Assembly: GCF_013408295.1 (NCBI RefSeq)
Contig: NZ_JACBYQ010000002.1
Location: 930,001 to 994,000, forward strand
DNA from: Psychromicrobium silvestre
GTDB lineage: Bacteria; Actinomycetota; Actinomycetes; Actinomycetales; Micrococcaceae
Direction of reading: 5' to 3'
DNA length: 64,000 nt
Shown: positions 1-64,000 of the stretch, piece by piece
How the letters are laid out: each line of letters starts with the position of its first letter
Numbering within the stretch: the first letter of the stretch is position 1
Program-made: the position numbers and the translations under genes
Notes under the pieces: generated by a model
Databases searched by the model: none
Told to the model about the DNA's origin: nothing
The model's input: the letters and a program-made list of their open reading frames with translations, nothing else

Positions 1-876
1 CCGCCAAGAGCCAATTGTGATCCGGCTGGGGTGGCCGGCGGCCCCCAAAGCCTTGAAATCCTCCAGCTGTGCCTTTAGAAACGGGTCGTACCAGCCGCTG
101 ACCATGGTGGTGGGCACGGTGAGCGTTGGCAGAGCTTCACTGTGATCGGCTCGACCTTTCCAGTAGCCATCGTCTTGGCCCGCGTGGGCCACCACGTCCT
201 GTAGGAACTTCACCTCTTTGCCGATCGCGGCTTGATCGGCACGTCCGAGTGGTAAGCCGCGCATAGCAGCCTGCGTTCGACGGAGCTGCCAGGGTTTGGG
301 GAGGGCCGCAAAGGGCTCCTCCTGGAGGCCGATGATGGCTGACCAGGACACCATGTCATCGGCGGCAAAGGTGCCGCCCGGATAGAAATTCGGAACAAAG
401 TTTGAGGTGGTGACGGCAAGGCACATGGCTTCTAGCGGCGGTTCCAGATAGGGGCCGACCGCCCACTGGGTGTGCCCAACATAGCTGCCGCCAGCCATCG
501 CCAAGCGGCCGTCGCACCAGGGTTGTTGGCGGATCCATTCGGCAGTGGCCACGCCGTCTTCGCGTTCGGTCTGAAAGGGGCGGAACTCACCCTGCGAGCC
601 AAAGCTGCCCCTGGTGCTCTGCACCACAACCTGCAAGCCTTGACCAGCCATCAGGTTGGCATGTATACGTCCTAGAACACCGCCGCGGCCGTAGGGGGTT
701 CTCATCAAAACCACCGGACCGCTGGCATCGGGGTCGCCGTGGGGCAGGTACCGATCGGCGAGTAGCTCGGTGCCGTCGAGCATCGGAATGGGAAAGTCTT
801 TGATAATGCTGAGGGCTCTATTCGGCCGCTCCGAAAGTCCGAGGAGCTTGCTCAGGAGTGTGGTGAGCATAGGCAT
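1..876 (-). CDS. CocE/NonD family alpha/beta hydrolase, C-terminus cut by window edge
   Basis: I translated this by hand from the ATG at 876; the frame stays open for 292 codons to the window edge, so the C-terminus lies outside. The N-terminal stretch (residues about 25-110) carries the family hallmarks: FPIPMLDGTELLADRY, then LMRTPYGRGG, then VVVQSTRGSFGSQGEF. The nucleophile elbow GGSYVGHTQW follows near residue 130. The family (X-Pro dipeptidyl-peptidase S15 / CocE) hydrolyses esters or peptides using a Ser-Asp-His triad; only the Ser elbow is inside the window. The start is supported by GGAGGA six bases upstream and a promoter-like pair at 924-952. The gene is monocistronic as far as can be seen. 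The substrate cannot be inferred, and no signal peptide is visible, so it is probably cytoplasmic. Confidence 0.88.
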   Translation of the reverse strand, partial: MPMLTTLLSKLLGLSERPNRALSIIKDFPIPMLDGTELLADRYLPHGDPDASGPVVLMRTPYGRGGVLGRIHANLMAGQGLQVVVQSTRGSFGSQGEFRPFQTEREDGVATAEWIRQQPWCDGRLAMAGGSYVGHTQWAVGPYLEPPLEAMCLAVTTSNFVPNFYPGGTFAADDMVSWSAIIGLQEEPFAALPKPWQLRRTQAAMRGLPLGRADQAAIGKEVKFLQDVVAHAGQDDGYWKGRADHSEALPTLTVPTTMVSGWYDPFLKAQLEDFKALGAAGHPSRITIGSWR

Positions 877-923
877 AGTGCGTCCTCCGCTGTGGGGTTC
901 GGGCGGCAATGCCCAATGCACTG

Positions 924-952
924 ATTCTAGAGCCAATCCAGCACACCGTAAA
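924..952 (-). promoter_or_regulatory. Candidate sigma-70-type promoter for the CocE-like hydrolase
   Basis: On the minus strand TTTACG (947-952) and TAGAAT (924-929) are separated by exactly 17 bases, a good fit to -35/-10 hexamers. They lie about 50 bases upstream of the ATG at 876. Seen by eye only. Confidence 0.5.
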
Positions 953-985
953 AGTGCTTCTATTAAAAATAGCGATGAGTTCGTG

Positions 986-1023
986 ACTAAGGGGTGCCCC
1001 GTGGTTACGGGGCACCCCTTAGT
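986..1023. terminator. 17-bp perfect hairpin downstream of aceB
   Basis: The arms 986-1002 and 1007-1023 are perfectly complementary around a 4-base loop. It lies between the end of aceB (transcribed leftward) and the promoter of the leftward hydrolase, so it most likely ends the aceA-aceB transcript. No strong T-run follows on the minus strand. Confidence 0.7.
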
Positions 1024-1091
1024 TTCGTGGCTGGCTCATGGATCCGGATTTCGGACCTCCTGAGGCGTAACTACGAGTCAGCCAAGCTTAT

Positions 1092-2711
1092 TCAGGCCGC
1101 GCTCGCGGCCAATTGTGGCGCTCCGGATTCGTGCAAGAAGCGCGCATAGGCAGGAACCGTCAGGAAGGTGGGGAAGGCCTCACCCAGTGCTACCTCTTCG
1201 AAGATCTCTCGCGCATCGTCAAAGCGATCCCCGTCGAAGCGCTCGAGCCGCTCAAACTCCTGTTGGGCCATTTCGCGCACCCAGTCCTCGGTGATGATTT
1301 CACCCTGGTCGGTGATCGCCTCCGCGTAGATCCACTGCCAGATCTGTGACCGAGAGATCTCCGCGGTGGCCGCATCTTCCATCAGATTATGAATGGCAGC
1401 CGCACCATTGCCGCGCAGCCAGGATTCGATATAGCGAATGCCGATTTCGATATTCGTCCGCACCCCGGCCTCGGTGATCGACCCCTCGGTGGCAGCGATG
1501 TCCAGCAACGCCTTATCGTCGGGGATGACGTCCTCCCGCAGCCTACTCAGCTGGTTTGGGCGCTCGCCCAGGACGCCGTCGAACACCTCCATCGCCACCG
1601 GAACCAGATCCGGGTGCGCAACCCAGGAGCCGTCAAAGCCGTCGTTCGCTTCCCGGGTCTTATCCGCCCGAACCTTGGTCAGCGCGATCTCATTGGCTTC
1701 CGGGTCACGGCGATTTGGAATGAAGGCGGCCATCCCGCCGATGGCCATTGCCCCGCGACGGTGGCAGGCTCGGACCAGTTGCTCGGTATAAGCCCGCATG
1801 AACGGCGCGGTCATGGTGATCTGGTTTCGATCCGGCAGCACAAAGCGCGGGCCACGGGTACGAAAGTTCTTGATCACCGAGAACAGGTAGTCCCAGCGAC
1901 CGGCATTCAAACCGGAAGCGTGATCGCGCAGCTCATAGAGGATCTCCTCCATCTCAAAGGCAGCGGTAATCGTTTCAATCAGCACAGTGGCCCGGATGGT
2001 GCCCTGCGGGATGCCCAGCAGATCCTGAGCCAGGATAAAGATATCGTTCCACAGCCGGGCTTCCAGATGGTTTTCGATCTTCGGCAGGTAGAAGTACGGC
2101 CCACGTCCCTGATTGATCAGCCGCTGGGCGTTGTGGAAGAAGTACAGTCCGAAATCGACAATGCCTCCGGCGATAGGCTGATTATTCACCAGCAGATGCT
2201 TCTCCGGCAGATGCCAGCCTCGGGGACGGACCACGATGGTCGGAGTTTGCTCACCCAGCCGATACTCCTTACCCTCGGCTGAAACAAAGTCGATCCGGCG
2301 CTCCAGCGCATCAACCAGATTGAGCTGCCCCCCGATGACGTTCTGCCAACTCGGGGTGGAGGAGTCCTCCATATCGGCCAGCCAAACCTTGGCCCCGGAA
2401 TTGAGCGCATTAATGGTCATCTTGCGATCCACTGGACCGGTAATTTCAACTCGGCGATCCTCCAGACCCGGCGCCGGCGGGGCAACGCGCCAATTCGGGT
2501 CTTCGCGGATTTCTGAGGTTTCCCGCAGGAATCGCGGATCCACCCCATTGCCAATCTGTGTTCGCCGTTCTTGCCGAGCTTGTAATAGCTCCTGGCGGCG
2601 ACCGGCGGCGATCTGGTGCAGAGCGCCGAGGAACCTCAGTGCCTCCGGGGTCAAAATCTCGTCTTGGCGCTCAATGGGTGGGGCGGTAATGGTGATGTCT
2701 TGGGAAGTCAT
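1092..2711 (-). CDS. aceB: Malate synthase A
   Basis: This 539-residue protein condenses glyoxylate with acetyl-CoA to give malate, the second step of the glyoxylate shunt, in the cytoplasm. Family motifs are clear: VWLADMEDSSTPSW, VVRPRGWHLPEKH, the PKIENHLEA segment, TVLIETITAAFEMEEIL, GMAAFIP and, in the C-terminal third, DGSWVAHPDLVP. The length equals the usual malate synthase A. I place the start at the ATG at 2711, which has AGAAGGA upstream; the frame stays open about 67 codons further, but that stretch runs into the end of aceA and is not family-like. aceA ends 31 bases upstream on the same strand, so the two form an operon, presumably controlled by the divergent RamB-like regulator. 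Confidence 0.96.
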   Translation of the reverse strand: MTSQDITITAPPIERQDEILTPEALRFLGALHQIAAGRRQELLQARQERRTQIGNGVDPRFLRETSEIREDPNWRVAPPAPGLEDRRVEITGPVDRKMTINALNSGAKVWLADMEDSSTPSWQNVIGGQLNLVDALERRIDFVSAEGKEYRLGEQTPTIVVRPRGWHLPEKHLLVNNQPIAGGIVDFGLYFFHNAQRLINQGRGPYFYLPKIENHLEARLWNDIFILAQDLLGIPQGTIRATVLIETITAAFEMEEILYELRDHASGLNAGRWDYLFSVIKNFRTRGPRFVLPDRNQITMTAPFMRAYTEQLVRACHRRGAMAIGGMAAFIPNRRDPEANEIALTKVRADKTREANDGFDGSWVAHPDLVPVAMEVFDGVLGERPNQLSRLREDVIPDDKALLDIAATEGSITEAGVRTNIEIGIRYIESWLRGNGAAAIHNLMEDAATAEISRSQIWQWIYAEAITDQGEIITEDWVREMAQQEFERLERFDGDRFDDAREIFEEVALGEAFPTFLTVPAYARFLHESGAPQLAASAA

Positions 2712-2742
2712 GATCTTTATCCTTCTGAACAATGGATAACCG

Positions 2743-4047
2743 TTAGTGGAATTGCTGAGCTTCTGTGGAGCCAGCCAAAGCGAGTGTGCTGCCGCTCGGA
2801 TTGAGCGCAGTGGCGACCAGGTCGAAGTAGCCGGTGCCCACCTCGCGCTGATGCTTGGTTGCGGTGTAGCCGCGATCCTCGGAGCTGAACTCCTTTTCCT
2901 GCAGTTCGACATAGGCGCTCATCCCGTTCCGGGCGTAACCATGGGCCAGGTCGAACATCGAGTAGTTCAGCGCATGGAAGCCAGCCAGGGTGATGAACTG
3001 GAACTTGAAGCCCATGGCACCGAGTTCACGCTGGAACTTGGCAATCGTGTCGTCGTCCAAATGTTTTTTCCAATTGAACGAGGGTGAGCAGTTATAGGCC
3101 AACATCTGGTCCGGGAATTCACTACGCACCGCTTCGGAGAATTTCTTCGCCAACTCCAGATCGGGGGTGCCGGTCTCCATCCAGATCAGGTCGGCGTAGG
3201 GAGCATAGGCCTTGGCCCGGGCGATGCACGGTTCCAAGCCATTGCGAACCTTATAGAAACCTTCTGCGGTGCGCTCTCCAGTCAAGAAAGATTGGTCCCG
3301 CTCGTCAACATCGGAGGTGATCAAGGTTGCGGCTTCCGCATCCGTGCGGGCCACGATAACGGAAGGAACACCGGCGACGTCGGCCGCGAGCCGAGCCGCA
3401 TTCAAGGTCCGGACGTGTTGCTGGCTGGGGATCAAGACCTTGCCACCGAGGTGGCCGCACTTCTTTTCCGAGGCGAGTTGGTCTTCCCAGTGCACGCCCG
3501 CAGCGCCCGCCTGAATCATCGACTTCATCAGCTCGTAGGCGTTCAGCGGACCGCCGAATCCGGCCTCGGCATCGGCGACGATCGGCACCAGCCAGTCCTC
3601 GACGGATTGCTTGCCTTCGGAGAACTCGATCTGATCCGCGCGGAGTAAGGCGTTATTGATTCGACGGACCACGGTGGGCACCGAGTTGACCGGGTAGAGC
3701 GACTGATCCGGATAGGTGTTTCCGGAAGTGTTCGCATCGGCGGCCACCTGCCAGCCGGAAAGGTAGATGGCTTTGAGCCCGGCCTTGACCTGCTGCACGG
3801 CCTGGTTTCCGGTGAGCGCGCCGAGGGCATTGGTGTAACCCTCGGTGCCGGCGCTGCGTAGTTGATCCCACAGTTTCTCTGCACCGCGGCGGGCCAGGGT
3901 GGCCTCTTCTTGAACGCGACCGGCCAGCTTTACGACGTCGGTCGCTGAGTAATCTCGACGCACGCCTTCCCAGCGGGGGTTGGCGGCCCATTCCAGCTCC
4001 AGCGCCTCCGCTGACGTTTGCTGATTAGTACGTGGCTGCTCTGACAT
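2743..4047 (-). CDS. aceA: Isocitrate lyase
   Basis: This 434-residue enzyme cleaves isocitrate to succinate and glyoxylate, letting the cell grow on acetate or fatty acids. The active-site signature [11 protein letters not shown] is present, with [13 protein letters not shown] before it and VARTDAEAA after it, and [13 protein letters not shown] near the C-terminus, all typical of bacterial AceA. The start at 4047 is chosen because AAGGAG lies at ideal spacing; the open frame upstream is unrelated. It is first gene of the leftward aceA-aceB operon and divergent from the RamB-like regulator, with a 146-base shared control region. That arrangement is the classical one for glyoxylate-shunt control in actinobacteria. 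Confidence 0.97.
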
Positions 4048-4160
4048 GTCCCGCTCCTTGGTTGTACTCCAGTGGGGAAGACCGGAGTGAACTTCTGCTG
4101 CGCTTCTTCGCATGACCAACTTTTCTCCGATTTTGAGCCGCTATCTAGAAAATTTCCTGG

Positions 4161-4173
4161 AAAGATTTGCATT
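4161..4173 (+). promoter_or_regulatory. Candidate RamB-type operator between aceA and its regulator
   Basis: AAAGATTTGCATT in the divergent aceA/regulator gap resembles the 13-bp RamB motif known from Corynebacterium (A[A/G]AACTTTGCAAA), matching at about 9 of 13 positions including the TTTGCA core. A small palindrome, TTTCC-T-GGAAA, sits directly upstream (4153-4163). The assignment rests on motif resemblance plus position. Confidence 0.35.
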
Positions 4174-4193
4174 TCTTCACTTATGATCAAGAA

Positions 4194-5681
4194 ATGACAA
4201 CTCAAGGCTGGCAGCGTCCAGTTTCCGGTGACCCAGTGGTTGCTCAGGGCAGCGAAATCGATGTGATCAGCCTGGGCAGGCGAGTGCGTCATCTGCGCAA
4301 AAGTGCCGGTCTGACTTTGGATGACCTGAGTGCTCGGGTCGACGCCGCGCCCTCACAGCTAAGCCTGATCGAGAATGGCAAACGCGAGCCCAAACTGAGC
4401 CTGCTGAACGCGCTGGCCAGGGTGCTTGGGGTGAGCATTGATCAACTGCTGGGAGCCGAGCCGCCGAGCCGTCGGGCTGCCTTGGAAATAGAGCTCGAAC
4501 GCGCACAACGCGGTGCGCTCTACGAATCGCTCGGATTGCCGAAAGTCCGCGTCTCCTCAAGGCTTTCGATGGATGCCTTGGAGGCACTAGTGGGGTTACA
4601 AGCCGAACTGGAACGACGGCTCAATGAACAGGTGGCCACCCCGGAAGAGGCACGCCGGGCAAATACTGCGCTACGGCTACAAATGCGCGAACGAAATAAC
4701 TATTTTGGCGAATACGAGAGCGAGGCTGCCAAGGTGCTCACCGGCGTCGGCTATTCCGGTGGGCCGCTCTCCCAACACGTGATTGCGGACATTGCGGATC
4801 ATCTCGGGTTCACCCTGCACCATGTGAGTGATTTGCCGCATTCAACCCGATCCGTGACGGATCTGAAGAATCGTCGAATTTATCTGACCCAGTCCGGTCG
4901 GAGCGAGCATGACCCCCGTTCGGTGTTGCTACAAGCCTTGGGGCACTACGTTCTGGGTCATCAGCCACCCACCAATTACGGTGATTTCCTTTCCCAGCGG
5001 GTGGCTACAAACTATTTTGCCGCCGCGCTGCTACTGCCGGAGAAGCAGACTGTGGATTTCCTGCAGCAAGCCAAGGCCGAGAAACGGATCGCGGTGGAGG
5101 ATATTCGGGACGCCTTCGCTGTGTCCTATGAAACCGCGGCTCATCGTTTCACCAATCTGGCCACCGAGCATCTGGGTATTCTGACTCATTTCCAGAAGGT
5201 GCACGAGAGCGGGATTGTCTATAAGGCTTACGAGAACGACGGCGTGACCTTTCCCACCGATCACACCGGAGCTATCGAAGGGCAGCCGATCTGTAAATAC
5301 TGGACCTCGCGTGAGGTCTTCGAGGTGAGCGATAGGTTCAGTGCCTACAACCAATACACCGATACACCGGCGGGCACCTACTGGTGCACAGCCCGCACCG
5401 AACGCTCCAGTGGGGGAGAGTTCTCGCTCAGTATTGGGGTGCCCTATGCGCATGTGAAGTGGTTCCGGGGCAGGGACACCACGGCTCGCTCACGATCTCG
5501 CTGTCCGGACGAGAGTTGTTGTAAACGCCCACCGGCCGAGCTAGCGACTGCCTGGAGCGGGAACGCCTGGCCGAGCGCCAGGGCGCATTCCCATCTGCTC
5601 GCCGCGATGCCGCCAGGGGTGTTCCCTGGGGTGGACGAGACCGAGGTTTACCGCTTCCTGGCAGCACACGCAGGGGCCTGA
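4194..5681 (+). CDS. ramB: RamB/ScfR-type XRE regulator of acetate and fatty-acid metabolism
   Basis: The protein has an N-terminal XRE helix-turn-helix (VRHLRKSAGLTLDDLSARV, then LSLIENGKREPKLSLLNALA) at about residues 25-85. A central ImmA/IrrE-like zone follows, with AAALLLPEK, and then the C-terminal short-chain-fatty-acyl-regulator domain with CPDESCCKRPP and WAPS-like WPSARAHSHLLAA. The length (495 residues) is right for RamB/RamA-B relatives such as Corynebacterium RamB, which represses aceA, aceB and acetate-activation genes. The ATG at 4194 is preferred over the TTG at 4167 because the HTH begins normally after it; no strong ribosome site is visible for either. It is divergent from aceA, so direct control of the shunt is likely. 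The gene symbol is given by homology and position. Confidence 0.85.
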   Translation: MTTQGWQRPVSGDPVVAQGSEIDVISLGRRVRHLRKSAGLTLDDLSARVDAAPSQLSLIENGKREPKLSLLNALARVLGVSIDQLLGAEPPSRRAALEIELERAQRGALYESLGLPKVRVSSRLSMDALEALVGLQAELERRLNEQVATPEEARRANTALRLQMRERNNYFGEYESEAAKVLTGVGYSGGPLSQHVIADIADHLGFTLHHVSDLPHSTRSVTDLKNRRIYLTQSGRSEHDPRSVLLQALGHYVLGHQPPTNYGDFLSQRVATNYFAAALLLPEKQTVDFLQQAKAEKRIAVEDIRDAFAVSYETAAHRFTNLATEHLGILTHFQKVHESGIVYKAYENDGVTFPTDHTGAIEGQPICKYWTSREVFEVSDRFSAYNQYTDTPAGTYWCTARTERSSGGEFSLSIGVPYAHVKWFRGRDTTARSRSRCPDESCCKRPPAELATAWSGNAWPSARAHSHLLAAMPPGVFPGVDETEVYRFLAAHAGA

Positions 5682-5752
5682 AATCTTCGGAATCTTGGCT
5701 GAAATGCGGCCGGGGAGTTTCTTCCAGGGACCCCACCGTATCCGCTCGGCTT

Positions 5753-5806
5753 AAAGCTCGAGGGAGTGTCTATCCGGTCGTCCGAATAAACACTCCCTCG
5801 AGCTTT
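5753..5806. terminator. Bidirectional hairpin terminator, 17-bp stem
   Basis: The arms 5753-5769 and 5790-5806 are perfectly complementary with a 20-base loop, with AAA/TTT at the ends. It sits between the convergent ends of the RamB-like gene and the wall-anchored protein, so it can serve both. Confidence 0.8.
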
Positions 5807-5821
5807 CTAATGTTGTGTCTT

Positions 5822-7618
5822 CTAGTGTTGTGCCTTCTTACGACGACGAGAAGCGAGGGCAAGTGCGGAACCGCCCACAAGCAGTGCCCCGCCGAGCAGA
5901 AGCGGCAATGAAGAGTTTGAACCGGTGTACGCCAGGCTCTCCTGCGGTGTTGCGATATCGCTTACCGCAGCCTCTGGCGACTGGGAGGCGGTCGCGGTCG
6001 TTGTTGCGGAGGGAACGGCCGCTTCGGTTGACGGTGACGGTGCTGCTGCCGTTACCTGGAGCGAGTGCTGTACTGTTTCGGCGCTTGCCTTGACGGTGGT
6101 TTGGCCCAGATCTGTGCCCGTGGCGGTTGCCGTGGCAATGAGTTTAGTACCGGCGACTGTCGTGGAGCCGGTGGTGACCTTGAAGCTGATTACCGCCGTC
6201 GCACCCGGTTTCGGCAGGGCGCCGGACCATTTCAGTGAGCTTCCGGTGAGGCTTGCACTGCCTGTGCTGGCGGTGATGGAATTCGAGACCAGCGTCGCGT
6301 TGTTGAGCACTTTGCTCAAGTCTGCGATCGCGCTTGCGGTACTGAGGGCGTCGTCCCCATTGTTCTTGACGGCCAGCGTGTAGCTGATTTCCTGGCCTGC
6401 CGCGACCGTGGTTCCCGTCGCCGGGTTGGCCGTAAGGGTCAGCCCGATGGCAGGCTTAGCGGCTACCAGGGTGGCTGTTCCCGCAGGGTCGAGCAAGATG
6501 ATGCCGCCACGGAAAGCGGCCGCAGCGGTGGGGTCGGCCAGATGAGCTGCCACCGAGGAAGCCAAGCCCGCGGTGATGTACCTGGCATAGCCACCAAAGG
6601 GTGCTGCTGCGCTGCTGCTTGGCAACGGCGCCCGACTGACTGTGGAGAAGGTCTCCGAGACGCTGTAGTCCACCGAGCTGCTGGGATTCAGGATCGTCAC
6701 ACCGGTAGTGGGGGTACTGCCCGCTCCCAAGGTGCCATCAGCGCAATTGACCGTGTAGTCAACGCCGAGTGTCAGCACGGTACCCACCGTCGAGGAGGGC
6801 AGGGCGGCCGAATAGGTTCCGGCAGGAACCGACCGAACTACTACGGAGGCGCAATCCGGGGTGGCAGCGCCCAGGCCCGGGTTATCCGTCATAGCGGACA
6901 AGCCGATCCATTGCCCGCCGGGTGCGGTTGCATCTCCGGTAGCCAAGTAGGTGGCGCTGATGGCGGCTGCTTGCGATCCGCCATTATCGGCCTTTGGTGA
7001 CGTCCAATCGCTATACATCATGGAGGTTGGTGCGATGTAAGGAGCTGCGGTCGGGTAGCCGTCGGCGATCGTGAAATTCTTGCTGCCGGAGATTACTGTT
7101 CCGCTGTAGGTTCCGCCGGCAATTTGCAGTGCGCCCGGCTTGAAGGAGGACTGGAACACGAAGTTTCCGGACAGATCAACCGAACCTGTCACGGCATTGC
7201 CCAAGGTGACCAGCACGGTTCGACCGCTGGCATCGGCAGGATCTAGGTTGAAGGTTCCAACGACGGTTCCGTTGGCCGTAGCGATCTGGCCGGTGGCCGC
7301 GATAGTCGCCCTGACATCCGAAGGAAGAAGGACGGAGAAAGTGTCCCCGGCTACCGGATTTTTGACGTCGAAAGTCACCTTGAGCCCGAGCTCCGGGAGG
7401 ACGGCGTTGGGGGTCTTGACCGGGGTTGTGAAGTTGTCGATCGAGACTACGGATACGCCGGTGACAGGACTCTGCGCATTGAGATCAGCAGCCTCGGCTG
7501 GAACCGCGGCGAGACTCGCGAGCACCGCAACGGATAAGCACATCCCGGCGCCGACAAGCTGAGCGCGCTTGGGCAGTGAGACGGAGTGTCTCCCACCGGA
7601 TAGAAAATTCTTACTCAC
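5822..7618 (-). CDS. LAXTG-anchored, adhesin-like cell-wall protein
   Basis: This 598-residue surface protein has a signal peptide (residues about 1-43, ending AVPAEA-AD) and a region at 50-160 resembling bacterial Ig-like adhesin folds. A threonine/serine-rich middle is followed by a DUF11-like repeat at about 385-510 (SYTLAVKNNGDDALSTASA), then a Thr/Ser/Ala stalk. The C-terminal sorting signal is LAYTG at 562-566, followed by a hydrophobic helix and RRRKK. LAXTG is the form favoured by actinobacterial class E sortases; no sortase gene is in the window. The start is GTG at 7618 with AAAGG upstream. The ligand is unknown. The gene is convergent with the RamB-like regulator and shares the hairpin at 5753-5806. 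Confidence 0.85.
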   Translation of the reverse strand: MSKNFLSGGRHSVSLPKRAQLVGAGMCLSVAVLASLAAVPAEAADLNAQSPVTGVSVVSIDNFTTPVKTPNAVLPELGLKVTFDVKNPVAGDTFSVLLPSDVRATIAATGQIATANGTVVGTFNLDPADASGRTVLVTLGNAVTGSVDLSGNFVFQSSFKPGALQIAGGTYSGTVISGSKNFTIADGYPTAAPYIAPTSMMYSDWTSPKADNGGSQAAAISATYLATGDATAPGGQWIGLSAMTDNPGLGAATPDCASVVVRSVPAGTYSAALPSSTVGTVLTLGVDYTVNCADGTLGAGSTPTTGVTILNPSSSVDYSVSETFSTVSRAPLPSSSAAAPFGGYARYITAGLASSVAAHLADPTAAAAFRGGIILLDPAGTATLVAAKPAIGLTLTANPATGTTVAAGQEISYTLAVKNNGDDALSTASAIADLSKVLNNATLVSNSITASTGSASLTGSSLKWSGALPKPGATAVISFKVTTGSTTVAGTKLIATATATGTDLGQTTVKASAETVQHSLQVTAAAPSPSTEAAVPSATTTATASQSPEAAVSDIATPQESLAYTGSNSSLPLLLGGALLVGGSALALASRRRKKAQH

Positions 7619-8039
7619 GAAATGTGACCTTTCACAACGAATGGATTCAGCTCACGCCTCGGCGGAATTCATAATGCTTTCCAGGGATTCCTTTCGGAGC
7701 TCTCTAGATCGGCGAGATGAAATTCAGGCTCAGCGCAACTGAGGATTGCTGAGGAGGCATGGAGATGCGGTTTCGATGTCGATCAGATCATTCCCCCAAG
7801 GTAAGGCCTATTCCGGGAGGTAGTGTCGGGGGAGGTCTTTTGAGACAACCCTTCTCTTACCTGCCGAAACAGTCGAACCGCGGCAAGTTTAGGCAGATCG
7901 ATGAGCGCGCTGTTCCCCGATGTGAGATCTGGTCATCCGAGCCGGGTTCACTGGAATATAGCGTCACGCCTGGCAGCTATTTCGTAAATATCCGACAACT
8001 GGCAGCTCATCAATAAATCCGGGCCGGAGCGTAGCCTAG
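7619..8039. other. 421-base gap with one weak small-ORF candidate
   Basis: The gap lies between the GTG of the wall protein and the subtilase terminator. A frame from ATG 7765 to 8016 on the plus strand (83 residues, basic, no recognisable domain) has GAGGAGG at good spacing. It has no family features and would run convergently into the subtilase hairpin. I see nothing else here apart from the presumed leftward promoter of the wall protein. Confidence 0.2.
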
Positions 8040-8092
8040 CCGGCAATACAGAGGGAGGGGATGCTCAGCATCCCCTCCCTCTGTATTGCCGG
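8040..8092. terminator. 25-bp perfect hairpin downstream of the subtilase
   Basis: The arms 8040-8064 and 8068-8092 are perfect reverse complements around a 3-base loop, an unusually long stem for an intrinsic terminator. It begins 23 bases beyond the subtilase stop. No clear T-run follows on the minus strand. Confidence 0.7.
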
Positions 8093-8114
8093 AGTTTATT
8101 GTCAGACTAGCTGG

Positions 8115-11100
8115 CTAGCGTTTCGGCCAGGCCTTGACCAGTAGTTGAGCGGTGCCGCTCTTACCGCTCGCATCGGCGACCTTGAGGGTGTGGGTTCCCA
8201 CCGTCAACGACTTGGGCACGGTGACTAGGACGATCACATTGCCACGGGAGTCCGATTTTCCGGTACCTAGCACCGCGCCGTTTTCCGCGGTCACGGTGAC
8301 CTTGGAGTTCGGGCTGAACTTCTGCCCGATGGCGATGGTGAAGGTGCCTTGGAAAACCGTCTTGGGTGCCAGGTAAACCGTGGGCTGAACCGGGTTGCTG
8401 GCCTTGATTGGAACAATCTCAGCCTTCTTCCCGCCGTCGCCGGTGGCGCTTAGATCGCCGGTGGCATTGTGGAAGTGCAGGAATAGCGCCTTGGCAGTGG
8501 TGTTACCCGGTGCGCGGTGGGCGTTGATTCCGGCATTGCTCTGATCGAAGAAGAGAGTGCTGGCACTGCCGTCTTCGAACCAGAGCGCGGGGTTCACCGG
8601 ATCGTATTTCAGCGGGGCAGTCTGATCCACGGGGACCAGATTTCCGTCCTTCTCCTTGTAGATGGAGTAGGTGGAGACCTGGTAGGTGAACGGGGCTGCC
8701 TTTGACCCGTCAATACCCAGAATGGATGCCGGCACCGACAGCTTCATCACGTTGGAATCCATCGTGTTGGAATCCAACGAACCATCGAGTCCGTTGAGCG
8801 GCACGGTGCCGAGAGACTGCGCTGAACCATCCGCCAGGTACTTGGAGATGACCACCAGGGGCAAATCCAAGCCGGTAGCAGTCCCGGTGCGGAGCTGGAA
8901 GTCGTACACGCCGTCGTTATTGGTGTCGATATCGACGTAGACCGGCATGAACTTGGTCAGCGCCGCCCAGTTGCCCCAGGTGCTGATCCCGAAGGCGATC
9001 TCGCCATCCTTGACGTCCGCACCCAGCTGAGCAAGTGCCGGAATGGTCGAAGAAACCCCGACGTCCTGCAGATCCATCGAACGCATTGCCAGATTTTCCT
9101 TGGCATCCGCGGCTGCGGTCTCATCTAGCGTCTCGATCCGAGGGCTGGAGGTTTGCAGTTCGAAGGGAGCCACCAGAGCGTTGTAACCATTAGCGTCAAC
9201 ATTGCCCTGCTGAAGCATCCGACCGGTCAAAGCAACCGGAGCCTGGGTTGCCGTGCCGAAGTTCAGCACCTTGCCCGCCGTCATCGCTGACGTCGGCTTA
9301 GGAGCCGCATAAACCGGAACCCGCAGGCTCGGAGCGCCCGCGTTGGAGAGCTCCACTCGGCCGGAGGCTTCGGCAATAAACTGCCGCGCGGTGCCCAGCT
9401 GAGTGGCATCCATGGTCGGGTCCAGGGTCTTGCGCAATTGCTTCGGGTCGGCAATCTTGAGGGTTACCGTGAAGGTAGCGCTGCCGCCACTCTTCACCGA
9501 GACCGTCGGTGAAGTCACGTACTCCACACCCGGCACGGTAGTAGCGGGAAGATACTTCACCGCGTAGTTACGAGCCGGTCCACCGAAGCTCTTGACCGTC
9601 ACCGATTTGGTGATGCTCAGGGGCTTATCGGCCAACTCAAGCACTCCGAAGTTAATGCTGGTCAGTTCCGCGTCGTCGGTGGCATAAGCCAGCACATTGG
9701 TGGTGGTTGCGTTCAGCGCATCAACTCGACCCGAGCCAACGCGGCCGGGGCCAAAGGCGAACTGTCCTTTGAATAGATCATGCGTTGCGGTGTTCATCAC
9801 GATGGACTTGACCTGCAAAGCGGACAGCTTGGTCTGAGCCATCACCAGGGCCGCGATCCCCGCCACATGTGGAGTCGCCATCGAGGTGCCACTCTTCACG
9901 TTAGCCCCGTTGCCGGTACCAACTCCGGCGGAGCCGATCGAGGTGCCCGGTGCCGCAACATCGGGTTTAACGATGCCGTTGGAACCGTGCACACCACGAG
10001 AGGAGCTGGTGTTTAAGGTGTCCAGAGCGTTCGTAGCGCCACCTGCGGTGCCTCGGTACTCGGCCTTGAGCTGGAGCTTCAGCGTGCCAGCCTCTGCGGC
10101 CGGGCGCAATTGCTGAGAATAGGTCTTGTTCAGCTGAACGCCGGGGATGGTGGCGTTACCAGCAATGCCGGCGGCGAAGGCATCCAAAGTGGAATCCAGT
10201 ACGACGCCGGTGGCACCGGCAGCCTGAGCATTATTGAACCGAGCAGCCGAGCCGCACTTACGAGTGGCATCGTTATCGTCCCAAGTCAGCCAGACCCAAT
10301 TGCCCGCCACCCGGGCCGCATCGGCGGCGGAGAAGGCAGCGCAACCATCGGAGTTAGTTCCACTCGGTCCCATCACCACGGTGCCGGTAAGCTGCGCCGG
10401 GGTGACTGCGGGGTTAGTGAAGTCGAAGCTGGAGGAGTACTGACCAGCGGCTTGCCCAACGGTCGGGGCGAGCACATCAATGCGGTCCAGGGCGCTCTGC
10501 GAGCCAACCGAGTTTGCGACCGTGAGTGAGGTCTTGGCATTTCCCGGGGAGCCGCCAATATCGTAGAAATCTCCCGCATTACCGGAAGCCACTACGGACA
10601 GGACGCCGGTTTTCGTCAGCTCGTTGATGACGTCGTTCTCCGGGTCATCCGTCGGCGTGTAGTCCGAGCCGAGCGACATATTGACGATATCCGCGCGGTC
10701 GCTGAAGTTGCCATCACCGTTCGGGTCAAGCACCTTGTCCAGGGCATCAATCACTAGGTCGGTGCTGCCGCCGCAACCGAAGACTCGGAAGGAGTACAGC
10801 CCTGCCTCGGGAGCCGAACCGGGCCCGATGCGCAGGCCGTTGACCTGGTTTGCGTTCAGCTCGGAGTATTTTGGGTTTCCATTAGTGCCGGAAGTGAAAG
10901 TCGAACCATTTTCATTCACGCCATAACCGGCTGCGGTGCCCGCCACATGGGTGCCGTGCCCGCCGGTGACGCAGTCCAGCGGGTTCTGGTCTGGATGCGG
11001 GACTGGCTGGTAGCTGGGGCTAGTAGGGTCGGCGTTGTAATCATCGCCGGCTAGATCGTAACCACCGAGGAATTTATTGGGATCGTAAGTGCCCGCTACC

Positions 11101-11762
11101 AGGGTGGGGGAGGCGCTCGCCGTTGAGTAAGCCTCCTTGGTGCCCGGACCACCGAAGTCGGTGTGGGTGTAATCAAGGCCGCTGTCCACTACCGCGATCT
11201 TGATTCCCTTGCCGGTCTGTCCGGTCTGCGCCCAAGTGTTCAGCGCCCGAGTGTCGACGTCCGTGGACTTATTGTCCGGGATGCTCTTAGGCACAATCGG
11301 GGTGATTTTGACGACGTCGGTCCGCTTGGCTAGATCCCGGATGGCGTCGGCATCACCTTTGATAACGACGCCGGGAAGCGAGTTGGTGGTGGTGTAAAGC
11401 TTGGTTGCCGAGGCCTGCTGCGTCACGGACTGGGCAGTTTGTTCGATGTTCTTGCGGAGCTGTTTCACGGTTGCCGAGGCATTTACCGGACTGCTGATCT
11501 TCTGCTTAACAGCTTGGGACTGAGTCGCCGCGAAGGCACCCTGGCCGGAGAGCTGGACGTAGACCGAAACCGGGCCCTTAGCGTCTGCTAGATTTCCGCT
11601 GATCTTGTCCGCGGGAACTGTCACCGAGTTGTTGGCGTCATTGGTCGGATTCTTGGGGGCTTCTGTGGCCTGGGCTTGGAGCCCAGTTCCGCACAGAAGC
11701 GCGATGCCGGTGAGGCCAGCCACAGTGACTGCTCTCACTCGCCTTTTTGAGGCAAAGGTCAT
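8115..11762 (-). CDS. Secreted S8 subtilisin-like serine protease with PA domain
   Basis: This 1215-residue preproprotease begins with a signal peptide (about 1-33, ending LQAQATEA). An I9-type inhibitor propeptide occupies about 65-160. The catalytic domain has Asp193 in AVVDSGLDYTHTDFGG, His269 in GGHGTHVAG and Ser627 in SGTSMATPHVAG. A protease-associated (PA) insert lies at roughly 430-560, between His and Ser, as in the C5a-peptidase/lactocepin and plant-subtilase subgroup. A long C-terminal region with fibronectin-like and Ig-like folds follows. There is no sorting signal, so it is probably secreted. The start has GAAGGA just upstream. All three catalytic residues are intact, so it should be active; the substrate is unknown. 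Confidence 0.93.
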   Translation of the reverse strand: MTFASKRRVRAVTVAGLTGIALLCGTGLQAQATEAPKNPTNDANNSVTVPADKISGNLADAKGPVSVYVQLSGQGAFAATQSQAVKQKISSPVNASATVKQLRKNIEQTAQSVTQQASATKLYTTTNSLPGVVIKGDADAIRDLAKRTDVVKITPIVPKSIPDNKSTDVDTRALNTWAQTGQTGKGIKIAVVDSGLDYTHTDFGGPGTKEAYSTASASPTLVAGTYDPNKFLGGYDLAGDDYNADPTSPSYQPVPHPDQNPLDCVTGGHGTHVAGTAAGYGVNENGSTFTSGTNGNPKYSELNANQVNGLRIGPGSAPEAGLYSFRVFGCGGSTDLVIDALDKVLDPNGDGNFSDRADIVNMSLGSDYTPTDDPENDVINELTKTGVLSVVASGNAGDFYDIGGSPGNAKTSLTVANSVGSQSALDRIDVLAPTVGQAAGQYSSSFDFTNPAVTPAQLTGTVVMGPSGTNSDGCAAFSAADAARVAGNWVWLTWDDNDATRKCGSAARFNNAQAAGATGVVLDSTLDAFAAGIAGNATIPGVQLNKTYSQQLRPAAEAGTLKLQLKAEYRGTAGGATNALDTLNTSSSRGVHGSNGIVKPDVAAPGTSIGSAGVGTGNGANVKSGTSMATPHVAGIAALVMAQTKLSALQVKSIVMNTATHDLFKGQFAFGPGRVGSGRVDALNATTTNVLAYATDDAELTSINFGVLELADKPLSITKSVTVKSFGGPARNYAVKYLPATTVPGVEYVTSPTVSVKSGGSATFTVTLKIADPKQLRKTLDPTMDATQLGTARQFIAEASGRVELSNAGAPSLRVPVYAAPKPTSAMTAGKVLNFGTATQAPVALTGRMLQQGNVDANGYNALVAPFELQTSSPRIETLDETAAADAKENLAMRSMDLQDVGVSSTIPALAQLGADVKDGEIAFGISTWGNWAALTKFMPVYVDIDTNNDGVYDFQLRTGTATGLDLPLVVISKYLADGSAQSLGTVPLNGLDGSLDSNTMDSNVMKLSVPASILGIDGSKAAPFTYQVSTYSIYKEKDGNLVPVDQTAPLKYDPVNPALWFEDGSASTLFFDQSNAGINAHRAPGNTTAKALFLHFHNATGDLSATGDGGKKAEIVPIKASNPVQPTVYLAPKTVFQGTFTIAIGQKFSPNSKVTVTAENGAVLGTGKSDSRGNVIVLVTVPKSLTVGTHTLKVADASGKSGTAQLLVKAWPKR

Positions 11763-11929
11763 CTTCTTCCTTCACAACGGAGTCCGTCGCGGTGTGCCGC
11801 AACGGACGCATGTCTGCTCTCGTATCCGCGACTCTTGGCCGCAGCATCTTTCGAAGAGAACGGCCCTGATGGGTCGCTCTCACAAACACTACGGGACTAA
11901 GTCCTGGCTGTGAATGGGCTGTTCATAAT

Positions 11930-11960
11930 TCATAGCAAGCTGGAAAAATGATTGCTATGA
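11930..11960. promoter_or_regulatory. Inverted repeat upstream of the KgtP-like transporter
   Basis: TCATAGCAA (11930-11938) and TTGCTATGA (11952-11960) form perfect 9-base arms 22 bases apart, two helical turns. This is the geometry of a dimeric regulator site and lies about 80 bases before the transporter start. No regulator gene is adjacent. Confidence 0.4.
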
Positions 11961-12038
11961 GCACCGATAGTGTTGCCTGACGCCCGTCGCTGCGCATAGC
12001 CTGAACGACGGCGCAACATGACGAAGTGGAGATTGCCA

Positions 12039-13451
12039 ATGACTTTGACACACGATCCGGAGCGCGAGGCGCTCAAGGCCCGCTCGGTGGTGGGGAACAT
12101 CCTCAGGGGCTCCGCAGGGAACATGGTTGAGTGGTACGACTTCTATTCCTTTACCGTTTTTGCTTCCTATTTCGGCCACGTCTTCTTCGCCAGTGGCTCC
12201 GAGGATAAGGACACCCTCGGTGTGCTGGGAGTTTTTGCGGCGAGCTTCATTATGCGACCGGTGGGTAGCTGGTTCTTTGGGCGTTATGCCGACCGAAACG
12301 GCCGCCGGGCGGCACTCACCTTGAGCGTCATTCTGATGGCGGGTGGCTCTCTGCTGATCGCCGTTTCGCCAGGAGTGGCACAGATCGGCGTCGGAGCCAC
12401 GGTCATCCTGTTCCTGGCCCGATTGCTGCAAGGTTTCTCGGTGGGTGGCGAGTACGGTACTAGCGCCACCTATATGTCGGAGATGGCCACCCGAAACCGC
12501 CGTGGGTTCTTCTCCAGCTTCCAATACGTCACCTTAGTCAGCGGTCAGGTACTGGCGCTGCTGGTGCAGATTGTTCTGCAATCCGTGCTGAGTCAGGATG
12601 CGCTGCGTGAGTGGGGCTGGCGCATTCCGTTCGTGATTGGTGCGCTTGCCGCCGTTACGGTGATGTGGATTCGGCGAGGCATGGTCGAATCCGTGCCGCA
12701 AGCTCAGCTAGATGCCGCGAAGAATGCCAAGGCCGGTGAGGCTGCGCCGGGCACCTTCCGGCTGTTGTCCAGGTACTGGAAGCCTTTCCTTGTGGTGATC
12801 GGACTGACCATGGGCGGCACAGTAGCTTTCTACACGTTCACCTCTTATATGCAGATCCTGATGAACGGCACCCTCAAGGACAAGCCCACGGTGAGCTGGG
12901 TGAACTTCTTCGCGCTGTTGCTGTTTATGTTGTTGCAACCCGTGGCGGGCGCGCTTTCCGACCGGATTGGACGCAAGCCCTTGTTGCTCTGGTTCGGCAT
13001 CGGCGGGGTTTTGCTGACCTGGCCAATAATGAGCGCGCTGAGCGGTACTAACAGCCCTGTGCTGTCCTTCTTGCTGATGATGTCGGCGCTGTTGATCGTG
13101 CTCGGCTACACCTCGATCAACGCATTGGTGAAATCGGAAATCTTCCCACGCGAAATCAGGGCACTGGGCGTTGGCTTGGGCTACGGCATCGCCAACGCGG
13201 TCTTCGGTGGAACCGCGCCCTATATTGGCAAGGCGCTGCACGAGGCGAAAGCCGACGGGGTTTTCTTCACCTACGTCACTGTGTGCATTGCGGTTTCGCT
13301 CGTCGTCTACATCTGGGCCTTCCGCAATAAGGGGCCGACTCAACTCGACAAGGAAGAGGGCAATGCCTTCGGTCCAGCCGAAGCCGCGGAATCGACCGAG
13401 TCCGCCGGAGCCGCGGAGTCCTCCGAATCGGCTGATCCCGCCTCGCGATAG
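12039..13451 (+). CDS. MFS metabolite:H+ symporter, KgtP/ShiA-like
   Basis: This 470-residue, 12-helix major facilitator belongs to the metabolite:H+ symporter family, whose members import dicarboxylates, alpha-ketoglutarate, shikimate or proline/betaine. The family signature is visible: GNMVEWYDFYSF at the N-terminus, RPVGSWFFGRYADRNGRR after helix 2, LARLLQGFSVGGEYGTSATYMSE, and DRIGRKPLLLWFG in the second half. A charged, Glu/Ser-rich tail ends the protein. The start at 12039 is preferred because GGAG lies seven bases upstream; an ATG at 12018 lacks a ribosome site. The substrate is unassigned; the similarity is best to KgtP-type carriers. It is monocistronic and ends in a shared hairpin with the opposing SDR gene. 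Confidence 0.85.
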   Translation: MTLTHDPEREALKARSVVGNILRGSAGNMVEWYDFYSFTVFASYFGHVFFASGSEDKDTLGVLGVFAASFIMRPVGSWFFGRYADRNGRRAALTLSVILMAGGSLLIAVSPGVAQIGVGATVILFLARLLQGFSVGGEYGTSATYMSEMATRNRRGFFSSFQYVTLVSGQVLALLVQIVLQSVLSQDALREWGWRIPFVIGALAAVTVMWIRRGMVESVPQAQLDAAKNAKAGEAAPGTFRLLSRYWKPFLVVIGLTMGGTVAFYTFTSYMQILMNGTLKDKPTVSWVNFFALLLFMLLQPVAGALSDRIGRKPLLLWFGIGGVLLTWPIMSALSGTNSPVLSFLLMMSALLIVLGYTSINALVKSEIFPREIRALGVGLGYGIANAVFGGTAPYIGKALHEAKADGVFFTYVTVCIAVSLVVYIWAFRNKGPTQLDKEEGNAFGPAEAAESTESAGAAESSESADPASR

Positions 13452-13461
13452 TCCACTGACC

Positions 13462-13499
13462 TCGCGATAGCCTACTGGCTCGTCAGTGGGCTATCGCGA
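13462..13499. terminator. Convergent hairpin between transporter and SDR genes
   Basis: TCGCGATAGCC (13462-13472) pairs with GGCTATCGCGA (13489-13499), and the stem extends inward to about 16 pairs with one wobble and a 6-base loop. The right arm includes the stop codon of the leftward SDR gene. A second copy of CCTCGCGATAG lies at the transporter stop (13441-13451). Confidence 0.65.
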
Positions 13500-14438
13500 A
13501 GTCTTTGAGCTATCTTGAGCCGTGAGGATCGCCTGGAGCGCCGTCGAAAGCGTGGGGTATTTCCATTGGAAACCAGCCTGTGCCAGTTTGCGCGGCTCAA
13601 CCCAGCGGCTCTTGAGTACCAGCTCCGGTTCGGTGCGAATCACCACCGCCCCGAACTCAAGGAGCCAGCGCGGGGTGGGAATCCCGAACGGAATTCGCAG
13701 TGCGCTGCGCACCTGGCGCATTAGTTCGGTGTTATCCACCACCTCGGGGCTGGCCAGGTTGACCGGTCCGGTAATTTCACGATGTTGATGAAGGAACAAA
13801 ATTGCCTGAAAAACGTCCTCGACATGAATCCAGCTGTACTTCTGGGTGCCCTTAGCCATTCGTCCGCCCAGGCCGAAACGGCTCAGAATCTGGAAGGGCC
13901 TCATGACGCCCCCGCCTCCCGGCCCGCTCCTGCGGTCGGTTCTCGTGGCAGGGCCCATCACGATCGACATTCGCAGGGCAATCTTTCGGACTCCGGAGGT
14001 ATCCGCTTGAGCCAGCGCCGCCTCCCAAGCCTTGGCTACCTCGACCGAGAAGCCTGAGCCTAGCTCGCCGTCGTCCTCGCTTTGGGCATGGTCCTCCGCG
14101 TGCCGGTAGATCGTCCCGGTGCTGGCATTGAACCAGTCCCGCGGAGGATGGGTGCAGGCGGCCAAGGCTCTGCCGAGTTCGCTCGTAGTTTCAGTTCGGG
14201 AGGCGAAGATCTCGGCCTTATTCGCTTCGTTGTAGCGGCAACTCACACTCTTTCCCGCGAGGTTCACCAGCAGCTCGCTGCCATCCAGGAGCTGGCTGAG
14301 CCCAGCGGTATCGCCCCAGCGGGCGGTCGCATTTCGGGCAATCAGGCGTACCTGCCAACCTTCTTCGACGAAACGACGGTGCAAGAACTTTCCAATAAAG
14401 CCGCTTGCTCCTGCCAGCACTACGACTTTTTCAGTCAT
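13491..14438 (-). CDS. TIGR01777-type NAD(P)-dependent epimerase/SDR (YfcH-like)
   Basis: This 315-residue extended short-chain dehydrogenase has the N-terminal cofactor loop GASGFIGKFL and LLVNLAGKSVSCRY. The ASTGTIY segment holds the catalytic region, with SWIHVEDVFQAILFL in the C-terminal half and a short DUF1731-like tail (TPRWLLEFGAVVIRTEPELVLKS). This YfcH/SULA-like family is widespread but has no firmly known substrate. It lies just downstream of, and overlaps by 4 bases, a TetR regulator on the same strand, so the two are co-transcribed and the regulator probably controls the pair. Confidence 0.88.
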   Translation of the reverse strand: MTEKVVVLAGASGFIGKFLHRRFVEEGWQVRLIARNATARWGDTAGLSQLLDGSELLVNLAGKSVSCRYNEANKAEIFASRTETTSELGRALAACTHPPRDWFNASTGTIYRHAEDHAQSEDDGELGSGFSVEVAKAWEAALAQADTSGVRKIALRMSIVMGPATRTDRRSGPGGGGVMRPFQILSRFGLGGRMAKGTQKYSWIHVEDVFQAILFLHQHREITGPVNLASPEVVDNTELMRQVRSALRIPFGIPTPRWLLEFGAVVIRTEPELVLKSRWVEPRKLAQAGFQWKYPTLSTALQAILTAQDSSKTSR

Positions 14439-15091
14439 GATCGAGCCTTCCGGATCAGACTCACCGCATCTTCAACGACTTTCCTTGCAATCGGTAGCTT
14501 GGCCAAAGTCAACAACCGGGTGATCAGGGGCGCGATGCCGTTCGCCAGTGCCTTACTTCGGTATTGATTCTCCGAACGGTCATTGACCCAGAAAAAGACG
14601 AGGGCCATATATCCGAGCCAGAGCAGCTCCGGTAAATCCTGTCTTAGGCTGGCGGGAGTCGCCGGGGAGGCGCCGTCCAAAGCGAGCCGGAACAGCTCAA
14701 TGGCGTCCTCTCTGGAGTCGGAGGAAGCTTCGTGAAAGGGGCTGGCCGTGTTCGACGGCGAGATGGCAGTTTGCAGGAAAGCGGTACCGAAGTCGTGGTA
14801 AGGCTCCATGACGGTGAATCCGGCGGCGAACACGGCCTGAAGTCGCTTGCTGAGTGAACTTTCCGTGCGGATGGCGTTTATCGCGGTGGCTCGATGTTCG
14901 AGTTGGATTCTTGAATAGAGTTCCTGAACCAGATCATCCTTGGACTCAAAGTAGTAGTAGGCGCTGCCCAGGGAGATGCTGGCTTCCTGGGCTATTGCCC
15001 GCATAGTGGTTTTTTCGAAGCCACGTTCTCGGAACATGCCGAGCGCGGTATCTATCACCAATTGCCGGGTTTGCTCACTCTTCGCAGTCAT
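14435..15091 (-). CDS. TetR-family transcriptional repressor
   Basis: The protein has 218 residues. The N-terminal helix-turn-helix (residues about 8-55: RGFEKTTMRAIAQEASISLGSAYYYFESKDDLVQEL, read in two pieces) is canonical TetR. The C-terminal ligand domain (60-200) is not diagnostic. The gene heads a two-gene operon with an SDR enzyme (ATGA overlap). Two related palindromes upstream at 15157-15178 and 15195-15208 are strong candidates for its own operators. The inducer is likely the substrate or product of the SDR, which is unknown. Confidence 0.88.
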   Translation of the reverse strand: MTAKSEQTRQLVIDTALGMFRERGFEKTTMRAIAQEASISLGSAYYYFESKDDLVQELYSRIQLEHRATAINAIRTESSLSKRLQAVFAAGFTVMEPYHDFGTAFLQTAISPSNTASPFHEASSDSREDAIELFRLALDGASPATPASLRQDLPELLWLGYMALVFFWVNDRSENQYRSKALANGIAPLITRLLTLAKLPIARKVVEDAVSLIRKARS

Positions 15092-15156
15092 GGTGTTGCT
15101 GCCGTCCTTGTGGTTTTTGTCGTTCTCGCCGTCTGAAGATCGTTGCCGTCTTCGTA

Positions 15157-15208
15157 ATATTCGAACGTGTTCAAATATGAGTAAAGCAGATTATTTGAAC
15201 ATGTTCAA
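15157..15208. promoter_or_regulatory. Paired TetR-type operator palindromes
   Basis: Site 1 spans 15157-15178 (core GAACGTGTTC, 9 of 11 pairs complementary). Site 2 is TTGAACATGTTCAA at 15195-15208, a perfect 14-bp palindrome. Both share the GAAC-NN-GTTC core; their centres are 34 bases apart. They lie 66-117 bases upstream of the TetR start, consistent with autoregulation. Confidence 0.6.
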
Positions 15209-15259
15209 GTATTCGGGTCCGGGGCTGTTTCCGGGTCCGCTCCGGTTTCCGGCGTCGAT

Positions 15260-15416
15260 TCCGCTCTGGGGTCGATCCGGTCCGGCATCCCGCTCGGGTC
15301 GATCCGGCGTCCGAGAGCGGGGACTGGGGACTGGGTGGAGCGATGGCGAACGAGCTGAGTAAACCGAGGAAGCGAGCCGACCAAGCGGGCCGACCAAGTG
15401 GGCCGATCGATTTGGG
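15260..15416. repeat. Short direct repeats in a repeat-dense gap
   Basis: GGGTCGATCCGG occurs twice between about 15270 and 15307, and a 13-base unit with core GCCGACCAAG occurs in tandem at about 15376-15413 with a third degenerate copy. No convincing gene lies in 15092-15629; the gap also holds the operators, the hairpin at 15431-15493 and the GGGAAACGG repeats. Confidence 0.5.
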
Positions 15417-15430
15417 AGGTTGAGCGTGTA

Positions 15431-15493
15431 CATCGAGTGTGGAGATCTGCATCTTTTGAGGCTCTCTTAGTGTGCAGATCTCCACACTCGATG
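15431..15493. terminator. 21-bp perfect hairpin downstream of the cupin gene
   Basis: The arms 15431-15451 and 15473-15493 are perfectly complementary with a 21-base loop. It lies about 140 bases beyond the cupin stop and upstream of the TetR operators, so a terminator or insulator role is plausible; no T-run is obvious. Confidence 0.5.
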
Positions 15494-15524
15494 ACGGGGG
15501 TGTTGGGGCAAGAGGCACCTCGAG

Positions 15525-15628
15525 GGGAAACGGTAGCCCTAAGGGGAAACGGGTGCTCTAAGCGGGAGCAGCTGCAGAAAGGGGGAATAGCCGCAGAAAG
15601 GGAGAAAGGGGAAGAAAGGGGAAACGGG
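15525..15628 (+). repeat. Three copies of the GGGGAAACGG repeat, purine-rich tract
   Basis: GGGAAACGGTAGCC (15525-15538), AGGGGAAACGGGTGC (15542-15556) and AGGGGAAACGGG (15617-15628) lie in a strongly purine-rich strand just beyond the cupin stop. The first is identical over 14 bases to 42243-42256 and the second over 15 bases to 40983-40997. Confidence 0.65.
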
Positions 15629-15629
15629 C

Positions 15630-16001
15630 TTAGGCGAGGGAATCGTCGTGCGAGGCGGTTAACTCGCCACCGGCTTCACCGGTATTGATGACTCCGGCTG
15701 GTTCGATCAGCATCACCCTGACCTGGCCGCCGTCGGTGATCGGGCAGTGCTCCACTCCACGTGGCACCACGAAAAGCTGGCCGGGGCCGAGCGAAACATT
15801 CCCATCGCGCAATTGAATGGTCAGCGAGCCGGAAAGTACCAGGAATAGCTCGTCGGTTTCCTGATGGCTGTGCCAGACGAACTCACCGTCCAGGCGGGCC
15901 AGTTTAATCTCGTAGTCATTCAGCCGGGCAATCACCTTAGGAGACCAAACCTCATCGAAATGACTGAAGCGTTCTTCAAGGTCAATGGCTTCTCGGTTCA
16001 T
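15630..16001 (-). CDS. Small cupin-domain protein
   Basis: This 123-residue single-domain cupin has metal-ligand motif 1 as HSHQETDE (His44, His46, Glu) and motif 2 as VPRGVEHCP with its His, on a beta-rich core (LFLVLSGSLTIQLRDG, LGPGQLFVVPRG). The family binds Fe, Mn or Zn and includes isomerases, dioxygenases and non-enzymatic sensors; the function here cannot be told. I place the start at the ATG at 16001, but a GTG at 16037 would add 12 residues and neither has a strong ribosome site. It is divergent from cstA, whose start is only 58 bases away, so the two share a control region. A repeat tract and a hairpin lie downstream. Confidence 0.8.
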   Translation of the reverse strand: MNREAIDLEERFSHFDEVWSPKVIARLNDYEIKLARLDGEFVWHSHQETDELFLVLSGSLTIQLRDGNVSLGPGQLFVVPRGVEHCPITDGGQVRVMLIEPAGVINTGEAGGELTASHDDSLA

Positions 16002-16059
16002 CTCTTCAGTATGCCCCTCGGGTAGCCTGGTGTTCACAGCTGACTCTCAAGGAGGAGAC

Positions 16060-18318
16060 ATGGCCAAAGATACGTCTACGGCACTGCAACAGGATCCCGC
16101 TCTGCCGCCGGTGGCGGTGGATGCCGAGCGACTAGAGGCCGAGAGCCGGAAGTGGACTCCGGCGAAGGTTATCCTCTGGGTGCTGATCGCTCTGCTCGGC
16201 GGCTTCGCCTGGGTGATGATCGCGGTGGTCCGCGGTGAGACGGTGAATGCTATTTGGTTCGTCTTTGCGGCGGTATGCACCTACTTCATCGCCTATCGCT
16301 TCTACTCCAACTACCTTCAGAAATACCTGCTCAAACCGGACGATCGGCGAGCAACTCCGGCCGAGTACAAGGCTGACGGCAAGGACTATGCAGCCACCGA
16401 TCGAAGGATCCTCTTCGGGCATCACTTTGCCGCTATCGCCGGAGCCGGTCCGCTGGTGGGCCCGGTGCTGGCCGCACAGATGGGCTACCTGCCGGGCACG
16501 CTCTGGATCATCGTGGGCGTGGTGCTAGCCGGGGCGGTTCAGGATTATTTGGTGATGTTCTTCTCGATGCGCCGCGGCGGCCGTTCACTCGGCCAGATGG
16601 CTCGCGATGAGCTTGGCGTTATCGGCGGCACAGCTGCTTTGATCGCCACCATCGTCATTATGGTCATCATCGTGGCGATCCTTGCCTTGGTGGTGGTGAA
16701 CGCGCTGGCGGAGAGCCCTTGGGGTGTTTTCTCGGTCTCGATGACCATCCCGATTGCGCTCTTCATGGGCTGCTATTTGCGGTTCATTCGGCCCGGTAAG
16801 GTCACCGAGATTTCGATTATTGGCTTTGCCCTACTGATGCTGGCGATAATCGGCGGCGGCTGGGTCAGCCACACCGAGTGGGGGGAGGCCTTCTTCCACT
16901 TGGACAAGGTGACCATCGCCTGGGGCATCATCATCTACGGCTTCATCGCAGCCGTACTGCCGGTCTGGCTGCTATTGGCTCCGCGCGACTACCTCTCAAC
17001 CTTTATGAAGGTCGGGGTGATCGTGATGCTAGCTCTAGCCATCATCATTGTCCGCCCAGAGATCCAGGTGCCAGCCTTCAGCGAGTTTGCCAGCAAGGAC
17101 AATGGCCCGGTTTTCACCGGATCGATCTTCCCCTTCCTCTTCGTCACGATAGCCTGCGGGGCGTTATCCGGCTTCCATGCATTAATTTCCTCTGGAACCA
17201 CGCCTAAGTTGATCGAAAAGGAGCGGCAGACTCGGTTCATCGGTTACGGCGGCATGTTGATGGAATCCTTCGTTGCCATCATGGCCCTGGTCGCTGCGCT
17301 CTCCATTGATCGCGGCATCTACTTCGCTATGAACTCCTCAGCCGGGGCAACCGGTGGAACCGTGGAGGGCGCCGTTGCCTTCGTGAATTCCTTAGGCCTG
17401 AGCGGCGTTGACCTGAACCCGGATCTGCTCACTCAGACCGCGCAAAACGTTGGTGAGCAATCGATCATCTCTCGCACCGGCGGCGCCCCGACCCTTGCGG
17501 TGGGCTTGGCGCAGATCATGCACCAGTTTGTTGGCGGCCAGGCCTTCATGAGCTTCTGGTATCACTTCGCCATTATGTTCGAAGCTCTCTTTATCCTGAC
17601 CGCGGTCGACGCCGGTACTCGGGTTTCGCGGTTCATGCTGCAGGATGCTCTGGGCAACTTCATACCCAAGCTCAAGGACACTTCCTGGCGCCCAGGAGCC
17701 TGGGCCACCACCGCGATTATGGTGATCGCCTGGGGCGCCGTGTTGCTAATGGGAGTAACCGATCCACTCGGCGGAATCAACACTCTCTTCCCGCTATTCG
17801 GCATTGCCAATCAGCTGCTGGCGGCAATTGCGCTCGCAGTTTGCCTGGTGATCGTGGCTCGGAACGGTAGCTGGAAATATCTTTGGATCGTGGGCTTGCC
17901 GCTAGCCTTCGCTGCCGTGGTGACCATTACGGCGTCGTATCAGAAGATCTTCTCGCCGGTGCCCGCGGTCGGCTACTTCGCACAGAATGCAGCCTTCTCT
18001 CAGGCACTGGCCGACGGCAAGACCTCCTTCGGCACCGCCAAAACGGTACCCGCCATGGAAGCTGTGATTCGAAACACCATGATCCAAGGAGTGCTTTCGG
18101 TGATCTTCGTGGTGCTTTCGATCATCGTGATCTTGGTGGCTCTGTGGATGACCGCGCGAGCCTTCAGGGATCGGACCGTGACGAGCAATGAAGACCCGGC
18201 CGTGCGGTCGAAGATCTTTGCTCCAGCGGGCCTCATTGCCAGTGCGGCGGAGAAGGAAATTCAAGCCGAATGGGACGCGTTACCCGAGGCGGAGCGGAGG
18301 GTTAGTCATGGACACTAA
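16060..18318 (+). CDS. cstA: Carbon starvation protein A (CstA), pyruvate/peptide transporter
   Basis: This 752-residue integral membrane protein has some 16-18 hydrophobic helices. CstA signatures include FGHHFAAIAGAGPLVGPVLA near residue 130, GAVQDYLVMFFSMRRGGRS, the GFHALISSGTTPKLI segment and, in the C-terminal five-helix domain, NTLFPLFGIANQLLAAIAL. CstA family members import pyruvate or peptides when carbon runs low. The start is at 16060 with a perfect GGAGGAG; the open frame extends upstream but overlaps the cupin start. It overlaps by 11 bases the following small YbdD-family gene, the usual partner of CstA/BtsT transporters. Confidence 0.95.
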   Translation: MAKDTSTALQQDPALPPVAVDAERLEAESRKWTPAKVILWVLIALLGGFAWVMIAVVRGETVNAIWFVFAAVCTYFIAYRFYSNYLQKYLLKPDDRRATPAEYKADGKDYAATDRRILFGHHFAAIAGAGPLVGPVLAAQMGYLPGTLWIIVGVVLAGAVQDYLVMFFSMRRGGRSLGQMARDELGVIGGTAALIATIVIMVIIVAILALVVVNALAESPWGVFSVSMTIPIALFMGCYLRFIRPGKVTEISIIGFALLMLAIIGGGWVSHTEWGEAFFHLDKVTIAWGIIIYGFIAAVLPVWLLLAPRDYLSTFMKVGVIVMLALAIIIVRPEIQVPAFSEFASKDNGPVFTGSIFPFLFVTIACGALSGFHALISSGTTPKLIEKERQTRFIGYGGMLMESFVAIMALVAALSIDRGIYFAMNSSAGATGGTVEGAVAFVNSLGLSGVDLNPDLLTQTAQNVGEQSIISRTGGAPTLAVGLAQIMHQFVGGQAFMSFWYHFAIMFEALFILTAVDAGTRVSRFMLQDALGNFIPKLKDTSWRPGAWATTAIMVIAWGAVLLMGVTDPLGGINTLFPLFGIANQLLAAIALAVCLVIVARNGSWKYLWIVGLPLAFAAVVTITASYQKIFSPVPAVGYFAQNAAFSQALADGKTSFGTAKTVPAMEAVIRNTMIQGVLSVIFVVLSIIVILVALWMTARAFRDRTVTSNEDPAVRSKIFAPAGLIASAAEKEIQAEWDALPEAERRVSHGH

Positions 18319-18526
18319 TCCGACCGCGGGGCAGGGCGGCGCGATTCGAAAACTGATCGGATCGCTGTCCTGGTATGTCAAGGGCGTGCTGGGCGAGGAT
18401 TCCTATCTCAAGTACCGTGAGCATCGGCTGGCCACCCATCCGGGAGTGCCGATGCTCACGGAGCGTGAGTTCTGGCGGGACAAAATGGACCGGCAAGATG
18501 CAAATCCACAGGGCAGGTGCTGCTAG
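18308..18526 (+). CDS. ybdD: YbdD/YjiX family small protein
   Basis: This 72-residue protein of the DUF466 family almost always accompanies cstA. Typical features are KLIGSLSWYVKGVLGEDSYLKY, HPGVPMLTEREFWRDKMDRQ and the C-terminal NPQGRCC. The start codon at 18308 lies inside the last codons of cstA, so translation is probably coupled. Its role is unknown beyond association with the transporter. Its stop codon overlaps the stop of the opposing thioesterase gene by 4 bases. Confidence 0.9.
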   Translation: MDTNPTAGQGGAIRKLIGSLSWYVKGVLGEDSYLKYREHRLATHPGVPMLTEREFWRDKMDRQDANPQGRCC

Positions 18527-19023
18527 TACGGGAAGACTAAGAGGGTGCTGGAAGCGGTAGCGATCAACTTCCCAGCCGCATCAAAGACTTGACCTTCGGC
18601 GAAGGCGGCTCGACTGCCCGGTTTTGTCACCAGCCCGACGGCGGTTAGCTCCCCGGTGCTGGCGAGCACCGGTCGGAGGTAACTGATCTTGATTTCCAGT
18701 GAGGTGTAACCCTGACCCTGCGGGAGGGTGGTTTGAACGGCACAGCCGCAGACCGAGTCCAGCAGGGTGCAGACCACGCCACCGTGCACCGTGCCGATGG
18801 GGTTGTACTGAGACTCATCGGGGAGGCAGCTAAAGGTGACCTTGCCTGTTTCAGCCGAGACCGCCGTCATATTCATCAGCCCGGTGATGGGTGGCGGCGG
18901 AATCTTTCCATCAATCATGGCTTGCATGTATTCCAAGCCGCTCATGGTCTTGCTCAACTCGGCGCCGATCATCGGATCCTGCCAGCTGAGAGAGCGACTG
19001 CGTTCTGTTGTCGAATTGTCCAT
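18523..19023 (-). CDS. PaaI-type hotdog-fold thioesterase
   Basis: This 166-residue acyl-CoA thioesterase-like protein has the PaaI/4HBT signature YNPIGTVHGGVVCTLLDSVCG at about residues 72-92, read in two parts (NPIGTVHGG, CTLLDSVCG), followed by TSLEIKISYLRPV. These enzymes hydrolyse acyl- or phenylacetyl-CoA thioesters. There is no paa gene nearby, so the substrate is open. Start is the ATG at 19023 with a weak AGGT. The gene is convergent with, and overlaps by 4 bases, the YbdD-type gene. Confidence 0.87.
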   Translation of the reverse strand: MDNSTTERSRSLSWQDPMIGAELSKTMSGLEYMQAMIDGKIPPPPITGLMNMTAVSAETGKVTFSCLPDESQYNPIGTVHGGVVCTLLDSVCGCAVQTTLPQGQGYTSLEIKISYLRPVLASTGELTAVGLVTKPGSRAAFAEGQVFDAAGKLIATASSTLLVFPY

Positions 19024-19059
19024 GGACCTAAAGTACCGCAGACGTTACTCGTCGGTAGG

Positions 19060-19467
19060 TTAATCCGCTCCGGTATCACAATAGGCCTTGGCAAAGAGCC
19101 TGCTTTGTTTTTTATCGAGGTGGTTGATCCGGTCTTTGAGTACCGAGGTGGTGACCCAGAGGCTGTCTGCGAGCTCTTCGATGGAGAGCGCCCAGCGTTT
19201 ATGTCGGAGCAGTTCATCGAAGGGGATTAGCCGCCGGGCGGTCTCTGCCCGGACGGCTTCTTCGATTGCCGCACTCTGCCTGCTGGTATGCCCTCTTTCG
19301 ATGTGGATCAGCTCGTGGGTGAGCGAACAGCGCCGCTCGACCTGGAAGAGGCGACGATCCAGCCAAATCTGCGAGACGCCGTCGGTCAGCGCGCTTTTGT
19401 GATTTAGCTCAGTCCAAATCACGGTGATCTGCGGCATCTCCCGCAGCAAGCGCCAAGGGTGGAACAT
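19060..19467 (-). CDS. ImmA/IrrE-like zinc metallopeptidase domain protein
   Basis: This compact 135-residue protein has HELIHIERGH (HExxH zinc motif) at about residues 51-60, preceded by IWLDRRLFQVERRCSLT. A C-terminal helical part holds SIEELADSLWVTTSVLKDRI. It belongs to the ImmA/IrrE group, which in integrative elements cleaves a partner XRE repressor. It lies 51 bases downstream of an XRE gene on the same strand, fitting such a pair, but this short form is also found alone in Micrococcaceae chromosomes. Catalytic activity is likely since the motif is intact; the target is inferred only. Confidence 0.8.
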   Translation of the reverse strand: MFHPWRLLREMPQITVIWTELNHKSALTDGVSQIWLDRRLFQVERRCSLTHELIHIERGHTSRQSAAIEEAVRAETARRLIPFDELLRHKRWALSIEELADSLWVTTSVLKDRINHLDKKQSRLFAKAYCDTGAD

Positions 19468-19518
19468 GCTGCAATCATATGCAAGGGCTCTGACAGTGAG
19501 CCGGGCTACGGGCTGTTC

Positions 19519-20052
19519 TTATTTCCTGCGCCAGCGCTGCTTGGACTCTTGAGTTTCTTCGCCGATGGTGTCGAAACCCTGTTCGGCTTGTTTGCCCGCG
19601 CTATCGCTGGAGTCTGCCGCGAGTGAGAGTTCGTCGGAGGACTTTTTCGAGGCTTTTCTGACGTCCTTGCTACTGGCCGGAGCTGCATCCTCTGCGGATT
19701 CCGAGACTGCGGTTCTGATCAATCTCAGCAGCGCCTCGGTCATCTCGGATGACAGGTTCTCGGTGCGCTCCGGGAGTCTGGTGGCGAGTTCTGAGTTGAC
19801 GCCTTCGACGTCCAATCCGAGGTCCACGGCATAGGCGAGGATGACTTCACGGACCGGAATTTTCAGCATCTCACTGAGCGCGCGAAAGGTATCGGTGTTC
19901 TTCGGCCAGCTTTTCGGTCCAGAGTTCGCCAACTCATGGAGGTATTGAAATTTCAAGCTGTAGCCGGCCGATTCTGCCCTGGCAGCGAGGTCTCGATAGG
20001 ACAGTCCGGAAGCGGCCCGCTCGGTCCTAATCAATTCACTGATCGATTGCAT
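19519..20052 (-). CDS. XRE-like HTH regulator with charged tail
   Basis: The N-terminal half of this 177-residue protein is an XRE-like domain ([20 protein letters not shown], then LKFQYLHELANSG and TFRALSEMLKIPVREVILAYA), reminiscent of actinophage immunity regulators. The C-terminal half (about 100-177) is low-complexity, rich in Ser, Asp, Glu and Lys. I choose the ATG at 20052, with GGAAGAG upstream; the frame stays open further upstream, but that part is AT-rich promoter-like DNA. It precedes the ImmA-like gene and is divergent from a second small HTH gene, with 254 bases between. It is likely the repressor of a two-way switch. Confidence 0.72.
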   Translation of the reverse strand: MQSISELIRTERAASGLSYRDLAARAESAGYSLKFQYLHELANSGPKSWPKNTDTFRALSEMLKIPVREVILAYAVDLGLDVEGVNSELATRLPERTENLSSEMTEALLRLIRTAVSESAEDAAPASSKDVRKASKKSSDELSLAADSSDSAGKQAEQGFDTIGEETQESKQRWRRK

Positions 20053-20214
20053 TCGGCTAAATCTCTTCCATGGGAGCTGGCAACCCCTGTTCGGGTTGTC
20101 AGTTGACGACACGAAAAGCTTACCTAACCGTCTACTAAAAGTTGATGATGTGGCGGTGTTAATTCTCAACGTTCTAAAGGCAATCGCGCCTTGGGCCCCA
20201 GCTAGGCGTCTACC

Positions 20215-20252
20215 AATTGTCATAAGATCGTATACCACTAATTGACATAAAA
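20215..20252 (+). promoter_or_regulatory. Direct repeats and -35-like TTGACA in a divergent HTH control region
   Basis: AATTGTCATAAGA (20215-20227) and AATTGACATAAAA (20240-20252) are near-identical direct repeats 25 bases apart, in an AT-rich island between two divergent HTH genes. The second contains TTGACA (20242-20247), a perfect -35 hexamer about 65 bases before the rightward GTG. They may be operators overlapping a promoter. Confidence 0.45.
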
Positions 20253-20306
20253 TAAACCAGTAAGGGACACTTATCGCAGTTTTATCCATTTGTTAGGAGG
20301 TGTGAG

Positions 20307-20582
20307 GTGAGGCTAAAGAGCGCAGAAACTATGCGTGCATTGATGAGGCAAGAGAATTTGTCCATCGGTGCTTTGGCGACTGACGCTAAGTGCTCGAAGG
20401 GGTTCATCTCGCATTTATTGGCGGGGCGACGGACCTCCTGTACAGCGGGTTTGGCTGCTCGGATCTGCCAAGTTCTGGGGGTGCCGTTGACCGTGCTCTT
20501 TGAGATGGCCAGGCCGGTTGATCCGGATGCTCTGACCAGGCTGCGTAAATTGAATAGACTCCCTCACCGCGAACCTCGTTAG
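20307..20582 (+). CDS. Small XRE-family HTH protein
   Basis: The protein has 91 residues, nearly all an XRE helix-turn-helix: MRALMRQENLSIGALATDAK, CSKGFISHLLAGRRTSC, AARICQVLGVPLTVLFEM. It resembles excise/Cro-size phage regulators. The GTG start at 20307 is supported by AGGAGG six bases upstream. It is divergent from a second XRE gene and followed, 54 bases on, by bpa. It could be the opposing regulator of a switch derived from a mobile element, or a host regulator of bpa. No phage structural or integration gene is nearby. Confidence 0.8.
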   Translation: MRLKSAETMRALMRQENLSIGALATDAKCSKGFISHLLAGRRTSCTAGLAARICQVLGVPLTVLFEMARPVDPDALTRLRKLNRLPHREPR

Positions 20583-20636
20583 CTGTGCTGGGGAACAGCA
20601 GATGGGTAGCTCGGCTGCTCGTGAGAGGATTGCATT

Positions 20637-21227
20637 ATGAGCGATCCCTATCCCGAGAACTCGCAGGAATCCGCTGCAGAAGGTCGACCGGCGGCCGGCG
20701 ATAATCCTGCCCAGCAGGAACCTTTGCGCCCTCGTAACGGGGTGCAGGAACTGGTGGACGAGCCCGCTAAGGTAATGCGGATCGGAACGATGGTCCGTCA
20801 GCTGTTGGAGGAAGTGAAGAGTGCGCCCCTCGATGAAGCTGCGCGAACTCGACTGGCTGAGATTCACCAGCGATCCATTAAGGAACTCGAGGATGGCCTG
20901 TCTCCAGACTTGGTGCAGGAATTGCACCGAATCAGCCTGCCCTTCACCGATGACGTGGTGCCTTCCGAGGCCGAGCTGCGGATCGCGCAGGCGCAGTTGG
21001 TGGGCTGGCTAGAAGGACTCTTTCACGGCATCCAGACGGCCATGGCAGCCCAGCAGCTCGCCAACCAGCACACCGCCGCGCAGCTTCAGCTGCGTCAGCT
21101 CCCACCGGGCACCATGATCGCCCCCGGAGTGGTGATCGGAGAGAACGGTGAGCCGCAGCGAGCCCCCGGTCATTCGCAAGCTCCTGCGCAAGATGACGGT
21201 GCGCAATCGCCCGGACAGTATCTCTGA
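20637..21227 (+). CDS. bpa: Bacterial proteasome activator Bpa/PafE
   Basis: This 196-residue protein carries the well-conserved Bpa core: VDEPAKVMRIGTMVRQLLEE at about 40-59, RSIKELEDGLSPDLVQEL at 80-97, RIAQAQLVGWLEGLFHGIQT at 115-134. It ends in GQYL, the docking motif that opens the 20S proteasome gate in Mycobacterium tuberculosis. Bpa forms a ring on the 20S core and feeds unfolded proteins without ATP. The N-terminus is acidic and disordered. The start at 20637 has GAGAGGA upstream. No proteasome core or pup genes are in this window. It is followed by an unknown gene 13 bases on, probably co-transcribed. Confidence 0.93.
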   Translation: MSDPYPENSQESAAEGRPAAGDNPAQQEPLRPRNGVQELVDEPAKVMRIGTMVRQLLEEVKSAPLDEAARTRLAEIHQRSIKELEDGLSPDLVQELHRISLPFTDDVVPSEAELRIAQAQLVGWLEGLFHGIQTAMAAQQLANQHTAAQLQLRQLPPGTMIAPGVVIGENGEPQRAPGHSQAPAQDDGAQSPGQYL

Positions 21228-21240
21228 GTAGGGCTCACCG

Positions 21241-21696
21241 GTGATGGCGCTTTTCGGCAGATTCTCCGCAGCGCGCCGTGATGAGTCCGAGCTTGGCCGC
21301 GGACTATGGCGGCGGGCGCATGATCGGTTTCGCCGTGGCCTGGATAGATTCCATCAGATGCTAGAAGGCATTGATCAAGACGAGCTGCTTGAGCAGCTAG
21401 TGCCGGTGGCCAATGAATTAGCGGATCTGCTGCCCAGAGTGCGCACGGTGTGTGTGGCTGCGCAGCGACGGGCGCCCAGCGAGGGGCTTGACGTGCCCCC
21501 GGGGCGATTCACCGAGATTCATCGCGAACTCACCAGGGCCGGAACTGCTCTGGCCACTGCCGCCGAGGCCGTGGCAATGGCTAGGTTGACGGGGGAGCTG
21601 CAGGCGGTGGACGCCGTCGCGCGCCGGGCTGCACAGGTTACCGGGCACATTGAGACGGCCGAAAGACTGAGCCTCCTAACAGAATCGAACTGTTGA
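21241..21696 (+). CDS. Unknown protein downstream of bpa, overlaps tRNA-Thr
   Basis: I do not recognise this 151-residue protein. It is Arg-rich at the N-terminus (FRRGLDRFHQMLEGIDQDELLEQLVPVANEL, in pieces), largely alpha-helical and amphipathic, without signal peptide or membrane helix. It starts at GTG 21241 or ATG 21244, just after bpa, so co-translation with bpa is likely. Its last nine codons run antisense into the 3' part of the tRNA-Thr gene, and its stop codon lies within the tRNA's T-arm. The final residues (LTESNC) are therefore dictated by tRNA sequence. Helical content and position suggest a partner of Bpa, which is inference. Confidence 0.7.
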   Translation: MMALFGRFSAARRDESELGRGLWRRAHDRFRRGLDRFHQMLEGIDQDELLEQLVPVANELADLLPRVRTVCVAAQRRAPSEGLDVPPGRFTEIHRELTRAGTALATAAEAVAMARLTGELQAVDAVARRAAQVTGHIETAERLSLLTESNC

Positions 21697-21742
21697 CCTT
21701 TTCATTACGAGTGAAACGCTCTACCGACTGAGCTAAGGAGGC
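21671..21742 (-). tRNA. tRNA-Thr (anticodon CGT)
   Basis: The minus strand reads as a 72-base cloverleaf. The acceptor stem is GCCTCCT / AGGAGGC, the D-arm includes AGCTCAGTCGGTAGAGC, the anticodon arm TTTCA-CTCGTAA-TGAAA gives anticodon CGT, and the T-loop is GTTCGATTC. CCA is not encoded. A promoter-like pair lies upstream at 21783-21811. The 3' end is overlapped antisense by the gene ending at 21696. Confidence 0.96.
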
Positions 21743-21782
21743 GTGGTCGTCCCCAGCCAAGGCTGGAACGACGCACCAAACA

Positions 21783-21811
21783 ACTCTAAGTGAGACTCTC
21801 GGCTGGGTCAA
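21783..21811 (-). promoter_or_regulatory. Promoter of tRNA-Thr
   Basis: On the minus strand TTGACC (21806-21811) and TAGAGT (21783-21788) are separated by 17 bases, about 40 bases upstream of the tRNA 5' end. This is a good sigma-70-type match. Confidence 0.6.
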
Positions 21812-21937
21812 AACGTTTCCCGCTGTTCACCCGGCTTTCTCCCGGCATTCAAGGTCCCGCCCGCTGCTGCGGGCATCCTGGAATGGACAACACGGTGGTT
21901 GGCCAGGGTGCTTTCGCCACTAACGGAGGGGAGCAGC

Positions 21938-22654
21938 ATGAGCTTTGCGAAGCAGAGAAGTGAAGGGCAGGCTCCGGCATCCGAGCTCAGGCTCGCCGTC
22001 CTGGACATGTCCGGCACGACGGTGACCGATGGTGGCTTGGTGGAAGAAGCCTTTGCCGGGGCGGTGGCTCCCGAAGGAGTTCTCCGGGGCAGCGAGCGGT
22101 TCCACACCATGCTCGAATACTTTCGAGAAAACATGGGCCTGTCCAAGATCTCGGTTTTCCAAAACCTCTTCAGCGACAGCCCGGAGAAAGCCGAACGGGT
22201 CAACCGATCCTTCGAGCAGGGCTATGACCAGGTAATTTCTGCCGGTGGCTTACAAGCCATCCCCGGTGCCGAAGCCACCATTGACCACCTCCGCAGCGAC
22301 GGCATCAAGGTATGCCTGAGCACCGGATTCGCTCGCCACACCCAGAACAGCATGTTGGAGTCGCTGGGCTGGATGGGCCTGGCGGATCTGAGCCTCTGCC
22401 CCGCGGATGCGGGCCGTGGTGGCCCCTATCCGGACATCATCCTGACCGCCGTATTGGCCCTGGACCTCGCGGACGTACGACAAGTCCTGGTACTGGGGGA
22501 TACCACCTCGGATATCCAATCCGGGCTGCGTTCCGGGGCGTCCCTGGTAGTGGGGGTGCGCACCGGTGTGCATACAGAGGCTGCGCTGAGAGTGGCCGGG
22601 GCGCACGACGTCGTGCCCTCCGTTGCCGAACTCCCCACCTTGCTAGTGGGCTAA
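21938..22654 (+). CDS. Phosphonatase-like HAD-superfamily hydrolase
   Basis: This 238-residue HAD hydrolase has motif I LDMSGTTVTDGG (Asp nucleophile; DxSGTT form as in phosphonatases), motif II CLSTGFARHTQ and a motif III/IV region with VLVLGDTTSDIQSGLRSGA. It resembles the phosphonatase-like family found next to 2-aminoethylphosphonate genes, but none are here. The helical cap (about 30-95) lacks an obvious Lys-containing phosphonoacetaldehyde signature that I can confirm, so the substrate is uncertain. The ATG at 21938 is chosen for GGAGGGGAG upstream. It is convergent with the TAP-like hydrolase, with only 7 bases between stops. Confidence 0.82.
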   Translation: MSFAKQRSEGQAPASELRLAVLDMSGTTVTDGGLVEEAFAGAVAPEGVLRGSERFHTMLEYFRENMGLSKISVFQNLFSDSPEKAERVNRSFEQGYDQVISAGGLQAIPGAEATIDHLRSDGIKVCLSTGFARHTQNSMLESLGWMGLADLSLCPADAGRGGPYPDIILTAVLALDLADVRQVLVLGDTTSDIQSGLRSGASLVVGVRTGVHTEAALRVAGAHDVVPSVAELPTLLVG

Positions 22655-22661
22655 GCCGGAG

Positions 22662-24215
22662 CTAGCACTGCAAGCCATCTTTCGGGGTGCTGCCATCCAC
22701 AAAGTAGGAGTCCACGGCGTTCTGCACACAGGCATTGGAACGCCCATAGGCGGTGTGTCCGTCGCCGTCCCAAGTGACCAATACTCCGGAAGCCAACTGC
22801 TTCCGCAGGGCCTGCGCCCACTGATAGGGCGTGGCTGGATCACGAGTGGTGCCGATCACCACAATGGGGCCGGTACCTTTGGCCGCGATGGGGTGCGGGG
22901 TGACCTTGGATTTATAGGGCCAGTCCTTGCAGGTCAATCCCGAGTAGCCCAGGTATTTACCGAAGGTGGGGGAGGCGGCTTGCAGGGCCTTCGATTCGGC
23001 GCGCAGGGCGGTGATATCGGTGGTCATTTGGTAGTCCAGGCAATTGATTGCGGTGAAGGCGAAGGCGGAGTTAGAACTGTACTTTCCGGTGTTCGGATCG
23101 CGGTCCGCTGCGTAATCGGCCAGCGACATCATGGCATTCGGATCACCGTTGAAGGCATCGGTCAGGGCCTTCTGCAGGACGTCCCACAAATCTGTGGAGT
23201 ACATTGCCAGCGATAGCCCCGAGCTGAAACCCGAGCCGGTGAGCAGGCGCCCATCCTGCGTCTTCTGGGGAGTTTTCTCGTAGCTGGCATTGAGGTCTCT
23301 GATTTGTTGCACGGCCTCGTCGGCGGTTCCTCGCACTGGGCAATCGGCGGACTGGACGCATTGCTCGGCCCAGGAGTGCAGTGCCGCCTCGAAGGCTTTG
23401 GCCTGGCCCATGCCCAGGGTCTCCACGGTCAGAGTCGGATCCAGCGCACCGTCAAGGACGAATTTGCCCACTTTGCTCGGGAATAGATCGGCATAGCTGG
23501 CCCCGAGCTTGGTGCCGTAGGAGAAGCCCAGGTAGTCCAGCTTCTGCTCGTTCAGCACGCCGCGCAAAATGTCCATGTCCTTGACCGAGGAAACTGTGTC
23601 CACGAAACCTAGGACGTCTCCGGTGTTCTTCACACACTGCGCCACATCGCTCTTATTCTGAGTCTCGTAGGCAGCCAAGCCGGCATTGGTGTCCAGGTCG
23701 TAGTCTTGCTGGCGTTCCTCATCCATGGCTGCGTCACTAATGCACTTCACCGGAGCCGAACGTTTCACCCCGCGCGGGTCGAAGCCGACGATATCGTAGG
23801 AGCCGCGCAGCTTCGAGGAAAACAAGCTGCTGCTGTCGGCGACCATATCGTAGCCGGAGCCGCCTGGACCACCGGGGTTGATCAACAGGGAGCCCTTTTT
23901 GGTGCCACTGGCGGGCAGCTTCACCACCGCGAGTTCAATGCTCTGCCCCTCCGGATGGCTGTAGTCCATCGGCACCTTGACCTTGGCGCAGCGCATCGCT
24001 TGCTCGCAACTGGTCCAGGTCACCTGCTGGGTGTAGAACTCCAGCAGGTTCTGCGGAACGTCCTGGATCGCCGTCGGGTCCTGGCTGCCTTGAGTATTCG
24101 TGCCGGTACCCGGGAAAAGCGGGACGCAGGCAGTGAGGCTGAGTAAGCCAATCACGACGACGGTGAGCGACTTGGTAGCTCGGCTGAGCAACCGGGGCGG
24201 ACGAGCGGTCTTCAT
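22662..24215 (-). CDS. TAP-like alpha/beta hydrolase lipoprotein (tripeptidyl aminopeptidase type)
   Basis: This 517-residue exported hydrolase has a lipoprotein signal (LLSLTAC lipobox at about residue 30) and an alpha/beta hydrolase core with oxyanion segment LLINPGGPGGSGYD. The nucleophile elbow is LGFSYGTKLGASYA, the C-terminal TAP-like domain has GTGPIVVIGTTRDPATPY, and DGDGHTAYGRSN carries the catalytic His. Streptomyces SlpD/E and tripeptidyl aminopeptidases share this architecture; they trim peptides outside the membrane. Start at ATG 24215 has CAGGAG upstream; a longer frame begins in untranslated sequence. It lies downstream of holB on the same strand but with an 87-base gap, so it is probably separate. 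Confidence 0.9.
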   Translation of the reverse strand: MKTARPPRLLSRATKSLTVVVIGLLSLTACVPLFPGTGTNTQGSQDPTAIQDVPQNLLEFYTQQVTWTSCEQAMRCAKVKVPMDYSHPEGQSIELAVVKLPASGTKKGSLLINPGGPGGSGYDMVADSSSLFSSKLRGSYDIVGFDPRGVKRSAPVKCISDAAMDEERQQDYDLDTNAGLAAYETQNKSDVAQCVKNTGDVLGFVDTVSSVKDMDILRGVLNEQKLDYLGFSYGTKLGASYADLFPSKVGKFVLDGALDPTLTVETLGMGQAKAFEAALHSWAEQCVQSADCPVRGTADEAVQQIRDLNASYEKTPQKTQDGRLLTGSGFSSGLSLAMYSTDLWDVLQKALTDAFNGDPNAMMSLADYAADRDPNTGKYSSNSAFAFTAINCLDYQMTTDITALRAESKALQAASPTFGKYLGYSGLTCKDWPYKSKVTPHPIAAKGTGPIVVIGTTRDPATPYQWAQALRKQLASGVLVTWDGDGHTAYGRSNACVQNAVDSYFVDGSTPKDGLQC

Positions 24216-24302
24216 AGCGGCTCCTGCATCGGTGGGCATACCGCTTAAATCTATCCTGCTCGGGCCGTGCCAGCTCACTGGTCGGGGATTTTCGAGCAGG
24301 AT

Positions 24303-25457
24303 TTATAACAGGCTGACCGTCATCGCCTCAATGGCCAGCAGCGGTGCCACGTTCGTGCTGACAATTCGTCGGCGCACCTCATTGATCGCTTCGATCCTGT
24401 TCAGGCTTTGCTCCGAGCTGCCCTGGGCCGCGAAGGTGCTCAGCTCGGTGCGCATACCGGAGTTCACCAGTTCGTCATCGCTTGCCCGGTTATCCGAGAG
24501 CTGAAGCAGCATCACGTCACGATAAAAGGAGATCAGATCGGTCAGCGCTCGGTCTAAGGTATCGGTAATGGAGCGCTTTGAACGGCGTTTCTGGTCTTCC
24601 TCCAACTGCCGAACCTGGGCGCGTAGCGATGGCGGTAGGGTACCGCTCTCCGGCGCACCCAATGAACGCAGCAACTGCTCTTTTTCCGCAGCGTCTCGTT
24701 GCTCATTGGAGGATGCCGCCTCCGCGGTGGCCAATTCGACCAGCGAGGCCGCTGCTTTGACCGCGCCGGATACCCCGCGCAAACTGAGTGGCAGCCTGAC
24801 GATGGCGTCCCGGCGTCCGCGCGCGCCCTCGTCTCGTGCCAAACGCCGGGCAATGCCTACGTGGCTCTGCGCCGCCCGCGCAGAGGCGAGTGCTAAAGCC
24901 GGCTCCACGCCGTCGCGTCGCACCAGTAAATCGGCAACATCCTTGACTGGCGGCACCCGCAAGGTCACCATTCGGCAGCGTGAACGGATGGTGACCAGCA
25001 CATCGGCCGGGCTGGGAGCGCAGAGCACCCAAATGGTCCTTGGCGGGGGCTCTTCAATGGCTTTGAGCAGCACATTGGTGGTGCGTTCCACCATCCGGTC
25101 GGCATCGCCAATGATGATGATTCGCCAGCGCGCGGAAGCCGGCCGGTCTTGAGCCTTAGTCACCAGCTCCCGGGCTTCTTCGATGCTGATGGTGGTCTTT
25201 TCGGTTTCCAGCACGGTGACATCGGAGTGAGTTCCGGCCAGCACGGTGTGGCAGGCGTGGCATTCTCCGCAACCGCGATTCACCGGATCCGGTTGCTCAC
25301 AGACCAGCGCGGCGGCAAAGGCCCGCGCCGCATTGGAACGCCCCGATCCTGGTGGCCCGGTGAGCAACCAGGCATGGGTCGGAGTGTCTTCCAGGGTGGC
25401 GCGACGCAATTGCTCCACCACCGGCCCCTGGCCTTGAACATCGTCCCAGACGCTCAT
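24303..25457 (-). CDS. holB: DNA polymerase III delta' subunit
   Basis: This 384-residue clamp-loader subunit shows GPPGSGRSN at residues 34-42 (P-loop with Arg in place of Lys, as usual for actinobacterial delta'), the zinc knuckle CGECHAC, and IIIIGDADRMVERTTNVLLKAIEE (in pieces, Walker-B-like). The AAA+ motif TIRSRCRMVTLR follows, with an alpha-helical collar domain in the C-terminal third. Delta' supports loading of the sliding clamp at replication forks. It overlaps tmk by 4 bases (ATGA), an arrangement common in actinobacteria. Confidence 0.95.
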   Translation of the reverse strand: MSVWDDVQGQGPVVEQLRRATLEDTPTHAWLLTGPPGSGRSNAARAFAAALVCEQPDPVNRGCGECHACHTVLAGTHSDVTVLETEKTTISIEEARELVTKAQDRPASARWRIIIIGDADRMVERTTNVLLKAIEEPPPRTIWVLCAPSPADVLVTIRSRCRMVTLRVPPVKDVADLLVRRDGVEPALALASARAAQSHVGIARRLARDEGARGRRDAIVRLPLSLRGVSGAVKAAASLVELATAEAASSNEQRDAAEKEQLLRSLGAPESGTLPPSLRAQVRQLEEDQKRRSKRSITDTLDRALTDLISFYRDVMLLQLSDNRASDDELVNSGMRTELSTFAAQGSSEQSLNRIEAINEVRRRIVSTNVAPLLAIEAMTVSLL

Positions 25458-26092
25458 AACAGCTCCCGAACCCTTTGCAGGATAACGCCGTGCAGTTCCT
25501 CCACCGGGCTCCTGGCGTTGAGCACTAGGTAATCCCGCGGCCGTGCTTGCGCAAGGTTCAGAAAGGCCGTTCGGATCCGTTCATGGAAATTATCAGGTTC
25601 GGACTCAAGCCGGTCCGGCTCCGCCTCCGCTCGGCGTTCCCTAGCCTCTTCGGGGGCGACGTCGAGCAGCACCGTGAGTGCGGGGAGTAGATCGGAGGTG
25701 GCCCATTCATTGAGTTCCCTGATCCGCTGCTCGCCCAGTTCCCGCCCCGCGCCCTGATAAGCCACCGAGGAATCAATATAACGATCGGTGATCACGATTT
25801 TTCCCTCGGCCAGGGCGGGGCGAATCAATTGCTCGGCGTGCGCGGCCCGGGAGGCGGCAAAAATCAGAGCTTCGGTGCGCGCATCGATCTCGCCCTGACC
25901 ATGGTCTAGCACAATGCTCCGCAGCTTTTCACCCACTTCGGTGCCACCCGGTTCCCGGGTTCGGACCACCCGGTACCCACTCGACTGCAAGGCCTGGGCG
26001 AGTAAATTGGCCTGCGTAGATTTACCCGCGCCATCGCCGCCCTCGAGCGCGATGAAGAGGCCGCCGCTTGTGGAGTGGGTGCTTGTGCTCAC
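25454..26092 (-). CDS. tmk: Thymidylate kinase
   Basis: This 212-residue dTMP kinase phosphorylates dTMP to dTDP in dTTP synthesis. It has the P-loop GGDGAGKSTQ at about 17-26, TREPGGTEVGEKLR (DR[Y/H]-type substrate site follows as ITDRYIDSSVAYQGAG) and the lid with RAEAEPDRLE. The GTG start at 26092 gives the usual length. It is co-transcribed with holB; the two stop/start codons overlap. Confidence 0.96.
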   Translation of the reverse strand: MSTSTHSTSGGLFIALEGGDGAGKSTQANLLAQALQSSGYRVVRTREPGGTEVGEKLRSIVLDHGQGEIDARTEALIFAASRAAHAEQLIRPALAEGKIVITDRYIDSSVAYQGAGRELGEQRIRELNEWATSDLLPALTVLLDVAPEEARERRAEAEPDRLESEPDNFHERIRTAFLNLAQARPRDYLVLNARSPVEELHGVILQRVRELL

Positions 26093-26149
26093 TCACCAAG
26101 CCTATCGACAATCACCGACAAGCCGTTTCTGCGCCACTAAGCTGGGGGA

Positions 26150-27331
26150 ATGGAAGAAACCGGACGGAAACCAACCGCACATCTCCCGCTCGCGCCAGAC
26201 ACCGTAGTGGTCAGCTCAGGGCGGCCACCGCGTGAGCATGATGCTCCCGTCAATCCGCCTATTGTGCTTTCTTCGACCTTCCACGGGAGCGGTCCGGTGG
26301 TTGATGGTGACCGCGCCTATGGTCGGTATTCCAATGTGAGCTGGGACCCCTTCGAAGCCGCGCTTGCCGAACTGGAAGGTGCTGAGCTGCCAGCTTTGTT
26401 GTTTTCCTCTGGCTTGGCGGCGGCTTCGGCGGCGATGGAATTAGTCCCGCCGGGCGGTGTACTGGTAATTCCTCGGCATGCTTATCAAGGCTCCCTGGTA
26501 ATGGCGACGGAACTCGCGGCCAAGGGCATTTTCGAGTTGCGAGTGGTGGATATCGCGGAAACTGAGCAGGTCGTCGCGGCGCTCGCTGGGGTCAGCGTGC
26601 TCTGGCTGGAGAGCCCGACCAACCCGATGCTGGAGATCGCCGACGTGCCGGCGCTGGTTTCGGCTGCGAAAGCCGCGAACCCCGAGGCCGTGGTGGTGAT
26701 GGACAATACTTTCGCGACGCCTTTGGTGCAGCGCCCGCTCGCCTGGGGCGTCGACGTCGTACTTCATTCCGTGACCAAATATCTGGCCGGGCATTCCGAT
26801 GTGGTGCTGGGTGCGCTGGTGACTTCTAACGCCGCATTGCGGGCGAAGCTTTTGCATCATCGTTCCATCCACGGCGGAATTGCCGGGCCGTTTGAAGCTT
26901 GGCTGGCATTGCGCGGCTTGCGTACGCTAGCGCTCCGGGTGGAACGCTCCCAGGCCAGTGCCGGGATCCTCGCGGAGCGGCTACTGGGGCATCCGGGGGT
27001 GGAAGCGGTGCGTTATCCCGGGCTGCCGAGTGATCCTGGGCACCAGCGGGCCAGCGCGCAAATGGTCGGATTCGGTTCGATTGTCTGTTTTCAGGTACCT
27101 GGCGGAGAAGCGGCCGCCACCGAGGTGGTGGATCGACTTGCTTTATGGACGCCCGCGACCTCCTTGGGTGGGGTGGAATCCTTGGTGGAACGCCGACGTC
27201 GGCACTCCAATGAGCCGCGCACGGTACCGGAGAATCTCTTGCGGCTAAGTGTCGGCATCGAGAACGTCGAGGATCTCTGGGCGGATTTGTCCCAGGCTTT
27301 GGGTGCTGTCCAGGATAGGCTGGGCTCGTGA
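26150..27331 (+). CDS. Cystathionine gamma-synthase/lyase-type PLP enzyme
   Basis: This 393-residue Cys/Met-metabolism PLP enzyme has PLP lysine 210 in HSVTKYLAGHSDVVLG. Nearby are GRYSNVSWDPFEAALAELEG, the LFSSGLAAASAAMELV segment, WLESPTNPMLEIAD and VMDNTFATPLVQRPLAWG; SLGGVESLVERRRRHS closes the active site. Members either join O-acyl-homoserine with cysteine (gamma-synthase) or cleave cystathionine (gamma-lyase); the sequence alone does not settle which. It starts at 26150 with GGGGGA upstream and overlaps by 4 bases a DUF2516 membrane protein. Confidence 0.88.
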   Translation: MEETGRKPTAHLPLAPDTVVVSSGRPPREHDAPVNPPIVLSSTFHGSGPVVDGDRAYGRYSNVSWDPFEAALAELEGAELPALLFSSGLAAASAAMELVPPGGVLVIPRHAYQGSLVMATELAAKGIFELRVVDIAETEQVVAALAGVSVLWLESPTNPMLEIADVPALVSAAKAANPEAVVVMDNTFATPLVQRPLAWGVDVVLHSVTKYLAGHSDVVLGALVTSNAALRAKLLHHRSIHGGIAGPFEAWLALRGLRTLALRVERSQASAGILAERLLGHPGVEAVRYPGLPSDPGHQRASAQMVGFGSIVCFQVPGGEAAATEVVDRLALWTPATSLGGVESLVERRRRHSNEPRTVPENLLRLSVGIENVEDLWADLSQALGAVQDRLGS

Positions 27332-27660
27332 TTGCTGGATTGATTTCTTATTGGATCATGCTGCTGGCCGGGCTGATCGCCCTCGCGGTACAGATCTGGG
27401 CCGTGGCCGATTGCCTGATGGCTAAGCCGAGCGACTTCGAGCGCGCCGATAAGCGGAGCAAGGGCTTTTGGCTGGCGATTACGGTGGCTTCCGCCATTAT
27501 GGGGCTGCTTTATTTGATTGCCCCGATACCTAGCTTCTCCACCCTGCTCGAAGTGGCTGCCTGCGTGGCCGCCGGTGTTTATTTGGCCGATGTGCGGCCC
27601 ACGCTGCGTCAAGTGCGTCGCGGCGGAAACCGTCCGATGGGTCCTTACGGACCGTGGTAA
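27328..27660 (+). CDS. DUF2516 family membrane protein
   Basis: This 110-residue protein has three hydrophobic segments (about 4-26, 47-68 and 72-90) and a basic tail (VRPTLRQVRRGGNRPMGPYG). It fits the actinobacterial DUF2516 family, whose function is unknown. The GTG start overlaps the stop of the preceding PLP enzyme (GTGA), so translation is coupled. Confidence 0.85.
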   Translation: MIAGLISYWIMLLAGLIALAVQIWAVADCLMAKPSDFERADKRSKGFWLAITVASAIMGLLYLIAPIPSFSTLLEVAACVAAGVYLADVRPTLRQVRRGGNRPMGPYGPW

Positions 27661-27733
27661 CGAGCTAGGTCTTTAAGCCCGGCTTCGTCTTTTTATTCCT
27701 GAATCGATCAAGAGTTGGCCTTCTCACATTTAG

Positions 27734-27763
27734 TTGAAGCTTCAAGTTAATTTGTTCTATGCT
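27734..27763 (+). promoter_or_regulatory. Candidate promoter with palindrome over the -35
   Basis: TTGAAG (27734-27739), an 18-base spacer and TATGCT (27758-27763) precede the binding-protein gene by about 65 bases. The perfect 12-base palindrome TTGAAGCTTCAA (27734-27745) covers the -35, so a repressor could act here. Confidence 0.45.
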
Positions 27764-27827
27764 GGTTTTCGAAGACGGGTTCCCGCCTTCACCGATGAGT
27801 GAATGACCAGCTATTGGAAGTGAGACG

Positions 27828-28994
27828 ATGAGGCATCGTTCGAAAAGATTTAGTATCCCGGCCGCAGCGGGGCTTGCCGCCCTGGTGATGCTGCTGGCGG
27901 CATGTGGGCAGGGCGGAGCCTCCGGTTCTGCCAGCACACCAGCCGCTACCTTGGGGGCAGCAGCAGCGAACACCCAGCAGCTGGGAAACGAGACGGACGA
28001 ACTGCAGAAGCTCTACCAGGACGCGATCGCGGAAGGTGGCAAGCTGACCGTCTGGGCGGGCGGAGACGCACCGAACCAGCAGGAGGCGCTGCAAAAAGCC
28101 TTCCAGCAGAGGTTCCCACAGGTGCCCATCGATATCGTAGTGAACCTGTCCAAGGATCACGATGTTGAGATCGACAAGCAGCTCAAGGAGGGCAAGCTCA
28201 CTCCTGATGTCGCCATGTTGCAGACCAGCCAGGACTTTGAGCGGTGGAAGGCCGAGGGGGAGCTAACGAATTTCAAACCCGCAGGGTTCGACCACCAGTT
28301 GCCCGGCTATGCCGATCCGGATGGAGCCTTCCTGACCGCAAACATCTTCTCCTTCCTGCCCGAGTACGCCAAACAAGGGCTGAGCAGCAAACCGACCTCT
28401 TACCAGGACTTCCTCAAACCGGAGTTCAAGGGCAAGCTGGTCCTCACCCCACCGCATGACGACGATGCAGTGCTCTATGTCTACGACAAGATCATTAAGA
28501 AGTATGGGGTGGACTTCCTGACCAAGCTGGCCGCGCAGAAGCCGAGCTTCGTCCGTGGCACAGCCGCTCCCGCGGCCATGGTGGGCACCGGAAACTACCT
28601 AGGAAATCTGACCGGCTACGCCACGGCGCCCAGCCAGCCAGCGGTTTCCTTCATTCCTACCGAAGACCCTTTTATTACCTGGACGCAGCGCGCCGCGCTC
28701 TTCAACAAGGCTCAGCATCCCGCAGCGGGCAAGCTCTTCCTGGCCTTCGTTGCCAGCAAGGAATACCAGTCAGCCGGTGCGATGTGGCCCACCCGGGATG
28801 ATGTGGCAGTGGGCGCTGACCTCAAGCCGTTGAGCGAATACAAGAACACCAGCCCGGCGGACTTCCTCTCCTTTATGCGGGATCGGCAGCACATCGATCA
28901 GCTAAAGGCTCAGATGGAAAAGGTCTTTGGCCCGGTGAAGGGCGAATCTCCGCTCACCGATCCGGCGCTGCTGAAGATCGTTGGCGCTAGCTAA
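27828..28994 (+). CDS. ABC-type substrate-binding lipoprotein, orphan
   Basis: This 388-residue extracellular solute-binding protein has a lipoprotein signal peptide with lipobox LLAAC at about residue 25. The fold signature of Fe3+/polyamine/thiamine-type binding proteins (SBP_bac_6/AfuA group) is seen as GGKLTVWAGGDAPNQQEALQ, DVAMLQTSQDFERWK, the FKGKLVLTPP segment and GAMWPTRDDVAVG. No permease or ATPase lies next to it, so it either shares a distant transporter or acts as a sensor. The substrate is unassigned. Its end is 12 bases from the convergent methyltransferase gene, and no hairpin separates them. Confidence 0.82.
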   Translation: MRHRSKRFSIPAAAGLAALVMLLAACGQGGASGSASTPAATLGAAAANTQQLGNETDELQKLYQDAIAEGGKLTVWAGGDAPNQQEALQKAFQQRFPQVPIDIVVNLSKDHDVEIDKQLKEGKLTPDVAMLQTSQDFERWKAEGELTNFKPAGFDHQLPGYADPDGAFLTANIFSFLPEYAKQGLSSKPTSYQDFLKPEFKGKLVLTPPHDDDAVLYVYDKIIKKYGVDFLTKLAAQKPSFVRGTAAPAAMVGTGNYLGNLTGYATAPSQPAVSFIPTEDPFITWTQRAALFNKAQHPAAGKLFLAFVASKEYQSAGAMWPTRDDVAVGADLKPLSEYKNTSPADFLSFMRDRQHIDQLKAQMEKVFGPVKGESPLTDPALLKIVGAS

Positions 28995-29006
28995 GGCTTC
29001 GACAAC

Positions 29007-29837
29007 TCAAGGCGAGTGAGTAGCTCGCGGGGAGACGGCGTCCCAGGCTACCGTGAGCTCGCCCAGGCGCCAGCGGCTTGGTCCATCCAGGACCGGCCAG
29101 CTGGCGTCTTTGAGTGCCTGGCAACTGGCTTGCCAGCGTTGCCGGGTGCCGAACGTGGAAAGCGCGGAGGCTTCCAGCCAGGCTCGATCAAGGGCTTGCA
29201 GGAAGCCGTGCACCTTCTCTCCGGGCACATTGCGATGGATCAGTGCCTTGGGTAGGCGTTCGGCAACTTCCGAAGGTAGTTCGAAGCTGCCAAAACGTTG
29301 CGCAATGGTCAGCGAGACCGGCCCACTTTTTTCGAGCGCAACCCAGGCCGCACGTCTGCCGATCTCGTCACAGGTACCGTCCACAAAAAGCCCCTGGGGG
29401 CTTAACCTGGCCAGCACGGTTCGCCAGATTTCCGCGACATCTTCCTCTTCATACTGGCGCAGTACGTTGAAGGCACGCACAATGGTGGGCTGTTGCTCGG
29501 TCGGAATCTCGAAACCGCCCAGGATGAAGTTCAGCTTCTCGGTGCTTAGTGCTTGGGCCCGAGCTACCCGTTCTGGCTCGATTTCGATGCCGGTCAGCCG
29601 TACTCCTGGCTGCACCTTCGCGAGCCGTTGATAGAGTTCGACGGCGGTGTCCGGGCTGGCGCCGTAGCCCAGGTCCACGACGAGCGGCTCCGATTCGGTG
29701 CGTAAACGCCAGGCTTGAGCACCGGCCAGCCAACGATCTACCCGGCGCAAGCGATTCGGGTTGGTGGTGCCCCGGGTGACATTGCCGACCGGCTTGGCCG
29801 ACGCCGTCGTCCGAATTTTCTGGGCTCGCTGCACCAC
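29007..29837 (-). CDS. Class I SAM-dependent methyltransferase-like protein
   Basis: In this 276-residue protein, motif [17 protein letters not shown] (about 50-66) and the following acidic [17 protein letters not shown] are typical of class I SAM-binding folds. [19 protein letters not shown] and [18 protein letters not shown] follow. It matches a conserved actinobacterial family beside gpmA; the target is unknown. The GTG at 29837 lies directly against GGAGG, a tight spacing, so the start is uncertain. It is divergent from gpmA with 59 bases between. Confidence 0.78.
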
Positions 29838-29896
29838 CCTCCAAACTTACCTCCCCGACAACCCTCTCCGAGATCGTTCACGATAAGCTTGGAGTC

Positions 29897-30643
29897 ATGA
29901 CTTACTCGCTGATCTTGCTGCGTCATGGACACAGTGAATGGAACGCTAAGAATCTGTTTACCGGTTGGGTGGACGTGGATCTCAATGAGCAAGGCCGGGC
30001 AGAGGCGGTGCGCGGCGGCCAGCTCCTGGTGGAGAACGACCTGCTGCCGGACGTGCTGTATACCTCGCGGCAGAAGCGGGCTATCAACACGGCCAATATC
30101 GCACTCGCTGAGGCGGATCGCGGCTGGATCGATGTGAAGCGCTCCTGGCGGCTCAACGAGCGGCACTATGGCGCTTTGCAGGGCAAAGACAAGGCGCAAA
30201 CCCTGGCCGAGTTCGGCGAGGAGCAGTTCATGGAATGGCGCCGCTCCTACGATGTTCCACCGCCACCGCTGGCCGATGACTCCGAGTTCTCCCAGGTGGG
30301 GGACCCACGCTATGCAGACCTGGGCGATGCGTTGCCGCGCACCGAATGCCTCAAGGATGTGCTGGAGCGGCTGCTGCCTTATTGGGAATCGGATATCTCG
30401 GTTGACCTGCGCGCCGGAAAACGGGTACTCATCGCGGCGCACGGCAACTCGCTGCGCTCACTGGTCAAGCACTTGGACGGCATCTCGGACGACGATATCG
30501 CCGGGCTGAACATCCCAACCGGCATTCCGCTGGTCTATGAGCTGGACGAGTCCTTAAAGCCGGTGACCCCGGGCGGCCGTTACCTCGATCCCGAGGCCGC
30601 CGCCGCATCGATCCAAGCGGTAGCGAATCAGGGCAAAAAGTAG
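29897..30643 (+). CDS. gpmA: 2,3-bisphosphoglycerate-dependent phosphoglycerate mutase
   Basis: This 248-residue glycolytic enzyme interconverts 3- and 2-phosphoglycerate. The phosphohistidine motif [10 protein letters not shown] holds His10; [39 protein letters not shown] and [18 protein letters not shown] are all diagnostic of the dPGM type. GGAG precedes the ATG at good distance. It is convergent with phoU, with 3 bases between the stops. Confidence 0.97.
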
Positions 30644-30646
30644 CTC

Positions 30647-31306
30647 TTAGTTGGTGAAGCTCTCCGGCTGCCATTGCCCGGTCACCAGGTAGGAGACCTT
30701 GCGGGCCACCGAGACTCCATGATCGCCGAAGCGCTCGAAGTAGCGGCTAGCCAGCGTGACATCGACCGTGGTCGAAGGAGTCTCGCTCCAGTCAGGAGCG
30801 GAGATGGCGCCGAAGACGCTGCGGTGCAATTCATTGATCCGCGCATTGGCGCTCTGGATATCGGTGACCAAGCCCAGTTCGCGGCTCTCCAGCAACTCGG
30901 TGATCTGCCGGGAGATTTGAATATCCAAGGTAGCCAGCTCGTCGAAGGTGGCGGTCAACGAAGCCGGGATCACCTTCGCGGGGAAGCGCAAGCGAGCCAA
31001 CTGCGCCACATGGCGAGCCAAATCGCCCATCCGTTCCAACGAGGCGCTCATCCGCAACGAGCCGACGATCATTCGTAGATCGGAGGCTACCGGCCCCTGC
31101 AGAGCCAAGATGTCGATGGCTCGTTCATCCAAATCATTCTGCAGGAAGTCAATCCGCGCATCTGCGGCAATGACTTCCTGGGCTAGTTCCACATCGGCAC
31201 CGGTAAATGCCTGATTGGCCTTCTCGATGGCCTCGGTGACAAGGGAAGAGATCTCGATGAGTTCTTCGCCCACCTGGTGGAGCTCGGCCTGGAATACTTT
31301 ACGCAC
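30647..31306 (-). CDS. phoU: Phosphate-uptake regulator PhoU
   Basis: This 219-residue, all-helical protein has two PhoU repeats; each carries a metal-binding helix hairpin (DARIDFLQNDLDERAIDIL in the first, TDIQSANARINELHRSVFG in the second). PhoU restrains the sensor kinase when phosphate is plentiful and modulates Pst. It starts at GTG 31306 with AAAGGA. It is divergent from the senX3-regX3-like pair, as in Streptomyces and mycobacteria, and a PHO-box-like direct repeat lies between them. No pst genes are in the window. Confidence 0.95.
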   Translation of the reverse strand: MRKVFQAELHQVGEELIEISSLVTEAIEKANQAFTGADVELAQEVIAADARIDFLQNDLDERAIDILALQGPVASDLRMIVGSLRMSASLERMGDLARHVAQLARLRFPAKVIPASLTATFDELATLDIQISRQITELLESRELGLVTDIQSANARINELHRSVFGAISAPDWSETPSTTVDVTLASRYFERFGDHGVSVARKVSYLVTGQWQPESFTN

Positions 31307-31393
31307 TGAGCGTCCTTTCGCGGTTTATCCTGCTGGCCGCACATCATCTGACGGCGCGGTCATAGCACTAGGCCTCAGCCTTCCAGCTAACCG

Positions 31394-31431
31394 TGAACGC
31401 CTGGACACTAGAAGATGAACGTTAGTTGAAT
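31394..31431. promoter_or_regulatory. PHO-box-like direct repeats in the phoU/senX3 gap
   Basis: TGAAC at 31394, TGAAC at 31416 and TGAAT at 31427 fall on an 11-base register (22 and 11 apart). Read on the minus strand they are GTTCA-type repeats, the shape of actinobacterial PHO boxes bound by PhoP/RegX3. The position between divergent phoU and the kinase gene supports autoregulation. Confidence 0.5.
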
Positions 31432-31492
31432 CAGCTCTTCAAGCGGCGGATATCGGAGCTCCGGCCCTTCCAGCTAAGCATAAGCTAGTGCT

Positions 31493-32677
31493 GTGGACCC
31501 GTTGCTTATCGGAGTCGTCTCCGGACTGATTGGCCTGGCTGTCGGCGCTTTCGGAGTGCTTGCCGTCACGCTCAGTGACCGGCAACGCAAGGTTTTGGAC
31601 GCCGACGACGAGCCCAGCCTGCCGCCGGGTTCCGCTGAGGTACTCGCCGTCGTGGGCCGAGCCTTCGTAGTGGTGGACGCAATTGACGGTGTGGTGCGGG
31701 CCAGCCCCGGCGCCTATGCCTTCGGGCTTGTCCGGGGCCACACCATGGTGCACCAAGAACTGCTCGAGATGATCGCCAGGGTGCGCCGGGACGGAGTGAT
31801 CGAGGAACACGAACTCGAATTACCGCGGGGCCCGCTAGGGCAAGGCACCATTATTATTCAGGTTAGGATCGCCCCGGTGGGGGAGGAATACATCCTGATC
31901 TTGGCCGATGACCGCACCGAAATCACCCGCACCGAGGCGATTCGGAACGACTTCGTAGCCAACGTCTCACACGAACTCAAGACGCCGGTGGGGGCGATCT
32001 CGCTGCTCGCCGAAGCGCTGGAGGCATCGCCCGACGACGAAGAAGCAGTCCGTCGCTTTGCGCAACGGATGCATAAGGAATCGGCTCGGCTGGCGGCCCT
32101 GGTCCAGGACATTATCGAGTTGTCCCGCTTGCAAGGGGCAAACATTGTCCAGCAGGGTAAGGCCGTCGACCTGGGCGCGGTTATTGCCGAGGCCGTAGAT
32201 CGTTCCAAATTGCAGGCCGAGAGCAAGAACATTGAGTTGGTCCTCGGTGGCAGCGTGAGCGAGCCGGTCTATGGCGATGCCGATTTGTTGGTGACCGCCT
32301 TCCGTAACCTGATCGACAACGCGGTGCGCTACTCGCCGTCGAACACCAAAGTCGGTATTGGCCTGCGCTCAGGCGGAGGGCTGGCCACGGTCTCTATTTC
32401 CGACCAGGGCGATGGCATTAGCGCCGAGGAGCAGGAACGGATTTTTGAACGCTTCTACCGGGTGGACGCAGCGCGGTCCCGGCAGACCGGCGGCACCGGG
32501 CTGGGGTTGAGTATCGTCAAACACGTGATTTCAAACCACGGCGGGGAGGTCACCGTCTGGTCCCAGCCCGGCAGCGGCTCCACCTTTACCGTACGGTTGC
32601 CGGAGATGGAAAAGGGTCAAAGCGATCCGGCCGGCAACACCGAGAATCACACCGAAAACCAAGGAGTATCTGCGTGA
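31493..32677 (+). CDS. senX3: SenX3-type phosphate sensor histidine kinase
   Basis: This 394-residue kinase has a single N-terminal membrane helix (about 4-27), a PAS-like region (50-140) and a HisKA domain with His160 in NVSHELKTPVGAISLLAEAL (two parts). Its HATPase domain has NLIDNAVRYSP, DQGDGISAEEQERIFERFYR and GGTGLGLSIVKHV. It is expected to sense phosphate status with PhoU/Pst and phosphorylate RegX3. The GTG start is preceded by a long divergent control region. It overlaps the response regulator gene by 4 bases. Confidence 0.93.
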   Translation: MDPLLIGVVSGLIGLAVGAFGVLAVTLSDRQRKVLDADDEPSLPPGSAEVLAVVGRAFVVVDAIDGVVRASPGAYAFGLVRGHTMVHQELLEMIARVRRDGVIEEHELELPRGPLGQGTIIIQVRIAPVGEEYILILADDRTEITRTEAIRNDFVANVSHELKTPVGAISLLAEALEASPDDEEAVRRFAQRMHKESARLAALVQDIIELSRLQGANIVQQGKAVDLGAVIAEAVDRSKLQAESKNIELVLGGSVSEPVYGDADLLVTAFRNLIDNAVRYSPSNTKVGIGLRSGGGLATVSISDQGDGISAEEQERIFERFYRVDAARSRQTGGTGLGLSIVKHVISNHGGEVTVWSQPGSGSTFTVRLPEMEKGQSDPAGNTENHTENQGVSA

Positions 32678-33354
32678 GCAGGATCTTGATCGTCGAGGAC
32701 GAAGAGTCCTTTTCCGACCCGCTGTCCTACCTTCTAGCCAAGGAGGGCTTCGAGGTGGAGGTGGTGGACAACGGCATTGACGCCATCACCGAATTCGACC
32801 GGGCCGGTGCCGATCTGGTGCTGCTAGACCTGCAGCTGCCCGGCCAGTCCGGTACCGAGGTCTGCCGCCAACTCCGAGCCCGCTCCTCCGTGCCGGTGAT
32901 CATGTTGACCGCCAAGGATTCGGAGATCGACAAGGTGGTGGGCCTGGAGCTTGGCGCCGACGATTACGTCACCAAACCCTATTCCTCGCGTGAGCTGGTG
33001 GCCCGGATCCGGGCCGTTTTGCGGCGGCAAGGTGAGCCGGATGAATTGATGACGACGACGGTGCAGGCCGGGCCGGTGCGGATGGATATCGAGCGGCATG
33101 TGGTCAGCGTCGACGGCGAGCAGGTGTCGCTACCGCTCAAGGAATTTGAACTCTTGGAGATGCTGCTGCGTAACTCGGGCCGCGTGCTCACCCGGGGGCA
33201 ACTGATTGACCGGGTTTGGGGCTTGGATTACGTGGGGGACACCAAAACTCTGGATGTACACGTCAAACGACTGCGCTCCAAGATCGAACCGGACCCCTCA
33301 TTGCCTCAGCATTTGGTGACGGTTCGAGGCCTGGGATACAAGTTCGAGCCCTGA
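32674..33354 (+). CDS. regX3: RegX3-type OmpR/PhoB response regulator
   Basis: This 226-residue protein has a receiver domain with phospho-acceptor Asp52 (LVLLDLQLPG), acidic pair ED (VEDEES), conserved VIMLTAKDSE and Lys in YVTKPYSSREL. The winged-helix C-terminal domain has LKEFELLEMLLRNSGRVLTR, VWGLDYVGDTKTLDVHVKRLR and TVRGLGYKFEP. It binds PHO-box repeats to drive phosphate-starvation genes. GTG start, coupled to senX3 by GTGA. Confidence 0.95.
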   Translation: MSRILIVEDEESFSDPLSYLLAKEGFEVEVVDNGIDAITEFDRAGADLVLLDLQLPGQSGTEVCRQLRARSSVPVIMLTAKDSEIDKVVGLELGADDYVTKPYSSRELVARIRAVLRRQGEPDELMTTTVQAGPVRMDIERHVVSVDGEQVSLPLKEFELLEMLLRNSGRVLTRGQLIDRVWGLDYVGDTKTLDVHVKRLRSKIEPDPSLPQHLVTVRGLGYKFEP

Positions 33355-33427
33355 GGCTTCTAGTCCTGACCGCAGGCACTTAGCGATTACAAAATTGCCT
33401 AGTGCTCGGGACCGCTCCCGGAAGCTG

Positions 33428-34039
33428 CTAGTGCCCGCTGGGCGAGGAGCTGGCGGTATCGGTTGCCGTCTCGGTTGAGCTAGCCATATCGGTTGAACTC
33501 GGGCTTTCGCTCGAGGTGCTGCTGGGGCTGGCGCTCGAACCGGCCTTGGTGGGCAAATAGGGCTTGTACTCCGCCAAGGTACCGTCCAGGACGGGCACCG
33601 AAAGATCACTGCTCGCCTCGCCGCTACCGGTCTGGCTCACCTTGATGGTTTCCATCGCGCCAGGGGCCGCCGTGACCGTGCTCAGAATCGAGCTGTCATT
33701 CTTTTCATTCAGGTAATAAGGTGTGCCGGGCTTGACCACGAACTGGGTCTGCGAGCCCTTGGAACCATTAATGGTGACCGTGACGTTCGACTTTGAGGTG
33801 TTGAACACCGCGCCGATCACTCGACCGGCCTCGTCCGCGCCTCCGGAAACGACCAGAATATTACGCAGTTCAACACTGCCCAGGTCGAGGCGGACGCCGT
33901 CGGATGCCGAGTAGACCACGGTGGTTTGCTGCGGAGCGATATAGCCGCAAGCGGAGACGCCAAGCAGGCTCGCACCGATCACAGTGACAGCGCCAAGGCG
34001 CCGGGGAAGGCTCCACCGGGTGCTGGTTGCGAGTTTCAC
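33428..34039 (-). CDS. Putative surface lipoprotein
   Basis: This 203-residue exported protein has a lipobox SLLGVSAC around residue 30, giving a lipid-anchored extracytoplasmic domain. The mature part (QQTTVVYSASDGVRLDLG... VELRNILVVSGG, in pieces) is beta-rich, followed by a Ser/Thr-rich tail. I do not recognise a function. AAGGAG is at ideal spacing for the GTG at 34039; the ATG at 34045 is one base from that site, so I prefer GTG. It sits between regX3 (convergent) and carD (divergent). Confidence 0.78.
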   Translation of the reverse strand: MKLATSTRWSLPRRLGAVTVIGASLLGVSACGYIAPQQTTVVYSASDGVRLDLGSVELRNILVVSGGADEAGRVIGAVFNTSKSNVTVTINGSKGSQTQFVVKPGTPYYLNEKNDSSILSTVTAAPGAMETIKVSQTGSGEASSDLSVPVLDGTLAEYKPYLPTKAGSSASPSSTSSESPSSTDMASSTETATDTASSSPSGH

Positions 34040-34294
34040 GTACATTCTCCTTGGATCTTTTGGCGCAGCGAGGCTCAGAACATTTTCATAGACAGACTAT
34101 CTGCAAAAGCGACTTTCCTTCGACTCCGCGAAGCGCTAATCATTTTTTGATGCACCTTTTGTCTCTCCAGTCAAGAGGCAAAATACCCCCTTGAGAATCC
34201 GAACTATGCCCCTGACCTGCGGGGATATCAGCAACTCCGGGCCCGTTCGCGACCATTTCGTGATAAACTGGTATGCGGGAAAGGGAGTATCCAC

Positions 34295-34777
34295 ATGGTT
34301 TTTGAGGTCGGCGAGACAGTAGTTTATCCGCACCACGGCGCAGCGAAGATTGAAGAGATCAAAATGCGCACTATCAGGGGCGAAGAGAAGATGTATCTCA
34401 AGCTCAAAGTGGCCCAGGGTGACCTGACCATTGAAGTACCGGCAGAGAATGTGGACCTGGTTGGGGTTCGCGATGTGGTGGACAAAGCAGGCTTGGAGCA
34501 CGTCTTTGATGTGTTGCGCGCTGAGTTCACCGAGGAGCCGACCAACTGGTCGCGCCGCTACAAGGCAAATCTGGAAAAATTGGCTTCCGGCGATGTGATC
34601 AAGGTGGCCGAGGTCGTGCGCGATCTGTGGCGTCGAGATCACGATCGTGGCCTTTCGGCCGGGGAGAAGAGGATGCTCGCTAAGGCGCGGCAGATCCTAA
34701 TCTCTGAGCTGGCTCTGGCCGAGAAGACGGATGAAGAGAAGGCCGCCACCGTCCTCGACGAGGTATTGGCTTCCTAA
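34295..34777 (+). CDS. carD: CarD-family RNA polymerase-binding regulator
   Basis: This 160-residue protein has an N-terminal Tudor-like RNAP-interaction domain with [20 protein letters not shown] and [18 protein letters not shown]. The C-terminal helical DNA-binding part includes [17 protein letters not shown] and [17 protein letters not shown]. CarD stabilises open promoter complexes at rRNA and other promoters and is essential in mycobacteria. The GTGATAAACTGG stretch upstream contains a -10-like TAAACT, and AAAGGGAG precedes the ATG. An intrinsic terminator follows at 34789-34818, so it is monocistronic. Confidence 0.96.
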
Positions 34778-34788
34778 ATAAAAGTAGA

Positions 34789-34818
34789 AAGGCCCCGGTC
34801 CACCAGGATCGGGGCCTT
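34789..34818 (+). terminator. Intrinsic terminator after carD
   Basis: The arms 34789-34801 and 34806-34818 pair over 13 positions (one G-T wobble) around ACCA, followed by ATTCTTTT. This is the most conventional terminator in the window. Confidence 0.9.
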
Positions 34819-34831
34819 ATTCTTTTACCCC

Positions 34832-34887
34832 ACCACTTTCCACCCACCACTTTCCACCCAGCGTTTCTTACCCGGCGTTTCTTACCC
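34832..34887. repeat. Four tandem 14-bp units
   Basis: Two identical units ACCACTTTCCACCC (34832-34845, 34846-34859) are followed by two diverged units ending TTTCTTACCC (34860-34873, 34874-34887). The array leads into the left end of the 94-bp element at 34884. Confidence 0.75.
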
Positions 34888-34977
34888 AGTTATCCCACTG
34901 GATGGTGCTGTTGTTGCAGAAGTGCAGCTTTTTTCGCCACAACAGCCACTTCCGTAACACTCAGTGGGACGGCTGGG
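34884..34977 (-). repeat. 94-bp dispersed element with inverted termini, copy 1
   Basis: The minus strand aligns without gaps to 60103-60196 over 94 bases, about 69 identities by hand count. A 12-base core, GCTGCACTTCTG, is identical, and the imperfect inverted ends begin CCCAG and end CTGGG. It is flanked by tandem arrays on both sides and has no coding frame of interest. Confidence 0.7.
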
Positions 34978-35040
34978 AATTTCGGGGTGGGACGGCCGGG
35001 AATTTTGGGGTGGGACGGCCGGGAGTTACTCGGTGGGAGG
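34964..35040 (+). repeat. 23-bp tandem array before ispD
   Basis: Units beginning GTGGGACGG start at 34964, 34987, 35010 and (partial, GTGGGAGGGG) 35033, exactly 23 bases apart. The first unit is also the right end of the 94-bp element, suggesting the array grew from the element's terminus. The last partial unit lies 20 bases before ispD. Confidence 0.8.
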
Positions 35041-35055
35041 GGTGGCGGTTAGGCT

Positions 35056-35823
35056 ATGGCCATGGAATCTCAGTCGACCTTGCGCACCGCGGTCATTATC
35101 GTTGCGGCCGGTTCGGGAGAGCGGCTTGGCCAGGGCATTCCCAAGGCGGCCGCCACTCTCGGCTCCGAACCGATGCTCGGCCACGCCCTACGCGGAGTGC
35201 TGGCCGCGCAGATCGCCGCGCAGATCTGCGTCGTGCTGCCCCGTGGGGACACCGAGCTGCGCGCTTTGGTCGCCAGCCTGCAAGAAGGCAACGACGTGCA
35301 ACTGATGACGGTCGACGGCGGTTCTACCCGTGCGGACTCGGTGCGCAATGCGCTGGAGGTACTTTCGGAGACCGACGCGGTGTTGGTACATGATGCAGCT
35401 CGCGCGCTGGCTCCCACCGAGGTTTTCCATCGAGTGCTGAACGCCCTGGAATCGGGCGCAAAGGCGGTAATCCCGGTAATCCCGGTTGTGGACACCATCA
35501 AGGTAGCAAGCAGCTCGGAACGTCCTGATATTGCTCCTGAGCAGGTCCGCTCCACTCCTATCCGGGAATCGCTCCGTGCCGTGCAAACTCCGCAGGGCTT
35601 CGAACTGGCCACCCTACGCAAAGCTCACGATGCCTCCGCCATGTTCACCGATGCCCAGGCTGCGGCGATCACCGACGATGCGATGCTGGTTGAGTCCCAG
35701 GGCATCCCGGTCTACTTGGTGCGTGGTTCAGAGCTGAGCCTGAAGATCACCACACCCAATGACCTGCTCTTTGCTGAGGCATTACTTGAGGGACCAGCCG
35801 CACCACGATGGGTGGAGGGCTGA
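35056..35823 (+). CDS. ispD: 2-C-methyl-D-erythritol 4-phosphate cytidylyltransferase
   Basis: This 255-residue enzyme of the MEP isoprenoid pathway attaches CMP to methylerythritol phosphate. It has the nucleotide-binding [16 protein letters not shown], the [15 protein letters not shown] segment, PVVDTIK, and [15 protein letters not shown] near the C-terminus. An ATG at 35056 and another at 35062 are both possible. TAGGCT ends at 35055, so the second would fit a leaderless message; no good ribosome site exists because the preceding DNA is a tandem repeat. Its stop overlaps the ispF start by one base. Confidence 0.95.
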
Positions 35824-36356
35824 TGACGGCGGGGGCTCCGGATAGCCGGATGGTCATTCCGCGCACCGGCATTGGAATTGACGTGCATGCTTTCGATACC
35901 GAAGCCTTGGCTGAATCGAGTCCTCAGGAACCCGGTGGCTTGTTCCTGGCAGGGCTGCATTGGCCTGGTGAAAGGGGCCTGGCCGGTCATTCAGACGGCG
36001 ATCCGGTAGCGCATGCGGCCGCCGACGCCTTATTCTCAGCCGCCGGGCTAGGGGACCTAGGTACCCATTTCGGCACCGACAGGCCGGAATACGCCGGGGC
36101 CTCCGGGACCACCCTGCTGAGAGAAGCGGCCCGGATCGTCCGCTCAGCGGGATTTGAGATTGGTAATATCGCCGTCCAGTTCGTGGCCAGACGACCCAAG
36201 TTCGGCCCCCGCCGTGCCGAGGCCGAAGCGGCGCTGACCGAAGCGGCAGGTGCGCCGGTCTCAATCTCCGCGACGACGTCGGACGGGCTGGGTTTCACCG
36301 GCCGAAGCGAGGGGATCGCGGCGCTCGCCACCGCACTGGTTTACCCGCTGCAATGA
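35823..36356 (+). CDS. ispF: 2-C-methyl-D-erythritol 2,4-cyclodiphosphate synthase
   Basis: This 177-residue trimeric zinc enzyme of the MEP pathway follows ispD and IspE. The metal-binding DVHAF and [16 protein letters not shown] are intact, with [18 protein letters not shown] and [21 protein letters not shown] short extra segment (ESSPQEPGG) lies in the loop after DVHAF. Start at 35823 from the TGATG overlap with ispD; a longer frame begins inside ispD and is unlikely. Confidence 0.96.
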
Positions 36357-36390
36357 GCCGATCAACCGCTCTATCCGCTAATCTTGATAA

Positions 36391-37896
36391 GTGACACTGC
36401 GCTTTTACGACTCCGCCACCGCCGAAGTACGCGACTTCGCGCCCCTTAAAGAGGGCCGCGCCTCGCTGTACTACTGTGGTGCCACCGTGCAGAGCGAGCC
36501 ACATATCGGACACCTGCGCTCGGCCCTGGTCTTCGATCAGCTCGGCCGCTGGCTCCAGTTCCGCGGCTACCAGACCACCGTGGTCCGCAACGTCACCGAT
36601 ATCGACGACAAAATTCTGGCTAAGGCCGCCGAATCCGGTGAAGAGTGGTGGGCCCGGGCCTATCGCTATGAGCAGGAGTTCAACCGAGCCTATGACGCAC
36701 TGGGAATCTCCCGCCCGGACTACGAACCACGGGCCACCGGTCATATCCCGGAGATGCACGAGCTCATCCAAGACCTCATTGATCGAGATCATGCCTACCC
36801 GGCCTCCGATGATTCCGGGGACGTCTACTTCGACGTGCGCTCCTGGGGTAAATACGGTTCGCTGACCCGGCAGAATATCGACGATATGCAAGCAGCAGCC
36901 GACGCCGATCCGCGGGGTAAGAAGGATTCGCGTGACTTTGCGCTCTGGAAGGGTCGCAAGGCGGAGGAGCCGGAAACGGCGTCGTGGCCTAGCCCGTGGG
37001 GTGCGGGGCGTCCCGGCTGGCACCTGGAGTGCTCGGCAATGGTCGGGAAGTACCTGGGGGAGTCCTTCGATATTCACGGTGGCGGGCTGGATCTGCGCTT
37101 TCCGCACCATGAGAACGAAATGGCGCAATCGCAGGCCGCGGGTCGTGGCTTCGCCAATTTCTGGATGCACAACGGCCTGGTCAACTTCGCGGGCGAGAAG
37201 ATGTCCAAGTCGATCGGCAATGTAATCGGCCCGGCCGAGTTGTTCAGCCAGGCGTCCCCACGGGCGGTGCGATACTTCTTGGGCCAAGCGCACTATCGTT
37301 CGGTGCTGGACTACACGCCGGAGTCGCTGGCCGAGGCGGAGACCGCGTTGCAGCGGATCGATGGCTTCCTCGGCAAAGCAACTAGGGCCTTGGGGGATGT
37401 CATCGATGGGCCGAGTCGTCAGGTGAGCGGTTTTTCCTGGGCGAAGGGCGGCTGGTTCGCGGTCTCTGGTTTGGGGCTACGAGATGTGCCGCAGGCTTTT
37501 GCCGAAGCGATGGACGACGACCTCAACATCCCGCGTGCTCTGGCAGTCCTGCATGAAGCTGTCCGCAAGGGTAACGCGGCACTAACTGCGAAGGATTTTG
37601 AGGCTCTAGAGGTTCAGTGTGCTGCGGCATTCAGAATGACGTCGGCGCTTGGCTTCGATGTGGTGCCTCTGGATAGGAAGTCAGAAGGGCAGGCTTCCCG
37701 AGCTTTGGACGCCCTCGTCCAGATCCGACTCAATGAACGCTCCAAAGCCCGAGAAGAGAAGAACTGGGCCCGCTCCGACGAGATCCGTGATGAACTCGCG
37801 GCCATCGGCATCAAAATCGAAGACTCAGCCGACGGAGCAAGCTGGACGCTGTCCAAGGCGCCAACGGTCAAAGAAACAGAACGGAAGAACTCATAA
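36391..37896 (+). CDS. cysS: Cysteinyl-tRNA synthetase
   Basis: This 501-residue class I synthetase has zinc-ligand Cys29 in YYCGATVQ, the HIGH motif as [28 protein letters not shown], and the KMSKS loop as [17 protein letters not shown] at 36379-36384 is six bases before the GTG and no ribosome site is visible, so the message may be leaderless from its own promoter. The gene is otherwise in line with ispD-ispF and overlaps rlmB by one base (TAATG). Confidence 0.96.
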
Positions 37897-38879
37897 TGGC
37901 TGGAAATCCACGGGCCGCGAAGGGCAAGAAGGGCCCTAGCAAGGGCACCGGAGGCCTGGGTCGCAAGGCTCTAGAAGGCAAAGGACCCACCCCCAAGGCC
38001 GAGGACCGTCCTTACCACAAGGCCTATCGGTCCAAGGAGCTCTCCGAGCGCTCAGCGGCAAAGCGCCCCACCAACTCTCGCGCCAGGACCACCGGCCGGA
38101 GCCGAGCCAGCGAAGAGATGGTTACCGGCCGGAACTCGGTGGTCGAGGCACTGCGCGCAGGCATCCCGGCCAAGGCCTTGCATGTTGCGGTCCGGATCGA
38201 AGTTGACGACCGGGTCAAAGAAGCGCTCAAACTCGCGGCGGAACGCGGCATCCCGCTGATGGAGACGCATAAGCCCGAGCTCGATCGGATGACCGACGAC
38301 GCCGTGCACCAGGGGCTGGCGCTGCAGATTCCACCCTACGACTACGCCGATGCCATTGACCTGGCTCAGGACATCGCAGATAAATCCCGTAAGGGCTATA
38401 TCAATAACGCTCCGCTCATCGTGGCCCTGGATGGCATCACCGATCCGCGTAACTTGGGCGCTATCATCCGTAGCGTCTCCGCTTTCTCGGGGCACGCCGT
38501 CGTCGTTCCCGAACGTCGTAGCGTGGGCGTGACCGCCTCAGCTTGGAAGACCAGCGCGGGCGCCGCGGTGCGGGTTCCGGTGGCCAGGGCTGCCAATCTG
38601 AACCGAGCCCTGGAAGCCTTCAAGGGGATGGGATATTTCGTGCTGGGCTTGGACGGTGACGGCGACGTCTCGCTGCCCGAGTTGGCTGTGGCTACGGACC
38701 CGGTGTGCCTGGTGGTCGGCTCGGAAGGCAAGGGCCTGTCCCGACTAGTTCGCGAAAACTGCGATCAGATCGTCTCCATTCCGATTGATTCGGCGATGGA
38801 ATCCCTCAATGCTTCGATGGCCGTGGGGATTAGCCTTTACGAGATTTCCCGACAGAGAGCCGCCACAGCACGAGCATGA
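37896..38879 (+). CDS. rlmB: 23S rRNA (guanosine-2'-O)-methyltransferase RlmB
   Basis: This 327-residue SPOUT methyltransferase has a long basic N-terminal extension (residues 1-75, rich in Lys, Gly, Pro). An L30-like substrate-binding domain (80-150) and the SpoU knot motifs NLGAIIRSV, LVVGSEGKGLSRLV and SLNASMAVGISLYEI follow. It methylates G2251-type positions in 23S rRNA. Start coupled to cysS; its stop overlaps glgX by 4 bases. Confidence 0.94.
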   Translation: MAGNPRAAKGKKGPSKGTGGLGRKALEGKGPTPKAEDRPYHKAYRSKELSERSAAKRPTNSRARTTGRSRASEEMVTGRNSVVEALRAGIPAKALHVAVRIEVDDRVKEALKLAAERGIPLMETHKPELDRMTDDAVHQGLALQIPPYDYADAIDLAQDIADKSRKGYINNAPLIVALDGITDPRNLGAIIRSVSAFSGHAVVVPERRSVGVTASAWKTSAGAAVRVPVARAANLNRALEAFKGMGYFVLGLDGDGDVSLPELAVATDPVCLVVGSEGKGLSRLVRENCDQIVSIPIDSAMESLNASMAVGISLYEISRQRAATARA

Positions 38880-40918
38880 CCGAGATCATTACCGCCAACG
38901 TTCTGGGAGCCGCGACCTCACGCGCCTTCCCCCTGGGGCTGAGCGCTCCGCTACACGGTGACCCGGCAACGGTCGTCAACGTGGCCGTTTGGGCACCGGA
39001 ATTGTCAGAGCTGATTGTCTACTTCCGTCCGCCCGGATCGGAATGGCGGGCGGTCAAGCTGCCAGAGTTTTCCGACGGCGTCCATCACGGAGTGCTAGAG
39101 GGCATGCCGATCGGTTCGCACTACGGCTTCGCTTCCGAGGATGTTGATCCCGCGACGGCTCAGCTTTTGCTGGACCCTTACGCGCGGGCGATCGACCAGG
39201 AGGCCGAGCATTTGCTGGGCATCCGGATGTTCTCCGGCTTCGATTGGGGTAACGAGACCTCGCCGCATACCCCGTGGCGGGATAGCGTGATCTATGAGGC
39301 TCATATCAAGGGTCTCACTCAGTTACACCCGGAGATCCCGGCGGAAATTCGGGGCAGCTACGCGGGCTTGGCGCATCCGGCGATGATCAAGCACCTCAGC
39401 GAACTGGGCGTAACCGCCGTCGAACTCTTGCCTATTCATGCGCACCTGGACGAGCAGCACCTGCGCGATTCTGGACTGCCAAACTACTGGGGCTACAACA
39501 CGATCGGCTATTTCGCTCCGCATGCGGGCTATGCCTCGGCTGCGGCGCTGGCTGCTGGCCCGCAGGCTGTGCAGGACGAGTTCAAGGGCATGGTGAAGTT
39601 GCTTCATGCCGCCGGTATCGAGGTGATCCTGGATGTGGTGTACAACCACACCGCCGAGGGCAAACGTTATGAGCCGGCGCTGAGTTGGCGCGGCCTGGCG
39701 GAGAAACGCTACTACCGCTTCCACGATGATCATTACCTGGATACCACCGGCTGTGGGAACACCTTGGATTTCTCCGAGCCCAAGGTGATCCAGATGGCGC
39801 TTGATTCGCTGCGTTATTGGGTGGAAGAGTTCCATGTTGATGGCTTCCGCTTCGATCTAGCCGTAACCCTGGGGCGGGATGCCGCGAATAACTTCAATCC
39901 GCAGCATCCGTTCTTGGTGGCGGCTAGCGCCGACCGAGCCTTGTCCGGCGTCAAGCTCATTTCCGAGCCCTGGGACGTGGGCCACGACGGCTGGCAGACC
40001 GGGCGTTTCCCGGTGGGCTGGGTGGACTGGAACGATCATTTCCGGGATTCGGTCCGGGATTTCTGGCTAGCGGACCAGGCCTCGATGGCTGCCGGTGGCA
40101 GCGGTGGTGGCTTGGCTCGGTTGGCTGATGCGCTCTCCGGCTCCTCTCGGCTCTTTGCCGCCTCGGGGCGAAGCCAACTGGCCTCGGTCAATATGATTAC
40201 CGCGCACGACGGCTTCGCGCTGGCCGATCTGGTGGCCTATAACGGCAAGCACAATGAAGCCAACCGCGAAGATAACCGGGACGGCAGCGATAACAACAGG
40301 TCTTGGAACCACGGCGTTGAGGGTATTACGGAGGACGCCGGGGTGCTGGCCGGGCGGGCCCAGAGCTCCCGCAATCTCATGGCCACACTGCTGCTCTCAC
40401 TCGGGGTGCCGATGATTACGGCCGGCGATGAGCTGGGCAAATCTCAGGGTGGCAATAACAACGCCTATTGTCAGGACAATGAGATTTCCTGGCTTGATTG
40501 GTCCTCGGTGGATGAGACCATGCTTGGCACCACCCGGCGGATGATCAAGCTGCGCAAGGAATACCTTTCCGCCCAGCCCTCCACTTATCCCGCGCGTGAT
40601 GAGTCGTCTTATCTGCACTGGTTCGATGCTTCCGGGCATCCCTTGTCTCCGGAACAGTGGCAAGACGGCTCACAGCGGGTGCTGCAAATGCTGCTCGGTT
40701 CGCCGGGCGGAATGATGGACGGGCTGGTGATTTTCAATGCCACCGGGGGTGAGGTGGCGGTGACCTTGCCAGCGCTGGGGGAGCCAGGTGATGAGGGACG
40801 GCGGTATGAATACCGTTTCGGTACCGGCGCCGACTACCCCCAAGGGCAGGGCGCGATATTCGGTCCCGGAGATTCGGCCCGGCTGTCCCCGAACACCATC
40901 ACGATCTACAAGGCCTGA
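38876..40918 (+). CDS. glgX: Glycogen debranching enzyme GlgX
   Basis: This 680-residue GH13 enzyme has an N-terminal CBM48-type domain (25-115). The catalytic barrel has DVVYNHTAEG, nucleophile Asp near 327 in GFRFDLAVTLG, acid/base Glu near 364 in LISEPWDVGHDGWQTGRFP, and transition-state Asp near 445 in NMITAHDGFALADLV. GNNNAYCQDNEISWLDW is typical of GlgX/isoamylase-type debranchers, which remove branches from phosphorylase-limit glycogen. Start coupled to rlmB by ATGA. The nearest gene on the opposite strand is glgP, which supplies its substrate. Confidence 0.95.
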   Translation: MTEIITANVLGAATSRAFPLGLSAPLHGDPATVVNVAVWAPELSELIVYFRPPGSEWRAVKLPEFSDGVHHGVLEGMPIGSHYGFASEDVDPATAQLLLDPYARAIDQEAEHLLGIRMFSGFDWGNETSPHTPWRDSVIYEAHIKGLTQLHPEIPAEIRGSYAGLAHPAMIKHLSELGVTAVELLPIHAHLDEQHLRDSGLPNYWGYNTIGYFAPHAGYASAAALAAGPQAVQDEFKGMVKLLHAAGIEVILDVVYNHTAEGKRYEPALSWRGLAEKRYYRFHDDHYLDTTGCGNTLDFSEPKVIQMALDSLRYWVEEFHVDGFRFDLAVTLGRDAANNFNPQHPFLVAASADRALSGVKLISEPWDVGHDGWQTGRFPVGWVDWNDHFRDSVRDFWLADQASMAAGGSGGGLARLADALSGSSRLFAASGRSQLASVNMITAHDGFALADLVAYNGKHNEANREDNRDGSDNNRSWNHGVEGITEDAGVLAGRAQSSRNLMATLLLSLGVPMITAGDELGKSQGGNNNAYCQDNEISWLDWSSVDETMLGTTRRMIKLRKEYLSAQPSTYPARDESSYLHWFDASGHPLSPEQWQDGSQRVLQMLLGSPGGMMDGLVIFNATGGEVAVTLPALGEPGDEGRRYEYRFGTGADYPQGQGAIFGPGDSARLSPNTITIYKA

Positions 40919-40936
40919 ATCTTCACTTCTTCAGAA

Positions 40937-41000
40937 TCGGCACCTGTTTCCCCTAAATGCGCCTCTTATTCCGGATGCACTTAGGGGAAACGGGTGCCGA
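40937..41000. terminator. Long hairpin after glgX carrying the GGGGAAACGG repeat
   Basis: The arms 40937-40956 and 40981-41000 pair over 20 positions (one wobble) with a 24-base loop that pairs partially. It ends glgX and also precedes the RNase gene by about 40 bases. The right arm shares 15 bases with 15542-15556. Confidence 0.7.
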
Positions 41001-41040
41001 ATTTATTTGGGAGATGGGCGCGGTCTGACATGATGTCTCA

Positions 41041-41550
41041 GTGACAAAAACTGAAGCACAGCGGCGGAAGCAGTGGGCGGGGCTAATTGCAACCCTGATC
41101 GCGCTCGCCCTGATTATCGGCGGAACCCTACTTTTCAACCGAATTACCGCCAGCGACTCTAGCGCGGCCGGTAATTCGCACAGCAACCAAAGTGCGACGT
41201 CGGCCAAGAAGTCTACGAAGAGTCCCACCTCGGGTGCGGGGACGAGTTCGGTGAGCAACCCTTCGAAGTTGCAGACCATCAAAGCCTCTCAATTGCCCAA
41301 GGAGGGTCAGCAAACCCTGACCTTGATCAATCAGGGCGGTCCTTATCCCTACGATCGGGACGGGGTGAATTTCGGCAACTTTGAGGGCGTGCTGCCGAAA
41401 CAGCGCAGCGGTTACTACAAGGAATACACCGTGAAGACCCCCGGTGAATCAGATCGCGGAGCGCGGCGGATCATCGTGGGTGCTCAAGGCGAGAAGTATT
41501 ACACCGATGATCACTATGTGAGTTTCCGCTTCATCTTGGAGGGCCAATGA
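41041..41550 (+). CDS. Membrane-anchored or secreted guanyl-specific ribonuclease (barnase/RNase Sa type)
   Basis: The N-terminal helix (about 14-33) of this 169-residue protein is a signal anchor, followed by a Ser/Thr/Lys-rich linker (36-78) and the microbial RNase domain (80-169). Catalytic residues of the family are visible: Glu115 in FGNFEGVLP, Arg142/143 in ARRIIVGAQG and His158 in TDDHYVSF. It would act outside the membrane on RNA. It overlaps the barstar gene by 4 bases, so enzyme and inhibitor are made together. Start is GTG 41041. Confidence 0.92.
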   Translation: MTKTEAQRRKQWAGLIATLIALALIIGGTLLFNRITASDSSAAGNSHSNQSATSAKKSTKSPTSGAGTSSVSNPSKLQTIKASQLPKEGQQTLTLINQGGPYPYDRDGVNFGNFEGVLPKQRSGYYKEYTVKTPGESDRGARRIIVGAQGEKYYTDDHYVSFRFILEGQ

Positions 41551-41843
41551 CCCCGGAATTGCAGCGCAGGATCTATGACGTCCCGGCCGCCGAATCCAAG
41601 GAGGGTGTGCTCAAGAACTTCGCGCAATCCTTGGACTTTCCCAGCTATTTCGGACATAACCTCGATGCCCTGGAGGACTCCCTCCGGGACTTTGCCGAGG
41701 GGCTGGCTGAGCCGAGTACCTTGGTCTGGAACATCGATCCAGAATTCAAGCGCAGTAAGGCTTATGCCAGCGTCCTGAGTATTCTGCACGGGGTGGAAAG
41801 TGCGAGGCTGCGCATTGAGCTCCGGCACTTAGAGAAGCCGTAA
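41547..41843 (+). CDS. Barstar-family ribonuclease inhibitor
   Basis: This 98-residue protein has the barstar signature LDFPSYFGHNLDALEDSLRD at about 28-47, with SVLSILHGVESARLRIELR at the C-terminal end. It protects the cytoplasm from the RNase before export. Translation is coupled to the RNase (ATGA). The last codons (LEKP-stop) and following bases are repeated exactly at the end of the next gene. Confidence 0.93.
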   Translation: MTPELQRRIYDVPAAESKEGVLKNFAQSLDFPSYFGHNLDALEDSLRDFAEGLAEPSTLVWNIDPEFKRSKAYASVLSILHGVESARLRIELRHLEKP

Positions 41844-41848
41844 ATCCG
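41830..41848 (+). repeat. 19-bp direct repeat, left copy
   Basis: TAGAGAAGCCGTAAATCCG spans the last codons and stop of the barstar gene. The identical 19 bases recur at 42180-42198, so the pair brackets the MazG-like gene with 350-base spacing. Confidence 0.9.
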
Positions 41849-41881
41849 GAAAAGTGGAGATTAGCTGGCACACTGTTGCCT

Positions 41882-42193
41882 GTGGAAATACAACGTCTGC
41901 AGGAATCCCTCGAAGAAGTGTCTGTTCGCTATGCGGAAGTTTTCGAGATTGATCGCACGGAAACTTGGTTCGTACTGAAACTCCAGGAGGAACTGGGCGA
42001 ACTGGTGCAGGCTTTCCTCGCCATGAAGGGGATGGCCCGCACTCGTGGCCGAACGGAGGAGGAGCTTCGGGGAGATTTTGCCCAGGAGTGCGCCGATGTG
42101 CTGGCTCATTTCTTGCTACTGGCCAAACATGAGGGCGTGGACCTGGAAACCGCGATTCAGCAGAAGTGGCTCAGCCGCCTAGAGAAGCCGTAA
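41882..42193 (+). CDS. MazG-like nucleotide pyrophosphohydrolase
   Basis: This 103-residue, all-helical protein has the MazG-type metal motif, with Glu residues in LQEELGELVQAFL and the ECADVLAHFLLLAKHEG segment (E..D pattern). It hydrolyses nucleoside triphosphates to monophosphates in house-cleaning or stringent-response roles. I take GTG 41882 as start; TTG 41876 is also possible and no ribosome site is obvious. It sits between two exact 19-bp repeats downstream of an RNase-barstar pair, so it may belong to that module or be an insertion into its 3' end. Confidence 0.82.
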   Translation: MEIQRLQESLEEVSVRYAEVFEIDRTETWFVLKLQEELGELVQAFLAMKGMARTRGRTEEELRGDFAQECADVLAHFLLLAKHEGVDLETAIQQKWLSRLEKP

Positions 42194-42198
42194 ATCCG
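42180..42198 (+). repeat. 19-bp direct repeat, right copy
   Basis: The sequence is identical to 41830-41848 and covers the last codons and stop of the MazG-like gene. Its final base is the first base of the hairpin at 42198-42255. Confidence 0.9.
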
Positions 42199-42255
42199 CT
42201 ACCGTTTCCCTTTTCGGCGCCCCTACCAAGAGGTGCCGAAAAGGGAAACGGTAGC
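42198..42255. terminator. 21-bp perfect hairpin with the GGGAAACGG repeat, after mazG
   Basis: The arms 42198-42218 and 42235-42255 are perfect reverse complements, 16-base loop. The right arm and flank share 14 bases with 15525-15538. It is likely a terminator of the RNase-barstar-MazG unit and also a copy of the dispersed repeat. Confidence 0.75.
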
Positions 42256-42328
42256 CGAAAATGGGCAAACGGCGCTGAAGTAGCTGAAACAGGCTGCCGG
42301 TGCGGAGCCGGTTGAAGCGACAGACATA

Positions 42329-42365
42329 GAAGGGGTCTCCCCGGTGACACCGGAGAGACCCCTTC
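42329..42365 (-). terminator. Terminator of glgP
   Basis: The arms 42329-42345 and 42349-42365 pair with one mismatch around a 3-base loop. It lies 18 bases downstream of the leftward glgP stop. Confidence 0.75.
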
Positions 42366-42382
42366 GAAGCGTCGGAAACAGC

Positions 42383-44989
42383 TTAGGCGCTGGTGACCAA
42401 GCCCAGCTCCGCGCGATTGGCCAGAGCCGGGTTCTCCGGAAGCACCCGCACCGTGTAGCCGAAGCTGCCCGAGCGGTCGATGACCAGATCGCCGGTAAAC
42501 AGGTGCCGCCCGTTGCCGAGGTCTTCCACCGGATGCAACGCCACCGAATCGGTATCGCTCAGCTCATCGGTATCCAAGGCTTTGCCGAAGGCTGCCTCTA
42601 CCCGAACATCCGAGCTGGAGAGCCCGTCCAAGTTCACATAGGCGCGTACCGTGAGGGTATCGCCAATCTGCGGATCCTCGGAGACTCCCACCGAATCGAC
42701 GTGTTCCACCGCGAGAATAGGCCAAGCGGCGGTAACTTTCGACTTCCACGCAGCCAGCACCTTTGCCGCAGCGAAATTATCGGCAACAATGGCTCGCCCT
42801 GCAATGGCAGCCGGTTCGTAGAGTTTGTGCACGTAGTCGTTCAGCATCCGCTCGGCAGAAACCGCCGGGCCCAGGGTAGCTATGGTGTGCTTGATCATCG
42901 AGATCCAGTGCGTCGGCAAATCGGAATCCGGTTCGGTCGAAGCGCCAGCGGCTCCCGCTGCCTCGGAGGTTCCACCTACGCCGTAGAAGCGGGGAGCAAC
43001 CTGATCCTCCAAAAGCTCGTAGAGTGCGGCAGCCTCGATGTCGTCGCGTTCTTCGGCGCTGGCCCCATTATTGGCCGTGGGGATTGCCCAGCCGTTTTCG
43101 CCGTCGTACATCTCATCCCACCAGCCGTCTAGCACCGAGAGGTTGAGCCCGCCATTGATCGCGGCCTTCATGCCCGAGGTTCCACAGGCTTCCAGTGGTC
43201 GCAGCGGGTTGTTCAGCCAGACATCGCAGCCCGGGAACAAGGTCCTGGCCATCGCGATGTCGTAGTTCGGCAGGAAGGCAATGCGGTGCCTCACCTCGGG
43301 GTCGTCGGTGAAACGGACCAGATCCTGGATCATTTTCTTACCGGCATCGTCCGCGGGGTGCGATTTGCCGGCAATGACCAGCTGGATCGGGTGCTTTTCA
43401 TCCAGCAAGAGTGCCTTGAGCCGGGCAGGATCACGCAGCATCAGGGTGAGTCGCTTATAGGTGGGCACTCGCCGAGCGAAGCCAATGGTCAGCACATTGG
43501 GATCCAAAATGGAATCCGTCCAAGCCAGCTCGGCATCAGCGGCGCCGCGCTTCTTCCAAGAGGCGCGTACCCGCCGACGCACATCGTCGATCAGGGCCGA
43601 ACGTAGCTCGCCCCGCAAGGACCACAATTCAGCATCCGGGATCTGGTAAACCTTCGACCAGTCCGGCTGGTCCAGCAAGCTTCCGCCGGAGCGCTCGATC
43701 ACGAGCTCGCTGACCTTCGGATCGACCCAAGTGGGAACGTGCACACCGTTGGTGACCGAGGAGATCGGGACCTCGGAATGATCGAAGCCCGGCCACAGCC
43801 CGGAGAACATCTCGCGGGAAACCACGCCGTGCAGTTTGGCCACGCCATTGGCGCGCTGTGCCAGCCGCAATCCCATTACGGCCATGTTGAAGACCGCTGA
43901 GTCGCCGCCGTCGTAGCTCTCCGAACCAAGAGCCAGAATGTTCTCCACCGGGACGCCCGGAGCTAGCCCGGCTTCGAAGAAATGTTGGATTTGGCTCTTC
44001 TGGAACCTATCGATACCGGCTGGGACCGGGGTATGGGTGGTGAATACCGTCGATGCCCGGCCAGCGGCCAGCGCCTCGTCCCAGCTCAGTTGCTTGGTTT
44101 CGATCAGTTCGCGGATCCGCTCGATGCCCAGGAAACCGGCGTGACCTTCATTGGTGTGGAACACCTCGGGAGCCGGAACGCCGCTGAGTCGCTGGTAAAT
44201 CCGCAGCGCCTTCACGCCGCCCATGCCGAGCAGCAGCTCTTGCTGCAAGCGATGGTCGCCGCCGCCGCCGTACAGCCGGTCGGTAATAGCGCGGGCCGCA
44301 TCGTCGTTGCCGGGGACATTGGAATCCAGCAGCAGCAAGGGGACCCGGCCGACGTCGGCCCGCCAGATCCAGGCGTGCAGTTCACGGCCGTCGGGCAAGG
44401 GCAAGGTGATCTGGGCGGGTGTGCCGTCTTCCTCGCGCAGCAGGGTCAGCGGCAAGCCATCCGGGTCGAGCACGGGATAGGTTTCTTGCTGCCAGGCGTC
44501 ACGGGAGAGGGATTGCTTGAAATAACCAGCCTGGTAAAGAAGTCCGACGCCGATCAGCGGCACTCCGAGGTCCGAGGCGGCCTTCAGATGGTCACCGGCA
44601 AGAATGCCGAGGCCTCCGGAGTACTGCGGAAGCACTTCGGTAATGCCAAATTCGGGGGAGAAGTAGGCGATGCACTTCGGAGCTTCTTCGCTCAGGCCCT
44701 GGTACCAGCGCGGTTCCTCCAAATAGCCTTGCAGATCCTCGGCCGCCTTGCGGACGCGCTCCACTACCTCGGAGTCTTCGGCCAATTGCTGCAATTGCTC
44801 GCGGCTGACCGAACCGAGGAAAGTGACCGGATCGTGGGCGCTTTCATCCCAGATCTGCGGATTTAGGGAGGCGAAAAGCTCACGGGTCGGCAAGTGCCAG
44901 GACCAGCGGAGGTTGGTGGCGAGTCGTGCCAGAGGCGCAATCGACTCGGGGAGAACGGTACGGACAGTAAATCTGCGGATGGCCTTCAC
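42383..44989 (-). CDS. glgP: Alpha-glucan (glycogen/maltodextrin) phosphorylase
   Basis: This 868-residue GT35 phosphorylase of the short actinobacterial type releases glucose 1-phosphate from glucan ends. It shows the N-terminal PRWYQGL and YFSPEFGITEVLPQYSGGLGILAGDHLK (in pieces), NPLRPLEACGTSGMKAAING containing the PLP region, and VTNGVHVPTW. The GTG start at 44989 lacks a strong ribosome site. The gene is divergent from the sugar-uptake operon with a LacI-type palindrome in the shared gap. It pairs metabolically with GlgX. Confidence 0.95.
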   Translation of the reverse strand: MKAIRRFTVRTVLPESIAPLARLATNLRWSWHLPTRELFASLNPQIWDESAHDPVTFLGSVSREQLQQLAEDSEVVERVRKAAEDLQGYLEEPRWYQGLSEEAPKCIAYFSPEFGITEVLPQYSGGLGILAGDHLKAASDLGVPLIGVGLLYQAGYFKQSLSRDAWQQETYPVLDPDGLPLTLLREEDGTPAQITLPLPDGRELHAWIWRADVGRVPLLLLDSNVPGNDDAARAITDRLYGGGGDHRLQQELLLGMGGVKALRIYQRLSGVPAPEVFHTNEGHAGFLGIERIRELIETKQLSWDEALAAGRASTVFTTHTPVPAGIDRFQKSQIQHFFEAGLAPGVPVENILALGSESYDGGDSAVFNMAVMGLRLAQRANGVAKLHGVVSREMFSGLWPGFDHSEVPISSVTNGVHVPTWVDPKVSELVIERSGGSLLDQPDWSKVYQIPDAELWSLRGELRSALIDDVRRRVRASWKKRGAADAELAWTDSILDPNVLTIGFARRVPTYKRLTLMLRDPARLKALLLDEKHPIQLVIAGKSHPADDAGKKMIQDLVRFTDDPEVRHRIAFLPNYDIAMARTLFPGCDVWLNNPLRPLEACGTSGMKAAINGGLNLSVLDGWWDEMYDGENGWAIPTANNGASAEERDDIEAAALYELLEDQVAPRFYGVGGTSEAAGAAGASTEPDSDLPTHWISMIKHTIATLGPAVSAERMLNDYVHKLYEPAAIAGRAIVADNFAAAKVLAAWKSKVTAAWPILAVEHVDSVGVSEDPQIGDTLTVRAYVNLDGLSSSDVRVEAAFGKALDTDELSDTDSVALHPVEDLGNGRHLFTGDLVIDRSGSFGYTVRVLPENPALANRAELGLVTSA

Positions 44990-45043
44990 GCTGATAACGG
45001 TAGCGGAGATCAGCGGCGGTTGGAATCCTTTTGGTTATATGAC

Positions 45044-45059
45044 GCGTAAACGCTTGCGC
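45044..45059. promoter_or_regulatory. LacI-family operator-like palindrome between glgP and the sugar importer
   Basis: GCGTAAACGCTTGCGC is a 16-base palindrome with 12 of 16 positions symmetric and a central CG flanked by AA/TT, the hallmark of LacI/GalR-type sites. It lies 54 bases from the glgP start and upstream of the importer, so one regulator could control both. No LacI gene is in the window. Confidence 0.5.
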
Positions 45060-45186
45060 ACACGGCGTGTCGAAACTAGCCAGCAAACGGGGAAGGAATT
45101 TAGCACTGGAAGTTTCTCTGGAAGTTATTGGAAGTGTCTCGATTAACTCCAGGCTGTCAGTGAGGATGGTTAGGGTGGCAGAGAAG

Positions 45187-46602
45187 ATGCCAACGATGAC
45201 GATGGAGATTCTGTTGAATATTGCGAGCGGCAGTATCGACAAAAGAACGCTGCGCCGACGTACTTTCCTGGGCGTCGTGGCAGCAAGCAGTTTCTTGCTG
45301 CCCGCCCTGAGCGGCTGCACCAGTAGTCCGGCGAACACGCTGCGGATTGCCTACCAGCAGTGGGGCTCCGGAAAGGTGATGGAGAACTTCCTAAGCAGCA
45401 TTAGTGGCCAATTCCGGGCCAAACATCCCGATCTTCAGATTCAGCTAATCCCCTTGGTGGCTGCCGAAAATGACTACTTCACCAAAAATGAGCTGATGAT
45501 GTCCAGCGACAGCACCACTCCGGACCTGGTTTGCGAGGATACCTTCATCCTGAAGTCGGACGTCGCCGCTGGTTACCTTCAGCCCCTCAACCAGCGGCTG
45601 GAGGGCTGGCAGCCCTGGAATGAGGTCTTCGACTCAGCCAAAACCGCGGTCACCGGAGAAGACGGCAAGGTGTATGGAATGCCCACCGGCACTGATACCC
45701 GGGCACTCTGGTACAACTCGGAGCTGCTAGCTAAGGCTGGCCTGCCGATGCCTTGGCAGCCGAAGGACTGGACGCAGCTACTCAAGGATCTACGCAGCTT
45801 ACACAAGGCGTTGCCGGAGGTGATCCCCTTCAATATCTTCTCCGGCAAGGCGCAGGGCGAGAAAGCCTCCATGCAGGGTTTCGAGATGCTGATGTACGGC
45901 ACCGGAGACACACTTTACGACGGCGACCGCAAGAAATGGCTGACCGGTAGCCAAGGCTTTATCGACAGTCTGGACTTTGTGCAGAAGATCTACCAGGAAA
46001 AGCTAGGTCCGCCATTGAGCCGGGCCCTGGACGCCAATCTGACCGAGACCGTCTACTCGGACTGGTTGCCCAAGGGCGGTCTGGCGGTGGCTCTGGACGG
46101 GGGCTGGATCAGCAATAACTGGGTTCCTGGTGCCCCAGCGGAGTGGCCGGAGTGGTCGAAAGTGATGAAACAAGCCAAGATGCCAACCCAGAAGGCTCAG
46201 GCCCCGGGGTACACCACACTGTCCGGCGGTTGGTGCTGGGCTATTCCAGCCAGAACCAAGAAGGCGGACTTGGCTTGGGAGTATTTGCAGACCATAGCCA
46301 CGACGGCGAATATGACTGCTTTCAATATTGCGGATAACGGGGTGGCAGTGCGCAAGGACGTGGCCGCGCAGCCCAAGTATCGCAGTTACACCCCGACCAT
46401 TCAGTTCTTCACCTCATTAGTGGAAGGAGCCACCTTCCGCCCGGCGCTGGCAGCCTATCCGCAAATCTCGGCCTCCATCCAGCTCGCCATGGAGAAGGTA
46501 ATGATTGGCGGCAGCACGCCGAAGCAAGCGGCGCAAGATTACGACGAGCAAATCACTAAGATCGTCGGTGCGGATCAGGTGATGGGAGCGAGTGGCCGAT
46601 GA
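45187..46602 (+). CDS. Sugar ABC transporter substrate-binding lipoprotein (MalE/LpqY-like)
   Basis: The N-terminus carries a twin-arginine-like signal (TLRRRTFLGVVAASSFLLP) and a lipobox ALSGC, so this 471-residue protein is an exported, lipid-anchored binding protein. The mature domain has the CUT1 carbohydrate pattern IAYQQWGSGKVMENFLSS, DLVCEDTFILKSDVAAGYLQP and GGWCWAIPARTKKADLAWEY. The start is ambiguous among ATGs at 45163, 45187, 45196 and 45202. It is followed by two permease genes with 4-base overlaps, and no ATPase is present, which is usual where one shared MsiK-like ATPase serves several importers. Maltose, maltodextrin or trehalose is likely from the adjacent glucan genes. Confidence 0.86.
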   Translation: MPTMTMEILLNIASGSIDKRTLRRRTFLGVVAASSFLLPALSGCTSSPANTLRIAYQQWGSGKVMENFLSSISGQFRAKHPDLQIQLIPLVAAENDYFTKNELMMSSDSTTPDLVCEDTFILKSDVAAGYLQPLNQRLEGWQPWNEVFDSAKTAVTGEDGKVYGMPTGTDTRALWYNSELLAKAGLPMPWQPKDWTQLLKDLRSLHKALPEVIPFNIFSGKAQGEKASMQGFEMLMYGTGDTLYDGDRKKWLTGSQGFIDSLDFVQKIYQEKLGPPLSRALDANLTETVYSDWLPKGGLAVALDGGWISNNWVPGAPAEWPEWSKVMKQAKMPTQKAQAPGYTTLSGGWCWAIPARTKKADLAWEYLQTIATTANMTAFNIADNGVAVRKDVAAQPKYRSYTPTIQFFTSLVEGATFRPALAAYPQISASIQLAMEKVMIGGSTPKQAAQDYDEQITKIVGADQVMGASGR

Positions 46603-47522
46603 GTACGAGTACCCGGCTGCTGAGCCAGGAAGTCACTCCGAATCGATCCCGGCCCGGCCGGACGCTGCGCAGGGCGCTTCCGATTCTGCCCGCCGTGCTC
46701 CTGTTGTTGGCCTTCATGGCAGGTCCCATTCTCTATAGCGTGTACCTGGCCTTCACAAACAGGGCGCTCCGCGGGGAGGGTTCGGCCAGTACGGAATTCG
46801 TTGGGCTGGGTAATTTCGGGGCGGCCTTCGGCTCGGCAGCATTCTGGAATTCGGTACTGCTGACCCTGATTTTCACGGTGATCTCGGCGGTGATCGGGCA
46901 GAACATCCTGGGGATGGTGTTGGCTCTTTTGATGCGCTCGGCGAGCAAGATCGTTAGCACCCTCACCAGCGCCATTATTGTTGCCGCCTGGATACTGCCC
47001 GAGGTAGTAGCCGGTTACCTCTGGTACACCTTCCTGGGGCAACAGGGCTCATTGAACGATATTCTCGGGTTCCTCGGTTTGCCCGCTCAAGACCTGTTGA
47101 TCAGTTTTCCGATCCTGGCGGTGTCTTTCGCTAATATCTGGCGGGGCGCAGCCTTCAGCATGCTGGTCTACCGCGCCGCACTTTCCCAAGTTCCCACCGA
47201 TATTGACGAGTCCGCGCAACTCGACGGAGCCGGTGCTTGGCGCCGCTTCTTCTCCATGACGCTGCCCATTATTCGGCGTTCGGTGTTGACCAACCTGATG
47301 CTGATCACTTTGCAGACGCTTTCCGTCTTTGGGCTGATCTACATTATGACCGCGGGTGGTCCCGGGGCAGCTAGCCAGACTCTTCCGCTCTTCATGTATG
47401 AACAGGCATTCAGCTTCGGTCAACTTGGCTATGGCACTGCCGTCGCACTGATCCTGCTCGCCATCGGGGGGATCGCCTCCCTGATCTATCTGAAGCTCTT
47501 GCCAAAGGAGGACAAACTATGA
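46599..47522 (+). CDS. Sugar ABC permease (MalF-type)
   Basis: This 307-residue protein has six hydrophobic helices. The EAA-like loop contacting the ATPase is at IDESAQLDGAGAWRRFFSMT near residue 205-224. Topology and position match MalF/SugA-class subunits of CUT1 importers. Start overlaps the binding-protein stop (ATGA) and its stop overlaps the next permease. Confidence 0.9.
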   Translation: MSTSTRLLSQEVTPNRSRPGRTLRRALPILPAVLLLLAFMAGPILYSVYLAFTNRALRGEGSASTEFVGLGNFGAAFGSAAFWNSVLLTLIFTVISAVIGQNILGMVLALLMRSASKIVSTLTSAIIVAAWILPEVVAGYLWYTFLGQQGSLNDILGFLGLPAQDLLISFPILAVSFANIWRGAAFSMLVYRAALSQVPTDIDESAQLDGAGAWRRFFSMTLPIIRRSVLTNLMLITLQTLSVFGLIYIMTAGGPGAASQTLPLFMYEQAFSFGQLGYGTAVALILLAIGGIASLIYLKLLPKEDKL

Positions 47523-48400
47523 GTAGCCTGTCCACCCGAGTGAATCAAGACGTCGAGCGCCCCACGATGCGCGCTCGCCGCCCGCTGAGCGTCGAAAAGG
47601 TAGTGACTAGCCTGATTCTGCTGCTGATCGCGGCCATCTTCTGCGTGCCGCTGCTCTGGGTACTGTTCGCCTCGATCAATCCGCAGGCCAGCTTGGCGGT
47701 GGAATGGCCAGAGCAGCCCAGCTTGGAAAATTTCTCAGCCATTATGAACACCAAGACCACGTTCCGGCCGATTCTGAACTCGCTCCTGCTCTGCGGCGGG
47801 GCCACCTTGCTTACCGTGGTCTGTGCTGCGCTCGCGGCCTACCCGCTTTCCCGTCATCGTTCGCGCCTCAAACGTGGCTTCCTGCTGACCATAATCTTCG
47901 CCACAGGTCTGCCAATCACCGCGATTATGATCCCGGTTTACGCGATGTTTGTTCAGGTCAATCTGATCGATTCGCTGCCCGGGGCAGCCCTCTTCCTGGC
48001 GGCTTCCGCACTGCCCTATGGCATTTTCTTGATGAAGAACTTCATGGATGCGGTACCGAGGGAAATTGAGGAGAGCGCTTGGACCGAGGGTGCCTCCACC
48101 TTGCAAGCCTTGCGCTGGGTGGTGTTGCCCCTAATGCGGCCCGGTACTGCGGTGGTCACTATCTTCACCTTCGTGAGCATGTGGGGTAATTTTTTCGTGC
48201 CCTTCATGCTTCTGCTCTCGCCGGATAATCTCCCGGCATCGGTCAGTCTTTACACCTTCTCCGCCCAGTACGGACAGGTAGCTTACGGACAGCTGGCTGC
48301 TTTCTCGCTGGTCTATTCGATGCCCGTCGTGGTGCTCTATCTGCTGATGGGGCGACGGCTGGGGACCGGCTTCACCGCCGCGGGCGGGCTGAAAGGCTAA
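47519..48400 (+). CDS. Sugar ABC permease (MalG-type)
   Basis: This 293-residue protein has six helices, with the EAA loop at VPREIEESAWTEGASTLQA and conserved FVPFMLLLSP and LPYGIFLMKNF. It pairs with the MalF-type permease to form the membrane channel. Start overlaps the previous stop (ATGA). A 119-base gap separates it from glgE, so the importer may be a separate transcript. Confidence 0.9.
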   Translation: MSSLSTRVNQDVERPTMRARRPLSVEKVVTSLILLLIAAIFCVPLLWVLFASINPQASLAVEWPEQPSLENFSAIMNTKTTFRPILNSLLLCGGATLLTVVCAALAAYPLSRHRSRLKRGFLLTIIFATGLPITAIMIPVYAMFVQVNLIDSLPGAALFLAASALPYGIFLMKNFMDAVPREIEESAWTEGASTLQALRWVVLPLMRPGTAVVTIFTFVSMWGNFFVPFMLLLSPDNLPASVSLYTFSAQYGQVAYGQLAAFSLVYSMPVVVLYLLMGRRLGTGFTAAGGLKG

Positions 48401-48519
48401 CCGAAAGGTTAACCGGGTGAGGGTGATAGTGGGTTCGGCAGCACGGTTGAAGAAATGAGTTCTTGAAACATCATGGTCTTGCATCGCAATCGGGACGCAT
48501 TCTCGCTAACGTGTGGACT

Positions 48520-50601
48520 GTGACTACAGAGCAAGCAGCGCCTCAAGGACGAGCCCTCGCAGCGGCCAAGAAGAAAGCCATCACTTCGAGTGTGCTTTCG
48601 GAAACCACTGTTGGGCGGATACCGATTGTCGAGGTTTCTCCGGTGATTGAGAACGGTACCGTTCCGGCTAAGGCGATTCCTGGTTCCGAACTCGAGGTGG
48701 CGGCCACGGTCTTCCGGGAAGGCCACGACCTGCTGGGAGTGGAAGCGGTGCTGCTGGACGCCAAGGGTAAGGAACGCCAACGCGTCCGGCTCAGTCCGCT
48801 CGGAAATGGGACCGATCGTTGGCAAGGGCGGCTCTCCCCGGACAAGGTTGGGCAGTGGTCCTTTGCGATCGAAGGCTGGTCGGATTGCTACGCAACCTGG
48901 CAGCACAATGCCGAGGTAAAAATCGCCGCCGAGGTCGATGTCGAGCTGATGCTCGCAGAAGGCGCCGCGCTACTAGGTAAGGCAGCCGGCGATGGCGCCC
49001 GCTCAGTTCGGGATCAGCGCAGCTTAAGAGAAGCCACCGCCGCTCTCGCAAACCCAGAACTCGGCGTGCTAGCCCGGCTGGGTGCCGGCACCAGCGCGGA
49101 GGTGCGGGCCGCCGTCGCCCGCAATCCGATTCGTGATTTGGTGACCCGCAGCGCCAAATACCCGATTGAGGTAGAGCGGGAGGCCGCGGGCCGCGGTTCT
49201 TGGTATGAGTTCTTCCCGCGTTCCGAGGGTGCTAGCAGGCATCCTGAAACCGGGGAATGGACCAGCGGTAATTTCCGCACCGCAGCGCACAGCCTGGACC
49301 GGGTGGCCGCGATGGGTTTCGACGTGATCTATTTGCCACCCATCCATCCGATCGGTGAGGTGAATCGAAAGGGACCCAATAACACCCTGGTCGCCGGGCC
49401 ACAGGACCCGGGCTCGCCCTGGGCCATCGGTTCCAAACAAGGCGGGCACGACGCGATCCACCCCGAGTTGGGCAGCTTCGCGGACTTCGATGCCTTCGTC
49501 GGCAGAGCCAAAGAACTGGGACTTGAGGTGGCTCTGGATCTTGCCCTGCAGGCTGCGCCGGATCACCCCTGGGCGAGTGAGCATCAGGAGTGGTTCACCA
49601 CCCGCTTGGACGGGACCATTGCCTATGCGGAAAACCCGCCGAAAAAGTACCAAGACATCTACCCGCTCAACTTCGATAACGACCCCGATGGCCTGAGCAA
49701 AGAAGTCCTGCGGATCGTGCTCCTATGGATCAGCCACGGCGTGAAAATCTTCCGGGTGGATAACCCTCATACCAAACCGCTCTGGTTCTGGCAGTGGCTG
49801 ATCGGTAAAGTGCGTAAGAAGCACCCCGAGACGGTTTTCCTAGCGGAAGCCTTCACCGTGCCCGCGATGATGCACGCCCTCGGTAGGGCTGGCTTCCAAC
49901 AGTCCTACAGTTACTTCACCTGGCGGAATAACAAAGCAGAGATCGAAGAGTACTTCCACCAGGTAAGCCATGAAACGGCAGCTTTTTACCGACCTAACTT
50001 TTTCGTCAACACCCCGGACATCCTGACCGAGTATCTGCAATACGGTGGTCCGGCCGCCTTTAAGATCCGCGCGGTCTTAGCCGCCATGGGCAGTCCGCTC
50101 TGGGGCGTCTACGCCGGCTACGAGCTCTTTGAACATGTCGCTCGGCCCGGTGCCGAAGAGTACATCGACAATGAGAAATATGAGTACAAGGACCGTGATT
50201 TTGAAGCCGCGGAGAAATCCGGTCGCTCGCTAGCCCCGTTCCTGACCAAGCTCAACCAGATCAGACGAGAGCATCCGGCGCTGGGTGAGTTGTCGAATCT
50301 AACTGTCCATGCCACCAGTGATCCCGCTACAGTAGCGTTCAGCAAACATAAGACCAGCGCAGCCACCGGAGAAAAGGACACCGTGATCGTGATCGTCAAC
50401 GTTGACCCGCACAGTGTGCGCGAAGGCGTCGTCTACCTCGATCTGTCCGCCCTGGAACTGGATGGTTTCAACCCGGACGGCACTTTCACCGTCGACGAGC
50501 TTTTAACTGGCCAGCGCTGGCAATGGAACAACGAAAACTATGTGCGCCTAGACGCACACCTCGAACCCGCCCACATCCTTCACGTTAGGCGTTCTGCATG
50601 A
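48520..50601 (+). CDS. glgE: Alpha-1,4-glucan:maltose-1-phosphate maltosyltransferase
   Basis: This 693-residue GH13_3 enzyme extends alpha-1,4-glucan with maltosyl units from maltose 1-phosphate, the key GlgE-pathway step. The N-terminal domain (15-130) is Ig-like and the catalytic domain has WYEFFPRSEG near 210. YLPPIHPIGEVNRKGPNN follows; nucleophile Asp414 is in KIFRVDNPHTKPL and Glu443 in FLAEAFTVPAMM. The N-terminus is uncertain: GTG 48520 fits, and TAACGT just upstream would allow a leaderless message. It overlaps treS by 4 bases and is first of the glgE-treS-mak::glgB set. Confidence 0.94.
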   Translation: MTTEQAAPQGRALAAAKKKAITSSVLSETTVGRIPIVEVSPVIENGTVPAKAIPGSELEVAATVFREGHDLLGVEAVLLDAKGKERQRVRLSPLGNGTDRWQGRLSPDKVGQWSFAIEGWSDCYATWQHNAEVKIAAEVDVELMLAEGAALLGKAAGDGARSVRDQRSLREATAALANPELGVLARLGAGTSAEVRAAVARNPIRDLVTRSAKYPIEVEREAAGRGSWYEFFPRSEGASRHPETGEWTSGNFRTAAHSLDRVAAMGFDVIYLPPIHPIGEVNRKGPNNTLVAGPQDPGSPWAIGSKQGGHDAIHPELGSFADFDAFVGRAKELGLEVALDLALQAAPDHPWASEHQEWFTTRLDGTIAYAENPPKKYQDIYPLNFDNDPDGLSKEVLRIVLLWISHGVKIFRVDNPHTKPLWFWQWLIGKVRKKHPETVFLAEAFTVPAMMHALGRAGFQQSYSYFTWRNNKAEIEEYFHQVSHETAAFYRPNFFVNTPDILTEYLQYGGPAAFKIRAVLAAMGSPLWGVYAGYELFEHVARPGAEEYIDNEKYEYKDRDFEAAEKSGRSLAPFLTKLNQIRREHPALGELSNLTVHATSDPATVAFSKHKTSAATGEKDTVIVIVNVDPHSVREGVVYLDLSALELDGFNPDGTFTVDELLTGQRWQWNNENYVRLDAHLEPAHILHVRRSA

Positions 50602-52394
50602 GCATTTCCTCCGGCCACTTCAGCATGAATGCCCCAGGCCTCCAGCATGATCCGCATTGGTACCGCAAGGCGGTCTTCTATGAGGTGCTGGTGCGCGGGT
50701 TCAACGACGCCAACGGCGACGGTTCCGGCGATTTCTCGGGCCTGATCGAGCGGCTGGACTATTTACAATGGCTCGGTATCGATTGCCTGTGGGTGCCGCC
50801 GTTCTTCCAGTCACCGCTGCGCGACGGCGGCTACGACATCTCCGATTACTACCAGGTGCTCGACGAATTCGGCACCCTCTCCGACTTCCAACGGCTGGTC
50901 TCCGAAGCGCATGCGCGTGGCGTCCGGGTGATCATCGATCTGCCGGTCAACCACACCTCGGATCAGCACGCCTGGTTCCAGGCTTCGCGGGAGGACCCGG
51001 ACGGACCGTACGGAGATTTCTACGTCTGGAGCGATACCGACCAGAAGTATGAAGATGCCAGAATCATCTTCATCGATACCGAAGAGTCCAACTGGACCTT
51101 CGATCCGATTCGACGGCAGTTCTTCTGGCATCGTTTCTTCAGCCACCAGCCCGATCTGAACTTCGAGAACCCCAAGGTGATTGAAGCGATCTTCGACGTG
51201 GTGCGGTTCTGGCTGGACCAGGGCATCGACGGGTTCCGGGCGGATGCCATCCCTTACCTTTTCGAGGAAGAGGGCACCAACTGCGAGAACCTGCCCGGGA
51301 CCCATAAGTTCCTGCGCGATCTGCGTGCCATGGTGGAGCGGGAGTACCCGGGCCGTATCATCATTGCGGAAGCGAACCAGCCGCCCCACGAGGTGGTTGA
51401 ATATTTCGGCACCGAAGAGGAACCGGAATGCCATATGGCATTCCACTTTCCAATCATGCCCCGGCTTTTCTACGCCTTGCGGGATCAGAAAGCCGCTCCG
51501 ATCATTGAAACCATGAAGGATACCCCGGTCATTCCGGGCGGCGCTCAATGGGGTACCTTCCTACGTAATCACGATGAACTGACGCTTGAGATGGTCACCC
51601 CGGCAGAGCGGGAGGCCATGCTGGGCTGGTATGCCCCGGATGCCAGGATGCGCGCCAACGTTGGCATCCGACGTCGGCTGGCACCACTGCTGGATAACTC
51701 CCGTGCCGAGATTGAGCTCATCAACGCCCTGCTGCTAGCACTGCCCGGTAGCCCTTTCCTCTACTACGGCGACGAGATTGGGATGGGCGAGAATATCTGG
51801 CTCACCGACCGTGACTCAGTGCGTACCCCGATGCAGTGGACCCCGGATCGAAACGCCGGTTTCTCCAGCGCTGACCCAGGGAAGCTTTACCTGCCGGTCA
51901 TTCAGTCGCTTGTCTACCACTTCAACCAGGTCAATGTGGAGGCTCAGCAGGCTCATTCCTCCTCGCTGCTGAATTGGACCCGACAGATTCTCAGCGTGCG
52001 CAAGGCACATACAGCCTTCGGCCTCGGCGGTTATCAGAATGTGGAAGCCAGCGCGGAGCCGGTTCTTGCCTTCCTGCGGGAGCTGCCGGAAGACAATGTT
52101 GAGGGCGAGATGGGCGAAGCCGTGCTGTGCGTTTTCAACCTTTCGCAGCATCCGGTAGCCGCGCAGTTGCGACTCCCGCAGTATGCGGGCCGGGGCTTGC
52201 GGGATGTTTTCGGCGGCACTCCATTCCCGAGCGTGACGGACGACGGGTCGCTCACCCTGACCTTGGGCAGCCATGATTTCTATTGGCTCAGACTTCGCTC
52301 CGAAGCCTCCAATTTAGCGTCTCCCTTGACTCAATCGATGCCCATTATCGCGGCCCCGAGCGGACCGGCAGCCCCCGAGAGGTCTATGCCCTGA
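50598..52394 (+). CDS. treS: Trehalose synthase (maltose alpha-D-glucosyltransferase)
   Basis: This 598-residue GH13_16 enzyme interconverts trehalose and maltose. Diagnostic stretches are [38 protein letters not shown], nucleophile Asp216 in [21 protein letters not shown] (read in parts) and [12 protein letters not shown]. It delivers maltose to the maltokinase that follows. Its stop shares a base with the ATG of the mak::glgB fusion, a strong sign of coupled translation and perhaps of a TreS-Mak complex, as described in mycobacteria. Confidence 0.96.
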
Positions 52395-55300
52395 TGCCCA
52401 TCCTCAAGCCCAGTATTCCCGAACTGCTGCAGGACTGGTTGCCCTCCAAGCGTTGGTTCCCGGCCAAAAATAGGTCGGCCACCGATCCGGAGGTGAGCCT
52501 ACGTCGAGCGGGAGGGTTCCGGCTTGAGGATCCGGCGGGGGAGGTCGGGCTGGAAGTTCATTTGGTTGCTGTGCAATCGGCGGAGCGGGTGGACGTGCTG
52601 CAGGTTCCCCTGAGCTACCGGGCCGAGCCGCTGGTGGACGCCGAGGCACATCTGGTTGGTATCACCGAGCATTCGGAGTTGGGAAAACGCTGGGTTTACG
52701 ACGGCGTGCATGATCCAGTTTTTGTCGCGGCTTGGCTGGATTTCCTACACCGTCAATCAAGTGCCGCCGACGGGGTAACCAAAGCCTTTTCCAGCGCGGA
52801 GTTCCAGGCTTCCCGAGAGTTAGACACTACGGCCAGGATCAGGGTGGTGAGCGCGGAACAGTCCAATAGCTCGGTGATCATCAGGAACCGTGAACTACCG
52901 GTGATCCTGAAGTTCTTCCGAGTGCTGGCCGCCGGTACCAATCCGGATATCGAGGTCGGACGAGCGTTGACAGCCGCCGGTAGCCTGGACTCGCCAAGGC
53001 TGCATGGTTGGGCGCAGGGTAGCTGGCAGCTCAGCCCGGACCGGATGGTGGAAGGCAGCCTTTGCGTGCTCCACGAGTTTGTTGGCAAGGCACAGGATGT
53101 TTGGGAGCTTGCCGTCGGCAAAGCCAAGGAAGCTGTTCTGCTAGAAGAAAAACCAGGAGAAAAAGCAGAACAACCGGCGCAGGGCGATGAGTCCGAGCCA
53201 GCCAGCCAGCCCGTGGAAACCGGGCAGCCAGTGGAAACCAGCCACCCCGAGCAAACCAGCCAGTCAGCAGAGGCCGGAGCCGAAGATCGCGGGGACTTCA
53301 CGGCTGAGGCTGCCGAACTCGGTAGGGTAACCGCACGCTTGCACCGAACCATGCGCGAGGCTCTGGGGGAGACTCCTTTGGGTGAAGCGGAGCGCCAGGA
53401 CTTTCTCTCCACCCTGGCCGAGCGAATCCGTTGGGCCTGGTCTCAGGCTGGTGCCGCCGTCGGGCCATATCAGGCCAAGGTAGAGGCCCTGTTGGCAGGC
53501 TTGGAGCAGGTTGCCGATGTGCCTGCTCTGCAAAGAATTCACGGCGATCTGCATCTGGGCCAACTGATCCGTGCGGAACAGCCGGTGCGCTGGCTGGTGC
53601 TCGATTTCGAGGGTGAACCGTTGCGCCCGGTATCGGAGCGTTCCTTGCCTGACGTGCCGCTCAGAGATGTGGTTGGGCTGCTTCGTTCCATCGATTACGC
53701 GGCGGCTAGCGCCGGATTGCTAGGTGCGGAGGGCGCTGCTTGGGTGGCGAAGACAAGTGCCGCCTATCTCGATGGTTACCGGGATGCCGGGGAGTCGATG
53801 CTCGGTGGCGTGGACTCGCCGCTTTTCCACGCCCTTTGGCTGGATAAGGCGCTTTACGAGGTGGTGTACGAACTTCGTAACCGCCCGGATTGGCTTCCGG
53901 TTCCGGTCGCCGCAGTACGCAGGTTGTTGGATGCTACGGAAGAGGCCCCGATGAACACCGCAGTGAACCCGGCGAATGGGAAGCAGCCGATTCAGGTCGA
54001 TCAGGAGACCCTGGAACGCGTCGCGGCGGGGGCACATCACGCCCCGCACGCCGTTCTTGGCCCGCATTTCGACAATGCCGGGAACCTTACGATCCGCACC
54101 TTGCGGCATTTGGCCGAGAAAGTGCAGCTGGTCACCGCAAGCGGGAGCACCGAAATGCAGCACGAATACGGTGGTATCTGGACTGCGTTGGTTGAACCCG
54201 AACGGCCCGGACACGCCCCCGATTACCGGATTCAGGTCAGTTATCCGGATGGCTTTGAGGCGACCCTAGATGACCCCTATCGTTTCTTGCCAACACTCGG
54301 TGAGATGGATCTGCATCTGATTGGCGAGGGCAGGCACGAAGAGTTGTGGAACGTACTCGGTGCGCATCGGCATAGCTACCCCTCTCAGCTAGGCGAGGTG
54401 GACGGGGTGAGCTTCGCGGTCTGGGCACCCAACGCCCAGGCGGTGCGGGTCAAGGCTGATTTCAACAACTGGGACGGACGGCAGCATGCGATGCGTTCGC
54501 TGGGCTCCTCGGGGGTCTGGGAACTTTTCGTCCCGGAGGCCGAGGCGGGCAGCCGCTACAAATTCGACATCTTGGGCCGTTCCGGGCACTGGCAGGACAA
54601 GGCCGATCCGATGGCTTTCGGCACCGAGATCCCCCCGCTGACCGCATCCAGAGTGGTGCACTCCGAATACCAATTCCAAGATAGCGAATGGATGTCGGCG
54701 CGGGCTCAGCGCGATCCGCATAACTCCCCGATGAGCGTCTATGAGGTGCATCTGGGTTCCTGGCGGCCGGGACTGAGCTACCGGGACCTCGCTCGGGAAC
54801 TGGTTGAGTACGTCCAATGGATGGGATTCACTCACGTCGAGTTCATGCCCGTGGCCGAGCACCCCTTTGGCGGTTCTTGGGGTTACCAGGTGACCTCTTA
54901 CTACGCTCCGACCTCGCGCTTCGGGCATCCCGACGAGTTCAAGCATCTGGTCGACGCCCTGCATCAGGCCGGTATTGGTGCCATCATGGATTGGGTTCCC
55001 GCGCATTTCCCCAAGGATGAATGGGCCCTTGCTCAATTCGACGGCGGGCCGCTCTACGAACATTCTGATCCGAAGCTGGGTGAGCATCCCGATTGGGGCA
55101 CCCTGATCTTCGATTTCGGCCGCTCCGAGGTGCGGAACTTCTTGACCGCCAACGCCTTGTACTGGCTGGAAGTTTTCCACCTCGACGGCTTGCGGGTGGA
55201 CGCCGTTGCCTCGATGCTCTACCTGGATTATTCGCGTGAAGAAGGGCAGTGGAGCCCCAACCGACTGGGCGGCAGGGAGAACCTGGAAGCGATCTCCTTC

Positions 55301-56167
55301 CTGCAGGAGATGAGTGCGACGGCGTACAAACGGTCCGGCGGGATTGTCACCATTGCCGAGGAGTCCACTGCTTTTCCCGGGGTTACCGCGCCAACCGATC
55401 AGGGCGGACTGGGCTTCGGGTTGAAGTGGAATATGGGCTGGATGCACGATTCGCTGGCCTTCATCTCCGAGGACCCGGTGAACCGCAGCTGGCATCACGG
55501 CACCGCGACCTTCTCCTTGGTGTACGCCTTCACCGAGAACTTCTTGCTACCGATCAGTCATGACGAAGTGGTACATGGCAAGGGCTCCATGTTGCGTAAG
55601 ATGCCCGGCGATCGCTGGCAGCAGCTAGCCAATCTGCGCGCCTTCCTGGCTTGGCAGTGGGCGCATCCAGGTAAGCAACTGATCTTTATGGGCACCGAGT
55701 TCGGCCAGGAAGCCGAATGGAGCGAGCAGCACGGCTTGGATTGGTGGCTTGCCGATATGCCCCCGCATCGCGGCTTGCAGTTAATGGTCCGGCAGCTCAA
55801 TGAGATCTACCGAAACACCAGCGCGCTCTGGGAACAGGACAATGCGGGCGGTGGCTTCGAATGGATCAACGCAAACGACTCCGAGCACAATGTGCTCTCC
55901 TTCGTCCGCTGGGACAGGGCCGGACACCCGCTAGTCTGCGTGGTTAACTTCGCCGGAAACCCACACTATGACTATCGGGTCGGACTGCCCTTTGCCGGGG
56001 AGTGGCGGGAAGTGCTCAATACCGACGCTGAAGAATACGGCGGTTCCGGGGTCGGTAATGGTGGCCAGGTCCAGGCGGTGAGCGAAGGCTGGGACTCCCG
56101 GCCGGCGTCGGCATCACTGACCCTGCCCCCGCTCGGGGCGCTCTATCTGACGCCTGTCCGAAGCTGA
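52394..56167 (+). CDS. glgB: Maltokinase-branching enzyme fusion (Mak/Pep2 :: GlgB)
   Basis: The protein has 1257 residues. Residues 1-518 are a maltokinase: N-cap [18 protein letters not shown], kinase loop HGDLHLGQ at 383-390 and metal-binding DFEGEP. An acidic Glu/Gln/Thr/Pro-rich insert with PVET repeats lies at about 255-300. Residues 520-1257 are a full branching enzyme: CBM48-like region near 670-770 (DFNNWDG), [19 protein letters not shown], nucleophile Asp936 in [22 protein letters not shown] and [11 protein letters not shown]. Maltokinase makes maltose 1-phosphate for GlgE; GlgB adds alpha-1,6 branches to its product. An ATG at 53951 (residue 520) has GGAAGAGG five bases upstream and could also make free GlgB of 738 residues, the usual size. 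Confidence 0.93.
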
Positions 56168-56261
56168 GACGAAGCGGGCATTTGTAACGCCAGATGACCT
56201 AGGGTGACGCCAGGTGAAAACCTGCTGTGCCCCGATCCACGCGGGCTCCTATAGTCGGGGA

Positions 56262-57557
56262 ATGTTGCATTTCGGATGGTTTGTGGGCCACGGTTTCGGC
56301 GTTCAGGGTTGGGGAACTCCCGGTTATTCCTTGGGGTATGACTGGAAGCGCCCGCAGATCTATCAGGAAGCGGTCCGGCATTTCGAGCGTTCCGGACTGG
56401 ACCTGTTCATCATCGAGGATTCACTCACCGTTCCCGATACCTATGGCGGCAGCGCCGAGGTGTCCTTAGCCCAGGCTTCCTTCGCCCCCAAGCATGACCC
56501 GCTGGCCCTAGTGCCCTACTTGCTTTCGGCCACCGAGAATCTGGGCATCGTGCCCACCGTCAGCGCATCCTTCTACCCGCCCTTCACCGCGGCTCGCCTG
56601 CTGGCAACTTTGCAGCACTTCTCCGATCGGCAACTGGGCTGGAACGTGGTGACCTCCGGCAGCGATCTGGCCGCGCAGAACTATGGCCTGGATCAGCAGA
56701 TCGAACATGACACGCGCTACGAAAAGGCGGAGGAGTTCGTTGACGTGGTGCGCAAGTTATGGCGCAGCTGGCAGCCGGAGGCGATTGTCGAAGACCTCGA
56801 ACGCGGAATCTACGCCGATTATCGCAAGGTGCAACCGATTAACCATCAGGGTGAGTTCTTCAGGGTTCGCGGACCGCTCAATACCGCTCCGCTACCGGAG
56901 GAACCGGTTTTGGTTCAGGCCGGAGCCTCGCCGCGCGGTCGAGCCTTTGCGGGCGGCCACGCCGATGTTGCCCTGGCCCTGGCCAGAGGGGTGGAGGGCA
57001 TGCGCGCTTACCGCGACTCCATCCGGGCCGAGGCGGTGGCCAGCGGCCGCCAGCCCGACGACGTCAAGGTACTTTTCGTGCTCAAGCCCACCGTGGTTTC
57101 CTCCCGGGCGGAGGCGGAAGACCTGCGCGCTCAACGCGAGGCGCTCAGCCAACGTGACATCGATAGCCAGCTCAACTCGATTTCCTACCTATCGGTGATC
57201 GACTTCAAGAAGTTCGATCTGGATGAGCCGCTGCCAAAGCTCAGTACCAATAGCAATCAGGGGACCCTGGAGCATTTCGCTTCGGCCGCTCCGCAGGGCT
57301 CCACTCTGCGTGAGATTTTGAAGCGACGCAGCGGCGGCGCGGGAGACAGCATCATCGGTACCCCGGAGGAGATTGCCGATTATCTAGAGGAGACCGGTGA
57401 AGCGGTGGGCGGTGATGGTTTCCTGTTTTCGGGCTTCGTTGACCCCAGCACCGTGCACGGGGTACTGGACCGGCTGGTACCGGTGTTGCGCCGTCGCGGT
57501 TTGCTGCGTACCAGCTTCGGTGCGGGTGGGTTCCGGGCGAATCTGCGGGACTTCTAA
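56262..57557 (+). CDS. NtaA/DszA-type FMN-dependent monooxygenase
   Basis: This 431-residue protein belongs to the NtaA/SnaA/DszA/SoxA branch of the luciferase-like monooxygenases, which use reduced FMN from a separate reductase to open C-N or C-S bonds. Typical stretches are WKRPQIYQEAVRHFERSGLD, LSATENLGIVPTVSASFYPP, GWNVVTSGSDLAAQNYGLD and VLVQAGASPRGRAFAG. No reductase gene is adjacent. I choose ATG 56262 with CGGGGA upstream rather than GTG 56214. It shares its final base with the ATG of the next gene and begins a three-gene overlapping set with a lyase and a PLP enzyme. The substrate is unknown. Confidence 0.87.
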   Translation: MLHFGWFVGHGFGVQGWGTPGYSLGYDWKRPQIYQEAVRHFERSGLDLFIIEDSLTVPDTYGGSAEVSLAQASFAPKHDPLALVPYLLSATENLGIVPTVSASFYPPFTAARLLATLQHFSDRQLGWNVVTSGSDLAAQNYGLDQQIEHDTRYEKAEEFVDVVRKLWRSWQPEAIVEDLERGIYADYRKVQPINHQGEFFRVRGPLNTAPLPEEPVLVQAGASPRGRAFAGGHADVALALARGVEGMRAYRDSIRAEAVASGRQPDDVKVLFVLKPTVVSSRAEAEDLRAQREALSQRDIDSQLNSISYLSVIDFKKFDLDEPLPKLSTNSNQGTLEHFASAAPQGSTLREILKRRSGGAGDSIIGTPEEIADYLEETGEAVGGDGFLFSGFVDPSTVHGVLDRLVPVLRRRGLLRTSFGAGGFRANLRDF

Positions 57558-59065
57558 TGACTTGGGTTTTGGGGAACGCGCCTCTTTCGGCCCGGGACTT
57601 CGCCGCTCTCGTGCGGAACGCGGATCACCAAGTCGAACTCGATGATGCAGCTTGGAAACTCGTCCGCCGTTCCCGCGAATTGGTGGATCAGGTAGCGGCT
57701 TCGTCGGAACCCGTCTACGGCTTGAACACCTTGCTCGGTTCGGGTCGGAACACCCCGGTTTCTGCCGAGAAACTACTGGCCTATCAAGTTCAAGTGGTCC
57801 GCTATCACGTGAGCGGAATCGGACCGTTCTTGGATCGTGAGCAGAGCCGGGCGCTTATGCTGTCCCGATTGGTGGGTTTTGCCCGTGGGGGTTCCGGGGT
57901 ACATCCGGACACTGTCGAGTTCTACCGGCAACTCTTCAATCGCGGGGTGCATCCGGCGATTCCGCGTGATGGGTCGGTGGGGTCCTCGGACCTGACTCAG
58001 CTGGCCGCGCTAGCTAGTGTGGTGATTGGGGAAGGGCAAGCCTTCGACGCCGAGGGCGAGTTGGTACCGGGTGCGAGGGCGCTCGCAGCTGTTGGTTTGG
58101 AACCATTGGTACTGCGTCCGTTGGAAGGACTGGCGTTGATCAGCGCCAACTCCTATTCGGTCGGGCTAGGAGCACTCGAACTGCTTCGTTTGGATCGGCT
58201 GGCCGAGTTCGCTGATGTTGCTCTGGCCCTTTCCCTCGAAGCCATCGGACGTTATCAGGACAGTGCGGCGTTGAGCGCGTACTCGGCGCCCGTTGCGGAA
58301 GCGAGGCGACTGCCCGGGCTCGCTGCGAGTAGTTCTGCTGTCCGGGAATTGCTCGCGGGAAGCTATCTGCAGAACCCCAACCGCAGCTCAGGAGTGCAGG
58401 ATGCTTTGTCTTTCCGTTCGGCGCCGCAGACTCATGGAGCGCTACGTGCCCAGATTGAGGCTCTCGCGGAAGCTCTTGAGGTAGAGCTGGAGGGACGCAG
58501 CGATAATCCGTTGGTTGATGTGCCGAGCGGGAGATTGATTTCCGGTGGGAATTTCCAGGTCCTGCCGCTCGCGCTGAGTTTCGAATCCCTGCGATTGGCT
58601 CTGGGGCACCTCGGAATTATCAGTGAACGGCGGATTGCCAAGCTGTATCCGCCCCAACGGCTGATCAGGCAGGCCGCGCTCGCTGCCACAGAAGGGGTCC
58701 CCGAAGCGGAGGAGCTGCCGGGGCTGCTCTGGTACTCGGCGGCTGGATTACTGGCTGAATTGAAGGCGCTCGCTCAGCCGGTCACTCTCGGCGCTCCGAG
58801 TCTTTCGGACGATATTGAAGATCACTCGACGTTGGCACCGCTGGCCTTGCAACAGTTGCAGCGGTCGGTAGAAGTGGTGGAGAAATTGCTCAGCATTGAA
58901 GCCTTGACTGCGGCTTTCCTCATCTTGGCAGATACGGCCGAGCGTCCCCTGGGAGCGGGGACCGCCGTCGTCGTGCAGCAATTAGCCCCGCTATTAGCCG
59001 CCCGCCTACCCGCCAGCGCACTTGTCGACGAAGCGCGCAGTTTGTTGTTTGGAGGCATTGGATGA
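57557..59065 (+). CDS. HAL/PAL-fold aromatic-amino-acid-lyase-like protein lacking the MIO triad
   Basis: This 502-residue homologue of histidine and phenylalanine ammonia-lyases keeps Tyr54 in VYGLNTLLGSG, SDNPL at 315-319, ISGGNFQ at 328-334, ISERRIAKLYPP and EDHSTLAP at 421-428. It departs where the electrophile forms: residues 139-146 read GSVGSSDL where the family has GSVG-ASG-DL. The Ala-Ser-Gly that cyclises to MIO is thus replaced and one residue shorter. The usual Asn of INGT near 196 is Ser (ISANSYS). The codons there (57971-57994) are clean, with no frameshift. MIO-less members exist (ergothionase is the known case), so this may be another lyase chemistry. Neighbours: flavin monooxygenase before, CBS-like enzyme after, both overlapping. 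Confidence 0.85.
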   Translation: MTWVLGNAPLSARDFAALVRNADHQVELDDAAWKLVRRSRELVDQVAASSEPVYGLNTLLGSGRNTPVSAEKLLAYQVQVVRYHVSGIGPFLDREQSRALMLSRLVGFARGGSGVHPDTVEFYRQLFNRGVHPAIPRDGSVGSSDLTQLAALASVVIGEGQAFDAEGELVPGARALAAVGLEPLVLRPLEGLALISANSYSVGLGALELLRLDRLAEFADVALALSLEAIGRYQDSAALSAYSAPVAEARRLPGLAASSSAVRELLAGSYLQNPNRSSGVQDALSFRSAPQTHGALRAQIEALAEALEVELEGRSDNPLVDVPSGRLISGGNFQVLPLALSFESLRLALGHLGIISERRIAKLYPPQRLIRQAALAATEGVPEAEELPGLLWYSAAGLLAELKALAQPVTLGAPSLSDDIEDHSTLAPLALQQLQRSVEVVEKLLSIEALTAAFLILADTAERPLGAGTAVVVQQLAPLLAARLPASALVDEARSLLFGGIG

Positions 59066-60102
59066 CTATTTCCCTGCAACCGGAGCGCGAACTCCAGGCA
59101 CTCACCTCGGTGGGAAACACTCCCTTGCTCGAAATTCAGGGATTGGCGCTGCCGCAGCGAGTTTCGCGAAGTCGGGTGTTGCTCAAACTGGAGTCGGCTA
59201 ATCCGGGAGGTTCAATCAAGGATCGCACCGCGCTCAGCATGGTGCAGATGGCAGAGGCCAGTGGCGAACTGCTGCCTGGTGCCACCATCGTGGAGAGCAG
59301 CTCGGGAAACACCGGTGTTGGTCTGGCCCTGATCGGGGCGTTGACGGGGCATCCGGTACTGATTGTCACCAGCCAGGACATCTCCGCGGAGAAGCTCGAA
59401 GCCCTGCGGCGGTACGGTGCCGAGGTGATTTTCGCCGATTGGGAGGCCTCAGCGGACTCCGCGGAAAATCCACGTGCCGTGGCGGAGCGGATGGCAGCTC
59501 GGATCCCCGGAGCTTGGCGGCCCAAACAATTTGATAATGCCGCAAATCCGGACGCTCACTACCGGGGTACCGGGCCGGAGATCTGGCGTCAGACCGGCGG
59601 AAGGCTGACGCATTTCGTGGCTGCGGTGGGTACCGGTGGTACGGTCAGCGGCACCGGAGCTTTTCTGAAGGAAGCAAGCTCTGGGACGGTCCGGATAATT
59701 GCAGCCGATCCGGAAGGCTCCGTGTATTCCGGCGGTGAGCCGGGGCGAATCAGCGTCGATGGGGTGGGGAACACCTGGCCGAAGGAACTCTGGCCAAGTT
59801 CCTTCAACCCTGGGGTGGTGGACGAATTCCGTCGGATTGGCAACGGCGAGACTTATACGGTGCTGCACTTCCTGCGTAACCGGCAGGGGCTTTTGCTAGG
59901 CCCGTCCTCGGGGCTGGCGCTCGCTGCGGCGCGAAGGGTTGCGGCGGAGGCTCCCGATGGTTCGGTGATTGTTGCGATTGCTCCCGATACCGGCAGAAAC
60001 TATCTCAGCAAGGCCTTCAACCCACAGTGGCTAGCCGAGCAAGGCATCCAAATAGATCCCCACCTCCCATCCCTACCGAACCCAGCCACCCCCGCTTCTT
60101 AA
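59062..60102 (+). CDS. Cystathionine beta-synthase / cysteine-synthase-like PLP enzyme
   Basis: This 346-residue fold-type II PLP enzyme shows SVGNTPLLEI, PLP Lys53 in NPGGSIKDRTAL, substrate loop SSSGNTGVGLAL, GTGGTVSGTGAFLK binding the phosphate, and LLLGPSSGLALAAARR. The VDGVGNTWPKELWPSSFNP and RIGNGETY segment resembles the CBS/O-phosphoserine-type group more than CysK. It joins a thiol or sulfide to an activated serine. It overlaps the lyase by 4 bases, so the product or sulfur donor probably comes from that step. The CBS-type regulatory tail is absent. It ends just before the second copy of the 94-bp repeat. Confidence 0.88.
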   Translation: MTISLQPERELQALTSVGNTPLLEIQGLALPQRVSRSRVLLKLESANPGGSIKDRTALSMVQMAEASGELLPGATIVESSSGNTGVGLALIGALTGHPVLIVTSQDISAEKLEALRRYGAEVIFADWEASADSAENPRAVAERMAARIPGAWRPKQFDNAANPDAHYRGTGPEIWRQTGGRLTHFVAAVGTGGTVSGTGAFLKEASSGTVRIIAADPEGSVYSGGEPGRISVDGVGNTWPKELWPSSFNPGVVDEFRRIGNGETYTVLHFLRNRQGLLLGPSSGLALAAARRVAAEAPDGSVIVAIAPDTGRNYLSKAFNPQWLAEQGIQIDPHLPSLPNPATPAS

Positions 60103-60196
60103 CCCAGTTGTCCCATTGGGTGTGACCAGAGTGGCAGGTGTTACCGATTCGGCTGCACTTCTGTCACATCTGCACCACCGAGTGGGATAGCTGGGT
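60103..60196 (+). repeat. 94-bp dispersed element with inverted termini, copy 2
   Basis: This copy starts at the stop of the PLP gene and aligns ungapped (about 69 of 94 identical by hand count) with the minus strand of 34884-34977. The inverted ends are CCCAGTTGTCCCA and its near-complement TGGGATAGCTGGG. It sits between convergent genes and could work as a bidirectional terminator. Confidence 0.7.
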
Positions 60197-60209
60197 TAAG
60201 TTTTTCGGG

Positions 60210-60899
60210 TTAGGCCAGGAAGCCTCTGAGGAGTGCCGCGGTGCCTTCTAAGTGATCGGTGGCAACCGCTCTCGCCCTTTCGGCGTCACCGTGCAGAATG
60301 GCTTCCACCAACTCAAGGTGCTGTTCATTGGAGTGCCCGATATTGGCTGGGATCAACGGAATCCGGTCCAGTAATTCATTGATTTTGCTCCGAATATCCA
60401 CCACGGCATCCAGCAGCATCGCCGAGCCGGTGGCTTCCGCGATGGTCAAGTGTAAGCGCGAATCCAGTGGACGGTAGTTGGCCGCCTGCGCCTCGGAGGT
60501 GGCGTGTAGACAAGCGATCAGTTCCTGCCGAAGCTGCGGGCTGAGCGTGGCCTTAGCCGCTAGCTCGGCGGCTGCGGGTTCGACTACGCCGCGATAAAGC
60601 AGCACATCTTCCACTTCGGTTGCGCTCAAGGGGACCTTTCCGGAGGCGTGTAGGGGTGTGCTGCTGCTGACAAAATTGCCGCCATAGCGACCCCGTTGGC
60701 TCTCAATATAGCCAGCTTCTACCAGCGCCTTGAGCGCTTCCCGCAAAGTTGCTCGGGAGATTCCCAATGCCTCGGATAGCTCACGTTCCGGGGCTAGCCG
60801 CTCACCGGCCGGGAAAACTCCAAGCTTGATGTGTTTGAGCAGATGCTCCACTGTTTCTTCGAAGGCATTCCCCACTCGGACCGGCCTCAGTACCGTCAT
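60210..60899 (-). CDS. FadR/FCD-type GntR regulator
   Basis: This 229-residue protein has an N-terminal winged helix (APERELSEALGISRATLREA at about 38-57, with LVEAGYIESQRGRYGG). The C-terminal FCD effector domain has conserved Asp/His-type positions (SRLHLTIAEATGSAML, EQHLELVEAI). Metabolite-binding repressors of this class usually control adjacent catabolic genes. Start ATG 60899 has AAGGAGG at five bases. It is divergent from an amino-acid/amine permease and a glutamine-synthetase-like gene, which it probably regulates. Confidence 0.9.
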   Translation of the reverse strand: MTVLRPVRVGNAFEETVEHLLKHIKLGVFPAGERLAPERELSEALGISRATLREALKALVEAGYIESQRGRYGGNFVSSSTPLHASGKVPLSATEVEDVLLYRGVVEPAAAELAAKATLSPQLRQELIACLHATSEAQAANYRPLDSRLHLTIAEATGSAMLLDAVVDIRSKINELLDRIPLIPANIGHSNEQHLELVEAILHGDAERARAVATDHLEGTAALLRGFLA

Positions 60900-61019
60900 A
60901 TCTACCTCCTTAGCAGCCCTATTGTTTCATGCCCAGACCATTGAGAGCCTCGGAAGCCAGAAATATTCCATAAAAGTATTGACTTAATCATCGCCGTGAT
61001 TGAGGCTGACTGAAACACT

Positions 61020-61039
61020 ATGGACTGAAAACGATCCAT
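61020..61039. promoter_or_regulatory. Candidate operator in the regulator/permease gap
   Basis: ATGGA (61020-61024) and TCCAT (61035-61039) form an inverted repeat centred about 63 bases before the permease start. The arms are short; low certainty. The rest of 60900-61092 is AT-rich promoter-like DNA. Confidence 0.3.
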
Positions 61040-61092
61040 TAAATGAGTTGTCAATAACCTGGCTGTTCGCAATCACTAGGGAGACGAGTCTG

Positions 61093-62625
61093 ATGAGCAC
61101 TGAAGTAGAAGACGCCGATGCCGCCAGCCTGGCGGAGCTTGGCTATAAACAAGAGCTACATCGAGGCCTCTCCGGCTTCTCAAATTTCGCGGTCTCCTTC
61201 TCGATCATCTCGATCCTGGCGGGCTGCATCACCTCTTATGCCATCGCGCTGCGTTCCGGGGGGCCAGCCGCGATCAACCTGGGTTGGCCAATAGCCGGTG
61301 TTTTCGTGCTCTGCGTGGCGCTCGCCATGGCGGAAATCTGCTCCCGCTATCCCACCGCAGGAGGCCTCTACTTCTGGGCCGGACGCCTCGCCAAACGAAA
61401 TAAGCGGCAGTGGGCCTGGGGTGTGGGCTGGTTCAACTTCCTCGGTGAGATCGCGGTTACCGCGGCCATCGAGTTCGGTTGTGCCACCTCACTTATGGCG
61501 CTCGCCGCCCTGATCTGGGGCATCGAGCCAACGGCGCTGGCCACCTTCATCCTCTTCCTGGTCTTGATGGTGATCCACGGCGTGCTGAACAGCGTTGGCG
61601 TTACTCTGGTCAGCTTCCTCTCCAATGTCTCCGCCTGGTGGCACATTTTCGGGGTGGCGATTATCGTCGTCGTACTCTGGCTGCTGCCAACCAGCCATCA
61701 GAGCTTCAGCTGGACCATGACCGCCTGGCACAACGAAACCGGTTGGTCCTTCGCGCCCTATGTCTTTGTGATGGGCTTGCTGATGGCGCAGTACACCTAC
61801 ACCGGCTATGACGCCTCAGCGCACGTCGCGGAGGAAACCCGGAATGCCTCGGTGGCCGCGCCCAAGGGCATTGTGATGAGCGTGCTGGTTTCCATTATTG
61901 GCGGCTGGATTCTGCTCTACAGCCTCACGGCTGCCATCCCGGATAACAGCGAAGCAGGGCTTTCCGCGCTGCTTGCTTCGGATACCGGCCTGCCACCGGC
62001 GCAGATCCTACTGGACTCGCTGAACAACCCGACGGTGGCCAAGCTGCTGCTGGGTATTATCGTCGGTGCTCAGTTCTTCTGCGGCCTAGCCTCGGTGACC
62101 GCAAACTCCAGGATGAGCTACGCCTTCTCCCGGGATAACGCACTGCCCGGCTCGCGGATATGGGCCAAGGTCAATCCCCGCACCGGCACGCCAACCAACT
62201 CGATCTGGCTGTGCATCGGGGCTGCAGCCGTGCTTGCTAGCCCGGCACTGTTCAATACCACCGCATATCTGGCGGTTACCTCGGTTGCGGTGATTGGGCT
62301 CTATGTTGCTTATATCGTGCCGGTGTTCCTGCGCAGACGGAATAAGGACTTCGTCCCCGGACCCTGGAACCTAGGCCGTTGGAGTGCGCTGATTGGCTGG
62401 ATTGCAGTGGTCTGGGTGGTTTTCATCTGCATCCTGTTTGTGCTGCCGCCTGTCGCTCCGATTACCGCGGAAACCTTCAACTACGCACCTATTGCAGTGA
62501 TCGCGGTCGGAGTGCTGGCGATAGTGCTCTGGTATGCCAGCGGGAAGCGGAAGTTCATGGCCTCCAGCGAGGAGAGCGAGCACCTGACCAAGCAAGTCGA
62601 TGAACTATTGGAAGAGGGCAAATGA
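61093..62625 (+). CDS. APC-superfamily amino acid/amine permease
   Basis: This 510-residue protein has about 12 hydrophobic helices. The conserved N-terminal ELHRGLSGFSNFAVSFSIIS and AEICSRYPTAGGLYFWAGRL match the amino-acid/choline transporter group (GABA permease-like), as does the YTGYDASAHVAEETRNASV segment. Start at ATG 61093, with AGGGAG upstream; the frame is open to 61000, but that part is promoter sequence. It overlaps the GS-like gene by 4 bases, so import is coupled to gamma-glutamylation or ligation. Confidence 0.92.
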   Translation: MSTEVEDADAASLAELGYKQELHRGLSGFSNFAVSFSIISILAGCITSYAIALRSGGPAAINLGWPIAGVFVLCVALAMAEICSRYPTAGGLYFWAGRLAKRNKRQWAWGVGWFNFLGEIAVTAAIEFGCATSLMALAALIWGIEPTALATFILFLVLMVIHGVLNSVGVTLVSFLSNVSAWWHIFGVAIIVVVLWLLPTSHQSFSWTMTAWHNETGWSFAPYVFVMGLLMAQYTYTGYDASAHVAEETRNASVAAPKGIVMSVLVSIIGGWILLYSLTAAIPDNSEAGLSALLASDTGLPPAQILLDSLNNPTVAKLLLGIIVGAQFFCGLASVTANSRMSYAFSRDNALPGSRIWAKVNPRTGTPTNSIWLCIGAAAVLASPALFNTTAYLAVTSVAVIGLYVAYIVPVFLRRRNKDFVPGPWNLGRWSALIGWIAVVWVVFICILFVLPPVAPITAETFNYAPIAVIAVGVLAIVLWYASGKRKFMASSEESEHLTKQVDELLEEGK

Positions 62626-64000
62626 GCCAGCTGAAAATGAGCCAAGACAATCAAGGCAAGCTCGACGTCGAGCAGTTGCGGGCCGCTGTCGCTGACGGTT
62701 CGGTGGACACCGTGATTGTGGCGATCACCGACCCTCAGGGCCGTCTACAGGGGAAACGGTGCGGCGCTCGCTACTTCATGGAGGAGGTGCTGGAGCATGG
62801 TGCCGAGGGCTGTGACTACCTGCTCGCCGTGGACGTGGAGATGAACACGGTGGAAGGTTATGCCAGCTCTTCCTGGGAATCCGGCTACGGCGATCTGCTG
62901 ATGAAGCCCGATCTCAGCACCCTGCGCTGGGTGCCTTGGCTGCCGGGCTCGGTATTAGTGCTCTGCGATGTATTGGATCTCGGCGGCGCTCCGGTGGCAC
63001 CTTCACCCCGGCAGATTCTCAAGCATCAATTGGAGCGACTTGCCGCGCTCGGTTTGAAAGCGCAGGTCGGCACCGAGCTGGAGTTCATTGCCTTCCAGGA
63101 CTCCTTCTCGGAGGCGCGAGCCAAGGGCTACCGGCAGCTCGATCCGGCCACTGATTACAACGTGGACTACTCACTGCTGGGTACCTCCGGCTTGGAGCCT
63201 TTGATTCGCGATATCCGCCTGGGCATGGAGGGCGCCGGGCTCTATGTTGAGGCTTCAAAGGGGGAGTGTAATTACGGCCAGATGGAGGTCGGCTTCCGGT
63301 ATGACGAAGCCTTGCAGAGCTGCGATAACCATGTGATTTATAAGACCGGCGCCAAGGAAATTGCGGCCCAGCACGGACAGAGCCTGACTTTCATGGCGAA
63401 GTACAACGAACGTGAAGGCAACTCCTGTCATATCCATCTGAGCCTGTGGTCTACCGACGATAAGCCTGCGCTCGCGGGCAGCGGTGAGTACGGTTTCAGC
63501 CCGCTGATGGAGCAGTATCTGGCCGGTCAGCTGGCCTGTCTGCGGGAGTTCAGCTATTTCCTGGCACCCAATATCAATTCTTATAAGCGCTTCGTGGAGG
63601 GGAGCTTTGCACCCACCGGGGTGGCCTGGGGGCTGGACAACCGCACCTGCGCGCTCCGTGTGGTCGGTCACGGAGCCTCGCTACGCGCCGAGAATCGGGT
63701 GGGCGGCGGCGATTTGAATCCGTATCTGGCGGTGGCTGCCTTGATTGCGGCCGCCATTCATGGCATTGAGAACTCGTTGGAACTGCCGCCTCCCACCGCG
63801 GGGAACGCCTATGCGGCGGAAGCGGAGCAGATGCCCACCACACTGCGCGAGGCACGCGGCCTGCTGGCGGAATCCGAAATTGCCCGAAAGGCTTTTGGGG
63901 ACGAAGTGGTTGATCACTATGTCAATGCCGCGACGATCGAATTGAAGGCCTTTGACGCGGCAATCACCGACTGGGAGAAGATCCGTGGTTTTGAGCGGCT
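62622..64000 (+). CDS. Glutamine-synthetase-family gamma-glutamyl ligase, cut by window edge
   Basis: I translated the 459 codons from ATG 62622 directly. The N-terminal domain opens with MSQLKMSQDNQGKLDVEQLR. GS catalytic stretches follow: GTELEFIAF (about 154-162), NYGQMEVGFRYDEAL, GNSCHIHLSL (unlike the usual GSGMHVHQSL), NSYKRF, NRTCALRVVG and RAENRVGGGDLNPYLA. Divergence from housekeeping GlnA and the pairing with a permease and FCD regulator suggest a PuuA/GlnA3-like ligase that gamma-glutamylates an amine (putrescine, ethanolamine or similar). The window ends near its C-terminus with no stop seen. Substrate unproven. Confidence 0.9.
   Translation, partial: MSQLKMSQDNQGKLDVEQLRAAVADGSVDTVIVAITDPQGRLQGKRCGARYFMEEVLEHGAEGCDYLLAVDVEMNTVEGYASSSWESGYGDLLMKPDLSTLRWVPWLPGSVLVLCDVLDLGGAPVAPSPRQILKHQLERLAALGLKAQVGTELEFIAFQDSFSEARAKGYRQLDPATDYNVDYSLLGTSGLEPLIRDIRLGMEGAGLYVEASKGECNYGQMEVGFRYDEALQSCDNHVIYKTGAKEIAAQHGQSLTFMAKYNEREGNSCHIHLSLWSTDDKPALAGSGEYGFSPLMEQYLAGQLACLREFSYFLAPNINSYKRFVEGSFAPTGVAWGLDNRTCALRVVGHGASLRAENRVGGGDLNPYLAVAALIAAAIHGIENSLELPPPTAGNAYAAEAEQMPTTLREARGLLAESEIARKAFGDEVVDHYVNAATIELKAFDAAITDWEKIRGFER

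Follow-up and report, generated by a model that had tools for sequence, protein, structure and literature searches.

The window analysed here, the whole 64,000-nucleotide stretch of Psychromicrobium silvestre DNA, carries three adjacent forward-strand genes encoding an FMN-dependent monooxygenase, a lyase of the HAL fold that lacks the MIO triad, and a fold-II PLP enzyme. That this trio is an operon is well supported. On balance we favour the view that it is a regulated sulfur-salvage operon, in which a MIO-less elimination, C-S cleavage by the FMN monooxygenase and refixation of the sulfur by the PLP enzyme would be combined.

The monooxygenase gene (56,262–57,557, + strand, 431 aa) is followed by the gene of the ergothionase-related lyase (57,557–59,065, + strand, 502 aa) and by that of a CBS/cysteine-synthase-like beta-synthase (59,062–60,102, + strand, 346 aa). 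Base 57,557 is both the last base of the monooxygenase stop codon and the first of the lyase ATG, and bases 59,062–59,065 are common to the lyase stop codon and the ATG of the PLP enzyme. A preliminary description of this DNA had given the coordinates and both overlaps correctly, and its three family assignments hold as well (matches to TIGR03860, Lyase_aromatic and PALP). Its expression "one translational unit" was too strong: the genes do form an operon, but their spacing in relatives ranges from about −41 to +159 bases (L089 excluded; values vary with the choice of start codon), such that the overlaps are not kept and translational coupling is ruled out as a conserved trait. The longest reading frame of the monooxygenase begins with GTG at 56,214. 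We prefer the ATG at 56,262, because a TATAGT hexamer is located 7 bases upstream of it and the same arrangement is found in relatives.

The association of the three genes is conserved. All three occur at 49 of the 51 distinct loci that bear this type of lyase, and among 396 genomes of the order the 9 that possess this type of monooxygenase all have the lyase next to it. The homologues are thus not found apart in most genomes, a possibility that the preliminary description had raised against a common pathway. The trio was found in Micrococcaceae and, with its genes arranged differently, in Microbacteriaceae; the two gene orders are monooxygenase-lyase-synthase and synthase-monooxygenase-lyase, and its conservation across both rules out a chance neighbourhood. 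At one locus (L082, a single genome) a natural deletion is seen: the monooxygenase is lost, the promoter repeat is retained and the lyase lacks the catalytic Tyr. Among titles and abstract openings, with subscription journals thinly covered, we found no published account of such an operon. This agrees with the earlier statement that none of this make-up was known and is weak evidence of novelty.

Upstream of the trio lies a 13-base direct repeat with a 20-base period, TRACN5RTGA-N7-TRACN5RTGA (56,185–56,217, + strand), which is likely an activator site. Allowing up to one mismatch it is the sole match in the genome of the window; a match precedes the trio in 6/6 genomes searched and, with up to three mismatches, at 39 of 42 Micrococcaceae loci. 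The TATAGT hexamer (56,250–56,255, + strand), probably the −10 element of a leaderless promoter, has similar TAnnnT counterparts in most of 42 relatives, and the leaderless start is apparently conserved in Micrococcaceae. A consensus scan of positions 56,000–61,100 returned no sigma-70-type promoter. Further repeat matches occur in two genomes: G229 has two, both perfect, and G328 three, each with one mismatch. We do not regard the repeat as a marker of a larger regulon, since by eye no clear sulfur gene accompanies these extra matches, except one LLM-type gene in G328.

The lyase scores 390.6 bits against Pfam Lyase_aromatic and, at 322.9 bits, stays below the cut-off of the HutH model (539.15). 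At the would-be MIO site the alignment reveals a shortened loop, GSVG-SSDL (GSVGSSD codons at 57,971–57,991, + strand); the HutH-type loop with Ala/Cys-Ser-Gly has one residue more. The ASG/CSG triad is present in 28/28 HutH-type rows (27 distinct) and missing from the window lyase, as had been described; the other copy in the genome (G000:C1:1269064) has CSG. Loop, model score and tree together exclude a plain HutH duplicate. The HAL fold without MIO triad is a trait of ergothionase that the window lyase shares. A second trait, Arg at HAL position 57, was found in 5/5 ergothionase-type rows, four of which are actinobacterial (putative ergothionases); the window lyase has Thr58 instead. Thr occupies this position in 45/45 Micrococcaceae rows (43 distinct) and in 6/7 trio lyases of Microbacteriaceae, and at position 189 the Asp of the ergothionase type is replaced by Glu in the trio lyases. 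With VIA-align the best match of the lyase model was ergothionase, whereas Foldseek ranked the HAL of P. putida first and ergothionase (6s7j) fourth, so that the fold alone cannot decide the family. Transfer of names would presumably hide this lyase, because its top named models are HutH, although below cut-off.

In the tree, the window lyase falls inside a MIO-less clade (support 100/99); it groups with ergothionase-type lyases and not with HutH, contrary to the alternative of an MIO-type HutH considered in the preliminary description. The trio lyases are sister to the lyases of loci L042, L043 and L046 (support 91/82), while the position of 6s7j itself is not settled due to its long branch. 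Since Actinobacteria hold several groups of MIO-less lyases, the earlier reference to "one well-known MIO-less member" was too narrow. We file the trio lyase as a new sub-family of MIO-less lyases. Beside the lyases of L042 and L046, hydratase-like proteins score higher with the thiourocanate hydratase model than with that of HutU; these proteins also lie above the HutU cut-off, and all of them stay below that for thiourocanate hydratase. L042 also adjoins a thiohydantoin-desulfurase-like gene, a betaine-type ABC transporter and an ErtE-like gene. L042–L044 and L046 are probable actinobacterial ergothioneine-breakdown loci. Plasmid matches to the L042 lyase all had less than 41% identity and were mostly labelled histidine ammonia-lyase or carried no annotation (among 40 of 845 matches listed).

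The monooxygenase reaches 367.5 bits against TIGR03860 (cut-off 279.7), which places it in the NtaA/DmoA family. Known enzymes matched it with 253 (DmoA), 248 (DszA) and 214 bits (YtnJ), and its nearest solved relatives are dimethyl-sulfide monooxygenase and DszA. Monooxygenases at trio loci are at least 61% identical to the window protein and others in the order at most 48% (among matches listed); on plasmid records the best identity was 48.9% (among 15 of 1254 matches listed).

The PLP enzyme matches PALP only in Pfam (222.8 bits), no CBS regulatory domain being found there, and its nearest solved relative is Rv1077. It contains the fold-II PLP domain with the Lys, SGNTG and GTGGT motifs; among the trio PLP proteins printed, GGS(I/A/S)KDR is present in 10/10 and the other two motifs in most. 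Its scores remain below the curated cut-offs for CBS (315/510 bits), CysKM (274/344) and CysK (246/351). The genome of the window has four cysKM-type matches including the third gene, one of which is a CysK above cut-off. Such a CysK was found elsewhere in 7/7 genomes searched, and 6/7 have an additional homologue that is part of a longer frame. The third gene is therefore not the housekeeping CysK, and we set aside ordinary CysK or CBS as main reading.

Sulfur salvage had already been proposed for the trio. In favour of it, sulfur genes adjoin the trio in relatives; against it, none of them was seen beside the window copy, which is preceded by glg genes and followed by a GntR/permease/glutamine-synthetase-like group. 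GntR and permease were rejected as pathway parts because, with the thresholds applied, neither was found near the trio in other genomes. In Micrococcaceae relatives MetZ, rhodanese-domain proteins, a SulP-type permease and SAM-IV riboswitches lie beside the trio. In these loci MetZ and SAM-IV are on the strand opposite to the trio, which also speaks against salvage. Control of the trio by SAM-IV is unsupported, given the strand of the riboswitches, which were found at 4 of 7 Micrococcaceae loci scanned, with Rfam matches at 0/7 Microbacteriaceae loci. Microbacteriaceae loci carry a polar-amino-acid ABC set (5/7), a mercaptopyruvate-sulfurtransferase-like protein (4/7) and a GNAT protein (7/7, always together with the monooxygenase). 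Among 25 sampled f19 genomes that lack the trio, 4 have GNAT as well. The binding protein of L047 resembles, among solved structures, amino-acid binders of many kinds with no clear ligand.

The reaction types, the order of the steps and the end product of the route are what we infer from these families. The lyase would act on an amino-acid derivative that carries sulfur, by an alpha,beta-elimination independent of MIO in which the retained Tyr54 serves as base and the HAL-pocket residues Arg287 and Glu421 take part. With MIO lost, a better leaving group than ammonia is expected, e.g. the trimethylamine of a betaine. The monooxygenase would use reduced flavin and O2 to cut a C-S bond, either in the substrate or in what the lyase makes of it, yielding sulfite, sulfide or a small thiol, and the PLP enzyme would join the freed sulfide or thiol with an ester of serine or homoserine. 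Our single best guess for the lyase substrate, a doubtful one, is a thio-histidine betaine related to ergothioneine. More tentatively than for sulfur salvage as such, the trio may constitute an undescribed aerobic route to sulfur from a natural, sulfur-bearing betaine or amino acid, consisting of a new MIO-less elimination, oxygenolytic C-S cleavage and direct recapture of the sulfur, all within a single regulated operon, where the lyase activity would be new and derived from an ergothionase-type ancestor. Ammonia-lyase-fold enzymes without MIO have been charted only sparsely, and the trio adds a well-defined sub-family with fixed partners, a clean position in the tree and a conserved promoter. 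It also narrows the substrates from which actinobacteria of this group may gain organic sulfur.

Ergothioneine itself might be the substrate: the lyase would form thiourocanate and trimethylamine, the monooxygenase would remove the C2 sulfur to give urocanate for the Hut pathway, and the PLP enzyme would fix the sulfide. The preliminary description had suggested an ergothioneine-like compound, for which the thiourocanate-hydratase-like genes beside the sister lyases speak. The top VIA-align match, the signatures shared with 6s7j, the ergothioneine-looking loci of the sister lyases and HutU-like genes in 9/9 (one search) and 16/18 trio genomes (another) point the same way. Plain ergothioneine is nevertheless unlikely. 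Trio lyases carry the replacements at positions 57 and 189, neither thiourocanate hydratase nor thiohydantoin desulfurase was seen beside the trio, and two of the 18 trio genomes yielded no HutU match, namely those of Amnibacterium (L091) and of a Cryobacterium MAG (L086). Furthermore, the transporter at Microbacteriaceae loci belongs to the polar-amino-acid type and not, as at L042, to the betaine type, and EgtD was found in 1 of 15 genomes searched (1/9 of those with the trio), so that most of them lack an ergothioneine supply of their own.

Quite unlikely in our view is a route for S-modified cysteines that resembles Bacillus scm/ytn salvage, with GNAT acetylation, C-S cleavage by the monooxygenase and re-use of the thiol, the lyase opening a particular adduct. 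The polar-amino-acid ABC transporter, GNAT and LLM monooxygenase at Microbacteriaceae loci correspond to parts of the scm clusters described in PMC9706529 and PMC12757645. However, no deacetylase, in particular none of the M20 type, was found among the selected family-searched trio neighbours, and GNAT is missing from the compared Micrococcaceae loci, though a 51–55% identical homologue occurs elsewhere in 3/3 genomes checked. The published replacement lyase, 2SL, belongs to a superfamily other than HAL, which also counts against this explanation. A biosynthetic or detoxifying operon that lies near sulfur genes by accident appears very improbable. In this case the PLP enzyme would make a non-protein amino acid; fold-II PLP enzymes can yield 2,3-diaminopropionate or cysteate, the window enzyme reaches 218 bits with the SbnA model and 211 with that of cysteate synthase (both below cut-off), and the window copy has no sulfur-gene neighbours. 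Yet the sulfurtransferase, importer and MetZ associations repeat in differing contexts.

Compared with known systems, the sulfur-salvage operon proposed here combines familiar parts in a distinct manner. Ergothionase of Treponema denticola (ergothioneine trimethylamine-lyase, 6s7j) is approximately 28% identical to the window lyase and differs by Arg instead of Thr at HAL position 57, by Asp instead of Glu at 189 and by pathway partners not seen near the trio. PMC13405746 cites its structure paper (Maurer 2019) together with one on ergothioneine sulfonate (Yan 2022). The probable actinobacterial ergothioneine-breakdown loci share a MIO-less lyase with the trio, but the lyases of L042 and L046 have neither monooxygenase nor PLP synthase as neighbours. 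The window monooxygenase has the NtaA/DmoA family in common with the DszA, DmoA and CmoO types without being clearly nearer to any one of them. Rv1077, the mycobacterial CBS, has a catalytic domain like that of the trio PLP enzyme, which lacks the regulatory domain and stays under the CBS and CysK cut-offs. In Bacillus subtilis the scm (yxe) and ytn clusters act on S-modified cysteines by an FMN monooxygenase, an acetyltransferase and a deacetylase, scm including an ABC transporter (PMC9706529, PMC12757645). An FMN monooxygenase, an acetyltransferase (on the trio side at Microbacteriaceae loci) and sulfur salvage, the last presumed for the trio, are common to both systems; where scm/ytn employ a deacetylase, the trio has a MIO-less lyase and a CBS-like enzyme.

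The three genes lie on the plus strand at 56262..57557 (monooxygenase), 57557..59065 (lyase) and 59062..60102 (PLP enzyme), as in the preliminary description. Family searches placed the first product in the FMN-dependent NtaA/DmoA family (367.5 bits on TIGR03860, cut-off 279.7). The second has the aromatic-amino-acid-lyase fold and falls far short of HutH (score 323, cut-off 539). The third is a fold-II PLP enzyme scoring under the CBS and cysteine-synthase cut-offs. That the lyase has no MIO triad was borne out: it carries the loop GSVG-SSDL in place of the Ala/Cys-Ser-Gly found in 28 of 28 aligned HutH-type rows (27 distinct). Being one residue short at the triad position, the loop cannot form the MIO triad. 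A second lyase copy, of the MIO type and near a urocanase-like gene, sits on the genome's other contig. A further cysteine-synthase-like match with an in-frame TGA lies at the very end of contig C2 (4-843).

An order-wide survey of 396 genomes was carried out with the window's monooxygenase and lyase. Monooxygenase matches fell into two sets, with at least 67% identity in nine genomes and at most 48% in the other matches listed (E <= 1e-100). The lyase adjoined the monooxygenase in all nine. Lyase matches (E <= 1e-30) were obtained in 224 of the 396 genomes and were mostly weaker; among the best 30 of these, those inspected, only the nine had the monooxygenase next door, such that the adjacency claim rests on the monooxygenase search. 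The species genome collection was scanned with two peptide patterns, which could overlook less common relatives. Of the 57 loci obtained, 44 (L050-L093) have a trio-type lyase. Adding the nine survey loci and subtracting two duplicates left 51 distinct loci. The full trio was present in 49 of these, counting L071 (divergent PLP gene) and L089 (interrupted lyase frame); the two exceptions are L082 and L053, the latter cut off by a contig end. The trio thus holds as a conserved unit, its homologues not occurring apart in most genomes. The count excludes L094-L106, whose lyases are remote or of the MIO type, and L041-L046, which have MIO-less lyases but no such monooxygenase. From loci shared or grouping with named records we infer that the genome groups f1 and f19 are Micrococcaceae and Microbacteriaceae. 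The gene order is monooxygenase-lyase-PLP enzyme in the former and PLP enzyme-monooxygenase-lyase in the seven loci of the latter.

A direct repeat (13 bases, period 20 bases) lies upstream of the trio and ends 44 bases before the ATG. TATAGT comes next and then the start codon, an arrangement suggestive of a leaderless messenger. Allowing one mismatch, the pattern matched once in the window's genome and before the trio in 6/6 genomes searched, with extra matches in G229 (two perfect) and G328 (three with one mismatch); the reversed-pattern control gave no match in this search. With 0-3 mismatches the repeat was present in 39 of 42 Micrococcaceae loci scanned (not found in L083, L084 and L089), ending 44-45 bases before the ATG in 34 of the 39; since some of these sequences served to derive the pattern and the loci share ancestry, such matches are not independent tests. 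Shuffled controls matched with up to three mismatches in 17 of 8400 sequences.

Neighbour families were counted over 18 loci. A MetZ family (L062 member identified as MetZ) was near seven, of which L087 alone belongs to Microbacteriaceae, a rhodanese-domain family (domain found in the 136-residue L062 member) near five and a SulP-like family near four, its L066 member scoring below the model's cut-off. SAM-IV riboswitches, which lie on the opposite strand from the trio, occurred at 4/7 Micrococcaceae and 0/7 Microbacteriaceae loci scanned. The Microbacteriaceae loci carried a GNAT gene (7/7), a complete polar-amino-acid ABC set (5/7) and a sulfurtransferase homologue (4/7; in L047 best matched by the 3-mercaptopyruvate sulfurtransferase model, below its cut-off); L091 has a different rhodanese-domain protein nearby. 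GNAT is not trio-specific: of 25 f19 genomes sampled that lack the trio, 4 gave a match. None of these neighbours adjoins the trio in the window's own genome. Just upstream there (52283-56167), a single ORF of 1294 residues encodes a fusion of maltokinase with the glycogen branching enzyme GlgB (Pfam order Mak_N_cap, GlgB_N, CBM_48, amylase domains); L034 has a 1212-residue ORF at the matching place. Downstream (60210-62625), and at L033:8622-10004, a GntR/FCD regulator, an amino-acid permease and a glutamine-synthetase-like gene appear to form a group of their own for the use of amines or amino acids.

We read the trio as a conserved, regulated operon, most likely serving sulfur salvage. From family knowledge, the lyase would act first, followed by a C-S cleaving monooxygenase and a sulfur-fixing PLP enzyme. 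In Arthrobacter cavernae (L082) the promoter repeat runs directly into the lyase gene. The monooxygenase has been lost, in an apparently clean deletion mapping to L082:9700-10300, and its best match in that genome is at 35%. The L082 lyase has His in place of the catalytic Tyr54. This single example suggests that lyase function is not maintained where the monooxygenase is missing. HutU matches were absent from two of the 18 trio-bearing genomes searched, Amnibacterium (L091) and a possibly incomplete Cryobacterium MAG (L086).

Other MIO-less lyases were also seen. L042-L044 and L046 are probable actinobacterial ergothioneine-breakdown loci: thiourocanate-hydratase-like genes adjoin the L042 and L046 lyases, and the former also adjoins thiohydantoin-desulfurase-like, betaine-transporter and ErtE-like genes. 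L045 (4108-10089) forms a third group with L041 and L138; its neighbours, read by eye, resemble genes for the meta-cleavage of an aromatic acid. L104-L106 read as ~365-residue proteins with a MIO-less-looking loop (LGSTGLS-DL), and in the alignment an extended part of the HAL core is missing from them. L115 (G465), from another actinobacterial family, has ASD in the loop and Arg at the His83 position, possibly reflecting yet another activity.

At the active site the window lyase keeps Tyr54, His84, Gln281, Arg287, Phe333 and Glu421 (53, 83, 277, 283, 329 and 414 in histidine ammonia-lyase, HAL, numbering). Trio lyases share with the ergothionase-type rows (five, four of them actinobacterial) and with L041/L045/L138 Asn at HAL 197, Leu or Ile for Tyr280, Val or Ile for Gln413 and, with few exceptions, Lys/Arg-Asp/Asn at HAL 63-64; L115 deviates at several of these positions. 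Judged from sequence, the missing MIO makes ammonia a less plausible leaving group. Ergothioneine itself is a possible substrate, with low probability; the odds are no worse for a related thio-histidine betaine or for a different sulfur amino acid. HAL 57 is Arg in 5/5 ergothionase-type rows, whereas trio lyases have Thr (45/45 Micrococcaceae rows, 43 distinct, and 6/7 Microbacteriaceae rows); the strongly diverged L091 lyase, the longest branch among trio lyases in the tree, has Arg. This exchange suggests, at the level of sequence, that the trio lyases hold their substrate differently from ergothionase. We conclude that the trio lyase is a new sub-family of MIO-less lyase, which also differs from the ergothionase type at HAL 189, where Glu replaces Asp.
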